DNA from: Dysidea avara
Taxonomy: Eukaryota; Porifera; Demospongiae; Dictyoceratida; Dysideidae
DNA length: 64,000 nt
Assembly: GCF_963678975.1 (NCBI RefSeq)
Contig: NC_089281.1
Location: forward strand, 10,503,277 to 10,567,276
Direction of reading: 5' to 3'
In this document: positions 1 through 64,000 of the stretch, one piece after another
How the letters are laid out: each line of letters starts with the position of its first letter
How positions within the stretch are numbered: position 1 is the stretch's first letter
Made by a program: the position numbers and the translations under genes
The notes under the pieces: model-generated
Told to the model about the DNA's origin: nothing
The model's database searches: none
The model's input: the letters and a program-made list of their open reading frames with translations, nothing else

Positions 1-3000
1 TTTTGCAACGTGCGCTGAGCATGCTCTTTACTGCGTACACGTGTTAACAGCTCCTCAAACTTGGCAGCAGCGTCAGGAGTGGGTCCTTCATCATCAGCTA
101 AAAACAACAGGTCCTGCATATATGTATAGATATGAGCTGATCAATGGTGAAGATGTTTATTACTTGATAGAAAACTGAAACATCAAAATGACGTCCTCCA
201 GGTGGCTGAATGTGCATCAACTCTAGTTCAATCCCTGCCTCTGACAAGTCCTACAAGTATAGGTACAACCATATACATACTGTAAGAACAGTGTATATTT
301 TGTAGTTTACACGGGAGGATCAAATGTTACTAAATGTTCTACTGCATCATCTACTCATACAGTACAGATATGTGCAGATACAGTCCAGTTACGCAGAAAA
401 TATGGTACATTGAAGTCGTTTGGGTACTTGAAATGAACGTTCCAAACAAGACGACTCAGAATTACAATACAATACTTAAGGCACTACCTATCCTTGCATG
501 TATGAAAAGTACAGCAGCCAAGGGGGTGTCTTGAGACCAATAAAGCACTTGGTTTTGCCTCACACTATACAGGGCTGTATTAGCCTTTTGATACACTCCT
601 TTGTGTTGTATTTTCCGTACACACACGTGGTGGTGTTTTAGCTATAATTACATCTGTGTATTGCATTCCAATAGTACACATATACACAGTGTGCATACAT
701 GCTTGTTGTACTGTGTTTACATACCTTAGCTTTGGTCTTAGCTTGGCGCTATAAGAGAAAATATTATTAACAACAATCTTCAATAAAACTTTGTAATACT
801 ATGAATGTGAGTGTTTGTTGTATATTTACCAATATATAATATATCAGTTTTCTCTATACATGTAAATCTCCAACTAAATAATGCAAAAATACACATTATA
901 CCTGTAGAGAAATGCTGGCATGGTGAGGATTATCATTATTGGTGAACAGCAATATTCTCTGATGAGCTGCACGGATTGTCCTATTGAATCACAACATCCA
1001 TATCCACTTGTATCATGTCACTAATGTAATAATACTCACAAATTGGCAAACATGTTGGAACAAGTCCAGAACACATCGCTAAGTGAGAAATCATCACTGT
1101 GACCATACTGGGTCTCAAAACTGTTAGCCAAGTCAGAATCTATGGATGATAGAATAATCAACCAGTACAGTTAGCCTCATCCATCTTTAATAGATAATAT
1201 GGATATATACAAAATTACACTATTTGGATACGCACTCCCATATTATATAGGAGTGATTTTGCGTAGGGGTACACAAAATCACTCATATAATATGGGAGTG
1301 GCAGCATTTATACAGCGTACCACTACGCATCGGCGTTCTCCCATAATATATAGGAGTAATTTTGCATACCCCACGCAAAATCACTCCTATATTATATAGG
1401 AGTGATTTTGTGTACCCTACGCAAAATCACTCCTATATAGTAATGGAGTAATTTTGCATACCCTACGTAAAACTTTTGCATATGCATAGACATCCCTATA
1501 ATATTTATGGGAGTAATTTTGCATACCCCATGCTAAATCATTGGAGTGATTTTGCATATCCCACATATACAACAAAATTGGAGGCAGATCATACACTGTC
1601 AGTAGCACTAAACTGAAGTCATAGGCACCAGACAGCTAATATACAGTACTTTAGTGTATGATAGGTGTAATTTTTGCATAGGGTACGCAAAATTACTCCT
1701 ATATTATATAGGAGTGATTTTGCGTGGGGTACACAAAATTACTCCCATAATATATAGGAGTGATTTTGCGTCAGGGTATGCAAAATTACTCCTATATATT
1801 ATGGGAGAACACCGCTGCGTAGGGGTACGCTATATAAATGCTGCCACTCTCATATTATACAGGAGTGCATATCCAAATAGTGTAATTTTGTATATATACT
1901 TATTGATAAGGTAATTAATTGCGTGGGCGGCCGAAAATTGTACAGTGTTTGTTACAGCTTTTCAACCAAACCTTTTCATGAAAAAGCAAGCCAAGTAGTC
2001 AAACTTATTTCTTGAGGAACAACTGCACTACCATTTAATTAAAAAGGATTCACGTGCTCTAATATATTAGAATACACACGGAGCTTAACAAAAGTGGTGA
2101 GTGTCTACTGTGGTATCAGATAATCTGTACCTTGTATTACCAATACTGATCTGATACCGATACCACTGGTATCGGTCCACCTTTAAACAATATACAAGCG
2201 ACACTGATGATCACAGTGTGTCAAGTGTATGTAGGAATGCATGTGTAACTGTGCAATAATGTGTATGTGTGTGTTTGTAGGTACAGTAAATGTACCTTCT
2301 AAAAACTCTTCAAGTTGTTTGATACGAGGAGCATCTGGCAAATCCAAATCCTTAGGAACAATTATATGATTTGAACAACATATTTTATACCATAGCAGGT
2401 CACCTGTAGTATGAAGACGTGCTTGAAATCACTGGGGTTCTTGTGTTTATCCTGTTGAATGATAAACAATGGTCTAAACTAGAGTATATACATGTATAAC
2501 TGTAATCTTTTCAAGTTTACTCAGTTCCCAAGATATGTTGGTACATGTACATTCCACAGCTTTCTGCTTTTCACTCTAGTATACCATGGAGAGCCATGAT
2601 TAGAGGTGTACTGATATAAAAACTAAACCGATCAGATACCGATCCGATATGAGATTAATGATTTTGAAACCGATACGATACTGATCCGATATACTGATAT
2701 AACTAAGTGTAACTACTTAGATTTGAGGAACCACCTATATATGCCATGTTCAATTTTATTTGAGGAACCACATATATATGCCATGTTCAATTTTATTTAA
2801 CTACTGAAGACAGTCTTAAGATTATTGGCTTTGCTTGGTTACCCATGGTGATGTGGCCTCTATTGACAGCTCAGACTATAAGGCACTAACAAATATTTTA
2901 AATTACTCCGCATTTTAATGGCTTGCAGAGATGGCTGGTTGTTATAAGCTGTGCTCTTGGTTCATCTTGCTGTTTCCCCAGGCTCACCACTTATGGTAAG

Positions 3001-4272
3001 CTTTGACAAGTGATTACGTGTGCACTTATATGGCTTCACATAGTGTACTACTTTTAGGCAAGGAAGATAACTACTGTTTCCCACCCTTGTTAGCTAAATA
3101 TTAGGGTTTATAATGTGGCTTGATCATTGGACAGTGTCCTCAAGATGGTTCAGTTGTATATCGGTGTATCATATCGGTTTTTAGCAGCAATATCGGCTCC
3201 CACCGATATAGTAGAAATTTCTATATCGGGGCCACCGATACGATATGTATTGGTATACCTCTAGCCATGATGTTATCCAAACAGTTCGTAAACATACAGT
3301 ACAATGAGGGCTATTATATAAGCTGCATACTTTTCAGAAAAGAATGGGTATGGCATGAAACTTTATGTAGGGAGGGGTGATAAATACACATTGCTGGGAT
3401 GGAAAGCTACCAACACATGCTTTGAGCTAAATATGCATGAAAAGAACTCTGTTCCCTTGTCATTGTGGTTATGGATTTATTCACAAATTGCTGCTGAAAT
3501 GAAATTACAGTATATATGTGCAATCACAAAGAAAAGTTTCTCTTATTTAGCTACAAATGTGCTGACAATATAGCGGCAACAAATTATTAAGGTGCACATT
3601 TCATAGTAAGGCCACATAAACTTAATTATTAGTTTCTCATCCCCGCCTGCATGGCCATTTTTCTTACCTCATCAAGGGTTTTTTACCAGCACCTTCTTAA
3701 GTTACTAGAACAGTCCAAAAAACTGCATTCTGAGTCATTTTAGCTAGCTAATTCAGCTAACTAGTCAGTAAAAATAAAATAAAAACACGCCCTCCCGCAC
3801 TGCTATTTTGAGTACAGGAGGATGAGAAACTAACAATTAAGTTTATGTGGCCTAATGTCACACTCACAGTTCCAAACAAGACCAGTCCTATCAGATCCTT
3901 GTCACTACTAATAATCTTGTTCAAGAGAACAGTTTTACAACACTGATAAAGACACAAAGACAAGCTAGGGCAAAGGAATACCATTTCAGTCATGGTTGTC
4001 ACTTACCCTAATGCACAACTCAAAAGGTGTTTCTTCTTCCCCGCTGGACTCAAACATTGCAGCCGAGCAGTCTACCAGTAGTAACAAACAGTCTCTTCCT
4101 GTAACATATCCCTAGACATGTGGAAAGCGATGGATGACGTGGATATCTGCACAATTTTGAGCCTCACTCGGAAATTTTCTCCATCTTCTTCCTCATCATT
4201 CGCTTCATCGCTCGCAGTCCACGTGGTACCCCAGCTCCACCCGCTAACACTCGCTCCAGTGTAAGTCGTCAT
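1..4272 (-). CDS. XRCC6: Ku70 (XRCC6) DNA-end-binding protein, N-terminal half, partial
   Basis: Subunit of the Ku70/Ku80 heterodimer that loads on broken DNA ends and starts non-homologous end joining in the nucleus. I rebuilt ten exons on the minus strand with consistent phases: 4272-4168, 4111-4007, 3942-3868, 2451-2404, 2350-2296, 1139-1040, 980-902, 748-725, 250-164, 113-1. About 264 codons are present and the gene runs off the left edge. Start ATG at 4272 precedes an acidic leader (DEANDEEEDGE), as in animal Ku70. The Ku vWA domain follows: GRDCLLLLVDCSAAMFES, then KIISSDKDLIGLVLFGT, HSDDFSLSDVFWTCSNMF, QRILLFTNNDNPH and ELMHIQPPGGRHFDVSVFY, each alignable in order with vertebrate Ku70 as I remember it. 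The window ends in KFEELLTRVRSKE, the linker to the beta-barrel. Intron 1 is only 56 nt; introns 3 and 5 carry transposons. The beta-barrel and SAP domains must lie outside. Confidence 0.93.
1200..1906. mobile_element. Foldback element in Ku70 intron 5
   Basis: About 250-bp inverted arms: the sequence from about 1200 (ATACAAAATTACAC start) is repeated in reverse complement ending near 1906 with only scattered mismatches. Within each arm a shorter inverted unit (AATCACTCCTATA against TATAGGAGTGATT) recurs several times separated by GCGTACCCC-like spacers. No coding capacity. It is a non-autonomous foldback/MITE-type element within the intron 1140-2295. Confidence 0.85.
2606..3264. mobile_element. 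MITE remnant with GATACGATAT-rich ends in Ku70 intron 3
   Basis: Near 2606 the left end reads AGAGGTGTACTGATA and near 3264 the right end reads, in reverse complement, AGAGGTATACCAATAC. Both ends continue into degenerate CCGATA/TATCGG repeats (2625-2700 and 3160-3245). This is the pattern of a diverged non-autonomous DNA transposon; the interior has no recognisable ORF. Boundaries are approximate and no target duplication was identified. Confidence 0.5.
3625..3845. mobile_element. MITE with TTAGTTTCTCATCC ends in Ku70 intron 3
   Basis: TTAGTTTCTCATCC at about 3630 is mirrored by GGATGAGAAACTAA at about 3830. The same terminal pair encloses another element at about 11620-12050 and a decayed remnant occurs near 54850. 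It ends about 20 nt from the Ku70 exon at 3868, so it is close to the splice donor. Confidence 0.6.
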
Positions 4273-7050
4273 CTTGTATTCTAACTAGTGCCCTATATAA
4301 CAGCTCACGTGATCAGATTTAAAATAGTCAGCATCGAGGGATTGTGGAGGTACTGTATGTGTAATTATTGATGTACTAGTACTACGTATGTCTGTGGTAT
4401 GTAGGGAAGTGCCTTAGGTATGTATTCAAAATGAGAAACTTGACACACGCTATCATTGGTTTCCTTATGCTATCGTCTACTGGTTGGTAGAGAGAAAAAC
4501 ATCATGATTATACACAAAAACGTATGTGAATCCTCGGACAAACACAGTAGTGGGCGTGGCAAGGAAATGTTAGCTATAAAGTTCAGGGTCGACGATCCAT
4601 TTACGGTTCTTACCAAAGAAGATCTCTTTTAAGTTGCAAACATTGACACTGCTTAATTGCACTACCTTTATTATATGTGCGTACTTGATGCATATGTGTG
4701 TTTGTATGTTCTGATGTACTCTATGTAATAGTATGTATGTACTCTGGCCAGCTTTAGCCAAGTACTGTGATTTTTTAAGTTACAACCTCTTGTAGATTGT
4801 ACATGTATAATCAGAATTTGTTTGTCACTTTGGCTATTGAATTTGCTGAATAAGTCATCACAATAGATGATATGTGTACTGTAAATTTTCTAATGAACAC
4901 GTGATTCTTTAACACGTCACAATGGTGACTGAATGTATTGAGGTCTATGGGGGAAAAGTGCAAATCACATCATTACCTCTACAGTAGACCAGCTACGGAC
5001 GATTCTTTGACAGCAACAAATTCCTCTAAAATGTGTTGCAATTGAGAAGCCGCACTCGTAGTTCTACTGGTGAGTTATTGTCTGAGCCACATTCGCTGCC
5101 CATACTTTGTATGGAATTTACGAGAATCAGTCACTGTTGAGACTCAGCACTGCACAAGCCATTTTTCTTTTGAATAATTTAGTATGCATATCATCAAGAG
5201 TTCGTAATATAAATATGAGCTCTTGATATTGTCTATTAAAAAAAGACTATATAGAGTGTCTAGCTGCTGGTTCACTTTGATCATATGTACACCTCTACCC
5301 TGCTTTTACTGATGATAGAAAAACTGTTGATAAGTGATGATAGGTGTTGATAATGTCAAGCGTGCTTTTGCTAAATGAACCTTAGACATTCTCCCACACA
5401 CAGGATAAAATCAGTCTAGCTGGACAAGATTTAGTTGACCAGGGTCGTTTAGCATGTGAAGAATGCTATAGCATGTCTAAATCTAGGGTTTATAGCACAA
5501 GAATGCTGTATGGTGTCCTTAGCAGTTGAAAATATATATGTATAGGTTATTGTTCACCCTCGATTATTGTGCTGTTTAGACTATGGCTTATTTAGAATAA
5601 TTGGGCATTGCGGGATCAGTGGAAGGAGGCATAGCTCTTCTGAATTAGCTAAAGGGACGTGTTAAGCAGTTATCGTTTGATGTTAAAATTTTCTGCTAAG
5701 TGAAGGGATGCATCATTACCTCTCATTGTGAAACTTGAGTATCTCATATACATACTAGCCACTACATGTACATCATTTCCATGTCTCAAACACATTTTTA
5801 AAGCATTGATATGGGCTATATATACTCTCTATTTAGCTAACAATTTGGCCATAACAGTTGCCACTTTTCTTGGGATGGACTACATAACTGCAATGAGTAT
5901 AAATAACTATATACTTATTAACCAGAAGTCTGTCGTTAGAAATGAAATGCTTTTCATGTCAATAGCTAAACTATTTTAAACTTAAGAGCAGTGAATTGAA
6001 AGATTACAGATGCATGTTTAGAAAATGAAGTAACAGGTTAGATATGATAATAGGTAAAAAAAATTGGGAATTGCTGAAAGGAATAATCAACAAATTTTTG
6101 GCTCAGGCCTATAAAGACTTTTGTGATGACTACAAGTATTGTGATAATCAAGATAATAGGTAGCATTATTGAGACACCAGAAATTTTGTTATCGCACAGT
6201 CCTATTCTCTACGTGGGTCTGTGGAGGACATTGTTGCCAGATATGATGATACTTTATTGGAAATTTCGTAGTGAGTAATGTAGTAGAAGCAATAGTAAAT
6301 ATTTACTTTTGGTATTAATAAACTTTTTCTAACTTGTATGGTTGTTAGAAAGTTTATACAAAAGCATGTAATAAAGCCTAATTATCAACTTTTGGTGATA
6401 CCGTATGGCAGGAAATTTTGGAAAGGTTAAATTTTCAAAAAAGAGTGCTTGATTCTAAATTCGAAAAATATTTTTGAAATGTATTTTCTTTACCATGCCA
6501 CACCTTAGATAATTAATTAACTAGAAGGGTTCACGAACTCCGCACGCTGCTTAATTGCAGGGAGCTAGCAATGGTTGCGTTGATCACATACAGTAGAATA
6601 TGCTGCTTTGTTTATTCAGTTAAGCATACATGCCCATCTAACTTTGATAGAATCGCACCTCTTCCTCCTTCGTACCTTGTTTGGTCTTAATGTTGCAGGT
6701 AGAGTCATGACTAGTTGGCTTTCTTAGCCCTTCCAGCTGTTTTCACTCAGGCTGGCTACTCAAGCTAGGATTACGATTTTCTCTTATAGGCTTCAACACT
6801 TGTGGTGTCACTCATGAAGTTCGATCATGTTTACCTTCCTGCACTGAGTGGCCAATTCCTATACAGCTATACTAATCGTGGTCTAGCTATAGCTAGCTAA
6901 CTGTAGAAAACAAACAAACAATCGAACTTTGTTTATACTTTCCTTGATTATCACTTCTAAGATGTAATATTAGTGAAAATTTTCCGCTATATGGTAACAC
7001 TGACATGTTTTTGTTTGTTTGGAATTCGAAGAGTTATTAATAGGACGTAA
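4273..7050. other. Intergenic region upstream of Ku70
   Basis: No supportable gene. It should contain the Ku70 promoter immediately right of 4272; CACGTG E-box hexamers occur at about 4306 and 4899, but their function is unknown. The stretch near 4500-4620 resembles 39810-40020, indicating a dispersed repeat. Short ORFs here lack homology or codon character. Confidence 0.4.
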
Positions 7051-7145
7051 CTACCCTTTACTATGATAATAGGATTTATTGGTTACACATTGGAGTGGAT
7101 GATGAGGTGGAACAAGATGAACAATCAGAAGAAAGAAGACTTAAT
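7051..7145 (+). pseudogene. Broken duplicate of the SMIM12-like gene
   Basis: From 7051 the sequence encodes LPFTMIIGFIGYTLEW, nearly identical in protein and about 85% in DNA by eye to the transmembrane segment of the intact gene 1 kb downstream. Compared with it, about 28 nt is missing after NKM, and the KKEDL end runs out of frame into unrelated sequence. No upstream coding part is seen. It is a partial local duplication or remnant, probably not functional. Confidence 0.75.
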
Positions 7146-8075
7146 AATTGGATTTAATTTATTTGTATACGTGGACATTGCAATGTTTATTGTATTCAAT
7201 GCCAAATGAAAGATGCCAAATGGAATCACAAGAGATACATGTACCACTGTTGATTTGTGCATACATGCTTTCTGGGGGACTGTTTCAAATCAGTAGCAAT
7301 CTAATCATGAGTTCAAAATGATGCCTACATTTTGACAAATTCTGTTGCCAAAGTGACAAATTCAAACTTAAGATAATCTTTCTGCATTATCAGTAAGTAT
7401 GATAGGATGGATGTTGAATCACTAAGAGTTGTGATTTTCTGCCAAACTGTTAAACAATAACCAGATCTGTATCCATAAAGACATCTTGGTAGTATCTTCT
7501 TTTATTATTCACTCTTGGTAGTATGTAAAGTGTATGTAACCTAAAATGTCACAAATAGTTTATGCAGTCATAGAGCCTGAAATTATGGTCAGGCGTCTGC
7601 TATTTTCTGACCATTTCTGGCATGTCTGAACAAGTTTTTGTACAGCACTATTGAGTATGTGACCACATAACAGGATTTGTCAGATCATATTTTTTAAACA
7701 TAGTTTCAGGCCCTATGTAGTCAGCAATAAAAATGGAACACAAAGGTAGTTCATTGTAATGCTTACAGTATGCCTAAAGGCACTTGTGACGTCTAACTGA
7801 AATAATCAACCCCATTGCCTTAGCCGTATTCAATTATGCTTGTCTGAAAGCATGAGGGAGTTAGTCATTTATTCCACCAAATTTATTAGTAACTTGTTTT
7901 GGTTGCACTAAAGGTAATTTGGGCTCATTAATCAATACTACCGAGGCACTGTAAAGGTATTGTAAAGCTGGTTTTGGGTCAACAATAGTTTTCACGAGAA
8001 AGTGCATGATCCCTACTATACAGTATGGTATAATATTACATTTGTCTATTGTATGTATAGCTGCACTGAGCCATC
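7146..8075. repeat. Dispersed repeat family copy upstream of SMIM12
   Basis: 7770-8030 (TATGCCTAAAGGCAC, then ATTATGCTTGTCTGAAAGC and the AACTTGTT region) is related to reverse-complemented 34330-34600 and to segments near 39000-39260, 45230-45380 and 49800-49920. No coding sequence was recognised in 7146-7770. Confidence 0.5.
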
Positions 8076-8264
8076 ATGGTATTACAAATCATATTAGCTG
8101 CATCTAGAGTCTATCTACCTTGGGTGTTGCTACCCTTTACCATGACAATAGGCTTTATTGGCTACACACTGGAATGGAAGATTAGAGGGAACAAGGTCAC
8201 TGAGGCACCTAAAAGCATAGCTGAGCAACGGGAAGAAAGAAGACTTAGAGAATTAAAAGACTGA
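8076..8264 (+). CDS. SMIM12: SMIM12-like small single-pass membrane protein
   Basis: Complete 62-residue ORF in one exon. The ATG at 8076 has a good animal context (gccatcATGG). Residues about 8-30 are a hydrophobic membrane segment (RVYLPWVLLPFTMTIGFIGY) directly followed by TLEWKIRG and then a charged tail PKSIAEQREERRLREL. Human SMIM12, as I remember it, has the same order: RTYAPYV, a membrane helix ending GYHLEW, IRG, then EKSISERREDRKLDEL. The human protein is about 30 residues longer; the C-terminal extension is absent here and a TGA follows LKD. The family's molecular role is not established. A defective copy lies 1 kb upstream. No other exon was recognised. Confidence 0.85.
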   Translation: MVLQIILAASRVYLPWVLLPFTMTIGFIGYTLEWKIRGNKVTEAPKSIAEQREERRLRELKD

Positions 8265-8519
8265 GTGTAATTCATATAATTATGCTGTAATTTTTTAATT
8301 CCAAACCAAATTGGGAGAGACAATTTAATATTGATATTACTACATAATTGTAATTTTTAAACAGGGGTCCACTCAGTAACCAAATACTGATTTTCAGTGG
8401 AGCCCTGTGAGCAAAAGAAGAAGAGTACAAAACACAAATACAACTATAGATACAACACCAAAAATGATTATGCATGCAGACACACAAAGCTGATACAAAG
8501 AAATAATACTTAGCTAATA

Positions 8520-9165
8520 TTAATGCCAATAAAACTTTTTGAAAGAAGAAAGAGAAGTAGCCTCCACAATGGTCGATTGTAGATTATCCCACAAAACACA
8601 CTCCCGATAATAAAATGACCTTTTCCCAAAATTGGTATACACCCTGGGAACATGATAAAGAGGTGATTGATTGGTATTACGGCCAACATGATCAGTTACG
8701 TCTTTAGAGTATCGAAAAATATCTTGTAAATATGATGGAGAATATTTGTGCATGAACTTAAAAACTTGAATAGCAGTATGATAACGTCAACACTCTGTTA
8801 AAGTAAAGGATAATCTGAAGGTAATAGATGATGGAATTTTCTTAAACTTGGAATGCACTCTTTCCGTCATACTGGTCAATTTAGCAGTAACAGGACACCA
8901 AACAACATCACGATAATCAAGCAATGGCATCACAAAAGCAGTACAAAGTACACAGAGTACAGCTTGTGGTAGTGACACATAGCGAAGAATGGAGGCAATT
9001 TAATACCTTACTCTAGAGACCATATTAGAGATATGTAATTAAGGTCCAGGATAGTGCAGGGTCAATTATAACTCCTAGGTATCGAACGGAATCTACTTGA
9101 GTAAGTAAGACACCTCCAACTGAAACATTGAGTGATTTATTTATACGTGGTTTTACTGCTCAGTG
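8520..9165 (-). mobile_element. CR1/jockey-like non-LTR retrotransposon, 3' end, degenerate
   Basis: Minus-strand fragments read like the C-terminal part of a LINE reverse transcriptase: VDSVRYLGVIIDPALSW near 9100, then SLPQAVLCVLCTAFVMPLLD and YRDVVWCPVTAKL (8978 downward), and LSPSYLQ-like YSPSYLQDIFRYSKDVT with HVGRNTN, FGKRSFYYRE and LWDNLQS (8753-8520). This is the usual thumb region and tail (YLGV, PLLDYCD, GRN, NYG, FxYRG, WNxL). Frameshifts and stops break the frame at several points, and the catalytic palm is missing, so it is a dead 5'-truncated copy. Confidence 0.8.
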
Positions 9166-9192
9166 TGTAGCTAGCTATATACTATCTACCAG

Positions 9193-10199
9193 CAGTGGCG
9201 TAGCCAGGAAAAATTTTTTACCGAGGCTAAGTCTATACATTGACCTAATGGAGAGGGTCTGCTCCTGACTCAACTGATTCACAAATACTTTCAAGTATGG
9301 GTAATATAACATTTGCAGGTTGACTATCTGGTTGGATGGAAGAAAGTGTTTCAGAAGACTCTGAGCATTTTTCTACATGTCACAAATAATGCTCCAGCTT
9401 AGTTAATGCTACACTAACAGTATACCATGCTTCAATTAGTAGATTGCATGCATTCAACACAACTTACTTCGGTTAAGTGGTCACTGGTCAGGCCATCCAT
9501 GGACTGCAATGGAGGTCATAGTCATGCACACTATACTTTTTACTGATCTGATGTGATATTTAAGTCAGAGATTCTCTTTCATGTGATGCTCAACTGCATG
9601 TGCTAAGCATGTCAAGCTAGGGAGTCTAGGGGCATGCTCCTCCAAGAAAATTTTGAAAATATATGCTTTGAAATGGCATGTGGAAGCTTTTTTGATTGTA
9701 ACTGCTAATGCATGATGTGTATGATCAATTAGCTCAATGCAATGCCATGTAGTTGACTTATTGGAACTTTTGAAAAGTAATGTAAAGACAATTAACATAA
9801 ATGTAAATGATCAGGAGTTTAGACCAAGCAGTTTAATGAGCAAATGGTGGCACTATCTGCACTCACATTATTATTTGAAAAAAAGTGTAATGAGAACAGT
9901 GGCTATAATTTATACTGAATGCTTTATTAGAGTATAATACGGTGACTGCTCTATTAGGGTATCTCGATCTTTTTACAAATTCGAATAGCTGAAAAGTGGT
10001 CCAGCACCGTGTCACCATGGGCTCCAGCCCTGCTTTTACTACAGCCATTATGTGTGGTACAGTAATGCTGTCTAGTAACGTTTGGGTAGAAAATCCGGGG
10101 TGCCAAAACTCAGGTCTGTTCAGCCTGTTGTTGAGCGTTTTTACCTCGATTTTTACCGAGGCAACTGCCTCGGTTGCCTCAATGGTAGCTACGCCACTG
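9193..10199. mobile_element. Non-autonomous element with CAGTGGCGTAGC ends
   Basis: CAGTGGCGTAGC at 9193 and its reverse complement GCTACGCCACTG ending at 10199 define about 1 kb. Interior has no convincing coding sequence; a doubled CTCTATTAGAG motif lies at 9919-9972. Inside the ends, ACCGAGGC (about 9221) and its partner TTACCGAGG (about 10154) extend the symmetry. Target duplication not established. Confidence 0.6.
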
Positions 10200-10446
10200 A
10201 CCAGAGATACTGCACACTTGTAGTGCCTTGCTGCTTGTCAAACTGTACGTGCACTGAACTATTAGTCTCGTACCCAGACCTCCCCCCACCCAAACACAAA
10301 AGGCGGTCTAGGCCGAGGTCACAGTCTAGGCACAAGACTACTGACAGTGTTGCCAGATGATTTGCTCCAAATGTTCATGTGAAAAAATAAATTTGTTAAT
10401 AAAAAGTTCATAAATCCATACTCACTTTCCAAAAACTAGCCCCCAC

Positions 10447-10745
10447 CAGGGGCGGATCCAGAGTCTGGAAAGAGGGGGGGCACCTTGCTGAAAAAAAGTT
10501 GAAGAGCAAAAAAAAAAAAAAAAAAGGTCGCAACAGTAATAGCTAGTTATCCTTTTATTAGCTACCAAATATATTATATCACGTATGTTATGTAAAATAA
10601 AATCCTATTTATAGCTTCATAAATAAGCTGCACTGCCTCATGAACATTGTGACTGCTTTATTAGAGTAATTGACTGCTCTATTAGAGTATCTCGATCTTG
10701 TATGCAATTTCTTGAAGGGGGGGGGGAATCCTGGATCCGCCATTG
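10447..10745. mobile_element. MITE with CAGGGGCGGATCCAG ends
   Basis: Terminal CAGGGGCGGATCCAG at 10447 is mirrored by CTGGATCCGCCATTG ending at 10745; G-rich tracts lie just inside both ends. About 300 bp, non-coding. It carries a doubled CTCTATTAGAG motif (10650-10700). Related ends delimit elements at 11468-12679, 25839-26111 and 39388-40304. Confidence 0.75.
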
Positions 10746-11467
10746 TCCACATTATAAATAGGTGGATCTTGGTTAGTAGGGCATTGAAGAGCAAAACAGA
10801 AAAAAAAATTGCCAAAAGTTCTTCATAGGTGAATGAATTTGACAAAACAAGGCTTCCACACACATCCACTTTTATGACTTTGAAGTACCATAACTCAGTG
10901 TAGGAAAATGCCATTAGTCTCAAATTTTGACCTGGTATCGGTAGCTATACTATGCTATGGAAAGACTTTGTGAAAATTTCAGGCCAATAGCTTGCCGAGT
11001 AGTCAAAGTTACAGCTGGTTAAATTCAGGAAATTGGATGTGTGTTTCCGGAAGCCTTGTTTTGTCAAATTCGGTCACAATAATTAGGTTCACAAACATGG
11101 CAACACTGACTACCAAGACAAAATCACGAGATCCGAGAGTTCACGTGATCAAACATAGAGAGAGGGTGCTGACAATCTGGACCTCGATCTGGACTAACAC
11201 AACACGTATACAGCGGCCATTGGCAGTGGCAAGCCTTGTTAGTTGTCATGTTCTTTCTTTAACTGAATAATGTTCATGTGGGTACTGGCAGATATGATCC
11301 TCAGCGAGGCAGCCAGGAATCTACCGTACGTTTCCACTGATGCGGCATTCGCACCCAGGCCTGACTATCTATAGTTTCTCTTCAACTGTCTATGGAAAAT
11401 TATCTTCGTGGAAAATCGAGTAAGCCGTAAGGACTTTGTATCTAGCTGAATAAGTCACTCTCTTGTG
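10746..11467. repeat. Inverted repeat region, GGCTTCC/GGAAGCC arms
   Basis: AATTTGACAAAACAAGGCTTCC at about 10837 is matched in reverse complement by GGAAGCCTTGTTTTGTCAAATT at about 11050, giving a partial foldback around CATAACTCAGTG/AGTTACAGC. No gene is seen here; the 92-residue ORF at 10992 spans repeat sequence. Confidence 0.45.
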
Positions 11468-12679
11468 TAGGAGCGGATCTAGGGGGTGGGCTTTGGGGGC
11501 TGAAACCCCCCCTTCAGTTTTAGGCTTTACTTGATCAATATGTTGAGGATTATAATGAAATTTTGTCTTAGCATATTTATATGATCACTAATAATACAAA
11601 TACTCATAAACCCACCTTAGGCCCCTATTTGGTGATTATTAGTTTCTCATCCACCGCCCGCATCCTTCTTAAGCTACCGCATGGAAAGCTATTATTTACT
11701 CTGTGCATGCTCAGAAGAACACGTGATACCAAACTGTTATAAATTTTTGTTGATCAATGCTACAATGCGCTATATATTGCCAGGAGAACTGTTGTTTTCC
11801 TTAGTAATCATGCTCTATGACTTCATCCAAGCAGGCTTTCAGTTGGCTGTCGAAAAACAGTTGGCGATCACGAAAAGTAGAATCAGCTGGTGAAGGAATG
11901 TTTGTAGTAAGAAAGAAAGACAATTTGGACAAGGTCTGTACATCAGTGTGTTAATATTATAAAATAATGGCATAATGGTAATACCCTCCCGCCCGCATCA
12001 TAATAATTAGAAAGGCTGGATGAGAAACTAATAATCACCGAACAGGGGCCTTATAAACATCTTTCCAAGTATTATTAGTGGATTTATGCTAAAGGTTGAC
12101 CGAGGTACAAGATCGAGATACTCTAATAGAACAGTCACCTAACTACTCTAATAGAACATTTAGTGTAAGCATAAAAGTTGGTTCTGTTATGGAATTTTTC
12201 CAAATCTCCCTGCGCCTATAGTGCATTGGTCTGTTTAAAAGGCATGTTCATCTACTTGTGTAGTTATTACCGGTACTGGTATACTTAATTCAGGTACACA
12301 ATTTCCAATGAAATGCTCTCAGATTCAATCTCGTATCATTCAAATTTCAAAATTTTCTAGTTTCAACATTATTCTATCATGCATGCAATTGTGAGAGGGT
12401 GCATCATGTGCTTGGTTATCTGAACCTACCCAAAACCTTTCCATTAGCAAATGCTACAGAGAGCCATGTATATCTAAAGGCAGTATGTAAATATCTACAG
12501 GCAGAAATATACATTTTATGTGGAAATGTCTCCAAATTGCAGTATTTTAGCATCTACTTTTCAAAAATTTCCTGTGGGGGCATGCCCCCAGACCCCCCTA
12601 GTTCCAGCAACACACCTCCATCCAAGAGATTAGTACCTTGAGTTGGCCCCCCCCCTTATAAATCCTAGATCCGCCCCTG
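11468..12679. mobile_element. Non-autonomous element with GGCGGATCTAGG-type ends, containing nested MITE
   Basis: Left end near 11468 reads GAGCGGATCTAGG; right end CCTAGATCCGCCCCTG finishes at 12679. Both are followed inward by C/G-rich runs. Nested inside, about 11620-12050, is a MITE with TTAGTTTCTCATCC ends, of the family in Ku70 intron 3. A minus-strand doubled CTCTATTAGAG motif lies at 12109-12158. No coding sequence. Confidence 0.6.
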
Positions 12680-14042
12680 CTATATGGACACAAATGCATG
12701 AAGCAAGGGGGTGTCACGTAGGTACACACTGTAGGTAGATCTGCGACCGCAGTCAAAGTCTTGATTGGCGAGACCTGTGACTAAGGGCCTTTTTCGATCT
12801 TTGACCGGTGACTTAGTGACGATATTTCAGTACTTTTCGATTGTGAGTTGTAAATTTTACTGTTGACTTGACATGATTTTGGTGGCCTTGACCTTTGACT
12901 TGGACTTTTACCGCAGTCGCAGATCTACCTACAGTGAGTGCTTGCATATGTGTCACCCCCTTGCGAAGTGAACAAGGAGAAATCATCCTGATCACTTGGC
13001 AAACTCCTGTTTAAGTACTCATCAGATGGCTACAGGACCAAGGTTGCCCATGGATTTTTTCTCCTTTTTGCAACATTTCAAACATACTTCAGCCATGACA
13101 AATTAATATTATGTTTCACGGATGCAGTGGGTCAATGTTTTGGCAAACCCAAAATAAACGTAAATCACGTAATCACGTGATCTCTTGAAAAGAGTGCTAA
13201 TATGGCTGTAAGACTCTTTAAAATATTTAACATTGTGCAAGCAATAACAGGTGTAGTTGCAAAGAGGAAGGATATGGAGCTCCATCACTTTATTTCAGAA
13301 GGACTTTATAGCTTTTGCACCTGTCAAGATAGAGATACTCTAATAGAGCAGTCATAACTCTAGTCAGTTGCAACTGAAATGATTTACCTTTTAATTTATT
13401 TTTTGACCTGCCGGGCCACTACTAGAGGGCAAACAATCCGTGAAACATATGATTAATTTGGTATGACCTTTAGGCTGAATGTGTTCTATCAAATTGTTTA
13501 TGGACTAATTGGTATATTCGTTCCTAGCTGCTAACTGTTTTCTCCTCTGTGTCCATGTTTCCATGGTAACAGATAGCATTAAAGGGTCTACAATTATCCC
13601 CACAGCCTGTTTAAAGATGGTCATCGCTGATAGGGATTTATGCTAGCTTGCATATGAAAAGAGAGACTCTGTACTGTTGATCATTATTATTAGGAAGTGG
13701 ATATAGTGCTGGCACCGGTTATGAACGTGAATGACTATTTTACCGGCACTAGTCCATCATTTAACTGGACTATCAAATACACTAGTTATATTGAGACAAG
13801 CTAGGGTTGGCAAACGTACAGTATACCCTGAGTATTCGACTTTAAGGATTCCCCAAGTATTCGACTTTAGGGCATGTGACCAGTATTCTTTCGGTCTTGT
13901 ACTTTAGGGCACGTGACAAGTAGTTAGTTAGGGTTAGGGTCAGGTTCAGCTTCAGCTTTGGTTTCTTTTTCACTTTTGTTATATATAGAAGTAACTTCAG
14001 TTGGACATTTATAAAGTAGAAACTAAGGGAGGTGGGTAACTG
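12680..14042. other. Intergenic repeat debris
   Basis: 12720-12925 is a small inverted repeat: GTAGGTAGATCTGCGACCGC is mirrored by GCGGTCGCAG-type sequence ending in CTACCTAC. 12960-13090 (AGGAGAAA, TCATCAGATGGCTACAGG, ATGGATTTTTTCTCC) resembles the spacer and arm of the foldback at 29.8-30.3 kb. A CTCTATTAGAG copy (minus) lies at 13326-13355. No gene recognised. Confidence 0.4.
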
Positions 14043-14110
14043 CAGCACCAGTGGTAGAGTGGTTATGAGTATGGACTATGAGTACGGAGGCTTGGGTTCA
14101 AACCCCAACT
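14043..14110 (+). repeat. tRNA-derived SINE head (type 1)
   Basis: AGTGGTAGAGTGGTTA resembles a pol III A box and about 30 nt later GGGTTCAAACCCC resembles a B box within an accurate T-arm stem. The rest does not fold into a normal tRNA and an A/T-rich tail follows, so it is read as a SINE head rather than a tRNA gene. Confidence 0.6.
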
Positions 14111-15392
14111 CAGTCACCTTTTTTGCTTTCTTAGGTTTTTTGTCTAAGTTTTTTTTTTAATGCATGTGACTGCTGGCACTACATAACCTGCCTTATTATA
14201 TTGTACAATGAGCCTTATCCGAAATTACATCACAGACATAAAAATGGCTGCTGTAATGTGGGGACGTTCATAAAACTTGTATGGGTGACTATTTTGAATG
14301 GGAATATCTCAGTCAAGATGGAAAATATCGAGCTCTAACCAGCAGGTATGGTTGTAAAATAGCTGAAAGAATAGGAATCTAGCATTTTTTTGAAAATCAA
14401 TTGAAAATCGCTTTTACGCACTGATTGTATTGTCTTATAGACATACCCACTAGTTAGAGTTCAATATCTTCCTTCTTGGCTGAGATATCTCCGTTCAAAA
14501 ATTTCTTCCCATATAGTCGCCCATACAAATTTTACGAACGTCCCCACACTACGGCGGCCATTTTAAATTTGTGATGTAATTTCGGATAAGGTTCATTGTA
14601 TAACCTCATATCAATGAGTGTTCACACAAAAACAGCCAAGTTGTATAAAAGGGTGTGGCCGTCAAAAATCCCGGATGGAAAAGGTTGTGAAATCAAAGGT
14701 GGTGGCCATGAAATGGCTGCAATGATGTGGATGATCAGAACACACAATAGTGTGTCCTGCAGCCAAGTACAGGTAGTGCAGATGCACGACAGTCAAGTGT
14801 GTATTTTATAGGAATCAAGGAAACATTGTTTTCATGCATTCATAGTTCAATAGTGCCTAAACGGAAATTAATCAGCTTTGCTGTGGAAACTCTCTCAGGG
14901 TTCTATTCCAAATTTGAGCTGAATCTGCCCAGATATGTGCCTTCAAAGTTCATCTTATTTTCTTCGTTTTTTTTCTTTCTTAATCTTACATAAATTTTCT
15001 TTTTGCATGCTTTAGAAAATTGCAATAACTTGTGCATGCTTTAGTCGATTGACTTCAAATTTGGAGGGCAGTAAGAGCATAATACAGCATGCAATTTTCA
15101 TACTTATTGAACTGAGAATAATGTAATTATGCGCGATTTTGAAATTTACAGAAACAATTTGTTGTCACGTAATCTGCTTGATGAAATAACTTGAAAATCG
15201 GTCTGTAGATGAAACTATTATCGTAGTGCAAACCTTTTGTGGTTTGAAAGTAACAAAAGGTTTGAAAGTACTGAGAGTATTAGCTGAGGAGGTATAAAGC
15301 AAAACCAAACATGTGAAAAAAGTGCAATCAAGATACTCTAATAGAACAGTCACTGAGAAGTAAAAACGTGCAAAAAATTGTTGGAATAAATT

Positions 15393-15465
15393 TCTCCAGG
15401 GTTCAAACCAGGGACCTCCACACCTATATACCCAAGCCCTTCACTGCTGTCATTTGCTCATCTCA
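15393..15465 (-). repeat. tRNA-derived SINE head (type 2)
   Basis: On the minus strand the order is A-box-like sequence, a variable part, then GGAGGTCCCTGGTTTGAACC, which contains a B-box-like GGTTTGAACC. Two sister copies occur at 18728-18805 (plus) and 56694-56770 (minus), each accompanied by a CTCTATTAGAG motif about 40-60 nt downstream of the head. Confidence 0.6.
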
Positions 15466-15625
15466 CTTACTTTCTACCTTATAAATGAAGGTTCTGGTTT
15501 AGTACACTAGAATGATAACTTGTAGATCTGTCAGTGGAAATTCTAGAACATTCTATATCCGTTGTATTGAATTGCTCAGAAAAATGTGTGTTCTATTATA
15601 GTACTGCGAAATTTATGAAAATAGT

Positions 15626-16840
15626 GTGTTGTGTGGCCAAATACAGCCAGTATGGGCGGGTGACATACTCACCAGAAAACGCCGTTTTCATGTATCTGTT
15701 GCAGCTCTTGCAGGCATTACCCTTCGATATGTAACAGCTAATAATGAGGATGGAGCTTGTGTAGACATTTCTGCTTCAGGATTCTGGGGAGGTAAACATC
15801 AGAAGACATTTTTTGGTGTCAAATGCTGTTAATAATGCACCTTCATATGTGACCTAATTTTAGAAAACCGTCGATATACGCACAATTTTCAAAGTGCATT
15901 TTATTTGTTCTTTGTTTTCTTCAGGGACAGAGGAATGGACTAGCTAAGTTTCAGCTTCATAAGTTAAGCAGCATTGGAAATACAGTACTAGACAGCCGGA
16001 CAAACAAATAAATTGATAAGTACAGAACCTATTGAGAAAAGAATCTACAGGCGCATACATAAACCATCATAATTTACTGATAAAACAGCGTACGGAATTG
16101 AAACTTTGCTCATTGTGTTTGCCATGAATTTGTGCATCCACCAAGGTATAGTTTTTGTCCCAGGCATTCTTCTATGTTCGAGAAGGAAGGCAAATTCATT
16201 GAAAAACGATTGTCGGTAAATTCTTTCGTCACCGCAATGTAAACAAATGCCTCTAACTTTGAACTCCTTTCGTGTATGGAGATGAAACAAAGATTTTTGT
16301 ACTGCCTATGAAACAAAGATTTTTGTACTGCCTATGAAACAAAGATTTTTGTACTCCCTATGAACAGGCGAACACGATGATGCCCAGGATGTATCCATTG
16401 GAGGCTTAATTCGCCCACCAGTGAGGCGATAGAAACATGCATAATTTTTTTTCTGGAGCTTGCATTTTTTACTCATAGTTTTTAAGTACTGTTGTGTGTA
16501 TATCGACGGTTTTCCAAAATTCGGTCACATATCGTGGTACCCAATTATCTTCACTTAATTGACGTTTTGAATGTGAGAAACAATGGAAGTATGAACTATG
16601 TATTAGGGAAACTGAGATGGGTTCTTTTACCTCACTTGTTTTTTCAAGATTAAGGGGTGGTATGGGTCATGCTACTGTGGCTGTATTTTACAGAAAACAT
16701 GCTTTCCTTGTCTCTCTTCAGAAGGAGTTGTCATATAGTTCTGTGATGTCATGACTACATTGCAGAATTTTGTTACGCTCCACTGTTATGTCTTTGAGAG
16801 GAGCTAGATCACATCAGGGCTGTCCACTTTCACTAGGAGC
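15626..16840 (+). mobile_element. Degenerate non-LTR retrotransposon, C-terminal fragment
   Basis: ANNEDGACVDISASGFWGGK (about 15737-15796) matches the corresponding AN-EDGARLDIS-GFWGG of the better-preserved copy on the minus strand at 51.4-52.8 kb. Further downstream, at about 16650-16820, LRGGMGHATVAVFYRK and, after frame changes, LRGARSHQG match its GGMGHEATVFYKR and IRGVRSSQGH. The intervening part is replaced by unrelated sequence (about 15835-16540). A dead copy; its neighbourhood is duplicated around 56.4-57.8 kb. Confidence 0.7.
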
Positions 16841-17233
16841 ACTTGACCTTGCACTAACTGAGGGTCAGGTGGCTCCAGCTCATTGGTTGAAAATTTAGAA
16901 AAAAATCTGATATTAGCACCTTTAGTGCTAGGGGTGGTGGCAAGGGGTGCTGCTAACCCCGGGAATAATAATAATTAAAAAGAAGTTCTTCTATCTGTAG
17001 CTCTATAGTGCTTGAACAGTATAATTATCCATTTCTGCTGTGGAAGCTTCCTCAGGGTAGGGAATCTCCCATTCCTCAAATCTGCCCAGCTATCATTAGC
17101 CTGCAAAATTCGTCTTATTTCAGTTCTTCATATAGCCATGCAGTCTTCGACGATTCCTGTAGTAAAGGGAAAGAGTTAAAAGGAATTATCAAGGCGTGGC
17201 TTTGGAACTTGCAATTACCAAAAGAGGTGATAT
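16841..17233 (+). repeat. Unit shared with 57361-57690
   Basis: From GGTGGTGGCAAGGGGTGCTG (about 16925) to AAAGGAATTATCAAG (about 17180) the sequence repeats with modest divergence at 57361-57650. It is the tail of the larger duplicated unit beginning near 15150 here and near 56440 in the other copy. The 98-residue ORF at 17008 lies inside it and shows no family features. Confidence 0.6.
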
Positions 17234-17480
17234 CTGCACAAAGAAACAGCCAAGCTGTGAAAAAAGGTGTAGTCTTAAAAAGCCTGGGTGTAAAAAAGTT
17301 GTGAAATCAAAGCTGGCAGCCAACAAATGGCTGCAATGATGTTAATGCTAATAGTGGTTGTGTGCATTGTTAAAGTTTATTAGTATTAACACCATTTGCT
17401 GGCCGCCACCTTTCATTCTTCCACCTAGGCTTTTTGAAGGCCACATCCTTTTTATACAGCATGGCTGTTTTTACGTGGAT
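17234..17480. mobile_element. Foldback MITE with AAACAGCCAAGCTGT arms
   Basis: Left arm ACAGCCAAGCTGT, AAAGCCTGGGTG, GTTGTGAAATCAAAG; right arm is its reverse complement (CACCTAGGCTTTTTG, ACAGCATGGCTGTTTTT). Sister copies: 30458-30702, 57698-57905, and a single left arm at 14618-14725. Non-coding. Confidence 0.7.
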
Positions 17481-17669
17481 TTCACTTTTAAATTTTAAAT
17501 ATATACCCAAAGACAACCATAAACTGGCTTTGAGGTTTGTGTTTATACAAATCATTGTTCTTCTTATCTAAAGACGAAGATGATACAGTATAAGACAAAC
17601 TAGTGCTCTATACCAATACAGAAAAATACTTACTGATCCGATACCAAAGCCAATTTATACTGATATAAT

Positions 17670-18190
17670 CAGTGTTGGGCAAGTTACTTTTTATTAAAAA
17701 GGTAACTAGTTACATATTACATATTACTTGCAACTGAACTATTTAGTTACAGTTACATATTACCCATAAAATAAAGTAGCTATAATAATATTACATATTA
17801 TATTACTTTGTGTCCACAGCTTTAAGCTGTCACGTGTGAAACTACCACCTTATCACATGACATGATTGTGTTGTTGTACAATGTGCAAATCTTGGTTATA
17901 AGTAAGAAGCTGGTGAATAAGCTTCATTCAGTAGGCTTCATTACTTCGTTGTGGCTAGGCGTTACTCAGTGGATTACTAACAAGATTAGTAACTTCGTTA
18001 CTTGTAGTAATAATATTATGTAATATTAGATTCGTTACAGTATAGGTAACCCGTTACATTTGTAAGTAAAGTAACTTGAGTTATATTACCTGTTTTTACA
18101 ACGTATTTCGTTATAATTATTACTTAGTTACCACAAAAGTAATAATATTACGTAACGCGCTACATAAGTAACGCGTTACTCCCAACACTG
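17670..18190. mobile_element. hAT-type MITE with 8-bp target duplication
   Basis: Ends CAGTGTTGGGCAAGTTAC and, reversed, CAGTGTTGGGAGTAACGCG. Flanked on both sides by the exact 8-mer GATATAAT (17662-17669 and 18191-18198). The pre-insertion version of the site survives near 30880-30915, where the same flanks (ACTGATGATATTATT and TATAATTTTGTGCTTG) are uninterrupted by the element. 521 bp, rich in GTTAC/GTAAC, no ORF. Confidence 0.9.
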
Positions 18191-18727
18191 GATATAATTT
18201 TGTGCTTGTTTGTTCATGGCTATACAAAGTTGTAATATATATGTAGTGCCTGTATTTATTTGCAATAGTGTTTTAAATTCCTTCCAAATTAGGTATCTAT
18301 TAAGATTTTGCTGTGACTGTTCTATTAGAGTCTCAACCTTTCATGTAAAATGTGATAAGTTGTAGTTGCTCAATTTTTACAAAGTAAATCCTGCACCTTT
18401 TATGCTAGAATACAATTTGCTGCCAAGTTTTATTAGCATAGCACTTATTATGATGATTATGATGATGACAATTGGCACAAGTAGGACTTAATAGTAGTGT
18501 ACTATCCCGCTGATCTGTACCAAAATGGCTATAGTATTGGCTTTGATTCAATGGAATTACTAGAGAAGTTGTAATAGTATTATTGTATTACAGAGTTTAT
18601 TACACAATTTTTTGTTCTATAACTATCTAGATTTTCCATTGGTAGATCTATGAAATTATGAATTTTTACTATTGAGTAGATTTTAGCTAGAATTTTCATT
18701 TATAAAGTAGAAATTAACTTAAGTGAG

Positions 18728-18805
18728 GTTATCAGCTGTGATAGCAGTGGTTAAGGATTTGGGTGTTCAGTATGGAGGTCCCTGGTTCAAACGTTGGTAA
18801 GTTTT
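18728..18805 (+). repeat. tRNA-derived SINE head (type 2)
   Basis: GATAGCAGTGGTTAAGGATT is A-box-like and GGTCCCTGGTTCAAACG carries the B box, about 40 nt apart. A CTCTATTAGAG-type motif follows at 18841-18866. Same family as the minus-strand copies at 15.4 and 56.7 kb. Confidence 0.6.
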
Positions 18806-18866
18806 TTCGACATTTTTCATGTACCTTTTTACCCCACAATGACTGTTCTATTAGAGTATTTCGACC

Positions 18867-20599
18867 CCATGATTTACAGTTGTTTGGTTTTTGCTTTGTA
18901 ACTCTAATGTGATTTCTTTTAAGGTTTAAGCTATGATGGTTAACCTATTTACATACCGATTTTTAAGTTGTTCCCATAAGCTATAGGTGTGACAAGTCGA
19001 CCTTTTTTAATGGAAATAATTGTCCATAGCTCTATGATTATTAATCAGATTTGCACCAAACTTGGTATATGATTGTGTTATTAAAAGTGTACCAAAGCTC
19101 AAGAAAGTCGAGCTATGCATTACTATTTTATTGTAAAGTGTGTGAAAATAATACTAGATGAATTAAAAATTGGAAATTTTAAAATAGTAGGGATTGCTGA
19201 AAAAAAGCCACGAAACAAGAAGGGATCGCTGGGGTGGTAATATAAACCGCAAATCCCTATTTTGACTCTCTGTCATAAATCTTTACTTACATGCTCTGTC
19301 ATCTTGACATAAAGTAGAAACAGTAGGACCCTAAACTGAACCTTATACATTTACAGGATTAGAACAGCCTTCCCCCAAAAATGACCTGCTGCGTACGATG
19401 TGATAAAAAGGATTGAATCCGTAGTAGAATGAAGTTCCTAATACCATAATGTTTGAGCTTTAATGATTACATGACCCTTTAAAAATTGCATGACGCATGC
19501 ATAGTTTTAAAACACAAGATGTAAACTTTTTTTATTTTACAAGTAACTATCTTGTATAGGCTGGAAATACCCATAGTAACATTCCAGGTGAGTTGAAACT
19601 GACATCCTTTACTACTGCATCTGTTCCCATGAAGGAGTGCATTTGAAGTGTATTAAAGCAATGCATGCATGCTTCACACACTTTTTGAAGTGTCTTGTAA
19701 CCAACTGTGATATTCAAACAATCCACTATTAATACAAGATCACAGATACAAATAAAAATACATATCATAGGAAGCTAAGATTTTTCTACCACAGAGGTTT
19801 AAAATTTCTGTTGTCACTTATGCAAACAAATTTTAAATTAAGTAAGCAGTAATCGTCATAGATAATAGCATTCTTTGCTTTAGTTCCCATTCAATTTTCA
19901 GTGCCTTTCATACTTAATTGTATAGCTTTCAATTTACACAAGAAGCTATATCACCATAAGATGCCTAAGTTCTGCTCTTATATACATGCGAGGGACACGT
20001 GTGCAGATTATGAACCACTTAAAATGGAGATGTAAAAGCAGCCTATGTGGTGATATTCTCTTCCTTGTAAATATTAAAGCTGAAGATCCTTCATACTACT
20101 ATCACGTGCACCTTGTAGAAAGTGTGTACTCCTATACAGTATTGAGTTGGGACAGTCTATGTACAGTGTATATATCAAGATTGCCATACAGAATGTGTGA
20201 ACATCTCTGCTGGAAGTGAAAACTTTGGTTAAAAATTATTAGCAAATTGCAGTGTACATAATAAGAACCTGCCAATTATATGGTAAGATTTGATGTCAAG
20301 GGTAGTGTGTTACATCATATTCACAACTATATACTGAGTGCTATGGCTAATGTTATTGTTATAGCCTCTTTATGTAAGTAGTTGCTTAGCTTTAATAAGA
20401 TGGCAAACCAATGATTGTAATATCTAACAGTGCAACAAAGCAAGCGCTTGGTTGAAGGCATAGTCATCCAGTAGTAATTATGTTAAGTCAAAACAAAATG
20501 AAATTCTGCAAAAGCACATTGGAAGAACTTTGGGTTGCTCTGAATGCACATTTGAAAATACAAATCAGTTACATGTAATAGTTAAGTACCATATCATGC
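18867..20599. other. Intergenic repeats, no gene seen
   Basis: 18950-19110 is the reverse complement of the 56310-56470 region (TAAGTTGTTCCCATAAG, TGTGACAAGTCGACC, TGCACCAAACTTGGTA), part of the composite repeat family. The rest has no recognisable gene; the 77-residue ORF at 19986 is not recognised. Upstream exons of the NLR gene could be hidden here. Confidence 0.35.
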
Positions 20600-21030
20600 A
20601 CTTTTAACTTTCTGTAGTTGTTGCAAGTAACTCTTTATCTTGTATGCATAGTTAGAGTGCATGGGCAATATGCTTGGGCAATATTGCCCAGTACAATTCT
20701 AGTACGCCTGAGCAATATCTTCGTTATCATCCTTGTACTAGGATACAACTGTAACCTATTCATATTAAACCGTTTGGCACAAAGGATTGTGAGAGCATTC
20801 ATCATACTTTTAACTTCTACATACAGTTATGGCAAGTGACACTTTATTTTGTATGCATAGTTAGAGCACATGGGTGACATGTTTGGGCAATATTTCCCAG
20901 TACGATATAAGATATTGCCCAGTGTGCTTGGGCAATATCTTAGTTGTCACCCTTGTACTAGGATACAACTATAACCTACTGGCTATTGTGTTAATGATAT
21001 TAAAATGTATGTCACAGAACATTGTGACCT
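20600..21030 (+). repeat. Tandem pair of about 215-bp diverged repeats
   Basis: TTGTATGCATAGTTAGAG at 20640 recurs at 20849; TGCTTGGGCAATAT recurs in both copies and CTTGTACTAGGATACAACT at 20732 recurs at 20953. Each unit includes inverted GGGCAATAT/ATATTGCCC, so each can form a hairpin. The pair lies just upstream of the Death-domain exon. Confidence 0.75.
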
Positions 21031-21174
21031 GTGAGGGAGCATCATTGCATTTCAGTGTTCAGTGTTAAATAAAATAAAATGTGTTTGTGAAACTACAAGT
21101 CTTTTAGATATCTAGATTCCTTGTTAATTTATTATAGCTAGTATACATAAAGTACATACATGCATTTTTTGTAG

Positions 21175-24100
21175 GAAACAGCATTCCTAATGAACGAGAT
21201 GTTAACAATAATATTGTTCCAAACTGTGCCTCAAGGTGGAGAGAGTTAGGAGTAGTTCTAGGTTTGACATCATCACAACTTGACATAATCAGTGTTGACC
21301 ACCCTAACAGTTGTGAAGAGAGATGTAGGGTGATGTTAAGAAAATGGCTGCGTTTGGATCCTTCAGCCACTTGGAATAAATTGGCTGATGCTGTAAGCAC
21401 CACCCATTCCTTGACTAATAGTGCTACAGAAGGTAGGTGTGTGAAATATATTATATGTATATGTAGAGGAGCACTATTGTCCATAGCTCCCTGCATTTTG
21501 TCATCATATAATTTATCTAGAAACTAATTAAAAGATATTTCAGGAATGTCTGTCATTTTACTGTGTACACTAGACTTTGTTTTGAAATATTGTGGCACTG
21601 ATGTTGCTCTACATGATATACATATTGTTGTTATTCTACCCATGTATTAAGTATACATTGCTTATTCTGTTGAGGAGCATAATGTGAGTTGTTGTCATTA
21701 CGCATATGTTTTATCCCAAGTGTTGTTAACATATGGGTATTTGATCTAGATATATCTTCAATTAATGCAGCAGTTTATGCATAACAGGATAGTAAAACAA
21801 ATTTAAATGTTGCTTTAGTTCCTGAGTATACACTGCACACTTTTATCCTACACTATACCCATTCTGTAAAATCCTAAATTTTCAGCTTTGGTCCAGCATG
21901 CATGGTAGCTACAGCGATGGGGTATAGGGACATGCTTCCTCATGGAGAATTCATGGCAAGATTGAGTCCAAAGGCACAATAATCACAATAGCAGGAAACA
22001 AGGTATCTAACTACTCTTTTAGAATATTTGAATGCTCTATTAAGGTATCTCAATGTTTTTACATAGATTATAACAGCAGCATGTAGCACTGTAGGTTGAG
22101 AAAGTTTCTAATAGTCACAAAGTTACATTTGAGGTAGCCTATTCAATGTCATTGCAGCTTGTATTGCACTATCATGTCTATGAAATGCATAGCAAAATTG
22201 TGTAACAAAATTTTGCGATAAAGATACTTTGTAGTCTTAGATTATAGTGGTATTCAAATATGAACAAGAGCAGAGGCAGTACCATGCACTGGTCTGGTTA
22301 ACCTGACCACTTTGTGAGACTTAATTGGTGTGTTGATTTATACCGCACATCCAGAAATGTTTGTGGGAAATGTGTTTTTGTGGTTGGTACACTGTAGTTA
22401 CCCACCATTTGGGTACTTCATTTAGTGTCTGTTGAATGATAGCTACGTTTGCAGGAGAGGGAGGGAGGCAGGGGAAGAGGGGAGGGAAGGAGGGGAGAGA
22501 TGCTATTATGTGTCTTAAATTTTTATAGTCAGTCTAACTGTGAAATTGCATGTGAAACAAAATTATGCTGAAATTTAAATTGGAATGCTAGTTGTAGGTG
22601 TTGAATAGCAATCTAAACTATGTCATTATTGTGTGACACACAGTGTAACTGGTTTTTTTATGTTCTATAGTGACAACAGTCTCCCTGTTGTCCTGTCATG
22701 TGAAAGGAGTCTACATACAAACAAGGTTTGATATTGGGGAGGATACTTGGCCTCCTGAACAACCTAAAGATTTTACTCCAGTAGTGTTAATGTACTACGA
22801 AGAACAGCCTACATTAGAACATGCTACAGCAATTACTGAAGCACTTCACACTGGGGATATTACTCATGTCATATCTGTTGATAATGGTCAACTACTTCCA
22901 CAACCTTTCGCAGTGGATAATTATCACGTTTTGAGAGAGATCCATAAAACTAGCAAAGTAACAAGAAATGTGGCTGATATTTTGGTGTCCCTGGAACTGA
23001 GTAGTAGCGGACCACCAACAATCTTAATCGAAGGTGCACCTGGTATTGGTAAGTCAATTCTTATGAAAAACATTGCATATAACTGGGCTAAAGGAGAAAT
23101 GTTAGTTCAATATGAACTCCTATTGTTGGTCTGTCTCAGGGACCCCAGAATTCATACATTATCTTCCATTGAAGAGCTACTCCAATCTTTTTATGAATAC
23201 AGGACAGATGCCACTTCCCTGACAGCTTGTGCTAAAATTATTTGTCAAGATAATGGAAAATCCCTTGTTTTACTTTTGGATGGTTATGATGAACTGCCTG
23301 AGGATTTGAGAAAAAATAGTTTAATAGCTAGTATACTAAATCGTCAGGTATTACCAGAATGTGGTTTGATTGTGTCCTCTCGTCCTCATGCCTCTCTTGA
23401 TCTTCACAATAAGGCAACTCATCAGATTGTTATTCTTGGCTTCACTGAAAAGGAACAAGAGCACTTCATTCGGCAATCACTGAATAACCAGCCTCACAAA
23501 ATATCCCAACTCATCAAGCATCTCCAGCAACATATGATGATCAGCAGCCTATGTTTCACACCATTTTATATGACTGTGCTACTCTTTCTTTACAAGCAAG
23601 GAGTTCTTTTGCCAAGCAATACTACAGAATTGTACAGCCTTTTTATTTGTATTACTATCTGCCAAAATCTTGCCAAATATGGTATCACCATGACACAAAC
23701 TGTCACAGATCTTTGTGATTTTCCAGACCCTTGTGACAAAATTATTGAACAATTGTCTAAACTTTCCCTACATGCATTGAACAACAACCAACTTATTTTC
23801 ACTTCTGAACAAATTAAAGCTTTCTGCCCACAAATTCAAGACACACCAGCAACAATTAATGGCTTTGGACTTTTGCAAGTTGTGGATCATGTTGGCATTT
23901 TTCAAAAAATAAGAACTTTTAATTTCATTCACTTTTCAGTACAAGAATTTCTTGCTGCTTATCGTGTTGCTCATCTTCCACCACAGGAGGAGCTCTGTGT
24001 CCTTGAGGAGTATTTCTGGAGTGGTATTCATTATAATATGTTCAATATTTACATTGCACTTACTAAAGGACAAAGTCTTCCATTTAAAAAGTTTCTTTGC

Positions 24101-24961
24101 AATGGAAATGACACAATTCTCATTGATGATAAATTCTTAGATAAGGATTTTATGAAAGTTCGTCTCTACCAATGCTTCTATGAAGCCCGTGATAAAAGGA
24201 TGTGTTATATTATTGAGGAAAAATTTTGTAATAAAATTTTATGCTTAGCAGGCACTATGCTGTCACTCAATGTCATACAGGCAATCACAACATCACTGAC
24301 TTGCTCATCTATAAAGCATTGGAGAGAGCTCCAGTTGAGTAAGTGTTCCATACATGATTCTGGAATTAGATTACTACATCGTAGTCTGAATGGTAGTGGA
24401 GTTATTATTGACCAAATATGGTTGTATAATAATGGTCTTACATCATCTTCAGATGGTCTGCTTTGTGATATAGTAAATAACTGTAAAGTGAAGGTTCTGG
24501 GCATTAGTGAAAACCAAGGTGTTGGAGAAACAGATAAATTGGTAGCAGAGTTGCTAACACACTCATCCTGTGTGCTAGAGACAATCCACATGAGTTATAA
24601 CAAGTATTCAACTACCACTTGGGTATTTCAGCTCTTTACTTCTCTAATGACCAATAAATCACTGAAGGTTCTTGTGATTGTGGGTAATAATATTAATGAT
24701 GAAGGGTGTAGTATTATTAGCAAAGCTTTAACAGTTAATAACACCCTGAGAGCTTTGTACATGTGGGGTAACCCAATCTCAGGAGAAGCCTGCCAAGACA
24801 TTGTTGGTACTCTTGCGGACAATGATAGATTACAACTGCTAGTGCTCCCAAAGTTTAATGAAGGTGTTACCAAAACAATCCTTTTACTACAAAAAATAGT
24901 TAATGAAAAACGAAGTAACAGAGGATGTAATATAAAGATGGAAATTTGCTTTTCAAAATAG
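21175..24961 (+). CDS. NLR innate immune receptor: Death-NACHT-LRR (5' end not found)
   Basis: Two exons fit together: 21175-21432 and 22671-24961, both bounded by GT-AG and joined in phase 1. The GTG at 22670 is therefore not a start; it is the intron's last base plus exon sequence. Exon 1 encodes a Death-fold domain (SRWRELGVVLGLTSSQLDII, RVMLRKWLRLDP, TWNKLADAV). Exon 2 (763 codons) holds a NACHT NTPase: Walker A GAPGIGKS at residues 122-129 of that exon, Walker B LLLDGYDE at 201-208, sensor-like LIVSSRPH near 233-240, and a winged-helix region FIHFSVQEFLAAY near 430. The C-terminal about 200 residues carry leucine-rich repeats of the NLR type. Such proteins oligomerise on ligand sensing in the cytosol; partners are unknown. 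Exon 1 opens in phase 2 so at least one upstream exon with the Met is missing. Confidence 0.9.
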
Positions 24962-25190
24962 GAGCTTTTTATATATCTGCAGTTACAAAGCAAAGAAAGT
25001 ATTTACAACCAGTAATTTTGTAACCAATGTACATACATATTAATATTGTCTGTACTTTAAGTACTATATATTTTATATAGTGGTGATAACAGAATTATCA
25101 TGCATGTAATATTAACGTGAAATTTGAGTACCAATCATATCATTGCAACTTTTTGACAAAAGTTGCAATGTTATGATTGGTACTCTGAAT
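24962..25190. repeat. 3' flank of NLR gene with perfect-stem hairpin
   Basis: 25128-25187: GAGTACCAATCATA, TTGCAACTTTT, short loop, AAAAGTTGCAA, TATGATTGGTACTC. One of the cleanest inverted repeats in the window, about 30-nt arms with one short interruption. It may be a small MITE or could fold in the transcript tail. Confidence 0.6.
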
Positions 25191-25432
25191 CAGGGGCGGT
25201 GGAGCAGGCTAAAGAGTGGGGGGGCAGGCCAGCTATAAATTGAAGACCAAAAACAAAAAAGGTCATCACCTGCTCATGATAGCTGCTCTCCACCAACTAT
25301 ATCTATATGTATAATTACACATACGTAGCTAAGTAGCTCGCTACACTGCTCTATTAGAGTATCTCGATCTTTTCTTCCAAAGATTGCCCCATAAAAGTGG
25401 GGGGGGATGGCCCCCTGTCTCCACCGCCTATG
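25191..25432. mobile_element. hAT-like MITE with 8-bp target duplication
   Basis: Ends CAGGGGCGGTGGAG and CTCCACCGCCTATG; flanked by the exact 8-mer CTCTGAAT at 25183-25190 and 25433-25440. Contains a CTCTATTAGAG motif at 25343-25373. Non-coding, 242 bp. Confidence 0.85.
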
Positions 25433-25838
25433 CTCTGAATGTTATTAAAAATCTTTGATGCAATTGTGGGTGACATGTAAACTAATATTATGGGGAAGAG
25501 TGTTCATGTAACAAAATCAAATGGTAATATGTTTTTTGCCAAAATCCTAATAGAACATATACCTAAACACCACCTTAGGAAGCTCCCCCAACAAAAATAA
25601 GCATTAGAAGTGAAGTTTTGGTCCACTGGAAAATATGCCAAAAGGAAAAGTACAAGCAATGTTGTTGTGTACCACTGTGTACTTGACTTATTGTGACAAG
25701 CATGCATGTATATCAGAAGTCATACTACTGCTGACCTCAGCATGCTATATTCTTCCTTATAGTTGGATTATCAAAGCTGTATATAGTACAAAGTACAATC
25801 ATTGTAAGGAAACAATACAGCTACTGTACATGGCTACT

Positions 25839-26111
25839 CAGTGGCGGATCTAGAAATTTTCAGAGAGGGTTTCAGGTTTCACTCAACTTCAGCCTAGCTG
25901 TAAGTCGAAGACCAAAAAAAAAGCTCGCCAACTGCTGTTGAACACCGTAATGGCGATTTCAAAGGCAAAAGTATGAAGTTTTTGCCAGTCTATGTATAAC
26001 TCCTGGTGATTTTATCACTCACATGACGAGTCATAAATAAATTAGGGGCGTGTGCTATTTTCAAAGGCGGTTTCAGCTGAAACCATTACAACCCCCCTGT
26101 ATCCGCCACTG
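25839..26111. mobile_element. MITE with CAGTGGCGGATCTAG ends
   Basis: Left end CAGTGGCGGATCTAG; right end TATCCGCCACTG. GGTTTCAG at the left and CAGCTGAAACC at the right extend the symmetry. About 270 bp, non-coding. Very similar end sequence bounds 39388-40304. Confidence 0.65.
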
Positions 26112-26233
26112 CTACTATCTTGATATACTGTACATGTTTAATTAGTACTGTGTAATATCAAGCACCATCAGCATATCTTATTATCATGTTAGCTATCCAT
26201 AAGTGGATTTATAAAAAGTAAACAAACTAGTGT

Positions 26234-26543
26234 AAAAATAATTTTAAAAACTAAAACATGGGAATAGAGATCGCTGAAGTAAAGAAACAAGAGTCAAACA
26301 AGCCAGCATGTTAATCGCACAAAGATCTCTATTTGGACTGAAATACACATTTATATCAGAAGCATTCCCAGTACTTATCTGCCCATGCTTTATACATAGC
26401 CACTGCTTTTTCCTTAGTCTATAGCTACCATATCTGTTGAGTCCAAATAGAGATCTCTGTGTGTTTAACATGCTGGCTTGTTTGACTATTGTTTCTTACT
26501 ATTTTCAGCAATCTCTATTCCTATGTTTTAAAATTATTTTTGT
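26234..26543. mobile_element. Foldback element with about 110-bp arms
   Basis: AATAATTTTAAAAACTAAAACATGG at the left is mirrored by CCTATGTTTTAAAATTATTTTT at the right; further in, AGCCAGCATGTTAA pairs with TTAACATGCTGGCT and AGATCTCTATTTGGACT with AGTCCAAATAGAGATCT. The spacer is about 100 nt. Non-coding; it lies 0.6 kb downstream of the ankyrin-JmjC gene. Confidence 0.8.
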
Positions 26544-27162
26544 TTATATACACAGAGCTTTGTTCTATTACTCTAATAGAACATATATATACACTGGTTG
26601 ACAAAATACTTTAATTAAAAGTCATTTTGACATTAGGATAATCAACTAGCTGTTTGGATAATTGTATCAGGTTATCATAAGCATAAAACTAATGTTTTAA
26701 ACTGTTCATGGTGTATACTTGAAGCTTAGAATTACAATATGTGTATGTGTAGGTACTCTGTACAAAGTAAGTTAATGTCCTAAAGCAATCATGCTTATGA
26801 ATGCTAAGAAATACAAGTGCCAAATTTGATTGTTGGTGAAAAAGTGATATTTATAAAAAAAAAAAGAGAATGTAGTAGTTCCATTTTAGAAACATGAGGA
26901 CCTATGGTGTTCCACCCCTAGTTAGTATCCAATCATAGTATATTTACGGATAAAGCCTGTTTAGGAATAACTGACTCTATTCACTGTCCCACATGCCACT
27001 ATATTCACTCAATACAGAACTGTGCATGGTCACATAAACTGTTCTATATGGAGAATATATACAACACTGTTTTCACCTTGATCCTAAGTTTTTTATACAA
27101 TATTATAAGTTAATCACCATATACTTCACTGAAGGCCTTTTAAATATATTTGCATTTCATTA
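26544..27162. other. 3' flank of ankyrin-JmjC gene
   Basis: No gene or strong repeat was seen except a small palindrome TGTTCTATTACTCTAATAGAACA at 26561-26583, a variant of the CTCTATTAGAG motif. It presumably includes the 3' untranslated region of the minus-strand gene ending at 27163. Confidence 0.35.
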
Positions 27163-30100
27163 TCATTGAAATTCATAAGCAAAACCAATAGAGTGTTCTT
27201 CATTGACAACAGCATGTCCCCAGTTATCAGGAATGTACAACACGTCACCTGGTAATTGTATACATTCTATAACATCAGTGTTATTATAATGAGTGATCCA
27301 ATCCTGTACATGTTGGATACTAAAGAATGCTTTGTTGGGTGGCCACAAGTACCAATGCTTTACTCCATACACTAAACCATTGATGGCATCTCTGTGGAAA
27401 TGTGGAGGTGATCCTGACCCTTTCGGACCTATGCAGTTGATATAATAGTGATGGTTTTAGGACAGTATAAACACCACAAGCCTACTAACTACAAGATACA
27501 TGGGTGCAATAACATAATTGATCCATTACTTATACTGACCTAATATAAACTGACTAAGACTAATAGAAAAGTTAGACAACATCTTTGGTACAGGAGCATC
27601 TGATGCTAAATTAGAGTATTGTTGTAGCAAGTGAGCGTCAAACAGATATGGAGGATATCTGTGCGGGAAAATGCAAGACAGGATTATGTAATGGAACAAA
27701 TGTTTACTTACTTCATTACAGCCATCTTGTCAAAATCTTCAATAAACTGGGATAATGTAGTACGATATTTATTGTGAAAACCATATAGTTCAGCATAAGG
27801 AATGTCACTGAGTTTTACAACAATATCACCATACCTATAGTACATATATGGAAATTATTGCCTCTATACTCAGAGTATCTGCACCCAGAATATGCTACTA
27901 GATAATCAACTAAATACCTTTTGATGAAGTCATGTTTCTTCCAGTTAGTCCATGCTGGCCACTCAAATAAAATGTCCTTGAACACTGCAGGCTGATTGTT
28001 AGGATAGTGATACAGTTCAAAATCTTTAAGATCCACAGGACGATAAGTACTAAATAATAACGATAGATTAGTTGTATGCTGTTCACAGTGCCAACAATGT
28101 GTTTGACTACTCCAATAGAGTAATCAGGTTTTATAACACATACATATGTAGCATTGGGTTAAAAAATCTAAATCCTTTGAGCCAGCAATACATCCAACAA
28201 CATCTCTGAGAACAAGAAAGTAGTAATCGTTATTTTGGTTGCCCATCAAAATGTTCTGTGGATTAGGTGATTACAATAATAGTTCAGTACTGCAGCAGTG
28301 ATCAAGAAGCATAGTAGCATATATTTACTACTTTTTTATTATTAAAGAATAACATACCACACATCACACATCTTTCTTCCAATGTAGTAATTAGTGCACC
28401 AGCCACTATCCAAGTACTGATCAATAGCGTAGTCTGTTGCATAGCATTGCTTAGCTGTTTCAAATAATATTATGTTGTTATTTTCACATGTATTTATTTT
28501 GGTTGGTAGAATCAGCCTGGTTGGTATAGTGGACTGTGATTGTAGCTCCATCACAGTTTGATGGTGACCACTATTAGCTGCCATTTGTATTGGTGTTAGT
28601 CCATATTTATTGTGTTGGTGGGTAGGACAACCAACTGTTATCAACATCCTGTGTGTTATGAACATGCAATAAACACTCACGCATCTATGACCTCCAAACC
28701 TAATACACTACTGTAATTTAAATTTATCTTTGCGTAAAAAATGTACAGTTATTTGGGGCTAGAAAAATATCAAATAACTAGTATTAGAATCAAGAGTAGG
28801 GAGCTGACTTCTCGCAGCACTGGAAAAAATATTGTCTGTAATGTTTGGTGTGTTGTAGTTCAAAGGTAATAGCCACACAGGCTGAAACTTTGAACCTTGA
28901 ATTAAACAAAGACATGGCCACAGTTGTATAAAAATAGTTAGAGTAAAATTGTTACTTTAAGTTTTGTATATGAAATTTGTTTCACAACAAAGAAAGAGAA
29001 TTGTGGTACAGACTAACATTAATGTATATACAGTGGTATCTAGATTATCTGGCTTGACAGAGCACAGGATTACTGCCTGCTGCTCAACTAAGGATGTGCA
29101 TTCCAATATTAGAAAGCAAAAAAATCTATCTATAGAGGCTGATTTACTTTTTATGCTGTACTGTAAATACAGTGACTGCTTTATTAGAGTATTTGACGGT
29201 TGTATTAGAGTATCTACTAGACCCACCCCTAGATATGCCACTGTGTGTGTACCTCACTAATTCCAATCTTCCTGAGGCAGCAGCAATATGTAGAATTGTG
29301 TTATGGTGATTATCTAAAATACTTTCACAATGAAAGTGTTTGCCAAGTTGCTCTATAATCATCATTAGGTCACTGTGTCCTATCACTCTAGTGAGGTCCT
29401 CAAGTGAGAGATAATCAAGCTGTAATGACTGAAAATATCATCCATTATTGGCTGTGTAATACATTACTATTAGATATATAGTACATTTATACTTAATAAA
29501 AATAATAAAATGATACTGCATGGGTGTATTATTATCAGTGCATTGACAACTTGCTAGCCACCACAATATCGCTCATACACTTGACAAAACTTGGAGCAAA
29601 GAATCAAACTAGGGTCAAATAATATGGCCTCAAATATTATATGGAGGTATGTATATAATATTATATAACCTAATTAATTAAAGAGGTTGTAAAGTGAATG
29701 TTTGGAACCTATTTTGTGTTCACTAAAATGAGGTGGTATTAAAGATATGGCAAAATATTCTAATACATAGCAAATACTACTGTATGGATCAAGATTCTAA
29801 CTAATTTATCTAATTGTGTTGATAAAGTTCTATACTTTAGATATCAGCTACAATGTTTTATTTATTTATTTATTTATTAATGCTTTACAGCACAAGTGCT
29901 GAAGGTCTGTAGGACACCTGGTCCTACAGCCTGCTCAAAGACTTTAGCTACATAAGGTGTGTTTGAAAAGTTGGAGAAAGGAGAAAAAATCCATGACTTA
30001 TCTGAGTTACTCTCTAGAATTCCTATGGATATAATTACATGAAAATAACAAGGAGAAAACATCCTGACCACCTGGTAGACTCCTGTAAGCGTTCGAGCGT

Positions 30101-33100
30101 AAATTGGATGGCTGCAGGTTCAAGGCCACCAAGGTCCAGTCATGGATTTTTTCTCCTTTCTCCAACTTTTCAAACACACCTTATGTAGCTAATGTCTTTG
30201 AGCAGGCTGTAGACCTTAAAGCATTAATAAATAAATAAATAAAACATTGTAGCTGATATCTAAAGTATAGAACTTTATTAACACATTTAGTTAGAATCTT
30301 GATCCATACAGTAGTATAATGTATTCATCATGACTTTATTTACCTTTGTCCTTGTTTATGTCCCATTTCTATCTCTACTACCAAAATAAATGTTGATTCA
30401 TGAGTAGCATGTAATGGCCAGTACAGTTTACCATCAAATGACAAATACAACAAGTATCCATGCAAAAACAGCCAAGCTGTATAAAAAGGGTAAAAGCCTG
30501 GGTGAAAAAAGTTGTGAAATCAAAGGTGGCAGCCAAATCATGCTAACAATAATACAGTTTAATCATGCACAGCCATTATTAAAATTTATTATTAACATCA
30601 TTGCAGCCATTTCATGGCCGCCACCTAAATTTCACAACTTTTTTTGCCCAGGCTTTCGGAGGCCACACCCCTTTTATACAGCTTGGCTGTTTTTGCATGG
30701 ATTTCACTTCTTTTGTACCCCAAAGCCAATCATAAACTGGCTTTGAGGCTTGTTTTTACACACATCATTGTTCTTCTTATCTATATACAGATACAGTGAT
30801 GATGATATAAGACAAACTAATGCTCCACCAATACGGATAATATCTACCGATCCAATACAAAAGCCAAAGGATCTATGTTAATACTGATGATATTATTGCT
30901 CTATAATTTTGTGCTTGCTTGTTCATGGTTATATGGTTTAATACAACATCAATATCGTGTCCTGTACAAAAACTCCAATAGCAGCTTGTGGTATATTTTT
31001 GATATACTACAGCAAACTAGCCAATAGAATCAGTATATCACTTGTACATTTGATATATGCATCTGATTGGCTAAAATTTTTTGATAGTGTTTAGTTGTTT
31101 TACCAGTTAGGCATGTCCGACTTGACAACTGCTGGTACCATAGTAACCAATACCTGTTACCTAGCAACAACATCGTTGCCTAGCAACTGTTGTTGCTAGG
31201 TAACCACTACTGATTTTAGAAATGATTTTGACACCATAGCAACGGTTGCTAAGCAACCACCAAAAAGCATGTAACTAGGTCAGGTTTACATTTTGTTGCC
31301 TAGCAACAGTTGCTATGGATTGTTGGACCGATTTTCAAGAAGATTGCAGGCTGCAACACATGTGCATACTCCTTGAGCATGCTAATCGCAAGGAATTACT
31401 TACCAGTACTAATAATGGTGTAAAAACATTAGAAATTGCTGTTACTGGTTCCAAGTGGGAGACGAGATGTCGTATTAACATATTATACTACAGATATCAT
31501 GGTATTCGAAATATATACCAAAAGATATACATATTTAGGAAAGGGTGCCATAGAGGCGAATTCGCCTCGCACTATAACATCTTTTCTAAGTTTGTATATC
31601 TTTTGGTATATATTTCGAATACCATGATATCTGTAGTATAACATATACATATACCCAGATATTATATATATATATATATATATCAGAAACTTGTCTATAT
31701 ATATATAACTACTAGTAGAAAAATATGCATCAGACTGCATGCTGTGGTAGCCACATACTCAATAGTCATACATACAGCATTAGCCATGCATGTATTACAT
31801 GCACAATACCTTTATGTATTCTAAATTGAGTAACTGTAGCACTTGTTTGCTAGATGATGGAATTTGTGAACTGTTTACTAAAAGTTTAGCATAAAATCTT
31901 GCAAATCCTGCCGCCTTGCTTCTGGCTGCTGCATGTAGAGCTGTATCACCATTGGTATCTTGTGATGTAAGACAATCCAGTACACTACATGTGGCACATT
32001 CAATGTCAAGTGCTGCACTTGCATTATACACTAAATTCTCTCCATTGGGCAAAACAGGGGCAACAACAAACAATGACAATGAACATATATGGTGATGTAA
32101 CACTTTCACACTTCAGATCAAAGGAACTGCCTGGGCTACATTTTGTATGTAGCCCAGCTAGCGGGCTACATACGAAATGTAGCAGGGCTACAACTAGGCT
32201 GTTTTGACATATAAGGAAGATCAGGGGTGAATGTGGTAATTACAACTATTATGCAATACTTTGAAGTTGTATTTAAAGCCTTAAATCAATCAGTTTAAAG
32301 CCTTTGAAGTTACTTCATGTATTTGAGAGTACCTTTGATGTACTTGAAAGTGCTTTGGTATAGTTTCAAAAAAGTTTTAACTATAGCACTAGCACTTACC
32401 ATGCAAGATTTTCAAAATGTTTAAGAAACCTATATCCCCAAGAGATAGTTTTTATTGTGGGATTCAGTTTGTCTCAATTGAGAACCACAGTAGACTCAAT
32501 TGTAAGCCACATGAAACTCACAATGTAAAGTGCATCTTGCCTATATAGGTTTTATACACATTTTAGTAGTTTTTAAAAGAAAGAAACACTTAACAACACA
32601 AATAGGCAGATCAAAGGCATTATTCCTTTGATCTGCCCAGATCAAAGGTATTATTTCTTTGATCTACCCATGCAAAGTGTTACATATTAGCTGTAGCATG
32701 GAGCATTCGGGCTTTGCCTGATATGTACGCCCTCTGCCCTTGGGCAGTCGGGCATACATATCAGGCAAAGCCCTCATGCCCATGTTACAACTATTACTTG
32801 TAGTATATAGTTATGTGTCTTTTATGTAAGTTGCCATTGATATGCCATCTAACTTAAAATGAAGGGGAGAGTGTGCTTTATTTTCCACAAAGTATGTGAG
32901 TTTGTTTTTTCTTTGTTAGGCATTAAAGAACAATTTGCTAGTTTCTGTGGTGTCATTGTTGAGAGCTCTCTTAGTGGGTCATTCCAGTGTCATTGTGGCT
33001 TGTGGCACATTCAGACACGTAAAACAAAGAAATGGCTATATGCATACATATGCTTGTAACTACAGTACATGATCATTCTCAGACTTAAATACTGTGCTCT

Positions 33101-36100
33101 ACCACAAATTTAGAATTTCAGCTTGGCTACTTACTGACTACACCTCAAGCTAGTAACAACTGAGCAGTCTTTATATACTTGAATAGCTACAGTAGCCTAG
33201 CTTGTTCAGTTTTCTTGTCCAGAGGCAACATATTTTGCTACCAAACAGGTTTTAAAGAGCAAAGTCAAAATGTACGTAACTCACTATCAATCACCCTATT
33301 CTGCTAAACACTGTTAGCTACACTGAAACCTCTCTAATCTGACACCTTTGTAATCCAGAATACCTCTATAATCTGACATTGTTTTGTATACCAAAAATAC
33401 TTTTTCTATGTGATACTATCTCAACATCCTTGCTATTCTGACACAGTTTTCTTATCCCAGTGAGTATCAGATTATAGAGGTTTCACTGTACCAGTTTTCT
33501 CCCAAATACAACCAGACACTGTGGAATTTCAAACACAAAACTGCATATTATTTGCTGATATACAACTCCAGGTTCATAACTAAAGTACCATACTTACCTG
33601 TGTAAAATAGAAAATATAGCATTCAGGTGTGATCTCAAGTCCTAATATACGTAGCACTCAACTTTAATTTGTATTGCATTTGCCACAGTGCTTTAACATA
33701 GAATTAACTTTATATATATGCATGGATGAGATTATTTTCCATAAATGCAGTTGAGGTGTGAAGTGGGCTTAATAAACTACTAACTGTACTTTATATATGT
33801 AAATGCCCTGGAACTGTGAAAAGGCTAGTACACTTTATATACATATTTCAAAAATTTGGAATTTATAACTAGAGTAGGGACCATAGCACATCGATAAAAA
33901 GTGCTGAAACAAGCTGGAGTAGTGCACAATATTAAATCACAGTAAAACAATAAGAAGTGTTATATCCCTACTGTAGGGATAGGGATATAACACTTCTTAT
34001 TGTTTTACTGTGATTTAATATCGTGCACTACTCCAGCTTGTTTCAGTACTTTTTATCGATGTGCTATGCCTCTGTAGGGATATAACACTTCTTATCGTTT
34101 TACTGTGATTTAATATCGTGCACTACTCCAGCTTGTTTCAGTACTTTTTATCGATGCCTACTCTAATTATAAATTCCAAATTTTTTGAAATACTTGTTTG
34201 TTAACTTTTTTTGTAAATAATATTATTATGTGCATTTGAAATGGCGCTGCATGCCCCAGCTATATCGTCTGAAAAGTGAAGTATCCATTACGCTTCATTG
34301 TCAGTTATGTTCAACCCATTACGTCCATGAAGAATGCATTGAATGTACTGTGGTATGCCAAAAGGCACCTCTTGGGCTGAAGTGATGTTGAACCGTGAAA
34401 AAATCAAGCCCGTAGCTTTAGCCATTATCGAGTTATGCTTGTCTGAAGGCATCAGGCAGTCAGTCACACAGTCAGTAGAAAATTCCATTTAATAAAAAAA
34501 TTTAAAATTCCATAGCAACTTGTTGAAAGCATTCTGAAAACTTTTTTGGGCTTAGTTTTACCTAACCAATACTGCCTCATCATTGTCTGGAAAATTGAGG
34601 CTGTTTTTTGGATGATTTATTTCATGGGCCATGCCTACTCCTTTGTGGTCCCTACTAATGATACACTTCAATCCAATGGAAAAGTTTAATAAATAATTTA
34701 AAGCATTGCTTTGCTCATAATACGTATATGAAAAATAATAGCACACAGTACTAGGCCTTGATGTTAATATAGCATTCAGCTTTGCCTTGTGCTTATATTA
34801 GTTTCCATGAAACAGTCACAACAATGCTTTAACATAATTATACATAATGCATAGTAATAATTACATGCAACACTGCAACTAACAGAAAATCCACTAATAT
34901 TTGTGACCCAGTCTGGGAAAACTGGTCTTATCACCTATTTAAAAGTATCGAGAAATCAAGTAGCCAACAGCTAAGTTTCCTGCCATTTTAGATAGTTTTA
35001 AACTGAGGTTGACTGTATAAAGTGAGCTCCAAGAGGGGTTGGTGGTGGGAGCCTGGAAGGAGGGCAAGAAGCTGTTTAAAAAGTTGAAGAGGAAGACGTA
35101 GGAATGAATTTGGTCAGGCCATTCAGGTATCAAAACTGGCTTAAATAAAAGAAAATTTATAGCACAGGTCTTTATTCAACACCACGGAGCAGTACAGCCA
35201 CATACAACCACCCCCAGGTTGAACAGAGCTCCATTAAGGCCCCACACCACACATACATATCACCACTGGGCTTGGGAAATGCAGCCAGCAAAGCAGACCA
35301 CTCAAGTCTAGCTGATTTTGATTGTGAAATTTGATAGTTTATTCATGTAGCTTTGTGTTCTTGGTGAAAAATCAAATCTACTGACATGGGTGATAAAACC
35401 GGTTTTTCCAGATCCAGTCACATTTGTATTATACTTAGAATCAGCTGTAGTTATTTCACATTAACAATGTGCTACTACACACTAGAATTTGAATTTTCCA
35501 TGCCCTGGTTTGTACTTGTTAAGCTGACATAGAGCTATGGGAGGTCAATAATGTATGTTAAGCTTAAGTCAGCACCCTGCTCTTAAGTGTTAATGCTGAT
35601 GCACTGAATATCTGTGGAAATCTGGGAATAGAGTTTTTGTTTGAAAGCTTTACATCATCTTACCAGGAAATTCTATATCTTCCTTTTTTTACAGTGGTGT
35701 AACAAATCTCAATTCGGTACAGCATTTTTCTAGCTTACATATCTAAGTGTTTATATAGAACTTACTCTTTTTCATCAGATTCCTTCAAAAGAATATCCAA
35801 TGCTTTCACATTACGATAATGCACAGCATAATATAGTGGACACCCCAGAGTGTGTAGAGTAGTGTGGTTCATTAAATATCCAATTACATCCTAAAGATAC
35901 AATGCAAGTTCCAGCTGTCAAGTATTGTACACAATATGCGGTACATTATAAACTGTAGCTACATATCAATACTGTTTATAAAAGCCTAGCACGAGCATGA
36001 AACCCTATTACATTAGCTAACTAAATACTGGAGCTAAATAAGCAATTAAATACTATGCAAAGACACAATGCAAGTAAGATTTACTCTAACAAGACATACA

Positions 36101-36408
36101 TATAAATGTTGGAAGTCACATACCTCATGTTGTCCTACTAGTTGAAGTGACTGAGTTGCCAAACTATCATGTCTACCCCTCAGTGCATGATGGATGGCAG
36201 TGAATCCACTATCACTGTACAACTGGATCCAGTCCAACTGCTTCTCTACTAACTTGATAATGCTATCAATATCACCATTGTAGGCTGCCTTGTCCAGTTG
36301 GTGTGCAATAAACAGATTACTTCTTGTAGTATTACAAGTTATTATTGTCAAAAGTAGGACTAGACATGATAATCTTTCTGGCATCATGGTGCAGTAATGT
36401 TTGGACAA
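27163..36408 (-). CDS. Signal peptide-ankyrin repeat-JmjC (JMJD8-like) protein
   Basis: Predicted exons: 36408-36124, 35890-35766, about 32017-31810, 29428-29253, 28648 to about 28361, about 28203-28144, 28049-27918, 27834-27712, 27658-27540, 27428-27163; roughly 590 residues. Start: ATG at 36408, or the MM pair at 36387/36384 directly before a signal-peptide-like LSCLVLLLTIITCNTT. At least four ankyrin repeats follow (DSGFTAIHHALRGRHDSLA; LGCPLYYAVHYRNVKALDIL; TNGDTALHAAARS; HNTILHIAAASGRLELVR; KYGLTPIQMAANSGHHQTV). The C-terminal third is a cupin/JmjC fold: SGSPPHFHRDAINGLVYGVK, HWYLWPPNKAF, LPGDVLYIPDNWGHAVVN, TGA at 27165. JmjC proteins are Fe(II)/2-oxoglutarate oxygenases; the HFH in place of HxD/E resembles ER-resident JMJD8 as I recall it, so catalysis is uncertain. 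Exon 3's acceptor and the exon 5/6 junction are the weakest calls; introns hold several foldback elements. Confidence 0.82.
29780..30318. mobile_element. Large foldback element in JmjC gene intron
   Basis: Arms of about 190-220 nt: ACTGTATGGATCAAGATTCTAA (29780) mirrors TTAGAATCTTGATCCATACAGT (30290-30311), then TATACTTTAGATATCAGCTACA, (TTTA)n, ACCTTATGTAGCTAA and GGAGAAAAAATCCATGA all pair. Spacer about 30000-30132 contains GGCTGCAGGTTCAAGGCC, B-box-like. Lies in the intron between 29429 and 31809. Confidence 0.85.
30458..30702. mobile_element. Foldback MITE with AAACAGCCAAGCTGT arms
   Basis: Best preserved copy of the family also at 17234 and 57698: CATGCAAAAACAGCCAAGCT, AAAGCCTGGGTGAAAAAAG, TTGTGAAAT left; ATTTCACAACTTTTTT, GCCCAGGCTTT, AGCTTGGCTGTTTTTGCATG right. 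The 110-residue ORF through it at 30414 is a by-product of the repeat. Confidence 0.75.
31156..31307. promoter_or_regulatory. Cluster of five RFX X-box-like palindromes
   Basis: 13-mers matching GTTRCC-N-RGYAAC closely: 31156-31168 (GTTACCTAGCAAC), 31175-31187 (GTTGCCTAGCAAC), 31192-31204 (reverse: GTTACCTAGCAAC), 31245-31257 (GTTGCTAAGCAAC, imperfect half-site), 31295-31307 (GTTGCCTAGCAAC). X-boxes are the known binding sites of RFX factors in animals. Whether they act as an enhancer in this intron or are part of a repeat is not decided by the sequence. Confidence 0.5.
31479..31647. mobile_element. Palindromic MITE centred on GAGGCGAATTCGCCTC
   Basis: About 65-nt arms: ATACTACAGATATCATGGTA, TTCGAAATATATACCAAAAG on the left and the reverse complement on the right, with the perfect palindrome GAGGCGAATTCGCCTC at the centre (31554-31569). 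Followed by an AT dinucleotide run (about 31663-31683). Non-coding. Confidence 0.8.
32124..32196. repeat. Short palindromes GGGCTACAT/ATGTAGCCC
   Basis: GGGCTACATTTTGTATGTAGCCC followed by GGGCTACATACGAAATGTAGC; similar sequence occurs at 62605-62645 (GGGCTACATTCAGATGTAGCC). Small hairpin repeats of unknown origin. Confidence 0.5.
32690..32791. mobile_element. Hairpin MITE, GCCCATGTTACAAC family
   Basis: GCTTTGCCTGATATGTACGCC pairs with the reverse on the right, ending GCCCTCATGCCCATGTTACAAC. Sister copies at 60810-60924 and 63084-63173 share the GGGC...GCCCATGTTACAAC ends and the conserved TGCCTGAAATAT/TGCCTGATATGT core. About 100 nt, able to fold end to end. Confidence 0.75.
33321..33488. 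mobile_element. Tc1/mariner-pogo-like MITE, TA target
   Basis: CACTGAAACCTCTCTAATCTGA left, reverse-complement of TCAGATTATAGAGGTTTCACTG right; TA dinucleotides flank at 33319-33320 and 33489-33490. 168 bp, non-coding. End sequence is related to the larger element at 37101-38021. Confidence 0.75.
33843..34194. mobile_element. Foldback element with duplicated right arm
   Basis: Left arm 33843-33977 (TTTGGAATTTATAA, CATCGATAAAAAGT, CAAGCTGGAGTAGTGCA, AACAATAAGAAGTGTTATATC) is mirrored twice on the right: at 33983-34062 and again at 34078-34194. The second right arm pairs out to the left tip. The tandem duplication of one arm suggests template switching or unequal exchange at the hairpin. Confidence 0.8.
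34270..34570 (-). repeat. Dispersed repeat family copy
   Basis: Contains CATTACGCTTCATTG, GTTCAACCCATTACG and ATCGAGTTATGCTTGTCTGA, recurring at 38670-38780, 45180-45760, 55080-55340, 55490-55600 and 7770-7870. Copies lie in both orientations and carry no intact ORF; probably SINE- or LINE-derived. Confidence 0.5.
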
Positions 36409-36940
36409 TCCTATATTGCTGATCTATGCCAAGATGATATAAAAACTTATTGGGATTCAATTGTGCATATGATGGCTAATGTAGGAAGTCAGTTCAAAGT
36501 TTATTACATTGTATACTTATATTTGCCTTGCAAATATTAGAGCTGTAGCTAAGTAACTTAGTAGTCTAACAACAACTTTGTATGGTACAGGCTGCTTTTT
36601 TCTGTAAATGGTCAGTCTTTTTTCTGAATAAATATGATCTGACCATAAGAGACTGATCTAACATGGCTCAGTGAGTTTATGGTATTAAAATATTTTGTCC
36701 TTACTATCCACTTTGTTGACTTTGAAATAAGACTGAACATTCAAAGTATGCTTACACCATGGCCAAGCAAAGTTAAATTGTAGTTTATCACCCCCAGCTG
36801 CATGGTGTTTCAAGCAGTATGGTTACTAGCTATATACTCATAGCTAGAAGTGCTATAGGTATATAGGCTGAACCTATCACTTCACAATTTCCTAACCAAT
36901 TATGCAGTATGTCCAACAGCTAATTAAGTGTGTGTTTATG
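36409..36940. other. 5' flank of ankyrin-JmjC gene, no gene seen
   Basis: It should contain the promoter of the minus-strand gene starting at 36408. No recognisable gene or strong repeat before the TG dinucleotide array. Confidence 0.3.
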
Positions 36941-36943
36941 TGT

Positions 36944-36954
36944 GCGTGTGTGCG

Positions 36955-37028
<74 letters not shown>
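36944..37028. repeat. (TG)n microsatellite
   Basis: About 85 nt of TG dinucleotides, with a few TGCG interruptions at its start. The His/Thr ORF reported across it on the minus strand is simple sequence, not a gene. Confidence 0.95.
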
Positions 37029-37030
<2 letters not shown>

Positions 37031-37100
37031 GTGTGCGAAATTAACAATCAATGCAATTTGAAAGCATAATAGGTTACCAAAAGCATCAAACAGTATAATA

Positions 37101-38021
37101 CAGTGGAACCTGTCTAAAGTGGTCAACTTTGGGCCAGAAATATTTGGCCTTTATAGATAGAGAGGTGGCTGCCTAACTCAATATCCTCTATAAAGCAGCC
37201 ATAGGCAACAAACCAAGGCTTGGCCTTTATACGAAGATTCCTGGGATTATAGCTATCCTCACACATGCCTACATTTCAATCCATTACTTACATAGCTAAA
37301 AGGCATAAACAAAGTAGCAGAATGGATGACCAACAAGAGCCAGAAGATACTGTATGGAGACATTATCACTAGGCTGTCTTGCTACAAAGCCAGTGAAGGA
37401 AAAGCTGTAGTTTAACTTTTATTTTAGACTAGAAAGACAGTTAGCTGGTAACTGCACAACTGTAAATTCAGGAAGTTGTGAGGACTGATGAAGAAAGTTT
37501 CCGAAGTGAGAGGACGGAGCAGAGACACACGTGAGCCGCCACAAGGCAGATGGACGTACCTTTTTTTGTGTAGCTGTAATTGTCTCAATAGCTGTTGTAT
37601 TCTGCAGTGATTGTATGGTAAAGGAAACTAATAATCATGATATATTGAACTCGAAGGCCGCTGAGAGTAAGAGCGACCTTACAAATCAACAAATCAACAT
37701 ATTGTGAGGTGAAATTTATAGCTATATAGAATCACGCGAAGACACAAAGCCATGGAGTAGTTACACAACTGTGAGTATAAACTGTTATACTAGTTTACTC
37801 ACCATCATGGCTGTTGCTGGCCGCTTTGTGAGAGGCTTTTTTGTATAATGAAGTGCTATTTGGGACTTCAAAAGCTGGCTGTTATACGTGTTATAGAGGT
37901 GACAGCTTAATGCAAACTATTTCTGTACAAACTGATTGAGAATCGGTCGGGGCCATAGTCACGTGGCCGTTATGCTGAGGTGACTGCCCAACTCAGGTGG
38001 CCGTTAAGAGAGGTTCCACTG
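37101..38021. mobile_element. Pogo/Tigger-like non-autonomous transposon, TA target
   Basis: Ends CAGTGGAACCTGTCTAAAG and, reversed, CAGTGGAACCTCTCTTAACG; TA flanks at 37099-37100 and 38022-38023. Sub-terminal GGTCAACTTTGGGCC against GGCCACCTGAGTTGGG. 921 bp with no transposase-like ORF. The right half contains a 5'-GCCGTTAT repeat typical of these ends. Confidence 0.8.
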
Positions 38022-39387
38022 TAGTAGTGATTATTAAAAATTAATTATAATGCACAATATGTGTGCCAAAAAGCAAAAAATATATATATACATTTCATAT
38101 TTGAAAACATGTAAACAACAAAATAATTTTTTTTTGCTGGCACTTTACATAAATAAGATTGAGATACTCTAATAGAGCAGTCACTTACTTTAATACAACA
38201 GTTCATTGAAAGCATGATTTTGAGGATAATAGGATTGATTTATGAGCACTGCTCATCATTGTAGAAGTATAAACTTGATAGGACCTAAATTTAATCCCTC
38301 TCACAATTAAAGATTGAGATACTCTGATACAGCAGTCATATGCTCCAATAAAACAGTCATGCAGTTACAGTTGAGCTACGGTAGATATATAGAAAATGTG
38401 CATTAATAAGTGTCAAGGTAAAGAAACCATTTTATTATTTATTAGCTTGTCACAACTACCTCACAGTAAGTCTGGCTTTATCTGAGATAAGTCTTCTTTA
38501 AAGAAACAAGAAACTGAAAAGTCAGATTTGTGCCATGGTTAATAACTTAAATACATGTAAAAGGAAAATTTTAAACTTGGTTAGGGATTATAAACAAGGA
38601 AGGTCACCTACATAGTACATATCATAAAATTATTTTTTCGCATGAATGCATGCATCAACTATCAATTGCTGGCAAGTGAAGTGGTCATTACGCCCTTTCC
38701 AGCTATGCTCGGCATGTTATACAACATTACAACAAAGTACAGTATTAAGCACTTCTGAAATCAATCCTGTCACTATAGAAAATTCCCATTATAAACATGA
38801 TAGTCAACATAGGGAAGCTATTATGCACTACTGCAAATCAACACTTTGCATGTCAGCAAAAAGAATCAGGAAACAAAGGACTCGGACAAAGGTAAAAAGG
38901 TAAGTCCATGATGCATGCATTATACTTACTGTGGCATTACATAGTATAACTCAACAACATTTTTTTTACTGTTAACTTATAGACATCATTTCAGCTGTAC
39001 ACGTGCTTTCAGGTGGACATCAATTGGTTAAGCAGTCACAGAAAATTCCACTGAATAAATAACCAAAATTAAACTTTGCAGCAACTTACTGGTAGCACTT
39101 CAGGTGAAGACATTTGTGAGCTTGACTGCCAAAATACCATATAGCAAGAGTTCATCCTCTCTAAAAGTCTCTATATTATGAACTCTTGCATATAGGTATT
39201 GTGAGACTGGTTTTTGGTCTATATATATGTTTTTGTGAGAAAGTGCAAACCTGTACTATCGTACCGTATGATAACAATAACTATACATGTAGCTGTATAG
39301 CTAGCACAATAACAATATCATTAATTTGTATATAGATTATGAGGTTTGTACAAAGGCTATGTATAACTAAACTGTATAATTATATAA
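38022..39387. other. Intergenic repeats, no gene seen
   Basis: Holds two minus-strand CTCTATTAGAG motif loci (38155-38183; 38309-38360, doubled), a copy of the CATTACG dispersed family (38670-38780), and 39000-39270 related to the 7.8-8.0 kb repeat. The 85-residue ORF at 38646 runs through that repeat. Confidence 0.4.
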
Positions 39388-40304
39388 CAGTGGCCGCTGA
39401 TACAGGGGGGTTGCAATGGTTTCAGCTGAAACCCCCTCTGAAAAAGTGCACGCGCCCCTGATTTATTTACAATTCGTGTGGGTTATAAAATCACCAACGG
39501 TTATGCATGGTGTATCACACTGGGGCCTTTTCTACTGGCCAACCTTCATACTTTTGCCTTTGAAATCACTAATGAAGCGTGTTAAGCGCCTCTAAAATAA
39601 TTATCGTTTTAGTGCTGTTTTGCTTCAAAACTTTCTGCGAATGCCTGGATCAGCTATGAAACAATGTTTTGGCGTGATTTTTTATGATTTCCTATAGATC
39701 TATGTAGCTATAGGCCACTGAGCTATAAGATTGAGTTAACAACCCCAGCTAGACAGACTATGAGAGAGAAGACCATCATGATTATGATGAATGTGTACAA
39801 CAAAAAAGAGATAAGTATGTGAATCCTCGGACTAACATGCGACCACAGATCTGATCTACACAGTAGTCAGTTGTGGGTATGGCAAGGAATGAAAAAAGTA
39901 TAACTACATGCATATGTACATACATACATACAACAAGAAAAAGCCCTATAAGGTAACTACAAAATCTAGTTCAATCAGTCTGGGTCGATAGTCCTTCCTC
40001 CCAAAAAAGATCCTCTGAGATGCAGAAATTGATGCCCCAGCCATTTCATTCAAAACAGCTCTAACACTGGCTTTTGAAAACAATAAATCTTGATCCATGA
40101 AAAAAAAACTGCATCTTTAAGTGCATTGACTGAATCAGGAAGGTAGTGACCCAAGATACTAACTTCCACAGTACTGCAATAATTAGCGATATTCAAACGG
40201 TATGTAGCTAAGTGCATAGATTATCAGTAGCTAAGTGGGATCACAGTTATTGAAAACTTCCTGAACCTGAAGCCCCCTCTGAAAATTCCTAGATCCGCCA
40301 CTGC
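39388..40304. mobile_element. Non-autonomous element with CAGTGGC/GCCACTG ends
   Basis: Left CAGTGGCCGCTGATACAG, right CTAGATCCGCCACTG. GGTTTCAGCTGAAACCCCC at the left resembles 26070-26100 reversed. It includes a short unrecognised minus-strand ORF at about 40099-39948 (MDQDLLFSKASVRAVLNE start, then a FFGRKDY motif) with a cousin motif IFFGKN at about 4603-4620; it may be a captured exon fragment. Confidence 0.5.
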
Positions 40305-41050
40305 ATAACTGAGAAGTAGTTATTTACTAAGGCCAGGTGAGGGTGATAGCTATGTGTATTGCTCAAGGGTAAAAACAAAGCATGAGGATTGCATGATGAT
40401 TCTACATATACTTCAAAACCAAGCATTTTGCATGCATTTCAGTGGCCATGAAATCAGCAAACCCACTGGAGCACAGCATAGCTAGCTAGTAGCTACTTCA
40501 TGTAGGCTGCTATTATTGTTATTGTTGTAGGCTGCTTTGTTATGTAGCTATACTTCACATGATCAGGGTGAATTATTGCACTGATCAAATCAACCAATCC
40601 TTAACCTCTTAATATGATGTTTATGATATTACAAACTCCAACATGCTGCACGTATTATTTTATAGTAACTTAATTAAAAGGCCACACCCAACTATGATTT
40701 TGCACAAAACTTCTGCTGGCCAACATTGATGTGATTGTATATACCACTACAACAAAAATGCCTACAAAATCTCCACTTACTTGTGTACTCAAAGGGTTTG
40801 GTTTGACTCGAGGGCTGGCAGGTGCAGCATTCCGGACAACTATAATTTACGCGCTGGGGCTTAAATTGGGATACTATAATAATACCAAAGCAACTGAGAC
40901 GCCCGTCGAGAGAGGCTGAGTGAGAGGCTCTGGGAGAGGCGTTGATTTTATTAACGCCTAATATAATATGTGGAACGTGGGCATGTTGCCTTTATATGGA
41001 CTTGCTGCTTCAGTTGTTGCCAGCTGACAAACGGTTACGCCACTTTCAAA
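40305..41050. other. 5' flank of lysozyme-vWA gene with small unrecognised ORF
   Basis: An ORF 40758-40919 (plus) starts MPTKSPLTCVLKGFGL and ends TPVERG; codons look ordinary but I recognise no family, and it ends about 130 nt before the lysozyme ATG. It could be an unrelated small gene or chance. The remainder should include the promoter of the lysozyme-vWA gene. Confidence 0.3.
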
Positions 41051-44000
41051 ATGCCGCAGCTTCTTGCACTGATGATTCTGTCGAATTTTGTAGCAGTAAT
41101 AGCTCAGAGTCAAGATACTTGTTTTGAACAATGTTCAGCCCTTGTTATTCTTCAGTTGAATGAGCAGTTCTTCTCAGCTCTTCGTAAGGTTGAATCTGAT
41201 GGAGATGTGTGCATGATAAATGGCAACAGGATAGGCCCATATCAGATCAGTGAACAATATTACGATGGAGCTGCAGAATGTAGACCATCACTACAGAACG
41301 AAGGTCAGTAGCTTTATGATACTGGCTCATGATCAGTTCTAGATCAGTTCTAGATCAGTTCTCATGATCAGTTCAGTGAATACTGCGTAACACTTTATAG
41401 CTAATAGCTACAATAGCTACGCATCAACAAGAGCTGCATGCATGCATATGTGTGTGTTTGTGTGAGTGTGACAGATGCGCAAGGTTATCAAACAGTGTAG
41501 CTAGGTTAGAACAAGAGTTTGTGATACTTATAACACTGTGTATTAGACTGCAATCATGCAAAATACTGATTGTTGACCACATGTAAACAGATTTATTCAC
41601 ATGATACAATTCAGTATGTGAAAGTCTATGTGTTATTGTGGTAAGAATATGGTTACAGGTATTTGACAGAACATGCCAGTTTTATAGATACATGCATGGA
41701 CAATACGGACCATATCAAGATAGGTCAACAAAGTAAATGGGTAAAGAATGGCACTTGAATAGAATGGTCTGGTATGAGACCCTCCAAAGCTTGAGCTCAT
41801 TACAAATAAACAACTAGACAAGGGAAATTACCATATTTATACTTGTTTAAATGGTAAATTCTACCACTTCTGATTAGTGGTCTGCATGCCCTCGAAGGTA
41901 TCCATTGTAGATATCAAAAACCATTATTTATATGCATGGATGTATGTACTGCATGGTACTGATAATAAAGGTCAAAAGTATATTCTCCCATAAGAAAGTA
42001 GACAAATACCATATTTGGTATGGTAAGTGATATCTACCAGTTTATCATATGTAGCATACTAATTGAAGCTTTTTGTAGCCAGTGTGTTTACCACAAGAAG
42101 CCATGCATGCTATAATGTGTATGTTGTTTTAATCTTTATATTGCTTTAGACAATGTCTTAGTTATGAAATTCATATTATATTGTAAATCTCATATATATA
42201 AAAACAATTTCAACTCACACCAAATGCCACAAAGCTAATGCATCCTTTAGGGATTGTACCTAGTGTGTAAAGAATCCACACCTTGGCCTAGCCTATGTAC
42301 CAGCCATTCAACTAATATGGTCATATGAAATATGATATATATCCAGCAGATTATATTATTTATTTTACATGTGTGTCAGTGGTAGTGATTGTATGGCTTT
42401 TGTCATATTATTCAGACAGTGTGGCACCTAGAATATTATAATTCATAGCTCACTACATCAACTCTAAATGGATGCTACAAGGTCCTCCCTAACGAGCAGT
42501 AGAACAGTGCAGCACCACTCTACTTTGCTTAAGATCTTGGTAGCAAAATAACAGTGGTTTTACACACTTCCTTTTTCTGGGGAACCTCTGTACTGCACTC
42601 ATAAGGAAGTATCCACACAAAAGGAGAGTTAGGGATTTGAATACTATTAGGATTAGAGCAATAAAAACACTGAGACAATTAACAATCTTATCTACATAGT
42701 AACATACTTTTAATCTCTCATTCAGTCAGCAAAAAGTTAATTGTTATAAGCGTGCTGTACTACACATCTTACAGTTGAAGTAGAGCTAGCTATTTAGTGT
42801 TTTGTATGTGTTTTGTATTGTATGTATTGGTGTGCTGTATATGTGTGTGTGTGCTCTGGTAGGGAAGAATGGCTATTGCCGACTACCATGACATTAAACT
42901 ATGAATCAATCACTACCATGACATTAAACTATAAACCAATCAATCAATCAATTAATCAATCAAATCAGTAGGCAGATTAACTGTAGACATGCTTACATGG
43001 TATGTAAAGCAGTAGCTGTACTTGAACTTATAATTCCCTTGCATCTGTTGTAATAGTTGGAATCTCAGAAGTTATATTTGTGATTTCCTGATTGACTACA
43101 AACCAGCTGGCCTGAACTGGGAAACTGGGAGTATAATATTATTCACAACATCTTGGTGGTAAAATCAATCCCAAACATGTTCAATGATTTGAAGCATTTC
43201 ATGTAAATTAAACTAAAACTCACTAATTTATGGATTTTTCTAACAAGTATGATGCCTTCAGCCAGTACAATTACATGGCCAATGATTTTGACAGAAGTCG
43301 TTGGTGTGCTCTATGAATTAACATCTTTATGCAAGAACATAAGCAAATTAAAAAAGAGAATGGTACATGCATTGTGTCTCCTGCAATGCATTAAAAGGTA
43401 GGTAAGTATTATTTTGTCACCTACCAAAATTATCTGTAGCTTTGAAACCAAACTTTTAACAGTTGAATTGATGTATAGTTGGCACATTTCGCATATGCTT
43501 GAGGTGCAAGTTTAACAATTGCCAATTTCTGTCACTGTGTATGAGATTACTGATAATTAATTGTCATGCTAAAAATTAAACAAGTTGAAGTCATTTAACA
43601 TGTTGTTTGTGAATCAACACCTTACGTGCTAGGCAAGAACGGAAATGAGAAAAAAAACGATGAAGTAATCGAGGTTATACATGGTGTGTTATATGCAAAT
43701 TAATAGACACTTAATTAAACAATGTCTAACTGTGAACCTGTAGACCTTTATCCACTGTTGAGTTTTGCTTGCCTAATGGCATCAGTTAGTCAGTAGGTAA
43801 GTATGATTTCTAGTAATCAATTATTATGCTAGCCAATGCTGCCAAGATTTTGTGAAGGAAATGCTTCTGGTCAATATTTTAGCAGGACAACGCAAACCAT
43901 CGTGATCCTCATGCACTATTAATAATGAATGATACTGCTAAGTTCTTTAGCAGTAAAAATTTGAGACATTTGTAATGTTATTGTACTGCATACAGTGAAC

Positions 44001-47000
44001 AAATCATTTACAGTGTAACTAAGTGACCTTTACAATTTAATGTTTTCATCATACAATTTGTATAATTTTAGGTCACTTTGTTGTAATCCATTTATGTCTA
44101 TGTATTAACTTGACGACTGCTATGTATACGTATGTACCTTGCATAGGAATGAGATGGGGTTTCGTTTGGGGTAAAGACAGCAGGATTTATTCAGAGGAAG
44201 TCATTAAAAGTTACATTTGCAGAGAGGCCATGAGACGTTCTCATAATAACCAGCTGAGTATAAGTGGACTTGCTAGATTGCACAAAGGAGGATTTCAAAA
44301 TTTAAGAAATCGATCACTTTTACCGTTTGGAAACACAGTAACTACAATCTATAATAATGGTGTGTGAAGATATTTACCCATGCCAGTATCTAAAATATAC
44401 AAACTAACTTACTCATACTTAAAAACCCATCATGTCTTTTTAGCAACTTTATATTTTTATGTGTCATGAATAGCATGACACACTGATTAATTATAGCTAG
44501 CACTGCTATTTATTTGAATGCATTTTGTTTACTCTCCCAAAAGCCTTGTAGTGTTAACTGGCTATGTGGTGCATATTAAAGTACTTCTAGCTATTTAGGG
44601 AAAGTAAAAAAAACAACCTTTGCTAGTTGTGCAGTTGAAATATTGTAGCTACTTTTGCTGTGGATCAATATGAAATAAAATTCCAGTTCTCTATTGTGTG
44701 AATTAACCATCTTACAGTTGCAAACTTGGTTATTATGCTATGTTAATTAACTTCCAGGTGGGGTTGCTTGCTGCATGTCCATGCATGTATCTCAATGTTA
44801 CATGTTGCAGCATACTTTGGTAATGTGATGTCTTGGTTGTCTATATATAGTATGAATACTTTTAAAAGAGTCTGGGTATTTTTTGCCTTGTAGTTTTAAA
44901 TTGAGACTGCATAGATGTGGTCTTGATACAAATTGTGCATAATTGCTACATATTGTGTGCACATAATGTCTTCATGTTTGTTGGTCCAGGATCTCAACCA
45001 AATGACACATCAGCAGTGTGTTTTCCAGAATGTAAGCCTGGACAATGTTGTATGGATGGAAAATGTTATTGCTTTGATGCTGATAACAATACAATGAAGG
45101 AGTGCCCAGGTATGGATTACAAAAGTCACTGTATCAATACAGTATGTTAGTACTGTATAGTAGGGATTATAAGGTTTGAGCTTTCTTGCCCAACTCAAAA
45201 CCCAGCCTCACGTTTCCTTCGTAACAGCTTTGCAGCATTAGTTAGACATAACCAAGCACATAAGCAACTGCAAACCCTTCAACAGGTTTCTATGGATTTT
45301 TAAACTGAGTGCTAAATGACTGCCTGCCTGACTGACTAATTCCCCCAACCAAGCATAACTTCACTATGGATAAGGCTCACTGTTCAATGTTGTTTCAGAC
45401 TGAGATGTGCCAACCACAACAGCTATACAATACATGAATCGTGGACCTACCATTGTCCTCCTTTTCTTTCTCCACTACCACATAGGTGTTGATTGGTAGT
45501 GACTCATGGCATGGTTTTAGTGCTTTATTTTCCATACTATGATGTGACTGGATTGATTGCAGAGGTGCTTTTCATACTGTTCTTCATTTGTAACACTGTA
45601 TAATGCGTGGAACATAGCTTGAACTGAAGCAAATGGCCACTACAATTGATAGACATTCAAACGTGATTTCCGTAGTGACTGGATTGATTGCAGAGGTATT
45701 TCTTGTACTGTTCTTGATTTGAAATGCTGTATAACAGGTGGAACAAAGCTGAAAAAGAAGCAGAATGACAACTTCATATTTCAGTCATTGATATATGGGG
45801 CATGCATTCAGTTGCAGGTTAATGTCTGGACCATTCTTTTGTATGTAATGTTAATGATTATGTTATTGCATGTGACAAACAAGTGCATTAGAAAATTTGC
45901 ATTTGACTGGGGCCATTTAAATCTGTAGCTGTATACTAGTTGACATTTAATTTATAGTATAAATGTTAGCTAGTATAGCTGCAGATGTAACTGATTGACC
46001 TCCCTTGTTTCATTACTTTTTTATCCGTAATCCATACTCAAATGTAAAATTTTAGTTTTTCCTTATACTCGTACATTTAACTGTGATTCACAAATAGTTA
46101 CCTTAGTTGGTTTGTCCAGTGCCTAGTGGTAACTAGACAAAGGGCATGCCTCATACTATTGTTTTACAAGTTAATTGATGCCTAGTTGTTGTCATTTTAA
46201 TTTTTACATACAGTGGAGTGTGACACAGCAGGATTGCGACTTGATCTGGTGTTCATTATAGATTCTTCAGGAAGCATTGGCTCTTCCAACTTCAATGCAC
46301 TGAAACAGTCAATAGAAAATATAGTGACGCCACTGACAATCAGTCGTAGAGGCACAAGAGTTGCTGTAGTACAATTCAGCACTGATGTTTCTCTTCTTTT
46401 CAATTTAAATGCACATGAAGAGAAGGAGTCTTTACTCGAAGCTATCCGAAATATACGCTATATTGGTGGGTTTACTGACACAGCTGAAGCACTCAGGCTT
46501 CTAAGGACATCAACGTTAAATGAATTATTGGGAGTACGTCCTGTGGAAGGTATTCCTGTTGCTATTTTGATAACAGATGGCCAGTCTAACAACCCAACAG
46601 ATACTAAGCTACAAGCACTAGCACTTCGTAATAGTACAGAGTTTGAAGTGTTTGTTGTTGGTATAGGCAATAATGTTCGCAAGGATGAGTTGATAAATAT
46701 TGCTGGTGATCCTCAGTCTGTTATACAAATTGAAAACTTTAATGCATCAGAATTTGACAGATTTGAAAATCTATTTGCAGTGCAGGCTTGTAGAGGTAAG
46801 GAAGAAATCCATACATTATTAATATTAAACCTTGAAAGTTTGGTATTTTACTTCCTATACACTGTTTTGCAGCTTCGGATTCTGTTCCACCTGACACTGA
46901 TGTTACTAGTACTGTTGGCCAAGGTGCAGTGGACTATTATCGTGTGCAGATCCCTGATGAAGGGGTTACCTTGAGATTTGATGTGGAGGATGGTAGAGTA

Positions 47001-48503
47001 CTAATATGTGGTTCAAGGGCTAACCGCAATCCTGACTGTCGTGATGCTTCAACATATGAATGGAGGTGTGAAGCAAACTCTTATTGTGATATATATGTGG
47101 CAAGTGAAACCAGAAAACGTCAAGTAGGAACCAGCTTTATTTTTGTCTCTATTGAAGGAATAAATAGAAACAATGAGGTTGTTATAGAGACTATGATGGG
47201 TGATGAAGCTGTTTCTGAAGGTAAGATACCATAATTGGGGTGTATACACCTACTGTGCAAATGTGAATAATCTCAAGGCAATATGTACTGGTTTTGTTCT
47301 CATACTTAACTACATTCAGCCAAACTTACAAATTACGGATAGGTATCGAGCACTTCCATTTCTGTGTCATTAGGACATTTCCTTTTTATAGAAATATTCA
47401 GTGTGTGTTGTGTGTGTGTGTGTTCCATTGTGCACATAATAAACAAGAAAGTTTATAGGAAAAACTCATTTCCAACTTAAATGAATTGAATAAAAAAGAT
47501 TAATTTATCAAATTTAGTCTGACACAATGTGCTGCACATGACATTTCTTGCTACACAGCAAACACTTTCAATGAACTTTTGTTTAATATCACAGTCATGT
47601 CTCTAGTCATCCTAACTGATACAGTGATATTTCATGATGATCCATTATATGAAGTACCAGTCACTCATACTTCAGAGGGAATGGATCCAACTACCACTTC
47701 ATTGTGTTACCAAATACATGGGGAGAGTAATAACTATTACAACTTGATATCTGACACTTGTATACAAGTAAACGTGTTTTATGCTGCCTTTAGTACTAAC
47801 TCAGATGCTGCAAACTACATTAAAGCAATAGGAATCCTAGCTCATGATAGTGGAGGTAGTTGTATTAAGATTGAGTTACAAACTAAACGATGCAAGCTAA
47901 CCATTGATGACTCAAGTCTCAATGGATCCTATAGTCAGAATAAGATAGAAGTTGTTAGTACTGGAAAGCAAAGCTATGAAGTGAATATTCCAAACTGTAA
48001 AGCAACTCAAGGTGATGACCTGAAGTTTAGAATGGCTTGTCAAAAAGTTAGTGATCTAAAAGTGATCCAGTTTTCTGTTATTAGAGGAGGTGGATTAAGA
48101 CCTAGTGCACATGGAATAGTTGGTAAGGAGCAGACAGAGGCCATGAGTTTCAATGTATGTGTATATTACAGGTCAGTTTTGGAACGTACCAATAGATGTG
48201 GTAAAGTATGATGGTAACTACAATAAACCAGTAAACTCAACTTTTCTAGTCACTGTTGATCATAACTCTTCCTCTCGATCATTCATAGCTGAACAACATC
48301 CAGCTACTTGGGATGGAAAGAGGATACAGTGCCTGTATGCTGGTAATGCTCAGGGTGGACCTATCAATGAAGTGGATGTGCCTAATGATCGTGTAATTGA
48401 GGGTGATTATGAGGAATACGAAGTGTCTGGTCTCTTTGAATCTGATTTCCAGTACAATCAGTTTGAAGATGATCAGTGTGCTACAGCTGCCGTCAGTTAT
48501 TAG
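41051..48503 (+). CDS. Secreted i-type lysozyme-von Willebrand A chimera
   Basis: Seven exons, all GT-AG and all six introns phase 1: 41051-41303, 44147-44359, 44990-45109, 46214-46795, 46873-47220, 47559-48122, 48172-48503; about 803 residues. Order: signal peptide (MPQLLALMILSNFVAVIAQ); destabilase/i-type lysozyme (FFSALRKVESDGD with the catalytic-type Glu, NRIGPYQISEQYYDGA, YSEEVIKSY, ARLHKGGF); Cys-rich module (CFPECKPGQCCMDGKCYC); vWA domain with full MIDAS (DLVFIIDSSGSIG, GGFTDTAEAL, ILITDGQSNN); a beta-rich exon (DYYRVQIPDEGVTLRFDVED), PPC-like by shape only; and about 300 C-terminal residues I do not recognise. Family knowledge: i-type lysozymes cleave peptidoglycan and/or isopeptide bonds; vWA binds protein ligands through a metal. 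Inference: secreted bacteria-binding or matrix hydrolase. The second acidic residue usually found before the GPxQI motif seems replaced (ING NRIGPYQI), so hydrolysis may be weakened. Confidence 0.88.
42860..42965 (+). mobile_element. LINE 3' end with (AATC)n tail
   Basis: GGTAGGGAAGAATGGCTATT, then ACTACCATGACATTAAACTAT twice and an AATC/CAAT microsatellite tail. This is the familiar 3'-terminal pattern of CR1/L2-type retrotransposons. Located in the first intron of the lysozyme-vWA gene. Confidence 0.6.
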
Positions 48504-48556
48504 ACACTGTCTGACTGTGTATACAACACATGTAGCAGAACTCATAGAATAATAAC
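48504..48556 (+). other. 3' flank of lysozyme-vWA gene
   Basis: TAG at 48501-48503 is followed within 55 nt by a MITE, so the 3' untranslated region either is very short or includes the element. Confidence 0.4.
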
Positions 48557-48745
48557 TTAAGGTGACTAAATTTAGCGATACACTAAATTCAACGATTTTG
48601 TATATTGGCGAAATTAGCGCATACAAAATTTAGCGATTTTATGAATTTGTGAATTGATGTAATTATACATTTTGCAGGTTTAGCGTGTACTAAATTTAGT
48701 GAAAAAATCAAAAATCGTTAAAATGATTAAATTTAGTCACCTTAA
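48557..48745. mobile_element. MITE with TTAA flanks (piggyBac-like)
   Basis: TTAAGGTGACTAAATTTAG at the left and CTAAATTTAGTCACCTTAA-type sequence at the right, i.e. inverted ends directly abutting TTAA on both sides (48557-48560, 48742-48745). Interior repeats of AAATTTAGCGAT in both orientations. TTAA target use is a hallmark of piggyBac; assignment is by that alone. Confidence 0.65.
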
Positions 48746-51050
48746 GGTATGTAATCTACTAAACCTACTTTTCACTCAGATCAGACAAACAATTTCATTG
48801 CTTGTGTGTAGTCTGCGTACTGTATATTTTTTGAATTAATGTGTACAAAGTTATGATATATACTTACTATATACTTCAAATTGCAAGCAAAGTTTAGGTC
48901 CAGAGTATATATATACAAGTAGAAGGAAAAATTAGGAATTTTAAGCTGGATTAGGGATCAAAAAACAAAAAAGCAGGAAAACAAGGGAACAGCTGAAAAG
49001 TTGTGAAACAAGGGAGGTCGCGTATACCTGTAGATATACTAGTGGACATCCAATCCCTACTCTTCGGTCTAGCTCTATAACCATTTTGAAACCATAAACA
49101 TTTTAAAATATTCAACAATTAAACATTAAATTGATACTGATGAAAGCTGAAAGTACCCTAGTTAATTGACAGTGTCTATTATAGGCCTCAAAAAGTGCAC
49201 CTACTTAAGAAGTCATAATGATGGGAATATGCATGCAGCACTAGTATGCTTGTCAAGCTGTAGTGGCACCAACAGGAGTCCCCATGCATGACTGCTCATA
49301 TTGTCCTTAGTCTTCTCAATGAAGCCATGCACCTATAAAAATCCTGTAGTTATCACAAACTTATTATGTGACTTTTTCCTGGTTTGTAGGGACAACTTCC
49401 CGCATCTATTTGCATGCAGGCAGTCAGTTAATTAGAATCCTTTGTAAACTTATTCATACTGTAATGTAAATTTTATGGTTTCAAGAGAGTAGCTAACTTG
49501 ATGACTTAGCTCCTAGTCTATGACAGCTATAGCTCATCAATTCACAGGTTATCAATGTGGGTCCCTGGTGGGATAGTGAACAAAACATTCTTGACTGCTG
49601 TATTGAAGTATTTTAATGCAGGTGACTGCTCTATTAGAGTGTTTCAATCGTTTTAGCAAAACAATCCAAATAATGCTGTGCTGTAAAATCCAACCTACAG
49701 TATATCCAACCGCTATATTGATGACCTTTATCTGGTATTTTCCATTGGTCGCTCCTGTTTCTGATTTACTCAAATTCTACTTACCCCTCTGGAGGCATTT
49801 TTGAGCTTGGCTATGCCTAACCAATAATACTGCCAAGCTGTTATGAAGGCTGGTTTAAGGTGATATTTTTGGGCAAGAAAGCCCAAAACTGCATGATTCC
49901 TAATATACAGTACTACCATACTGTATATGATACATATGATTTGCACATATCAGTTTTCAGATTCTCCAAATATTTATGGCACTGTTCACTGGATATATTG
50001 GACTATGAAATAACAAAAAGTGAAAAAGGAGCTTTACCAGTTAAGTGTTTTAGTGGGATATTTAGTGAACGATGCTGAATGACTTCACCAGTGGTACTAA
50101 AATTCCTTAGAAAAATAGAATTGTGGGCCAGGAGTGTATCCAGGATGTTTCCAAAGGGGTTTAATGATCATTTAGAGTGTACTTCATGGTGTTAAACTCT
50201 ATGTAATTGGTTCTTTGTATGAATAGAATGTATAAGGTCAACAGAATTTATAGGCCTGAAGGTATGATTGAGTATAGTCTCACCAGCGAGACTGTATTTT
50301 TTCTTTGGTTGGGAGTTTTTTTCCCAACCAAATGACAAAAGAAAAAATACAGGCTGGCTGGTGAGACTAATGATTGAGGTAATAGTTGTGTAGTGCCTTG
50401 CAATGTGAGTATAATGATGTGTACAATATAATACAAGTAACTTGAGTAGTGTATTGTATCATAACTTAACTAGTACCGGTATATTGTGTCATAACTAATA
50501 TAGTGCATTATATTCCAGATTTGGTAGTGAATTTGATGCAGGGGTCTGGGGCACCACTGACAGATCTCGACCATTTTATCTTGTGCTTTTCTGCCTTTAA
50601 GTTAATATGGCTGGTCAGGTGTATTGTTACAGTAGCTATCCAAATAACTATATCCAAATTCTACAGTTAAAAGCTCAAAATTTAATGTTTCAAACCATAG
50701 TACTAGCTGCAATCCATTATGAATGTTCTATTAGAGTATTTTAGACTGCTCTATTAGAGTATCGCTATCTTTATTAGCATTTTTCTCTCTCCCTAAAACT
50801 GGCCTTTTGGACTTATTCAAGGGATTTCCTGGCTGGGGTTCCTGAAATCCCTTTTGAAATTTGAACCTGAGGGCTTGTAGCGAGAACACCAAAGTGAAAC
50901 CATCTTAGTTGTTATTGTTATTATCTACTTTACCAGTTAGGCACTGGAGGGTGTACACAGAAGGCAGAGCCTGTTCAAGGTGTTTACCCATAGCCTAGGA
51001 GCCTAAGCGTTTTTGGCTGCACAAATATACCGATAGAGCAAAGCTACAAT
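48746..51050. other. Intergenic repeats
   Basis: 48930-49060 belongs to a family also at 54880-54980 and 55735-55870 (AGGAATTTTAAG, TTAGGGAT, ACTAGTGGACAT). 49622-49650 and 50721-50772 hold CTCTATTAGAG motifs. 50278-50370 is a hairpin: GTCTCACCAGC, TTTTTTCTTTGGTTGGGA mirrored by TCCCAACCAAATGACA and GCTGGTGAGAC. No gene recognised. Confidence 0.45.
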
Positions 51051-51351
51051 GCATCTAATAATTGGCTAGTCTCACGGCACCCGACCCTAAACAGAGGGTC
51101 TGGTGAAACTCCACAAAAAGTTTAAGTTTAAGCCCTGGCCGGAATGTTTATTGGATGACGTTTACTTGTTACGTAAGTGCAATGTTTACGTCATAACCAG
51201 ATTCGCTTACAGCACCACCAAACTAATGGCGCTACTTTATTTGTTCAACATTAAAACAAACCCAACAGAACTGTATGGCCGTTTTCTCAACAATTTTAAG
51301 CGGCAAAGTCACCGGATGTAATTAACTTTTATTTATTTATTTATTTTTTTT

Positions 51352-51368
51352 GGGGGGGGGGGGGGGGG
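51352..51368 (+). repeat. G homopolymer at LINE 3' end
   Basis: 17 consecutive G preceded by a (TTTA)n/T run at 51330-51351. On the minus strand this is C-run then A-rich tail, placed at the 3' end of the retrotransposon that begins at 51403. Confidence 0.85.
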
Positions 51369-51402
51369 TTTGTATTGCATTAAACATATATACATACATA
51401 CA

Positions 51403-52815
51403 TTAGACATAAATTTTACAAAACAGAGTCTCTGAATGAACTAATAAGTCCACTGGAGGACACTTTACAAAGTGACCCTGTGAGGATCTCACTCCTCTAA
51501 TACACTGGATTGCAGAGCGAAGGAGACAAAAAGATAAACAGCATCTAATCCATCCCAAGACAGCTACATATGGTTCTTTCCATTTCTGAGAAAGTAAAAT
51601 AGCCAATCTCTTGTAAAATACAGTGGCTTCATGACCCATTCCTCCTGTAGCAGAAGACACCAATGGGGTAAATGTACTGTGTTCCACTTCTCGGAGTCGT
51701 GACTCATAAGCTCTCTTCTTCAAAGATTCATGTTTCCTGTAGCTTGAGTGAATATTGGATCCTCTGTTGGAAGTTGCTAGTGGATTGAAAACTCTGATAT
51801 CTGTGTAGCAATTCTCAAAATGGCCGCCCCAAAAACCATTCATTGAAATATCCAAACGTGCTCCATCCTCAACATTAGCTGTCTTATATTTAAAAGTCTC
51901 ATCATCCAGTGGCTGCAAATGAGGTTCAACCTCTACATCATGACACACCTCAGTTAAAAGCTCAGCAGTTAGATCCCTCACCTCATTGTGTCGTATTGAG
52001 GGAAACCCACTCTTTGGACATGACAATGCATGATCAACAGAGAATGCACAGCCATGCACATGCACAGTGAGCCGGATGGTGTTCGGGTGGGCAGCCAACC
52101 ATACCGCAATGCAAGAGCATCTTGAAAAGCTGTCTTATGTAAAGAAAAGCCATGTTCTTGTACAGGTAAAGCTGTTAGCCAGCTAGAGGAACCCTTTTCT
52201 TGTGCCAAACCAACAGCCATCTGAAGCCTAGTTGTAAGCTGAGGGAGCAGCTCCTTTGAAAGTGTGGACAAATTAAGCATCTTAGATTCCTTGATTTCTA
52301 TCTTTCGTGAAAGCTGACTACATCTAATATCTGCTCCATAGTTGAAATTCTGTGACAGGATGTGCAGTTGTAATGGTGCTGTAACATACAGGAGGCTGAG
52401 AATTCAGCAGGTGACAAAGAATCAGGAGCAACAATGCCCAAGCTTCCAAATCTAGTTGGCAGGGCAAAAAGTGAACGTTGTAATGTACCAGGAGAGTCCA
52501 GACCAATCAAGGCTGGTATGAACTTTGTCAACAATGCCTTCTCAAGTTTGTCGAAAGAAGACGAAGTGTCAGGAACTGTACGTGATACATACAGCCACCT
52601 ACTAATTAAACCATGAGTGAAAGAAGTGTAAGCAGCATGTGGCTGGGAGATTGCAATAGAAGAAAGTTTGTCAATTTCAGAAATCCAGCAGTCAATTTTA
52701 TCCACAGTAAACTTTTCCACATACTCAGTGGTACTAACTGGAGCACTCAGATGAGGTCTACCATCAGATGTTACATTTACAGTAGTATCACTAAATATCT
52801 CCTTACCAATATGTA
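51403..52815 (-). mobile_element. Non-LTR retrotransposon, 5'-truncated, frameshifted
   Basis: Minus-strand coding fragments in order: GRPHLSAPVSTTEYVEKF and SIAISQPHAAYTSFTHGL (52810-52298, reverse transcriptase C-terminal part); SSWLTALPVQEHGFSLHK and DALALRYGWLPTRTPS (52280-52075); then AFSVDHALSCPKSGFPSIRH, ANVEDGARLDISMNGFWGG and RGVRSSQGH (52098-51403). In intact relatives, as I remember them from sponge, coral and other invertebrate genomes, these form one protein, so frame changes near 52290 and 52085 are disabling. The C-terminal part has an HALSCPKGGF zinc-knuckle-like segment. The palm with the catalytic Asp pair is missing. Ends in an A-rich tail at 51330-51350. Confidence 0.85.
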
Positions 52816-53081
52816 ATTAACCGTAGGCCGCGAATCTTTTGAAATGTACGCATTACATAATCAATTTGAAATGGAGGATTGATTGAAGCTTCCAACATTC
52901 TGGCAGTGCCAAACTATTTATACACAGTTTCACCACTCTTTTTAGGGTCGGGCGCCGCGAGACAAATAATTGGCCTAAAGGTAGTGCTAATTAACGCGTG
53001 CGCCTCCCCAATCTTTTCAGCCGTACGGATGACGAAACCCCGTACCTAATCTCGTGCCCAATAGGCAGTGAACAGTGAACA

Positions 53082-53364
53082 ATGAAGTTCGTGCAGTTGG
53101 TGTGGATGTGGCGTCTGCTGTTGTCGTTTGTTGTATTAAAAGTACTGCACGCCCAGGATTGTACACAAGTTGACGAGAATACCGATATTGGTCCTGGCTT
53201 ATCCAAACAACAACAAGCAACCTTCTTCGGCGTTCTCCGTAAAGCAGAATCAGATGGAAATCTTTGCAAAGTCAGCGAAGATGGAAGACTGATTGGTCCT
53301 TACCAGATTAGTCAAGAGTTTTACGATGCCGCCGTGACAGCAACTCCGAGTTTGAAACTAGGAG
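53082..53364 (+). CDS. Second i-type lysozyme, first exon only
   Basis: ATG at 53082 opens a signal-peptide-like start (MWRLLLSFVVLKVLHAQ) then TFFGVLRKAESDGNLCKVS and DGRLIGPYQISQEFYDAA, clearly paralogous to exon 1 of the lysozyme-vWA gene (FFSALRKVESDGD; RIGPYQISEQYYDGA). The putative donor at 53365 is in phase 1, as in the paralogue, but it is a weak GTTGGC. Unlike the first copy this one keeps an Asp before RLIGPYQI. No matching exon 2 or vWA exon is seen in the remaining 10.6 kb, so either the intron is very long or this is a truncated tandem copy. Confidence 0.78.
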
Positions 53365-53689
53365 GTTGGCATGAGTGTCAGTAGTGCACTAGCTAATATT
53401 TCATGCTCTGCCCCCACCTCTTGGGTCTGACTGGGGTATTATTTTTAAATTACTGTTTTACAGTGACCAGCCGCACCGAAGGTCTGACAGCAACTTCAAC
53501 TGCTGCAGCTTAGTGGGATAGTGACTAGTTAATATAAAAGCCTTCAAGTTACCTAGGACTGAATTGAAGATACTTAGCTAATAAAGTGAAGCAGAAAGTT
53601 TGCTGAGGGAGAGATAATTTTGTAGGAAACAGGGACACTTTGTGTTGCTCTATATGACCTAGGGATGGGGTTTGGAACAGTATGTGTGT

Positions 53690-54480
53690 TACTCAGTATT
53701 CAGTAGACTGGAGAACGCACTGGACTGGACTATTGGACTGGCACATTTTTGGTTTTTTCACATTATATGGTTGGATTTTGCACATTATATGGTTGGATTT
53801 ATCGAGTCTCACCAATAATGGTTGTTTGACAGCCTGCAGCTTACTATTAAACACTGAATATGGGCAGTGAAATACACAAAAAACTGCATTAAGAATTATA
53901 CTACTGTTCAGTTATGCAGCTATGCTGCATGAAGCTCAACTCTTTACCATATATACTGCTGATATGTGACAGCGATAGTTAATCAGCGATCGTATTGCCA
54001 GTTAATGAAGATATCCTTAGAGCAAGCTCAATGTGTGAGCTATGTGGTCTCATGTGGCCAGATATCTATTTCAAAGCAGTGGCTTAACAATGAGAGATTA
54101 TAAGCGCCTGTGCTATAAACCTAAACCCTTAGCTGTGCTGAAATAGGTCACACGAGACTACATAGCTCACTTATTGAGCTTGCCATAGGGATATCTTCAT
54201 CGACTAGCAAGATGATCACTGAGTAACTATCGCTGTCACAAAGCAGGAAAGAAGTAAGTGCTGTTCAGCCTCATGCTGTATAGCGGCATAGCTGAACAGT
54301 AGCATAATTATTAAAAGACAAGTTTTGCATACTTCACTGCCTGTATTCTGTGTTTGGGCTGCAGGCTCCTGAACAGCCATTATCTCAATAAATCCAACTA
54401 TATAATGTGCAAAAACCCAAAACTAGCCAGTCCAGTACTCCAGTCCAGTAGTTCAGTCCGATGAATAGTCACTCGCCATT
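53690..54480. mobile_element. Large imperfect foldback element
   Basis: Outer pairs: CTGGACTGGACTATTGGACTGG (about 53720) with CCAGTCCAGTACTCCAGTCC (about 54427); then TATATGGTTGGATTT with AAATCCAACTATATA; inner: CTGTTCAGTTATGC with GCATAGCTGAACAG; GTGACAGCGATAGTTA with TAACTATCGCTGTCAC; GAGCTATGTGGTCTC with GAGACTACATAGCTC. Arms about 350 nt with divergence. Lies in the presumed first intron of the second lysozyme. Confidence 0.75.
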
Positions 54481-54869
54481 AGTATATAGCTATATATATA
54501 TATATAGTACATGAATGCATGCATGCATACTCTGGTATATGGTAAGAATTATGTGGGTGCCACATTGTCTGCAGTGGCTTGTGGGTAGCCACACTTGTGC
54601 TGACCACAGTAGAAGATTTCTTCAGTATGATGCCAATCAGTGCCTATCTAGGAGTAAGCATTGATGATCTGTTAATGATGTTAGAACTTAGGTTATGTGA
54701 TGTTAATTAATCCTTGCTACATTGCTGTTTTCCTTACCGTGCCAATGATTTATTGTATCATTGGTGGCTGAATACAGCTATTAAGAGGTACTAGCTAAAG
54801 CAGACTAAGAAAGTTGCACTCTGAGTCATGTGAGCCATATACATTGGTACTGATGATGAGAAGCTAATA

Positions 54870-55977
54870 ATCACAAGTATTAGGAATTTTAAGTCCAATT
54901 AGGGATCATAGAATAAAAGTAAGGAGGTCACCTACACCTGCAGATATACTAGTGGACATTTAATCCCTACTTCAGTCTATATGCCTGTGACCGAATTAGG
55001 GATTAAATGTCCACTAGTGAACCCGCATCAAAAGAAATGAAAGCGCCAGAGTTTATGTTTTTGTCTGAATGTACACCCCAGCTATCAGTTACTGACTTGA
55101 ACGTGAAGTGGCCTTCATGCAGCTATGTTCAGCCCATTATACATAGCACTACAAACAAAGAATAGGAGAAGCACCTCTGTAATCAATCCAGCCACCACAA
55201 AAAATATGGACAATTTGCGCACCCTAAGTATCAATACTGACTTGGAAGTGGCCATTACGCTTTGCTTTCAACTATGTTCATCCCATTTCACAGCATTACA
55301 AATGAAGAACAGTAGAAGAAGCGGCTGTCGGTGTTGATTTGTAGTAACTTGTGGTAGCTTCAGTATAGCTGGCTGTCATAAAAATCGTCCATAATATTTG
55401 TAGTGATGCAGAGGCACTTCTCGTGCTGTTCTATGTTTGTAAACAAAGTGGAATGGCTGTTCACTTCCCGGTAACTATATTTACAGTTGGGGTACACATT
55501 TAATCACAACTTTTGTAGTGACTGGATTGATTGCAAAGGCACTTCTTGAACTGTTCCTTGTTTGTAATGCTGGAGCAAAGCTGAGAATGAAATGGAATTA
55601 CTTTCCTGTAATTGGTAGTTGGGGCACACATTAAGTTGCTCAATTGACACCATTCTGCTTTCCTTGCATGATGCGGTATATATTTGTATAAATTTTGTTG
55701 CAAAAAAGTACACAAACAAATCAGTGTAAAGAAAAATTAGAAATTTTATATATGAGTATATTAGGGATCATAAAAATAAAAGTAATGAAACAGGGAAGTC
55801 ATCTATACCTGCTACTTTAGTAGTGGACTTTTAATCCCAGGGCTATGACTGAAGTGGGAATTAATGTCCACTAGTATAGTTACATTATTTCATTGCATTT
55901 TACCCTACTCATATACATTTTTCACATAGCAAAATCTGTACAAACAGTTTTAGATATTACATCATGTAGCATGTGCA
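54870..55977. repeat. Cluster of dispersed-repeat copies
   Basis: Alternating copies of the ACTAGTGGACAT family (54880-55020; 55735-55870, each with its own inverted half) and the CATTACGC/AATCAATCCAGCCAC family (55090-55340; reversed at 55490-55600). No gene recognised; ORFs here run through repeats. Confidence 0.5.
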
Positions 55978-56693
55978 CTATCAAGACACACGGTAGTGTG
56001 TTGTGTGGCCAAGAAAGCCGAGGCACCACACCGTAAGTATATTTACAGGAAGAAACAAAATGTGGTTTTCACGCATATGTAGCTCCGTGCTCCCTTCTCA
56101 AATTGGAATCATTTTTATACTGCAAATGCCTTCCACCTTCAAGACCCCACATACCAAATCTGAGCAAGATTTCTTTTCAACTAATTTCTTCTTCTTTCTT
56201 TCTTTATTCTTCGTTTAGAGGGTTCAGGGGGCTTAGATCCTTCTTTTCGCACACTTTACAAAAAACATTATAAAATGCAATTGTGTAGCTTAATTGTCTT
56301 GAGCTGTGGTACACTTTAAGAACATATTGCGGCACAATCACATACCATGTTTGGTGCAAATCTAATTAATATTCATAGAGCTATGGACGATTAAGTGTGT
56401 TAAAAAAGGCTGACTTGTTGTCACGCCTGCAGGGTAAACCACTTATGGGAATAACTTAAAAATTGGTATGCATATAGGTCAAACCTTTTGACTTTTTGAC
56501 CATTGGTATGCATACCAGTGGTCAAATTGGTATGCATCATAGTTCAAACCTTTTGTGGTTTAAAAGAAATCGCTTTGACAGCTACAGAGTTACAAGGCAA
56601 AACTGTAAATCGCGAAGTCGAAATGCTCTATTAGAGTAGTCACCGCAGGGTAAAAAGGGGCATAAAAAATGTCAAGAAAAAAAGTTACTGACC

Positions 56694-56770
56694 AGCGTTT
56701 GAACCAGGGACCTCCATACTAAACACCCAAATCCTTAACCACTGAGCTGCTGCTATCACAGCTGACCACC
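56694..56770 (-). repeat. tRNA-derived SINE head (type 2)
   Basis: Reverse complement carries CAGTGGTTAAGGATTTGGG (A-box side) and GGAGGTCCCTGGTTCAAACG (B box), with a CTCTATTAGAG motif at 56620-56643 beyond its end, the same arrangement as at 15.4 kb. Confidence 0.6.
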
Positions 56771-56904
56771 TCACTTTATTTCTACTTTATAAAGGAAAAT
56801 TCTAGCTATTCTACTCAATAGTCAAGTTCATAATTTCATAGATCTACCAATGGAAAATCTAGATTGCTCTATAACATTGTACAAAAAATATGAAAGTAGC
56901 CGTG

Positions 56905-57360
56905 TTGTGTGGCCAAGTACAACCAATGTGGGCGGGTTACATACTCGTTTTACGAAACCAGAAAATGCTGTTTTCATGCATCCGTTGCAGCCTCTTTACA
57001 GGTGAGACCCGGCCTTCAATATGCAACAGCTAATAATGAAGATGGAGCTCATGTAGATGTTTATGCTTCAGGATTCTGGGGAGGTAAGCAAACATCTGAA
57101 GGCATGTTTTGATGTCAAAGTTAAGGCTATTGTGCCTTCATATCATGGTACCCAAGTATCCTCACCATAGTTTAATAACGTTTTGAACGTGAGAAACAAA
57201 GTATGAACAACAAAATTGAGATGGGTTCTTTTATCCCATTTGTATTCTCAACATTAAGGGGTAGTATGAGTCATGCTGCTCAGTGCTGTATTTTTACAGA
57301 AGACTTGTTCTCCTTGTCTCTCTTCAGAAGGAGTAGTGTCATTTAGTTCTGTGATGTCAG
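56905..57360 (+). mobile_element. Degenerate non-LTR retrotransposon, C-terminal fragment
   Basis: ATANNEDGAHVDVYASGFWG (about 57020-57081) and, after an unrelated 150-nt piece, LRGSMSHAA-like sequence near 57255-57300 parallel the copy at 15.6-16.8 kb and the minus-strand copy at 51.4 kb. It belongs to a duplicated unit: 56440-57770 aligns with 15150-17300. Confidence 0.65.
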
Positions 57361-57697
57361 GGTGGTGGCAAGGGGTGCTGGTAACCCTGGGAATAATAAT
57401 AAAAAATCTAAATAAAAAGTTTTCATGTATCCGTAGCTCCATAGTGCTTGAATGGTATAATTAACCATTTCTGCAGTGGAAGTTTCCTCGTGATAGGGCA
57501 TCTCCCATTCCTAGTTTGAGTTGAATCTGCCCAGCTATCATTGGGGTACACACACCTTCAATATTCATCTTATTTCAGTTCTTCATATAGCCACACAGTC
57601 TTCGATGATTCCTGTAGTAAAGGGGGGAAAGTTAAAAGGAATTATCAAGATCAACCATAGGCTGGCTTTGGAACTTGCAATTACAAAAAGAAGTGAT

Positions 57698-57905
57698 ATC
57701 CACACAAAAACAGCCAAGCTATAAAAAAAGGTGTGGCCTTAAAAAGCCTGGATGAAAAAGGTTGTGAAATGTGCAGTGTTAACATTTGTTAGTATTAACA
57801 TCATTGCAGCCATTTGTTGGCTGCCACCTTTGATTTCACAACTTTTCCACCCAAGCTTTTTAAAGCCGCACCTTTTTTCACAGCTTGGCTGATTTTGTGC
57901 AGATA
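57698..57905. mobile_element. Foldback MITE with AAACAGCCAAGCT arms
   Basis: Third copy of the family also at 17234 and 30458; left ACAAAAACAGCCAAGCTAT, GGTGTGGCCTTAAAAAGCC, right TTTTTAAAGCCGCACC and AGCTTGGCTGATTTTGTG. Followed by an AT dinucleotide run (57906-57920). Confidence 0.7.
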
Positions 57906-58821
57906 TATATATATATATATACTAGCTACTTAAAAAATTAAAAGTTTTAAAAGGAAGTGGGATTGGTATAATGTACATGCTACAAAAGTAAGGAAACCAG
58001 CTTAAAATGTTACAGCTGAAATGAGAAACGATCCAGCAATTAAAAGTAAGAAAACAAGATTAGACAACTACTTGCTAAAATGAGACACACCTTAATGCCT
58101 ATTTTAATTTTTTTTAAATAGCTAGTTTGTTTATTTTTTTTGTCTAGCTAGCTATCTATATTATACTCTTTTTGTTTTCCACATAGTATAAATATCACTT
58201 GAAGCAGCTACCTTTTACCTTCGTACGCAATAAGCGCCTTTAAAAATAATTATTGTATTGTCTTTTAAAGCTATTACAGCAACTGTTAAAGGCTTCAACT
58301 GCATTTCTAATAGCCTAAAATAATATTGATGATTTTACAGTAAAGCATCGCTGGATAGTCCACCATTAAGAGTGGAACCCTTGCTTTTAGAAGTCTGGAT
58401 CTCGAGGTGGATCTGCCCCTCAAGGACATTATTGGCTAGCTACCTCACAAAAAAGCCTCTAAACTGGTAATTAAGACAATATAAAACAACTACCCAGCGT
58501 TAATAAATACTAGAGACAACTCCTTGGGTACTACTTACACTATAGATTATTAGTGTGTGGGATTAATAATCTATGCTTACACACACGTACTCACACTTCA
58601 TTAAAACCACGTGTTTGAGTTGTGGTGTACGCCGCAACTATTAAATGCTGCAATTACTAATTATCCTTCGAGAAGAACAAAGAGGCGAATGAATGATGAA
58701 AGTAAACAGGATGGTGCAGTGGACAGAACGTAATTGGAACAACAGATTTGTGAATCCACTGTCATTACCTTAGCTGTCTGAAGTTTCTGGAGCCATACAC
58801 CTAGTGCAACCAGGTCTTACA

Positions 58822-59258
<437 letters not shown>

Positions 59259-59591
59259 TAGATAGATAAAATCCAGGTGAATTTAGAAATTTTTAAAATT
59301 CACTGTACATCGAAACATTCGACTTTTCGCTTAATTTAACCGAGGTACAGCATCATTACAGCAGTACTAATGTATTCCAAGTGGTTTTTTGGGTAAAACT
59401 TATTGCAAGGCCATTTTTAAGGTGAGAAAATCCACGAAACCATATGATTTCTTACCAACCCCTACTATATATACAGTACTATAGTGCTGTATGATATACA
59501 CACGTATCACTTTCACACCTCACTTCAAAGGGAGGGGAAGGTGCGTAAGTGGCATAATAATAATAGCACTGCTATCAGTGCTCAGGAATGC

Positions 59592-59870
59592 TTAACAAGG
59601 AAGGAAGTAGTATATACTACCTCCACTTCTCATTAATGCATTCCAGGCATTCTTAGAAATCATTTGATTTCTTTGATGAAACTGTGTGATCTCCTCTGCT
59701 TTAATATAGTGATACTTCAAAGGATCGATAGTGGGTTTTAATTTTGTAAAGTGAGCCAAGCATAGATAACCTGTGGGCTTGGAGAAGAAGATTGTTCGTT
59801 GTTTTACTGGATGAAGAAGGTCACAGGTTAGTTTACATTGCACAGCAATGTCCAGGTACTAAGTGTAGTG
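59592..59870 (-). CDS. Unrecognised possible exon
   Basis: A minus-strand ORF with coding-like composition: YLDIAVQCKLTCDLL, KQRTIFFSKPTGYLCLAHF, KPTIDPLKYHYIKAEEIT, NAWNALMRSG. A possible acceptor (ACACTTAG) sits at about 59861 and a possible donor (GGAG then GTAGTA) near 59615. I recognise no family. The adjacent sequence near 59880-59960 is partly repeated at 60520-60580, so it could be repeat-derived. Confidence 0.25.
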
Positions 59871-60009
59871 CTTTTAATTTATTTGGCCATTAGTGTAAAC
59901 ATATTTACTACTTTAGTTTATTGATAGATAGTAAAGTAAGTACTTTAGTGTACCTTTATAATGCTGTTTTGACACCTGGCATGATGTTACACACGTATAG
60001 TGAGAGAGG

Positions 60010-60460
60010 AAGGGTCTGGTCACTCTAGTATTACGGAGTTCTAACAATGGAATGTAATTAAACTATGATGTCACAATAATGGCAGCAAGAATGGTATGTC
60101 TAACAGTCACACAAAGTAAGTAGTTCACGAAATAGATTAATGAACGACCGCTAACGTAACTGAGATTCTTTCTATAGCTTTATGAGTACATCAATTCTAA
60201 CTACAAGGCTCTTTCACTACCTCCATCTTTTGTTCTTTCAAATTGGCGACTACAAGCAACCTCAATCATATTGCATCTTCACAAAACTTTGTGACAAACT
60301 CTTTCACACATTACATAAATCTGTATTATCTATGGTAACTACAAAACAAATGTTACAAATATTTAGTAATTACCAACAACGCAATCTGATTGGTTGTGAC
60401 CTGTTTTCGGTAGCATGCTACAAATTTTGAATGCTAGAGTGACCAGACCCTTACTCTATG
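60010..60460. mobile_element. Element with AGGGTCTGGTCACTCTAG inverted ends
   Basis: AGGGTCTGGTCACTCTAGTA at about 60011 and CTAGAGTGACCAGACCCT ending near 60452. Sequence flanking both sides (GTTTATTGATAGATAGTAAAG, AGTACTTTAGTGTAC; and GTTTATTCATGGCTAGTATAG, AGTACTTTAGTGTAC) is similar, so the flank itself is repeated. The 82-residue ORF inside has no recognised domain. Confidence 0.55.
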
Positions 60461-60809
60461 CGAAGGGGTGTGGGTGCTGCCAGACTAGGCCATTATAGCA
60501 TGTAACATATTCACTAGCTGTTTTAGTTTATTCATGGCTAGTATAGTAAGTACTTTAGTGTACTTTTAAGTTTCATTATGAGCTGCTCAGCTCGCATTTG
60601 GGCTTTCTGTGTTTAATTGTGTACCCACAATCAAAGCAATCTGCATGCTTGTGTTGATGCACTTACATTTGGCCTCTCAGCAGCGCTTTGTCATTGCTCT
60701 TACGATTTTATCCACCAACGAAATTCACATGATCACATATAAATACACTCGCGAAACATTCCTACAGTTTCCCACACTTGCAGGTGAGTCACCCAAGTGG
60801 AATATATTA

Positions 60810-60924
60810 GTTGTAACATGGGCACTTGTGATTTGCCTGAAATATACGTACTTGCACTTGGGTCCTGCGGACCCTCATGCTGGTGCATATATTTCAGGCA
60901 AATCACTTGTGCCCATGTTACAAC
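60810..60924. mobile_element. Hairpin MITE, GCCCATGTTACAAC family
   Basis: GTTGTAACATGGGCACTTGT left, exact reverse complement right, with GATTTGCCTGAAATATA against TATATTTCAGGCAAATC; nearly perfect 45-nt arms around GGGTCCTGCGGACCC. The most perfect of the three copies. Confidence 0.85.
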
Positions 60925-63083
60925 TACCGTAAATCGGGAAAATTTTGTTCGAGATAATTTTGTTATAAAATATATTTGATGTGTTATATTTTCACAGGCA
61001 GCCCAAGCCACAAAAATATTTTACACCAGTAAATTTTTCTGTACAGCAAAGTTAAACATGGCTTGATACTTATTGATGCTGTATATATGTTCAACACACT
61101 GTTGGGCTTAGAAGCTAGCACCATAGTAATCACTATGCATTTTGTGTGCCAGAAATGAGTGTACAAGATACAATAAAAGTTGATATACAGGTAGCTGTTG
61201 TACATGATGAACATGCAATTGTGATTGATGCCCAGCTATGATGGAACCTCGACCACTAGATATTATAATTATATTAAATTTGCAGCTATAATGGCATGCA
61301 AACTTATTCTGGCAGATATTGGAACCCTGACAGTAGGCCACTATCCATGACAGTCTTTTTCTCCAACAGCGTAGCTACTCATTCCTCAAGTGTTAGAAGA
61401 ATAATAAGAAATGCGGTTAAAATTACATCATAAATAATAATGAATAAATAATAAATAATGTTTGAGAAAACTACAAGGCCTAAGGCTTTGCACTCACCAG
61501 GAATAGAATTCATGTTGAACAAAGAGACAATCGTATAATGGGTGGGTGTTTTCATGGAGGTGATAGAAATGGTACGATGATTCTATTTAATGCTGATCAC
61601 ATGACCTGTGCTCCATTGTGGGTACGTGTTCGCTTTGCTCATCGATCAGAGATCCTAGAGAGATGACGGGTGGAAAGCAGATGTACAACGGGTTACTGTT
61701 AATTAATTAGGTCACACATGTTTTATCAGAGCCGGTTGTTTACAGGTGACATATTAAACACTGCTAATGGTGGGTTTCATCAGCGTGTTGGAGAAATGGT
61801 GCTTGCAAGATAGCTAATGTAAGGAGGCTGGAAGTAAGTTATAAAATACTGTACAATCGAGATACTCTAATAGAGCAGTTACTTTAGCGCACACATTTTT
61901 AATTACCGTGTTTGGTTAGCTACCTTATAGTTCTACAAGAAATTAAATCACTAAAATAGTTAAGTTGTGTGTGTTCATCTTGCAGACGTGTTTAGATTGA
62001 ATATACTCTAATAGAGCAGTCACATACCCTAATATAGCAGTCAGTTTCTAACTTTTCATTCTGTTGTAGTAGTCACATCTACAGTTAATTACCAACTTAG
62101 AAAACCATGCTGATGCCATGCAATTACACAATACTGTTATATGACTGGTGTTTATATTGCACCACTGGGAGTAGCTTATTCTCCTGACCACAGTGTGCTA
62201 GCTACATAGTATATTCCTTGCCCTGTTGTTAGTTTGTCCTGTTTGTACATGTACTTGGTTGTATGTGACCCAGTCCTAGTAATAATAAAAATAAAGTGTG
62301 TGGACGGTTCAACCTCCAAAAAGTATTTTGCAAGTAGAAAATATTCAAGAGCAGAAATATTTCGTGTAATTTATTATCGTTGGTCGAGGCAACAACTAAA
62401 TATTCTTACTGTCAAATATTTCCTGATCTACAGTACAACATATATTATATAGCTAATCATGAATAAATAATATCCTTGAAGCGTATGCTAATCCACCTGC
62501 ACTGCACTGTGGCAGAACTGGTAATTCTTTTTTATAGTGTCCAGTCTCTTGATAACACAGATTAAAAGTACCACCAGGCTACGTTTGCAATGCAGCCTGA
62601 CTAGTCACTTGCCTGGGCTACATTCAGATGTAGCCTGGCTGTGACTTTTATTTATATTTGCTTTATTTTTGTGGCATTTGACATTATAATCTGATCTATG
62701 TAATAACTGGCGTTAGTTACTATGAAAGGCAAAATGAGTGGCAAGAGGTTAGCTAGTTACTTTAGGTAGATGCGGTGGAGTGAAGCCACATGGTGTGTTA
62801 TAATAACTTAGCCATACACTAAATGCTGTTCATATCATTGTAATGAATGCTATTTTGTATATCACTAATTACCTTACCTGCTTGCCATACCCATGATGCT
62901 TTCTTTCCATACTCAATCAAAAATAATGCCATAGTTGTGTGTGCTTAAAAACTGGCATGATACTACTAATGACTACTTGCTGAGTTTGATAATCGAAAAC
63001 CAATATATGTAAGATGATGTAGTATGTCCTGGACTCTTAGCAGAAGCTGACGATTTAGCTTGCTACAAATGTGCTACATATTA
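60925..63083. other. Intergenic, no gene recognised
   Basis: Two minus-strand CTCTATTAGAG motif loci at 61855-61884 and 61993-62043 (doubled), and a small ATGTAGCC palindrome at 62600-62645. ORFs of 60-80 residues show no recognisable domain. Confidence 0.35.
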
Positions 63084-63173
63084 GCTGTAACACAGGGCAC
63101 CTGGGCTTTTTGCCTGATATGTATCTTGACAGCCCAAGGGCCACAGGCAAAGCCCTCGTGCCCATGTTACAAC
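63084..63173. mobile_element. Hairpin MITE, GCCCATGTTACAAC family
   Basis: GCTGTAACACAGGGCACCTGG left and GCCCTCGTGCCCATGTTACAAC right; central GGGCTTTTTGCCTGATATGT keeps the family core. The left flank TACATATTAGCTGTA is the same as that of the copy at 32690, which may mark the element's true left end. Confidence 0.7.
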
Positions 63174-63639
63174 TTCATGATACTGGCCTGTACAAACTTG
63201 TATGTTTATATATCAAGACTCACGGTAATGAGTCACGCGGCCAAAAAACTACAAAGCGCACACCCATATAAAAGACGCGTGCTACTACTGTGAGTTATTT
63301 ACGTGTAGGGATGGTTTTGCAATGTTAGCCCTGGATTATGCAACATCTCTCAATAGGCTTGTATTGCGTTACGTGTTTAAAAAATCTTTGGGAGTCGTTA
63401 TAGTCTTACGACCTCACTAAAATAAAAAATAGGTGTATTTACACAGATTTCACTTTATTTCTCTACCTTATGTTGCATCTAGCGTCACGTTATACCAGTC
63501 AACATACCCGTGTTTGTACAGTCCATCTAGCACTGCCATTATCTAATTCTGGTTTGTCCATATGCGTATTTTCTTTGATAAAACCTCTAATCCCTACAAT
63601 AACTTTTAAAGACACGATGTGGACACAAGCCCCAATGTC

Positions 63640-63860
63640 TGATAAACAAGTTGTGAAAGCGTGCAGAACCGTAAGTTCCCTAGGGATGGCATTTTAAGCA
63701 GAAATCTTTTAGATTCCATTTAGTGCCACGCCCCATGCAAGCGTTTATAATCGCCTGATGTCTTATAAACAAGGCGTGAAGAGCATTCATAATTTCCAGA
63801 TGCCTTATAAACAAGGTGTAATGAACAAAGTCACTAGGGAAGGTGTTTTAAGCATAATCT
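63640..63860 (+). repeat. Three diverged tandem copies of a CTTATAAACAAGG motif
   Basis: ATGTCTGATAAACAAGTTGTG, ATGTCTTATAAACAAGGCGTG and ATGCCTTATAAACAAGGTGT at about 63635, 63758 and 63800, with CCCTAGGGATGGCATTTTAAGCA and ACTAGGGAAGGTGTTTTAAGCA also paired. Origin unknown. Confidence 0.5.
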
Positions 63861-64000
63861 TCAATTTCTCTATTTAATTTTTAATAGATTAACCACAAAG
63901 GTCAAGGTGAATACAAAACTGAGGCAACAAACCTATAGGGGTTACCACCTCTATGTAGTGTGTACCATGGAGCTTGTGTTGTGGCTTTCATTAACCATTA

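Follow-up and report, generated by a model that had tools for sequence, protein, structure and literature searches.

A Dysidea avara gene that joins a lysozyme-like domain to a von Willebrand A domain in one predicted secreted protein

The analysis of a 64,000-nt stretch of Dysidea avara DNA (the window) confirmed a real, independently annotated seven-exon gene for one product, in which a lysozyme-like domain precedes a von Willebrand A (vWA) domain. Our best explanation is that this single gene encodes a secreted mosaic protein whose N-terminal domain would be a divergent member of the lysozyme superfamily, with the i-type (destabilase) family as its nearest known relative, followed by a linker rich in Cys, a vWA domain that resembles those of collagen VI and PTMP1 and has the MIDAS residues, and probably beta-rich C-terminal domains. 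The vWA domain, perhaps together with the C-terminal domains, would use its metal site to fasten the protein to the sponge's collagenous matrix or to a different surface ligand, and the anchored lysozyme-like domain would cut, or at least grip, bacterial peptidoglycan locally, in defence or digestion. Taken as a whole, we regard this explanation as equally likely to be right or wrong.

Gene structure and a single product

Positions are those of the whole window and residues are those of the spliced 791-aa product. The exons are as follows.

41051..41303, + strand: exon 1, with the start codon, an N-terminus resembling a signal peptide (roughly residues 1-18) and the N-terminal half of the lysozyme-like domain, which includes GPYQI at 62-66 and Glu48 as a candidate catalytic residue
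44147..44359, + strand: exon 2, second half of the lysozyme-like domain, with ARLHKGG at 127-133
44990..45109, + strand: exon 3, small Cys-rich module with 8 Cys in residues 156-200
46214..46795, + strand: exon 4, vWA domain (residues 206-382) with MIDAS-type D212/S214/S216, T283 and D317
46873..47220, + strand: exon 5, about 116 residues with 4 Cys and strands in low-confidence models
47595..48122, + strand: exon 6, 6 Cys and strands in low-confidence models; ends at 48118 in public isoform X3
48172..48503, + strand: exon 7, C-terminal region and stop codon

As a reading of the sequence alone had claimed, the seven exons (41051-48503) splice in frame into one protein, giving a 2376-nt CDS of 791 aa plus a stop codon, and the splice bore out its statement that all six introns are phase 1, each of them being GT-AG. 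Upstream of 41051, the reading frame meets a stop codon before any further Met. Of the two alternative frames of the spliced CDS, one has 59 stops and the other 107, and 791 open codons would be expected by chance at about 5e-23 given 0.063 stops per codon (the window's first 20 kb), a figure that is overstated because the exons were picked for openness. GC content by codon position was 0.50, 0.39 and 0.28. The public D. avara protein P0001, which is 687 aa long, carries the title “uncharacterized protein isoform X3” and stands for a cluster of 7 sequences, is identical to the spliced product from residue 1 to 681. Moving the start of intron 6 from 48123 to 48119, with the frameshift and early stop that this brings, yields the public sequence exactly. 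The match places the window almost certainly in D. avara (Porifera, Demospongiae, Keratosa, Dictyoceratida) and bears out the sponge origin assumed in the sequence-only reading. Since P0001 runs through both the lysozyme-like and the vWA parts, one public annotation joins the two halves, and the proposed joining of these domains thus stands as one annotated product; the “isoform X3” label suggests a transcript-informed prediction. The signal peptide that had been described also finds agreement in a signal-peptide-like start, the N-terminal stretch being the most hydrophobic of the protein (19-residue mean 1.67; next elsewhere 1.27 and 1.22). Judging from this N-terminus, the fusion protein is probably secreted; once the signal peptide is removed, its mass would be about 86 kDa, glycans not counted.

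The vWA domain

The identity of the vWA domain is solid. Pfam VWA (PF00092) matched residues 206-382 over profile positions 1-171 of 174 with 134.8 bits (E 4.7e-39), passing the gathering score of 23.8. The MIDAS motif consists of DxSxS, T and D, and the earlier description of intact MIDAS residues agrees with the motif positions in the sequence, where D212, S214, S216, T283 and D317 are all present and, we assume, fill the MIDAS roles. The closest PDB sequences (best 60 of 109 distinct at E up to 1e-4) were collagen VI alpha 3, PTMP1 and collagen VI alpha 2, and PTMP1 and collagen VI likewise headed the Foldseek list for the first AlphaFold model of P0001, in which the vWA part (201-390) has block means of 57-86. 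NCBIfam returned three vWA-type matches, far below their own cut-offs. Compared with collagen VI and the mussel byssus protein PTMP1 (9han, 4igi, 4cn8), the domain shows 23-28% identity in the Foldseek rows and shares the MIDAS residues, whereas the window protein has one vWA copy, a lysozyme-like partner and no collagen repeats.

Family evidence for the N-terminal domain

Of 16 candidates for the 137-residue domain, nine matched at E up to 10. These relatives have E values from 7.6e-31 to 7.7e-9 and are each about the size of one exon (81-110 aa). The window itself contains part of a further copy.

Exon-1 relatives: P0002, P0003, P0004, P0006, P0010
Exon-2 relatives: P0005, P0007, P0008, P0009
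53082..53364, + strand: first exon of another, paralogous gene for a lysozyme-like protein, with a signal-peptide-like start and KAESDG...IGPYQI

Alignment A4 combines the five exon-1 relatives with both window exons and A3 the four exon-2 relatives with the window exon, while A5 leaves out P0008 and A6 leaves out P0007, P0008 and P0011.

The best Pfam match of the isolated domain was Destabilase (PF05497), with 22.5 and 22.8 bits (E 1.4e-4 and 1.1e-4) against a cut-off of 26.2 that was not reached; in the full-length protein the same family scored 17.0 bits against the gathering score of 26.2. The match covers residues 54-141, with Glu48 outside the aligned stretch. Destabilase was matched by 2 of the 10 members of A5, most of which are half-domain fragments, P0005 singly scored 12.8 bits, and the precomputed Pfam list of P0001 holds vWA families only. 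Of the two Pfam profiles proposed for checking the sequence-only reading, VWA thus scored well above its cut-off and Destabilase below. In profile searches of 177,635 PDB sequences, leech destabilase (8bbu) ranked first of the 2 matches at E up to 10, with E values of 0.087 (alignment A1) and 0.067 (A5) that are weaker than the usual threshold of 0.001; PDB searches with a single lysozyme-like sequence and with A4 found no lysozyme.

A direct hhalign comparison of A5 with the 86-residue 8bbu stretch gave a probability of 80.6 and an E value of 1.3e-5 for one comparison. None of the 300 shuffles run through hhalign (out of 1000) reached the real score, nor did the reversed sequence, and in the HMM control the best shuffle scored 4.9 bits against the real 16.5 (scores reported for 889 of the 1000). 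The similarity thus exceeds that of shuffled composition, yet the control is biased in that the 8bbu stretch had been pre-picked as the best PDB match. In both AlphaFold models of P0001, Glu48 lies on a helix (38-50; 39-49) and a hairpin of two strands comes next, a succession familiar from lysozymes. Around this helix the first model has low confidence (block means about 30-40), whereas the second reaches 67-76 there and has block means of 57-77 for residues 1-90. No lysozyme occurs among the structural matches listed (50 rows per Foldseek list), which come from low-confidence models and are dominated by the vWA part. The N-terminal domain may have a lysozyme fold.

Both the window protein and leech destabilase (GH22i, PF05497) carry GPYQI and then ARxHxGG in the same order, along with an upstream Glu that is possibly catalytic by motif and a signal-peptide-like start, but the window protein has 5 Cys rather than 14, no invariant second acid and a score under the Pfam cut-off. 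Given these three differences, the domain is better described as lysozyme-like and related to the i-type than as an established member of that family. Of the original call of an i-type lysozyme, the lysozyme-like character and a distant relationship to Destabilase stood, and membership in the i-type family did not.

Candidate catalytic residues

Glu48 (in KVES) and G62-P63-Y64-Q65 are kept in all seven exon-1 sequences, which come from the fusion gene, the second copy and five relatives, and H130-K-G-G in all five exon-2 sequences, which share 31 invariant positions. A second acid is not invariant, position 50 being D in 5/7 and position 52 D in 3/7 of the exon-1 sequences, and the 5 Cys of the domain fall within residues 19-156. 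Leech destabilase has 14 Cys and uses Glu34 and Asp46 as catalytic residues, according to PMC10126035. By motif, Glu48 may be the counterpart of Glu34. If Ser51 opens the 8bbu stretch, the distance from Glu to GPYQI would be 19 residues in destabilase and 14 here, so the loop that bears Asp46 would be about five residues shorter in the window protein; D50 and D52 lie in the region of this shorter loop.

These features bear on whether the domain still acts as an enzyme. The variable second acid, the few cysteines and a divergence that falls under the family cut-off would also fit a catalytically dead domain serving as a recognition head for peptidoglycan or other glycans, with the vWA and C-terminal domains providing adhesion or assembly in a recognition or agglutination protein. 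The retention of Glu48 and GPYQ in all seven exon-1 sequences is unexpected if catalysis was lost, and goose-type lysozymes and lytic transglycosylases, which mainly need one Glu, also count against this alternative, which we consider unlikely while giving it real weight. Peptidoglycan activity is what we predict for the lysozyme-like domain.

Predicted function

A secreted lysozyme-like protein tethered to matrix or surface, with predicted action on peptidoglycan and anchoring through its vWA domain, is a description that we believe and doubt in equal measure. Matrix binding and a biological role of this kind are predictions, and the tethered antibacterial or symbiont-handling function suggested from the sequence is plausible. 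A more far-reaching proposal, which we put forward tentatively and consider somewhat doubtful, is that Dysidea-type sponges possess an undescribed multi-copy lysozyme family, distinct from the i-type and g-type families, that has, at least in this gene, been exon-shuffled to a collagen-VI-like vWA domain, giving an enzyme predicted to be parked in the mesohyl, where it would sort, digest or restrain bacteria. The fusion gene is a concrete candidate for the means by which sponges hold or digest bacteria in place.

The Cys-rich module and the C-terminal region

Pfam gave no match for exon 3 or exon 5 and no family above its cut-off for exons 6 and 7. PDB searches with exon 5 (best E 0.87) and with exons 6-7 returned chance-level matches, and exons 6 and 7 show a weak similarity to each other (E about 0.4-0.5). 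Both AlphaFold models are poor overall (mean pLDDT 51.1 and 44.2), and P0001 lacks the regular reading of exon 7; from the strands modelled in exons 5 and 6, the C-terminal domains are probably beta-rich. Rows for glucose-6-phosphate dehydrogenase in the Foldseek lists were taken as an artefact of the poor model of the vWA part.

Over exons 6 and 7 together, ITI_HC_C gave a match below its cut-off (residues 573-735, 19.1 bits, E 0.0011, cut-off 27). Like the inter-alpha-trypsin inhibitor heavy chains, the window protein would then have a vWA domain followed by a region of this type, and it could be read as a relative of those chains that gained a lysozyme-like domain and whose ITI_HC_C-like C-terminus couples to matrix glycans; ITIH1 chains at ranks 11, 16 and 17 of the Foldseek list for the second, poor model point the same way. 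However, the match lies below the cut-off, neither exon 6 nor exon 7 singly gives an ITI match in Pfam, the Pfam table of the protein (E up to 10) lists no VIT domain, the vWA part might by itself account for the structural matches to ITIH1, and the heavy chains differ from the window protein in its lysozyme-like head. This origin is improbable.

Relation to known systems

Leech destabilase, the nearest solved sequence, also has isopeptidase activity, for which a Ser51-His112-Glu34 triad has been proposed (PMC10126035). The N-terminal domain could accordingly act as an isopeptidase on cross-links of host proteins, so that sponge matrix rather than bacteria would be remodelled, and the matrix-type vWA partner lends it some appeal, as do His130 and Glu48, which judging by the motifs could plausibly correspond to two residues of the triad; but the stretch that leads up to GPYQI (residues 50-61), the expected place of Ser51, contains no Ser, and we find this activity highly improbable.

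To our knowledge, known i-type lysozymes are stand-alone or tandem domains, whereas the window protein carries a vWA domain and further domains. The published precedent in sponges is a lysozyme of Suberites domuncula assigned to the i-type in PMC12855814 and PMC11576321. Early branching animals are described in PMC12855814 (2026) as being without non-g-type lysozymes, with the exception of the one Suberites i-type report, perhaps explained by contamination or late acquisition, while PMC11576321 names Suberites as a sponge with i-type lysozyme and mentions unclassified lysozymes in unicellular holozoans. The Suberites lysozyme is described as most similar to deuterostome i-type lysozymes (PMC12855814), and by this description it is set apart and probably does not belong to the family of the window gene.

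Neither “lysozyme” nor “VWA” occurs in the main-text portions covered of the papers on the D. avara genome (PMC12909245) and transcriptome (PMC11229196). No report of a lysozyme-vWA fusion was found by title or abstract opening in a literature search that included few subscription papers, and within the literature searched, the lysozyme-like family seems undescribed. An intron-bearing, divergent lysozyme-like family in sponges, together with a form joined to an adhesion domain, would, if true, alter the picture of early animal lysozymes.

Relatives and a second copy

With residues 20-200 as query against about 5.8 billion proteins, P0001 was the sole match at E up to 1 (199 candidates), in a protein search restricted to 0.55-1.75x the query length and to shared short words; the region 160-791 gave one match besides the gene's own protein among 7,997 scored candidates. 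Within these limits of length and shared words no second full-length fusion was found, and the suggestion that other sponge proteomes might hold the same domain order gained no second case from this one search.

The relatives seem to have exon borders in common with the window gene, as several of their ends resemble read-through of donor sites located where those of the window gene are. P0007 and P0008 terminate in -LAGM shortly after the domain and were considered as stand-alone enzymes, a reading that was dropped: G-M is what a phase-1 donor GTATG would yield if read through, and P0005 and P0006 suggest the same beside their own exon ends. The fragments show neither fusion nor stand-alone forms. 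Judging by their equal longest contigs only (7356 and 16113 bases), P0004/P0005 and P0006/P0007 would each be two exons of one gene. That two adjacent genes, one lysozyme-like and one vWA, were wrongly joined by the sequence-only reading and by the public annotation has a very slight chance of being correct, since, set against an intron 3 of about 1.1 kb, a joined order seen in no second species in the length- and word-limited search, and a joining known from sequence and annotation rather than transcript reads, P0001 spans both parts, exons 2, 3 and 4 are in frame and in the same phase, exon 2 stays open as far as its donor site, and P0007 and P0008 no longer serve as evidence of stand-alone forms.

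In viral and prokaryotic collections, A4 had 19 and 28 pattern matches; tblastn confirmed none of them, so that at this sensitivity nothing points to a close bacterial donor. PHROGs gave two weak, functionally unannotated matches. A profile search of the window did not find a second exon for the copy at 53082-53364, whose first exon shares 49% identity over 53 residues with that of the fusion gene (E 1.1e-12 by tblastn and 4.3e-12 by phmmer).

Alternative donors in the last intron of the fusion gene

Two alternative donors, 4 bases apart, were found for intron 6 of the fusion gene at 48115-48128, of which one leads to the 791-aa form and the other to the public 687-aa isoform, which carries a different tail.

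Other features of the window

The features around the fusion gene are as follows.

21138-21527, + strand, Death-domain exon, Pfam match
22649-24961, + strand, long NACHT-LRR exon following the Death-domain exon, Pfam match
28345-28707, - strand, ankyrin-repeat-like open frame, Pfam match under the cut-off
36049-36423, - strand, ankyrin-repeat-like open frame, Pfam match just over the cut-off
53082-53364, + strand, exon 1 of a second lysozyme-like copy with a signal-peptide-like start, about 4.6 kb downstream of the fusion gene
58822-59258, perfect tandem array of the tetranucleotide GCAG with about 109 repeats

The Death-domain and NACHT-LRR exons probably belong to a single NLR-type immune receptor gene, their joining being inferred. 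No further exons of the second lysozyme-like copy were recognisable within the window. The open frames at 51403-52816 (- strand) resemble a decayed retroelement. For the two of these frames that were tested, Pfam yielded no hit with an E-value of 0.01 or lower.

A vWA protein outside the window

P0011, a protein of 1137 aa from the protein searches with the fusion-gene product, is named Mg-chelatase subunit by its source. Judged by eye, it displays three vWA domains in alternation with chitin-binding-type modules, and its precomputed Pfam list includes PF00092 and PF01607 among the entries.
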